From Desulfobacteraceae bacterium (GTDB lineage: Bacteria; Desulfobacterota; Desulfobacteria; Desulfobacterales; Desulfobacteraceae): a stretch of DNA of 11,765 bases. The position numbers were made by a program, and so were the translations under genes. This document shows positions 1 through 11,765 of the stretch, in pieces. The notes beneath the pieces are model-generated. The model made no database searches. It was given only the letters and a program-made list of their open reading frames with translations, and had not been told where the DNA came from. The stretch covers positions 1 to 11,765 of the forward strand of contig WFQS01000699.1 in the NCBI GenBank assembly GCA_015486915.1. Reading direction: 5' to 3'. How positions within the stretch are numbered: position 1 is the stretch's first letter; every line of letters begins with the position of its first letter.

Positions 1-47
1 AAAATAATTTACGCATCCTGTTTGCCCTTTTGCCCGTTTTCTCTGTT

Positions 48-88
48 GTGATAACAGGCACATAGTTCGACTATGCACCTGTCATCAC
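48..88 (-). terminator. Long hairpin downstream of the exporter/two-component operon
   Basis: Two 18-nt arms (48-65 and 71-88) around a 5-nt loop TTCGA. Fifteen of 18 positions pair by Watson-Crick rules. The three remaining positions are A·C on the plus strand, so they become G·U wobbles in the minus-strand transcript. The structure is therefore fully paired only as RNA read in the direction of the operon ending at 129. No U tract follows on the minus strand, so a classical intrinsic terminator is not shown. It may be a 3' stabilising stem or part of a Rho-dependent end. The rest of 1-128 shows no gene. Confidence 0.5.
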
Positions 89-128
89 GCCTTGAAAACG
101 AACAAAAGTACTGCACGATATACGTATA

Positions 129-1502
129 TTATTTTCTTCCAGTTCCCTTACTTATTGCTGACTCCGGTATCGCCAGAAGGGTCTGCAGTGCAATGAGGTT
201 TTCCCTCTGCATCTGATCCAGGTTAATTTCTTCTTTACGTTTTTTAATCCAGGTCGTTTCCATATTTAAAAAAGTTAAATCATCAATATCTCCACGCTGA
301 TACGCCGCCCGTCCACTGATAACCAGTTTTTTCAGGTCTGGCAGATATTTTGCAAGTTGCTGTCGCTGTATTTCTATAATGCCGTGCAAACGAATTAATT
401 TATCAACTTCCATGGAGGTATGATCAAGGCGTGCTTGATATTCCCTGCGCAATTGTTCGCGTGTTGCCCTTTCCACAGCAATTGCTCCCCTGTTCGCCGA
501 GAAAAATGGTAAATTCAAGCCTATGTTGAATCCATTTGTATAGATACTTCCGGTATCACGTGCATGACTGATACCGATACTGATCGATGGAAACTGCGAT
601 AAAATAGCTGCTCTTACCCTGGCTTCCTGGCTGTTATAGCCGGCCTGAAGGGCGAGAAGGTCAGGCCTCCGTTTGGGCAGATTTTTTATTTCCATACGCA
701 GTTTTTCAGAATCAATCAGTACTGGTATGGGGGACAAACGGATTTCCAGTAAGTTTCCAGGAGCCAGGCCGAGTAATAGATTCAATGCATAACCGGTATT
801 ATTGCAGGTTTGTTTCAATTGCGTTATCTGGCTTGATATATCGAGAAGAGCGGTTAAATCCGTTCCTGTAACATCAAAAGTGACATCACCGCTGAGCAGT
901 GCCCTGTGAGAATTCTGGTAGCGTTGAAGATAAAGGGCTTTCATCTTATGTAACAGGTTAATCTGCCGGCGTTGGTCATATAGACGTACAGCAAGTGAAC
1001 GTGCCTTCTGGCTCACCTGCCACTCCTGCCATAAAAGTTGCAGCCTGGTTTTATTAAGTGCCTGTTCTTTGATGCTGATTCGAGCTTTGCGGTTAATTAA
1101 CGGAAGAATATCGTAACTAAGGGCCATACTCAGGGCATTGACAGTACCAATGGTGTTCACCACAGGATGATCAAGGTTTGCTGACAACTGAGGATCTGGA
1201 AACATACGGGCTGAATACAATTGTGCTTTTGCCACTCCAAGCCGCTTGCGCTGTGCTTTGAGATCCGGATTATTGCGTACTGCAAGAGCTGATATTTCAG
1301 CTGGACTCAGCCCTTTCGCCGGATCAATACCATGCCATGCCCCGGGTGATAACAGCCCATGGATCTCAGGTACAAGATCGATGCTCCGGGGCAGAGGCTC
1401 AGGCTGATATTTCGCACATCCGCCAAGCAGAAAAATAATAGCGGTCACAATTATTAATTGATACGGATATTGATACAGTTTGTTCCATATTGTTTGTTTC
1501 AT
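129..1502 (-). CDS. TolC-family outer-membrane efflux lipoprotein (OMF)
   Basis: Predicted outer-membrane channel component of an efflux or export machine, of the OEP/TolC family (CzcC/CusC-like). From the chosen start the protein is 457 aa, usual for the family. It begins with a lipoprotein signal: a basic N-terminus, a hydrophobic stretch at about residues 15-26, then a lipobox ending in LLGGC with the acylated Cys at 29. Ala at +2 suits outer-membrane sorting. The mature part has the family pattern of an early helix with AQLYSARMFPDPQLSAN and paired long amphipathic helices rich in R, Q, A and L. The ATG at 1502 is preferred because it gives a compact signal peptide and leaves 14 bp after the kinase stop. 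An in-frame ATG at 1532 would overlap the kinase by 17 bp, and more distant starts up to 1628 lie well inside it. It is the last gene of the block. It probably serves the ABC permease encoded upstream, but no adaptor protein is seen, so this pairing is inference. Confidence 0.88.
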   Translation of the reverse strand: MKQTIWNKLYQYPYQLIIVTAIIFLLGGCAKYQPEPLPRSIDLVPEIHGLLSPGAWHGIDPAKGLSPAEISALAVRNNPDLKAQRKRLGVAKAQLYSARMFPDPQLSANLDHPVVNTIGTVNALSMALSYDILPLINRKARISIKEQALNKTRLQLLWQEWQVSQKARSLAVRLYDQRRQINLLHKMKALYLQRYQNSHRALLSGDVTFDVTGTDLTALLDISSQITQLKQTCNNTGYALNLLLGLAPGNLLEIRLSPIPVLIDSEKLRMEIKNLPKRRPDLLALQAGYNSQEARVRAAILSQFPSISIGISHARDTGSIYTNGFNIGLNLPFFSANRGAIAVERATREQLRREYQARLDHTSMEVDKLIRLHGIIEIQRQQLAKYLPDLKKLVISGRAAYQRGDIDDLTFLNMETTWIKKRKEEINLDQMQRENLIALQTLLAIPESAISKGTGRK

Positions 1503-1515
1503 TTTTTTTAATACC

Positions 1516-3195
1516 TTAATCCAGTTTCCCATAATTATTTTTCTCATTTTCTTCGCAACCGGCATGGGGATATGCTGCAAAACAGATGGAAACAGTGGTT
1601 CCAATGTCAGGAGTACTTGTGATATCAATATTTCCTTTGTGCAGTCTTACAATTTCCCTGCATATGCTCAGACCGAGACCAAGACCTTTTACTTTCTTTG
1701 ATCTGGACGTGTCTGCCCTGTAAAAGCGGTCAAAAATTTTATCAATATCCTTAGGGGCGATGCCGATACCGGTATCTTTTATTTTTATTATGAAAAATTT
1801 ATCCTTTTTATCAATGGCAATATCTATTTCTCCTTTTGGAACATTATATTTGACAGCATTTTCAAGGATATTGATTATAAGTTCTGCAACAGAGGAAAAA
1901 TTTCCGGAAATAACGGGCCTGTAAGAGGGTGATGCCGGTAAATTGATTCGTATATCCTTAAGATCTGCAAAAGGTGTTATTGTTTTTACTGCCTGACTGA
2001 TAACCTCGTTTAAATTTACAGGTTCCATTTTAAGAATAGTTCCCTCATCACTTAAGCGTGTCAGTGCAAGAAGTTTTTCAACAATTTCTGACATCATCCC
2101 TGCTGCAGTTCCAATGGATGCAAGTGCGGTTTTATACTCCTTGCTGCTTCTTTCCTTACGCAATGTAATTTCACTCTGGCTTAAGATAACGGATAACGGC
2201 GTTCTGAGTTCATGGGATGCATCTCCTGCCAGCTGTTTCTGGCGCTTGAATGATTTTTCAAGCCGCTCAAAGGTCTGGTTAAAGGAAACAGCAAGTTCCT
2301 TGAGCTCTTCAGGCACGTTTTTATGGTCTATTCTTTCACAAAGATTTGATTCGGAAATTCCCTTTATGGTATCAGATATCTGTTTTATTGGAACAAGGGC
2401 ATTTTTTGCGATTAAAAATCCGCCTGCAGCTGATATCAATAAAATAGAAAGAATGGAAATCAAAAGGCTTGACTGAAAATTATCTATTATATCTTCCAGA
2501 TCGTCCGTATCAAGACCGCATTGGATAATCACACCTTCTCCATGTTTTTTCAGCACGGAACTTTTGGCTTCATGCCTGTTTACACCGCTGTCTCCTGTGT
2601 CTATTAAGTCTTTTGCATTTTCAAAGGGTATAAAACGAAAATTAACCAGCCTGACTGTCCTGTTATTGAGATCTATGGTATGATATTTTATTGATTTTCT
2701 ATCTGAAAAAAACGGGAGCTCACGGTTTTTCAGTGATTTTGACTTTTCTATGACACTTCCGTTAAACCTGCGTATCTCAAAGAAATTTTTTGATCTACCT
2801 GAATTATAGTCATGCATGATTTCATCTGAGAAAATAAGTTCTGTTTTATTGTTTTCATTTCTGACAAGTGTGGCCAGAGCCTTTGCACTGGACAGAAGCC
2901 CTGAATCAACTGAGTCATAGATAATATTATCAATGCTGATGTAAAGGCCTAACCCGAGAGCAGGTAATATCACAAATAGAATGGCAATATAAAAGACAAT
3001 GATCCTTGCTTTAATTGAAGAATTTATCTTTTTCATTAAATAAGACCGCCCGTTTTTAAAAAAAAGCAGGGTTGTAACGAAAAAGAAATCTTCCCGTAAA
3101 AAATAAAATGTTTCCCTTATTGTCCAGGGCAGATTTTTTATTGAATAAAATATTTTTTTAATTAAAGAGAATATCTTTATCCTTGGGAAAAACAT
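1516..3195 (-). CDS. Sensor histidine kinase, CusS/heavy-metal-sensor-like
   Basis: Membrane sensor kinase partnered with the response regulator just upstream, 3 bp away. From 3195 it has 559 aa. A hydrophobic/basic N-terminal extension (1-53) is followed by TM1 (about 64-87), a periplasmic sensor region (about 88-242), TM2 (about 243-263), HAMP (about 264-316), an H-box ASHELRTPL with phospho-accepting His328, an N-box with Asn446 (ILENAVKYN), G1 DTGIGI (474-479), an F-box FDRFYR and G2 GLGLGL (504-509). All catalytic motifs are intact. The architecture resembles CusS-type metal sensors, but the signal cannot be read from sequence. The ATG at 3195 has a good Shine-Dalgarno (AAAGGA) overlapping the regulator's stop, which suggests translational coupling. 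Family members usually start near the internal ATG at 3036 (Met54), so the true start is open between these two. The end overlaps an alternative start of the OMF gene. Confidence 0.92.
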   Translation of the reverse strand: MFFPRIKIFSLIKKIFYSIKNLPWTIRETFYFLREDFFFVTTLLFFKNGRSYLMKKINSSIKARIIVFYIAILFVILPALGLGLYISIDNIIYDSVDSGLLSSAKALATLVRNENNKTELIFSDEIMHDYNSGRSKNFFEIRRFNGSVIEKSKSLKNRELPFFSDRKSIKYHTIDLNNRTVRLVNFRFIPFENAKDLIDTGDSGVNRHEAKSSVLKKHGEGVIIQCGLDTDDLEDIIDNFQSSLLISILSILLISAAGGFLIAKNALVPIKQISDTIKGISESNLCERIDHKNVPEELKELAVSFNQTFERLEKSFKRQKQLAGDASHELRTPLSVILSQSEITLRKERSSKEYKTALASIGTAAGMMSEIVEKLLALTRLSDEGTILKMEPVNLNEVISQAVKTITPFADLKDIRINLPASPSYRPVISGNFSSVAELIINILENAVKYNVPKGEIDIAIDKKDKFFIIKIKDTGIGIAPKDIDKIFDRFYRADTSRSKKVKGLGLGLSICREIVRLHKGNIDITSTPDIGTTVSICFAAYPHAGCEENEKNNYGKLD

Positions 3196-3198
3196 TTT

Positions 3199-3867
3199 TT
3201 ATCCTTTTAATATATAGCCTGCTCCACGTACAGTATGGATCAGTTTGGTTTTATATTTTTTGTCTATTTTATTCCTGATGCGGTTGATAAAAACATCAAT
3301 GACATTGCTGTCAAGATCAAAATCATAATCATAAATGTGCTCCGATATATAGGTCCTGCTTAGAACTTTGTTTCTGTTCATGACAAAAAGCTCAAAAATT
3401 GCATATTCCCTTGCTGACAATGAAATCTGATCATTTTCTCTTTTTATTTCACAGGAAGCAAGATCAATGTACAGATCACCTACCTGAACAATGCTTGTCT
3501 TTACATCGGAATTACGGCGCAGCAATGCGCGAATACGGGCAAGTAGCTCCTCAAAGTGGAATGGTTTTGTGAGATAGTCATCGGCTCCGCTGTCTAATCC
3601 CGATATTTTATCATCCATTGCATCCTTTGCAGTAAGCATGAGAACAGGCGTTTTAACACCTTTTTTGCGGATTGTTTTCAATATGGTAATCCCGTCAACA
3701 ATTGGCAGCATAATATCTAAAATGATAATATCAGACGGCTCATTTTCCGCCATGAAAAGCCCGTCTTCTCCGTTGTATGCCACGTCTGCGGCATAGCCTT
3801 CCTCCATAAGTCCTTTTTTAAGAATGTCTGCAAGGGATTTTTCATCTTCAACAATCAATATCCTCAT
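3199..3867 (-). CDS. OmpR/CusR-family response regulator
   Basis: DNA-binding transcription regulator phosphorylated by the adjacent kinase. It has 222 aa. The receiver domain (about 1-115) has acidic-pocket residues E7/D8, phospho-acceptor D51 in IIILDIMLP, switch Thr79 and the invariant Lys101 in LTKPF. The winged-helix effector domain (about 128-222) ends in the family hallmark TVRGAGYILKG. The start at 3867 is chosen because AGGAGT lies 7-8 nt upstream. A longer in-frame ATG at 3897 would add ten residues not typical of the family. It lies 76 bp after the permease gene, the largest gap in the block, so an internal promoter is possible though no clear one is seen. It is the natural candidate to bind the shared inverted repeats at 8756-8775 and 9662-9681, which is inferred from co-localisation only. 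Confidence 0.94.
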   Translation of the reverse strand: MRILIVEDEKSLADILKKGLMEEGYAADVAYNGEDGLFMAENEPSDIIILDIMLPIVDGITILKTIRKKGVKTPVLMLTAKDAMDDKISGLDSGADDYLTKPFHFEELLARIRALLRRNSDVKTSIVQVGDLYIDLASCEIKRENDQISLSAREYAIFELFVMNRNKVLSRTYISEHIYDYDFDLDSNVIDVFINRIRNKIDKKYKTKLIHTVRGAGYILKG

Positions 3868-3942
3868 GGTTTTTACTCCTTGAAAAATAAATTTCAAAAA
3901 TATGGAACAGATAAAAGTTTATACAGCATAATCGTTGATATT

Positions 3943-6732
3943 TTAAAGGTTTTTAAGTTCTTCCGCAATGGGACTGCGGGATATGATTTTTATCCCGGCA
4001 ACAGCAACAAGCGTGGATGATACGGCTGCTGCCGCAAGTATTCCCATATATACCCATGGTATAAAAAGATGATCAGGAGGAGGGTCAAAGACCCCGGTTA
4101 AAACCTTCACCAGAATTTGAGCGATCCCCAATCCCAGTAAAGTGCCCGTGATACCTCCCCCGGTGAGAATTAGCACGCCTTCGCTTCTGATAAAGGCATC
4201 AAGCTGACAGTTTTTTGCACCAAGGGCCTCAAGAATTGCAAAATTACGCCTTCTTTCCGTTAAACCAAGGGCAAGTATCAAGCCCGTTGATCCCATCACG
4301 AGCAGGACTGCAAAAAATAATTCCACACGGGTCAGTCCATGAAGATTTACAGAGGTCAGATTGGAGCTGATAAGCCGCTGCACCGAGTTTATATCATTTA
4401 CCTTTGCACCTGCAACGGATGCAACAGTTTTTTTCACTTCTGCGGCAAGCAGAGCAGGATCTCCATCACAGCGTATTAAAGTTGTCTCCCGTGTATTTGA
4501 GCCTGTTTTTTCTGCAATATAACCGGCATTGGCAACGAGGAACGAATCTTTTGGTGCAGTGGGAAATTCACGAACCACACCGATAAACTGGAAAGGCACA
4601 ATATGGTATTTGTGATCTGAAGCAAACTGCAGCCGCAAGTTAACTGCCTCTCCTTCTTGAAGCTGAAAATCCTGTTTTGTTTCTTCGGAAACAAGGATAC
4701 CATCGGGCCTTGCAGCCAGTTCAGCAAGGATATTTTTTGCATTTCCTCCGGCAAAATATGCATTTGACATATGTACGGTTTTATCCATTTGTAAAGGATC
4801 AATTCCGTAAATATCCTGGAGATCGTTTCCAACATAGGCAAACCTGTGCATCATGGTTTGCATGGCAGTAATCCCGGGAAGAGAATTTATTTCAGCAAGT
4901 TTACCATTAGAAAGAAGATTTACCGCACTTTCAATTTTCACATCAGCACCGTTTGTCAAATCAGCATCCACATGGGACTGAACATTATAAGTTGTATTAA
5001 ATATTGCAGTTGAAACGGCAAAGGAAACTGCAAGTGCCACAAAGACCATACCCCGGATCAGAAGTTTGCGCTGACGGATCAATGAAGCTGCAACTGTCCC
5101 TGAAAGATTTGCTGCAACGGGTTTTAACAGCTTTGAAAGCAGATTTTTCCCTTGTTTAAGACCGATATCGGAAAACCGTATTAATAGCAATACCCCTCCT
5201 GTCCATAGAAAAAAAGGGGCGATAAATGCTTCATAGTGAACAAAAATCTGTGCCACCCCTTCCGGAGCGATAACCACCTGATAACCCGTTGCTGCGTTGC
5301 GCCAGTATTCAAAACCTGCAATTGCCAGCATAAAAAAATCCAGGTAAAACTTCTGCCATAAACGGGTATTACCACGTCTTATAACTGGTTTTGACTCTGA
5401 AACGGTGAATTTTTTTGCCTGTCTCCAGGCAGGATACATAATTGAGACAACTGCAATAAAAAAGCCCGTTACTGCTGCACAGAATAAGGGTAACAATACA
5501 AATTTTTCGACAGATCCGCTGGCAACTGAATCTAAGGAAATAATCAAACCTGCTGCGGCAAGGGTCATGGCGATACCAAGGAGTACGCCGCCAGCCCCTG
5601 CAATAACAGCTTCCATGGCCTCAAATTTCAAAATCTGTGAAACAGATGCACCTCTTACCCGCAGTAAGGCCTGTTCATTTAAAAGGCGGTCTTGCCCGGA
5701 TGCCGCAATGGACAGGGTGAGGAAAACAGCAAGAATAACTCCGGGAAGCCCGAGAAAAAGAAAAAGTACCCGGGCGTAGAGTGCATCTGAACGTACACCA
5801 GCAAGGCGGGCTGCAAGGTTATTGCCAACCAGAGCTGTGCCTGAAATCCGAGCTTCAAAATTATTTGCCATACGGTTGACTGCAATAAAAGCTGCATCGG
5901 GGCTGTGGGGCAGATTATGGTTTATCCTTACATGGTATTGCATATGAACGCTGTCAGGACGAATTTTTATCTGGGGATCAAATATTTTATGCCATAAAAT
6001 CTCCGGCATAATCAGTACATTATCCGGAGGTGCCTGGGGTGCAATCCCCTTTGGAACTCCTATTGCCTGAAAAAGTGAGTCAGCATCGGGAAGATCAACC
6101 ACTCCATTCACTGTCACCTGAAAAGAAGCAAGCCCTTTTCTCTTGATTGTAACAATGTCACCTTTTTTTACATTAAGATTTGCCGCGGTCTGCTGTGCAA
6201 TGAGCACTCCCTGCCTGTCACCGGTCAGATAACGTATTTCAGCAGGAAACAAACGGCTGTAAAGCGGGCCTACTCCAATAATTTTGCCCGGCCCCGTAGT
6301 CTGTACTGTGTCTCCCGTACTTGCCGTCAAACCTGACACATCTGCGTAACCCACCTTTTCCAGCGCAGTACATGATGTTGTCTTTTTTATGGCAAGCCTG
6401 ACTTTTTCTGCATCGGCATTGGAAGAAACATTGGAAAGCAATACCTGCCAGTCCACCGGAACCATTGAAATAGCGCGTTTTGTCATGGAAACAGACGCGG
6501 ACACGATGAAAATTCCAAGACATGCAAGCAGGGTGATAGTTAAGCCCACGCCGATCATCGTTCCTGCAAGACGCTGGAATCTGCATATTATTATTCCTTT
6601 AAGCCATTTTATAAGAAAAAAAAGAGTGATTTTGCCGCCTTTACCGGCTTGCCCGCCTTTTGCCATTTTTTTTCTGCAAGGCGGCTGGTGTAAAATCATA
6701 TCCGTATCATGGCGGTTAATTGGAGAATTCAT
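3943..6732 (-). CDS. Large FtsX-domain ABC permease, ten-TM YbbP/MacB-like
   Basis: Inner-membrane subunit of a type VII (mechanotransmission, MacB/LolCDE/YbbP superfamily) ABC transporter, 929 aa. Visible order: a basic N-tail (1-50), TM1 (about 59-81), a large extracytoplasmic domain (about 85-320), TM2-4 (about 322-344, 373-396, 411-433), two middle TMs (about 463-477 and 500-520), TM7 (about 558-580), a second extracytoplasmic domain (about 581-800) and TM8-10 (about 803-824, 851-878, 890-914). Each half has an FtsX coupling segment: DRLLNEQALLRVRGAS near 348-363 and ERRRNFAILEALGAK at 826-840. It is therefore an internally duplicated permease. A strong RBS (AGAGGTG, about 5 nt before ATG 6732) supports this start, inside the last 17 bp of the ATPase gene. 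Family members move lipids, lipoproteins or peptides or transmit force in the periplasm. The substrate here is unknown. Confidence 0.9.
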   Translation of the reverse strand: MNSPINRHDTDMILHQPPCRKKMAKGGQAGKGGKITLFFLIKWLKGIIICRFQRLAGTMIGVGLTITLLACLGIFIVSASVSMTKRAISMVPVDWQVLLSNVSSNADAEKVRLAIKKTTSCTALEKVGYADVSGLTASTGDTVQTTGPGKIIGVGPLYSRLFPAEIRYLTGDRQGVLIAQQTAANLNVKKGDIVTIKRKGLASFQVTVNGVVDLPDADSLFQAIGVPKGIAPQAPPDNVLIMPEILWHKIFDPQIKIRPDSVHMQYHVRINHNLPHSPDAAFIAVNRMANNFEARISGTALVGNNLAARLAGVRSDALYARVLFLFLGLPGVILAVFLTLSIAASGQDRLLNEQALLRVRGASVSQILKFEAMEAVIAGAGGVLLGIAMTLAAAGLIISLDSVASGSVEKFVLLPLFCAAVTGFFIAVVSIMYPAWRQAKKFTVSESKPVIRRGNTRLWQKFYLDFFMLAIAGFEYWRNAATGYQVVIAPEGVAQIFVHYEAFIAPFFLWTGGVLLLIRFSDIGLKQGKNLLSKLLKPVAANLSGTVAASLIRQRKLLIRGMVFVALAVSFAVSTAIFNTTYNVQSHVDADLTNGADVKIESAVNLLSNGKLAEINSLPGITAMQTMMHRFAYVGNDLQDIYGIDPLQMDKTVHMSNAYFAGGNAKNILAELAARPDGILVSEETKQDFQLQEGEAVNLRLQFASDHKYHIVPFQFIGVVREFPTAPKDSFLVANAGYIAEKTGSNTRETTLIRCDGDPALLAAEVKKTVASVAGAKVNDINSVQRLISSNLTSVNLHGLTRVELFFAVLLVMGSTGLILALGLTERRRNFAILEALGAKNCQLDAFIRSEGVLILTGGGITGTLLGLGIAQILVKVLTGVFDPPPDHLFIPWVYMGILAAAAVSSTLVAVAGIKIISRSPIAEELKNL

Positions 6733-7393
6733 CTGTCACCTCTACTCTGCCGTATTGTATCTGCCATATCTTATCCATGCGGTTTGCAACTGCAGGATCA
6801 TGTGTTGCCACAACAAGCGCTGCATCTGAATTTTCAATGAAAGCAAGAAACACATCAAACATCTGTTTTGCCGTGGGGTGATCAAGCTGACCTGTTGGTT
6901 CGTCCGCTATGATCAGCTTTGGATCGGATGCAAAAGTTCTTGCCACGGCAACCCGCTGTGCCTGCCCCCCTGACAACTCTTCCGGTAATTTAAAGGCTAT
7001 TGATCCCAGTGAAATTTTTTCGATAGCTTCAAGGGCGGCAGCCCGGGCCTTTGATGGCTTTATTCCCTGGAGCAGAAGCGGCATTTCCACATTTTCCACC
7101 ACATTAAGGGATGCAATAAGGCTGTTGCTCTGAAAGATAATACTGATTTTTTCCGGGCGCAGATCTTTAATGGAGCCCAATGCCGGCCATGAAATCATAC
7201 CGGATGTGGGGCTGTCAAGCCCTGCCATAAGGTGCAGCAGGGTTGATTTCCCACTACCCGAAGGCCCCGTGATGGCAATACGGTCTTTTGGGAAAATGGA
7301 GCATGTAACCGATGCAAGCGCTTTTACAGGGATTTTCCCATGCTGCATATATGTGCGGCCAACATCGGCCATGTGGACAAATTTTTTCTTCAT
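6716..7393 (-). CDS. ABC transporter ATPase (LolD/MacB-type), canonical motifs
   Basis: Cytoplasmic nucleotide-binding subunit of the exporter, 225 aa. Motifs: aromatic A-loop region RTYMQHG, Walker A GPSGSGKST (43-51), Q-loop Gln88, signature LSGGQAQR (140-147), Walker B LIIADE (160-165) with catalytic Glu165, D-loop and switch His198 in VVATHDP. All are intact. The ADEPTGQLD context places it in the LolD/MacB/FtsE subgroup that pairs with FtsX-type permeases. Its ATG overlaps the stop of the preceding ATPase gene in an ATGA arrangement, and its own end overlaps the permease start by 17 bp. This indicates translational coupling of all three subunits. The two ATPases differ clearly in sequence, so a heterodimeric motor is likely. 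Confidence 0.93.
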   Translation of the reverse strand: MKKKFVHMADVGRTYMQHGKIPVKALASVTCSIFPKDRIAITGPSGSGKSTLLHLMAGLDSPTSGMISWPALGSIKDLRPEKISIIFQSNSLIASLNVVENVEMPLLLQGIKPSKARAAALEAIEKISLGSIAFKLPEELSGGQAQRVAVARTFASDPKLIIADEPTGQLDHPTAKQMFDVFLAFIENSDAALVVATHDPAVANRMDKIWQIQYGRVEVTDEFSN

Positions 7394-8049
7394 TTTTCCT
7401 TAATTCTCCCGTCGGATAAAACGATAATCCGGTCTGCATATTCTGCGACTGCATTGCTGTGGGTAACAACGACAACGGCGCTGCCTTTTTCCCGAAAAGC
7501 ATCCATAAGATGCAGTATCTTTTTTTCGTTTTCTGCGTCAACTTCTCCTGTGGGTTCATCGGCAAGAAGTATTTCAGGCCTTGCGGCCATTGCAACGGCA
7601 AGCCCTGCGCGTGCTGCTTCCCCGCCTGAAATATGCACGGGACGTGCGTAGCGCCGATGATTCAAACCGACAAAATCGACAAGTTCGTTTAAATATTTTT
7701 CATCAATTTTGTCGGCAAGGTGCATCTGAAGCCGGATATTATCCTCAATGGACAGGTGATCAAACAGATTTTTTGACTGAAGCATTATACCGATACTGCG
7801 TGCGCGTATTTTTCCACGCTCTGTCTCTGATTTTCGTGTCATTCGTTCCCCTGAAATTGTCACATATCCTCCATCAGGTTCATCAAGCCCCGAAAGGCAG
7901 GACAAAAGAGTGGATTTCCCACTGCCCGAAGGCCCCTGTACTGCAACTATTTCGCCGGCTTTAATGTGGAGGCTGACCCCTTTAAGCGCCAGTGTTTCCT
8001 CTTCTCCTGCATGGTAAAACCGGTAAAGGTCAAAGGCCTCAAGAAGCAT
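7390..8049 (-). CDS. ABC transporter ATPase (LolD/MacB-type), variant signature
   Basis: Second nucleotide-binding subunit, 219 aa from the ATG at 8049. That ATG is preceded by a consensus GGAGGT six nt upstream. A longer frame open to 8226 would overlap the upstream gene and is rejected. Walker A GPSGSGKST (39-47), Q-loop Gln91, Walker B ILLADE (160-165) and switch His197 are present. The signature reads ISGGEAARAG (140-149) rather than LSGGE/Q-xQR-VAIAR. The region after SGGE is altered, and the usual AIAR arginine is replaced (GLAVAM). This may make one composite ATP site less active, but SGG and Walker B are kept, so it is probably functional. Its stop overlaps the next ATPase start (ATGA). 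Confidence 0.92.
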   Translation of the reverse strand: MLLEAFDLYRFYHAGEEETLALKGVSLHIKAGEIVAVQGPSGSGKSTLLSCLSGLDEPDGGYVTISGERMTRKSETERGKIRARSIGIMLQSKNLFDHLSIEDNIRLQMHLADKIDEKYLNELVDFVGLNHRRYARPVHISGGEAARAGLAVAMAARPEILLADEPTGEVDAENEKKILHLMDAFREKGSAVVVVTHSNAVAEYADRIIVLSDGRIKEK

Positions 8050-8053
8050 TGCA

Positions 8054-8686
8054 TTACCTCCATCTGAAACTGTTTGATATCCTGACCCACTGATCCACAT
8101 TATCCGCACCAAGGGGCGCCCACAGTCTGAGCTCTGCCAGCCTTTTGTTTCTGCAGTAAAAATAAGTCTCGTTTTCAAGGCGCACCTGTTTACCGGTAAC
8201 GGAATTTGGCTCAGAGTTGGATTCATACACTATACATACAGCTTTTCCGCCTTTAAGTTTTACGCTCTTGATTTTCCTGATTATTACAGCTCTTCCGGTT
8301 TTTTTTAACTGCACAGCCTGATCTTTGCCAACACTTTTAACATCGGGTATTTTTCCGGTATCCACAACTTTTACAGAAAGTCCGTCAAGTTTGGATGTAA
8401 AAATGACATTTTCACCTTTTGTCCTCCTTGCCCAGCCTTCGGGAACATCAAGCTCATATCCGCCCTGCTGGGAAGCATACCGTATAAAAACCTGGCTATC
8501 AGGAATATCGCCGGGTGGATTTTTTTCCGGCGCCACAGGCTGTTCTGTAAATCCACTTTCCCTCTGCAAGGACTGAGGATATGCCGTGGTATCACCAGCA
8601 AGAGCATATTTTACAGCAGAAAAACCGCCAAACGCCAAGAGAAGAGACACTGCAATAATTATGATATATATATTTTTTAATTTCAT
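8054..8686 (-). CDS. Exported protein, possibly PsbP/Mog1-like fold
   Basis: First gene of the seven-gene block, 210 aa. An N-terminal signal peptide (basic MKLKN, hydrophobic about 6-22, cleavage likely after ALA near residue 30) is followed by a linker rich in P, E and Q, then a globular domain starting at about residue 70. That domain contains YELDVPEGWARR, NVIFTSKLDGLSVKVVDTG and a C-terminal LRLWAPLGAD...WVRISNSFRW. A short strand followed by a P-x-GW motif and ending in a helix with a final SF resembles bacterial PsbP-like/Mog1-type periplasmic proteins. I am only moderately sure of that family. The start at 8686 is supported by GGGAGAT about 8-10 nt upstream; a TTG at 8704 is possible but less likely. 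There is no lipobox. It probably acts in the periplasm with the ABC exporter, as a substrate or ligand binder, by position only. Confidence 0.8.
   Translation of the reverse strand: MKLKNIYIIIIAVSLLLAFGGFSAVKYALAGDTTAYPQSLQRESGFTEQPVAPEKNPPGDIPDSQVFIRYASQQGGYELDVPEGWARRTKGENVIFTSKLDGLSVKVVDTGKIPDVKSVGKDQAVQLKKTGRAVIIRKIKSVKLKGGKAVCIVYESNSEPNSVTGKQVRLENETYFYCRNKRLAELRLWAPLGADNVDQWVRISNSFRWR
8056..8061 (-). promoter_or_regulatory. Consensus ribosome binding site fixing the ATPase start at 8049
   Basis: On the minus strand GGAGGT stands six nt before the ATG at 8049 and shares its last base with the TAA stop of the exported-protein gene. This settles the start of the ATPase gene against longer in-frame alternatives and suggests coupled translation. 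Confidence 0.75.
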
Positions 8687-8755
8687 GATATTTTTATCTC
8701 CCAAACAATAACTTTTTCGGTAATTTCATGGAATCCGATTTTATTTCAAAGAATT

Positions 8756-8775
8756 CAGTATGGTACTATATACTT
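8756..8775. promoter_or_regulatory. Candidate operator A (inverted repeat CAGTAT-N8-ATACTT)
   Basis: It lies 70-89 bp upstream of the first gene of the exporter block. Half-sites CAGTAT and ATACTT flank an 8-bp spacer, with five of six positions symmetric. Sixteen of the first 19 bases are identical to operator B at 9662-9681, which also lies in a promoter region. A weak -10-like TAAAAT lies downstream on the minus strand, with no recognisable -35, which would fit an activator-dependent promoter. Binding by the response regulator encoded at 3199-3867 is inference. Confidence 0.55.
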
Positions 8776-8809
8776 CCATCTACTGCCCATAGTAATGAAT
8801 CAACGGTTA

Positions 8810-8821
8810 TTCTCATGAGAA
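8810..8821. repeat. Perfect 12-bp palindrome TTCTCATGAGAA
   Basis: An uninterrupted perfect palindrome lies in the 159-bp gap between the DUF347 gene stop and the exporter block. It has no loop and no adjacent T tract, so it is not a good intrinsic terminator. It could be a dimeric protein site or chance. Confidence 0.25.
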
Positions 8822-8845
8822 AAATTGTTTATTAAGCATAAATTA

Positions 8846-9616
8846 TTATAGATTATTCTTTATCTCTATTGTTTCAATATCCAGTCCGGTTGCTGTTAAG
8901 TATGCAACAAGTCCTGTAATTATTGTAAAAAAAACAATATTTATATGAGCAACGCCTATCCCCATACCGCCATCTTTCGGCATTTGGATCATCAGATCAC
9001 CAAGAGATGCCCCAACAGGTCTTGTTACAATAAATGCAATCCAGAATGCTGTAACTCCGTCGATAAATTTTACATAATAAAGACAGCCGGCCAGAAGAAA
9101 AACAGATGTGAATATAATTAACGAATTAAGATACCCGACATTTAAATATTCGGAGACACTGTCCCCAAGGCCTGTTCCCAATGCAAATGTTATTAAAACG
9201 ATACTCCAGTAAAAGATCTCTCTTTTTGTGACATTAATCGAGTGAATTGAAAGTGTGCCCTCTTTTTTATACCAGATATAAAAAACGCCCAGCATCATAA
9301 TTGTAAAAATAATATCAAGTGTAATTAAGCTCACTCCGAATTGATCCACCAGTAAATCGGTAATTAATGTACCTTCTATACTCATCATCACAACGAGAAA
9401 CCAGTAAGCAGGCGCAAAATATTTTTTCATTTTAAATTGCCAGATTACAGAGCCAATGGTTATTACACCCATCAAAATCGTTGTATTGAGTAACCCTATT
9501 CCTAAATCTCCATTGATAAAATCTGCCGCTGTTTCCCCCACAGTGGTGGATAAAATTTTTATAATCCAGAAAAAGACCGTTAAGCCCGCTACTCTGTTCA
9601 TAAGTTTTTGTGTCAT
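8846..9616 (-). CDS. Four-repeat DUF347/COG4705 integral membrane protein
   Basis: Polytopic inner-membrane protein of 256 aa with about eight TMs in four two-TM units. Each unit carries a short polar motif: STTVGETAAD (23-32), IEGTLITDLL (80-89), GTGLGDSVSE (147-156) and TRPVGASLGDLM (198-209). This fourfold G-x-x-(G)-D/E pattern matches the DUF347 repeat family (COG4705, uncharacterised membrane-anchored protein). The acidic residues inside the membrane would suit ion binding or transport, but function is unknown. The start at 9616 has GAGGGA about 6 nt upstream. It has its own promoter region holding operator B, and is separated from the PepSY gene by 85 bp. The shared operator connects it to the ABC/two-component block. 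Confidence 0.85.
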   Translation of the reverse strand: MTQKLMNRVAGLTVFFWIIKILSTTVGETAADFINGDLGIGLLNTTILMGVITIGSVIWQFKMKKYFAPAYWFLVVMMSIEGTLITDLLVDQFGVSLITLDIIFTIMMLGVFYIWYKKEGTLSIHSINVTKREIFYWSIVLITFALGTGLGDSVSEYLNVGYLNSLIIFTSVFLLAGCLYYVKFIDGVTAFWIAFIVTRPVGASLGDLMIQMPKDGGMGIGVAHINIVFFTIITGLVAYLTATGLDIETIEIKNNL

Positions 9617-9661
9617 AACATTTCCCTCATTTGTTTCCTTCCATCTATAATTTTTTCTGTC

Positions 9662-9681
9662 CAGTATGGTGACATATACTG
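9662..9681. promoter_or_regulatory. Candidate operator B (perfect inverted repeat CAGTAT-N8-ATACTG)
   Basis: Perfect 6-bp half-sites with an 8-bp spacer, 46-65 bp upstream of the DUF347 gene. It is nearly the same sequence as operator A at 8756-8775. A -10-like TATAGAT follows on the minus strand. A second inverted repeat GGTGA/TCACC (9668-9672 and 9683-9687) overlaps it with a different centre. The site lies between the PepSY stop and the DUF347 start, so it probably controls a promoter for the latter. Confidence 0.6.
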
Positions 9682-9701
9682 ATCACCGGCCTGTAATAAC
9701 T

Positions 9702-10103
9702 CTATTCATCTTTCTCATGGCTGTTATTATCGTTATCTTCACTGTTTTTATCTTCACTGTTCAACTCTTCTCCGTTTTGTTCTTCTCCGTTGATCCTTAG
9801 AATCCTGCCATCACCGGCATCAACTTTGACCTCCTCAGTCTGCCTGTCTAACTTTACAATTTTTACTCCATAGACAAGAAAACCATTCTCATTTTCCAGC
9901 TCCACCTTAACCACCTTGCCCGGAACCTGTTTCAAAGCAGCATCAATGGCTGAATTCATTGATATTTTTGCCATCTGCGTCAGCCCTGTTTCATTATTAA
10001 TATGAATACTGCCGGTCTGGCCTGCCTGATGTGCAATGGCCATTCCAGTGAAAAAAATAACAGCCGCCACAATAGAAAATGTAATAACACCTGAATGTTT
10101 CAT
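9702..10103 (-). CDS. Secreted PepSY-domain protein with acidic pentapeptide-repeat tail
   Basis: Small periplasmic protein of 133 aa. It has a signal peptide (1 to about 24, ending MAIA) and one PepSY domain (about 46-105): a helix ISMNSAIDAALKQVPGKVVK, then strands VELENENGFLVYGVKIV and EEVKVDAGDGRILRI, as is usual for the family. The C-terminus (105-133) is almost only N, E, D, S, G and K, built on a five-residue period. PepSY proteins are often found with two-component systems and membrane transporters. A role in modulating or buffering a periplasmic factor, or in metal binding by the acidic tail, is only a suggestion. The start at 10103 has GGAGAT about 8-9 nt upstream. A consensus -10 TATAAT lies about 90 bp upstream. 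Confidence 0.87.
   Translation of the reverse strand: MKHSGVITFSIVAAVIFFTGMAIAHQAGQTGSIHINNETGLTQMAKISMNSAIDAALKQVPGKVVKVELENENGFLVYGVKIVKLDRQTEEVKVDAGDGRILRINGEEQNGEELNSEDKNSEDNDNNSHEKDE
9732..9791 (-). repeat. Four 15-bp tandem units encoding an acidic pentapeptide repeat
   Basis: Codons 105-124 of the PepSY gene read N-GEEQ, N-GEEL, N-SEDK, N-SEDN, four units of 15 bp. At the DNA level two 13-bp stretches (9734-9746 and 9749-9761) and two 11-bp stretches (9766-9776 and 9781-9791) are identical at a 15-bp spacing. Change in copy number would keep the frame. Confidence 0.8.
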
Positions 10104-10513
10104 TTGTTGTATCTCCTTTTATGATTTAAAATGTGTAAGAATATTGAGTATTTTACATGATATTTCCAATCCCGTTTTCATACTACACACGCATTATACC
10201 CATGAAAGATTAAAGAAAGATGAATACAGCAATAAAAAATAAAATAAACGGAACATATTACGTTCTATTTCCAATAAAAAAATATACCCTGACACAATGC
10301 CAGGATAATTCAAAAAAAAGAATCGTATATGAACACAAATTCATCATCATGATGTCAGCTGCGGGGGATTCGTTTGTAAGTGAAGGGGCACCTTCTTTTC
10401 CTTGCATTTTTTATCTTCTAAAGATATGTTCTTTTAAAGACAAAAAATAATATGATCAGGAACACTATACTTTGGCTTCACGAAACATGCATCTTTTCCA
10501 AAGAAAAGAATAA
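10104..10513. other. Intergenic region between divergent units
   Basis: This gene-free stretch separates the minus-strand PepSY gene from the plus-strand nuclease gene. It holds the PepSY leader and -10 element, a weak TATACT near 10466-10471 on the plus strand, and a short hairpin TCTTTTC-CAAA-GAAAAGA (10492-10509) just before the ATG at 10514. An open frame at 10220-10450 lacks a good RBS and any recognisable domain. Composition becomes AT-rich, fitting a junction between host backbone and acquired DNA. Confidence 0.5.
10193..10198 (-). promoter_or_regulatory. Probable -10 element for the PepSY gene
   Basis: TATAAT on the minus strand matches the sigma-70 consensus exactly, about 90 nt before the PepSY start. 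No good -35 is visible at 16-18 bp. A degenerate copy of the operator motif (GAGTAT-N8-ATATTT, 9 of 12 half-site bases) lies downstream at 10146-10165, 43-62 bp before the gene. Confidence 0.4.
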
Positions 10514-10611
10514 ATGGATGACATATTAAAAAAATACAAACCGAGAAAAAGATACAATCTTTAAACGAAGAAGCAACAAAACAAAGTATTATACTGCCAA
10601 TTCTTCAATTA
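10514..10611 (+). pseudogene. Apparent N-terminus of the nuclease gene, out of frame by one base at an A7 run
   Basis: The ATG at 10514 opens MDDILKK and then reads into a stop (YKPRKRYNL, stop). The nuclease frame is open from 10522 and encodes IQTEKKIQSLNEEATKQ followed by SIILPILQLLEW, a typical lead-in for HsdR-N proteins, but has no ATG. The two join into a sensible N-terminus if the A run at 10528-10534 had eight A's or if the ribosome or polymerase slips by -1 on A-AAA-AAA. Either a one-base deletion, a sequencing error or a slippery site explains this. A non-ATG start such as ATT at 10525 is also possible. Confidence 0.5.
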
Positions 10612-11604
10612 TTGGAATGGCAGGTGTTTGATGCTGATGAAGTATCTCCTGAATTTTCAGTTGAAAACACACGTGTAGATTATGCTTTGCGTAATGGCTC
10701 TATTAATAAGGTCTTTATTGAAGTAAAAAGAATAAATGAAGACCTTGAGAAGCATCAAGAACAATTATTGACATATTCATTTAGACAAGGAGTAAATTTG
10801 TCTATACTTACAAATGGAATTTTATGGTGGTTTTATCTTCCTCTACAAGAAGGTAGTTGGGAGCAAAGAAAGTTTTATGCGGTTGATATGTATTCTCAAG
10901 ATTTTGAAAAAATAACGGAAGTGCTAAATGATTTTCTTGCTCGCGAAAAAGTATTTAATGGAAAAGCATTAGAAAATGCAAAAAGATTATATGGTAATAG
11001 GCAGAAGAAGGATATTATACGAAGAAATATACCAAAGGCTTGGAGAAAACTGCATATTGAAGGAGATGAACTTTTAATTGAACTGTTAGCCGAAACAACA
11101 GAAAAAGTATGTGGTTATAGACCTGAAGACAGCCAAGTTTCAGAGTTTTTATATTCTATCATAAACCAAGAGCAACCAAAATATGAAAAGAAAAAAGAAA
11201 AGAAGGGAGTAGAACAGATAAAAATTGAAACTAAAATATCTTCATCATCGAATAATGAATTGTACTCTTTAAACGATAATTTTACTTATAAAAAAATAAC
11301 GGGATTTGTTTTCTTGAGTAACAATATATCTGCAACATCTTGGAAACAATTACTGATAAAATTTGTAGAAAAGATTAATTCACTTCATCATAATGAGTTT
11401 GATACAATAACAAATGTTTCGGGAAAGAAAAGGCCTTATTTTACCAAAAATAATAACGAATTACGTTCTCCAAAGAAAATATCAAATAGTGCTTATTTTG
11501 TTGAGACAAATTTAAGTGCGAACAATATAGTTTCTATAGTAAAAGAAGTTTTGAGAACATTTAATTATGATGAAAATGATTTAGGAATAAAACTCAGCAA
11601 CTAA
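10612..11604 (+). CDS. Stand-alone HsdR-N-type nuclease-domain protein
   Basis: Likely PD-(D/E)xK nuclease-domain protein related to the N-terminal domain of type I restriction subunit R (HSDR_N/HSDR_N_2 families). The 330 codons start at a TTG, but the homologous part continues upstream (see 10514-10611), so this span is probably 5'-truncated. Visible catalytic pattern: Asp in NTRVDYAL (about residue 23), E-x-K in VFIEVKR (about 37-40), then Q-x-x-x-Y in HQEQLLTYS (about 48-56) and ILTNGILWWFYLP, all typical of this nuclease fold. No helicase motifs follow, so it is not a full HsdR. A KE-rich linker (about 196-212) leads to a C-terminal module (about 228-330) with SWKQLLIKFVEKIN, KKRPYF and AYFVETNLSANNIV. 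I have seen similar modules in accessory proteins but cannot name the family. It may act in phage defence. Base composition and A/T-ending codons differ strongly from the left neighbours, which suggests acquisition. Confidence 0.7.
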   Translation: MEWQVFDADEVSPEFSVENTRVDYALRNGSINKVFIEVKRINEDLEKHQEQLLTYSFRQGVNLSILTNGILWWFYLPLQEGSWEQRKFYAVDMYSQDFEKITEVLNDFLAREKVFNGKALENAKRLYGNRQKKDIIRRNIPKAWRKLHIEGDELLIELLAETTEKVCGYRPEDSQVSEFLYSIINQEQPKYEKKKEKKGVEQIKIETKISSSSNNELYSLNDNFTYKKITGFVFLSNNISATSWKQLLIKFVEKINSLHHNEFDTITNVSGKKRPYFTKNNNELRSPKKISNSAYFVETNLSANNIVSIVKEVLRTFNYDENDLGIKLSN

Positions 11605-11672
11605 CAAACGGTATAATGCATGGCTTGCCGCAGGCGCAACACAGCCACGCACCATACCGCAGGCCGTTATGG
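11599..11672. other. attC-like integron recombination site
   Basis: A roughly 74-bp imperfect palindrome begins inside the end of the nuclease gene. The core AACTAAC (11599-11605, 6 of 7 with RYYYAAC) contains the TAA stop, and GTTATGG (11666-11672, 5 of 7 with GTTRRRY) ends it. Between them, 11610-11625 pairs with 11643-11658 at 13 of 16 positions. The three exceptions are A·C on the plus strand and thus G·T on the bottom strand, the strand that integron integrases recombine. The loop holds GCC-GCA-GGC. There is no T tract, so an intrinsic terminator is less likely. Gene stop plus attC is the layout of an integron cassette. No integrase or second attC is in the window. Confidence 0.55.
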
Positions 11673-11705
11673 TGCATTAGAAAAAAACAGCTTTCAGATA
11701 AATTA

Positions 11706-11765
11706 CAGATATTATTTGGATATTTAATAAAATAAATATACTTTCGTATTCAGATATTATATGGA
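11706..11765. repeat. Direct repeat CAGATATTAT(T/A)TGGA, 45 bp apart, at window edge
   Basis: Copies at 11706-11720 and 11751-11765 match at 14 of 15 bases. The second runs into the window end, so the true length and number of copies cannot be seen. The region 11673-11765 is very AT-rich and shows no gene. Confidence 0.45.

Follow-up and report, generated by a model that had tools for sequence, protein, structure and literature searches.

The window analysed here, the whole stretch of 11,765 nucleotides from Desulfobacteraceae contig WFQS01000699.1, ends on its right with an AT-rich nuclease gene whose stop codon is embedded in a long imperfect inverted repeat. To the left of the nuclease, the opposite strand encodes PepSY, DUF347 and PsbP-like proteins, an FtsX-type permease and an outer-membrane efflux protein; ABC ATPase genes and those of a two-component system were also picked out by eye on this side. 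The ABC permease of the window is 100% identical to one from another contig; of the relatives listed under an organism name, the nearest is 60% identical (Geopsychrobacter). The DUF347 protein matches 3 of 395 Smithella-phylum genomes at E 1e-60, with 48–49% identity. The nuclease open reading frame spans positions 10522–11604 of the forward strand, with TTG at 10612 as its first common start codon and TAA at 11602–11604 as its stop, and its GC content is 0.29–0.31, compared with 0.32–0.49 further left in the window. An upstream ATG at 10514 lies in a frame that differs from that of the nuclease body, and the two frames meet at a run of seven adenines at 10528–10534 (feature 10514–10534, forward strand); relatives of the nuclease begin with MN-LK-FIKKIQTEKK. 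As read from the sequence, this frame break could represent a sequencing error, slippage or a damaged 5′ end.

Pfam identifies an HSDR_N domain (25.6 bits) and a SeqA C-terminal domain (33.3 bits) in the nuclease reading frame, both above cut-off. Residues D53 and E67-V-K69 (numbering of the translated positions 10522–11601) are invariant in the nuclease alignment and would fit a PD-(D/E)xK nuclease. With the alignment profile, solved SeqA chains were matched to the C-terminal region (best E 0.0019), and Foldseek comparison of this domain with SeqA returned E values of 0.02–0.3. Confidence is low for the N-terminal portion of the predicted structure (mean pLDDT 62.1, pTM 0.38), and the model was used only for the SeqA-like C-terminal domain, where the blocks that begin at residue 251 have pLDDT 83–97. 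Among the residues that contact hemimethylated GATC in SeqA, only some are kept in the alignment of the nuclease with SeqA. The likely role of the nuclease is defence against foreign DNA or phage; PADLOC returned no match. A restriction-type nuclease is ordinary cargo for an integron cassette, since, in an excerpt of a survey of archaeal cassettes (PMC9668308), phage resistance by DNA methylation or restriction accounts for 8.3% of those cassette proteins whose function could be predicted.

The inverted repeat occupies positions 11599–11672 of the forward strand and is ordered as R″, spacer, arm, loop, arm, spacer and R′. The R″-like box AACTAAC (11599–11605) encloses the stop codon of the nuclease, so that a single gene ends at a co-oriented attC-type site. 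It is followed by an unpaired left spacer AAA of 3 nt (11606–11608; sequence and arm alignment) and by the 17-nt left, L″-side arm CGGTATAATGCATGGCT (11609–11625), in which neither the fold nor the arm alignment places an extra, extrahelical base. A terminal loop or variable terminal structure of 17 nt (11626–11642), partly self-paired in the fold, separates this arm from the 17-nt right, L′-side arm AGCCACGCACCATACCG (11643–11659). The unpaired right spacer CAGGCC of 6 nt (11660–11665) leads to the R′-like box GTTATGG (11666–11672), delimited by both the palindrome finder and the site scorer, in which cleavage presumably falls between the G and TT. The arms are Watson–Crick paired at 14 of 17 positions, and all three exceptions are an A facing a C on the top strand, which become G·T pairs on the bottom strand. 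Together, the two R boxes agree with the RYYYAAC/GTTRRRY consensus at 11 of 14 positions, each box being off consensus. The distance from R″ to the first arm pair is 5 nt in a class 1 site (L092) and 0–5 nt across the reference sites by the same alignment; in the DNA minimum-energy fold of the window site, the spacer shrinks, leaving 3 nt bulged out on one side. The palindrome is real, and the original prediction, made from the letters of the window, described it well: an AT-rich nuclease gene with a long imperfect palindrome with AAC/GTT ends at its stop, mismatches that turn into G·T on the bottom strand only, and pairing at 13 of 16 arm positions, which agrees with our count for a slightly shorter arm.

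To place the site among attC sites, we used a scorer whose training set was 18 sites close to integron integrases (20 sites minus two near-duplicates from L100, with orientation set by hand from the AACAA side). The scorer evaluates ten positions at each end together with arm complementarity, allows gaps and has no term for extrahelical bases. The window site scores 44.8, within the leave-one-out range of the 18 integrase-adjacent sites (34.5–52.0, median 41.9). Reversed, it scores 22.4 and is therefore attC-like only in the orientation of the nuclease gene. Dinucleotide shuffling of the entire window, repeated 2000 times, never reached 44.8 (maximum 38.3), and positions 11599–11672 are the top attC-like match of the window for both the simple palindrome finder and the trained scorer. 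Across 51 loci that carry a relative of the nuclease (648,531 bases, both strands), scores of at least 38 occur at only four loci (L019, L020, L026 and L035), where they mark attC arrays around the nuclease relative.

Covariance models, home-made from integrase-adjacent attC sites, gave a different outcome. R1 was built from 11 sites; R2 from 47 R1 matches, one of them a wrong-strand site (L106, 1401–1459); and R3 from 17 sites on the bottom strand, its input alignment A6 being the 26-row alignment A5 minus seven misaligned rows and two rows gapped in the R box. Alignments A2 and A5 themselves were left out of model building because MAFFT had misplaced their R boxes. The check by covariance model that the original prediction had proposed came out negative with these models: R1 did not match the window site, R2 gave 6.6 bits (E 7.1) and R3 a partial match of 5.8 bits (E 7.1), neither of them significant. 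R2 looks specific; in nine genomes it reported 2–31 sites in six and none in three, a biased rate, because the genomes had been drawn from the 51 loci (36 of 51 listed) mostly for attC-like DNA after the nuclease stop. Its sensitivity, like that of R3, is incomplete, as both models overlook the two L026 sites that adjoin the nuclease cassette.

Folding as single-stranded DNA bore out the bottom-strand preference foreseen for the site: the bottom strand reaches −17.9 kcal/mol and the top strand −12.7 kcal/mol, a difference of 5.2 in favour of the bottom strand. In a reference set of 48 attC sites (36 R1 matches, with 11 of 47 excluded, plus 12 from nuclease loci), 40 fold more stably as the bottom strand; the strands differ by a median of 0.9, and a single site has a difference above 5.2. 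By arm alignment, the left arm of the window site holds no extra base, against at least one in 48 of 48 reference sites, a figure that is partly circular because 36 of the 48 were selected with models containing extrahelical columns (19 of these 36 were first found without them). In place of extrahelical bases, the stem has the three bottom-strand G·T pairs. The attC sites of integrons carry two extrahelical bases on one side, as stated in an excerpt of PMC3053210. Passages of a mutational study of the Vibrio site VCR (PMC2727003) report that deleting these bases lowers attC × attI recombination 6.2-fold and raises use of the top strand about 50-fold, that attC × attC excision is abolished when both sites lack them, and that, once they are deleted, the spacer by itself can impose strand choice.

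Other parts of an integron were sought within the window. No integrase was recognised among its 25 open reading frames (by eye, with Pfam on seven stretches and NCBIfam on five), no attI was recognised to the left of the nuclease, and no second attC-like site was detected, including in the 93 bases between the palindrome and the end of the contig at 11765; the further copies and nearby intI that were to be looked for thus did not appear in the window. The original prediction had noted no GTTRRRY boundary at 10104–10513, and this holds for 10104–10520; nor does a TTRRRY occur within 60 nt upstream of the ATG (10514), a length in which one arises by chance with a probability of about 0.33. The left edge of a cassette is therefore not seen. 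A candidate edge at 10471–10477 (TTTGGCT) was rejected, as it does not contain TTRRRY. At the extreme end of the contig, positions 11706–11765 hold an imperfect direct repeat, CAGATATTATTTGGA and CAGATATTATATGGA, with its copies 45 nt apart.

Given a gene that ends at an attC-like site, we were curious to know where its relatives reside. A protein search returned 1257 relatives at E 0.001, among which P0001, P0002 and P0004–P0010 are 83–94% identical to the nuclease of the window. A single-sequence search found no relative in genome contigs or viral contigs; a search with alignment A1 yielded the 51 loci, all from genome contigs, and again no relative in viral ones. An attC site follows the stop of the nuclease relative in four of the 51 loci, from a Desulfobacteraceae (L019), a Smithella (L020), the bin BMS3Abin15 (L026) and a WOR-3 (L035). 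Among 395 genomes of the Smithella phylum, 14 carry a nuclease relative at E 1e-40, and attC lies beside it in three of the 14 loci (L124, which is the Smithella locus again, L125 and L133), a less biased estimate of this association. Most relatives are therefore without an adjoining attC. In all, six other genomes place an attC at the stop of the nuclease relative or no more than 24 bases past it: the gap from stop to R″ is 13 bases in L125, 15 in L026, 18 in L019, 19 in L020 and 24 in L133, and in L035 the arrangement is that of the window, with the stop TAA embedded in its R″ box, GTATAAC. The relatives in L019, L020 and L133 are complete cassettes, because attC flanks them on both sides, and the R′ box begins 31–36 bases before the ATG in L019, L020, L026 and L133. 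In L133, six R2 attC sites fall within 3.65 kb (971–3455). Among the loci, those with the relatives closest to the nuclease of the window, L001 (66% identity) and L002 (65%), have no attC after the stop, and R2 detected no site anywhere in the corresponding genomes (G006 and G007).

Integrase genes were detected in some of these genomes. IntI above the NCBIfam cut-off is present in two of the nine genomes examined, those of L019 and L028, and an integron integrase above the curated cut-off in 51 of 148 Smithella-phylum genomes. Genome G004 of BMS3Abin15 (L057) holds 14 R2 attC sites and integrase matches only below the IntI cut-off, in two pieces, near one of which attC-like palindromes lie. 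Two weaker attC-like sites that follow the nuclease stop, in L005 (Thermotogae; score 36.2) and L028 (19.1), were left uncounted. In the Thermotogae metagenome-assembled genome, which has no R2 attC, a tyrosine recombinase gene with internal stop codons (8956–9849) directly precedes the nuclease gene (9962–11044), and the attC-like palindrome directly follows it. In a Nitrospirae metagenome-assembled genome with 11 R2 attC sites, the sequence after the nuclease (L017, 8942–9010) reads GTATAACAAACGCACAGGCGTTAAG, possibly a shortened attC remnant.

Taken together, these data make it likely that the nuclease is an integron-derived gene cassette and that positions 11599–11672 are its attC-type end, either working like an attC or descended from one; the site is best read as an attC-derived cassette end that is atypical or decayed. 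Anatomy, non-randomness, orientation and the stronger bottom-strand fold are properties of the site itself, and relatives of the nuclease are cassettes elsewhere. The proposal of a nuclease cassette with its attC thus stands in part: in its favour are the R boxes at the stop, the orientation, the bottom-strand bias, the marked AT-richness of the gene and, above all, the relatives beside attC in six genomes, and it is weakened by the negative covariance models, the missing extrahelical bases, left edge, intI and second site, and by the closest genome-locus relatives (L001 and L002), like most relatives, being without attC. The site cannot be filed as a canonical attC because a defining feature, the extrahelical bases, was looked for and is absent.

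A plausible history would begin with an integron integrase that once circularised the nuclease cassette and inserted it via the folded bottom strand, cutting between the G and TT of R′. Later, or as a rule in this lineage, the extrahelical bases read by the integrase would have disappeared from the site; the left edge of the cassette would have been lost as well, and no integrase would be left within reach. By analogy with the published deletions of extrahelical bases, such a site may integrate at attI at a reduced rate and hardly be excised by attC × attC recombination. The window site then probably integrates poorly and can hardly be excised, so that the nuclease would probably now be a fixed resident gene, a captured cassette stuck in place.

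Compatible with this best explanation, a longer cassette array may begin in the window and be cut off at the contig end, which we regard as possible, if short of probable. The contig stops 93 bases past the site, 11765 being also the length of the one contig listed for the protein of the window itself (P0003), and similar attC sites complicate assembly according to the IntegronFinder 2.0 authors, in an excerpt of their paper (PMC9024848); on this account, the contig breaks off because repeated attC sites disrupt assembly. The last 93 bases hold no further site, however, and no intI or attI was recognised on the left, where such an array would be expected to start.

An attC-derived, atypical or decayed end has also to be weighed against a natural attC variant that works without extrahelical bases and is still active, read by an integrase of the host. 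Strand choice in such a variant would rest on the three G·T pairs of the bottom strand, which are A·C in the top strand, together with the asymmetric spacer of 3 and 6 nt, in keeping with the large bottom-strand stability bias, the intact R boxes that match the reference profile, and the capacity of a spacer alone to impose strand choice reported in passages of PMC2727003. We consider this explanation unlikely: no reference site (0 of 48) does without extra bases, the left cassette edge is missing, the site stands alone, and attC × attC recombination is abolished when both sites lack extrahelical bases, as the same passages describe. That the site might represent a whole natural class of attC without extrahelical bases, with G·T versus A·C setting the strand and mobilising a SeqA-like nuclease, is more speculative still and very unlikely. 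If true, a matching integrase would need to read the hairpin in a way unlike IntI1 or VchIntIA, and covariance models of ordinary sites would overlook such cassettes.

Searches for the palindrome outside integrons bear on whether the site is an attC at all. Rfam gave no match over the palindrome at E up to 10, and a terminator reading was rejected, there being no terminator-like match at the site. Only partial matches were found in plasmids (one record, 37% covered, E 0.07) and phages (two records, 25% covered, E 0.9). Taken from the left side of the site, a pattern of 23 bases running from R″ into the arm had no match in viral contigs; with up to three mismatches it occurred in two of the 395 genomes, each time in a coding stretch with three mismatches, so that this sample, which is not known to include the host, gave no sign of a dispersed repeat. 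An unrelated long inverted repeat, whether a repeat element or a bottom-strand RNA hairpin with AAC/GTT ends at the stop by chance, would account for the negative covariance models and for every stem exception being G·U in a bottom-strand RNA, but it is improbable given these searches and would reduce correctly oriented R boxes at the stop of a gene from a cassette-borne family to coincidence.

The attC-derived cassette end can be set beside known systems. Like integron cassettes with attC (those of the Smithella-phylum integrons, or the class 1 attC of plasmid CP020529), the window has an RYYYAAC...GTTRRRY-type repeat at the stop of the gene, a bottom strand that folds better, a stop in R″ as in L035 and a gene family found beside attC in six genomes; it differs in having no extrahelical bases, off-consensus R boxes, no left edge, no integrase and a single site. 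It shares an attC-type site without intI with CALIN or single-attC elements, the IntegronFinder class, and differs from them in giving no significant match to the home-made models and in its single site, whereas IntegronFinder 2.0 requires two by default. An experimental counterpart is mut13-VCR, which, in the passages of PMC2727003 that describe it, likewise keeps R boxes and spacer without extrahelical bases; mut13-VCR is a laboratory mutant of a Vibrio site, whereas the window site is natural, with G·T pairs and another spacer. In a literature search outside which most subscription journals lay, we found no report of an atypical or degenerate attC with a SeqA-type nuclease in an integron. 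As a decayed cassette end, the site would offer a snapshot of an integron-borne, probably defensive nuclease turning into a fixed gene, of a kind that model-based searches can miss. Were the site active, extrahelical bases would not be required in nature, and cassette counts would be underestimates. Independent of the status of the site, HSDR_N family nucleases adjoin attC in at least six genomes, those with titles being a Desulfobacteraceae, a Smithella, a WOR-3 and the bin BMS3Abin15.

The nuclease family also varies at its C-terminal end. Nucleases titled 'predicted type IV restriction endonuclease' (for example P0016) share the HSDR_N domain with the invariant D53 and E67-V-K69, and the window protein differs from them by its C-terminal SeqA-like domain. 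No SeqA domain was matched at E 0.001 in the relatives of L019, L020, L026, L028 and L035. Where the window protein has its SeqA-like domain, the nuclease part of L035 carries a weak DUF4357 match (below cut-off), which suggests, from domain matches, that HSDR_N nucleases may have swappable DNA-reading ends, SeqA-like in one and DUF4357 in the other.
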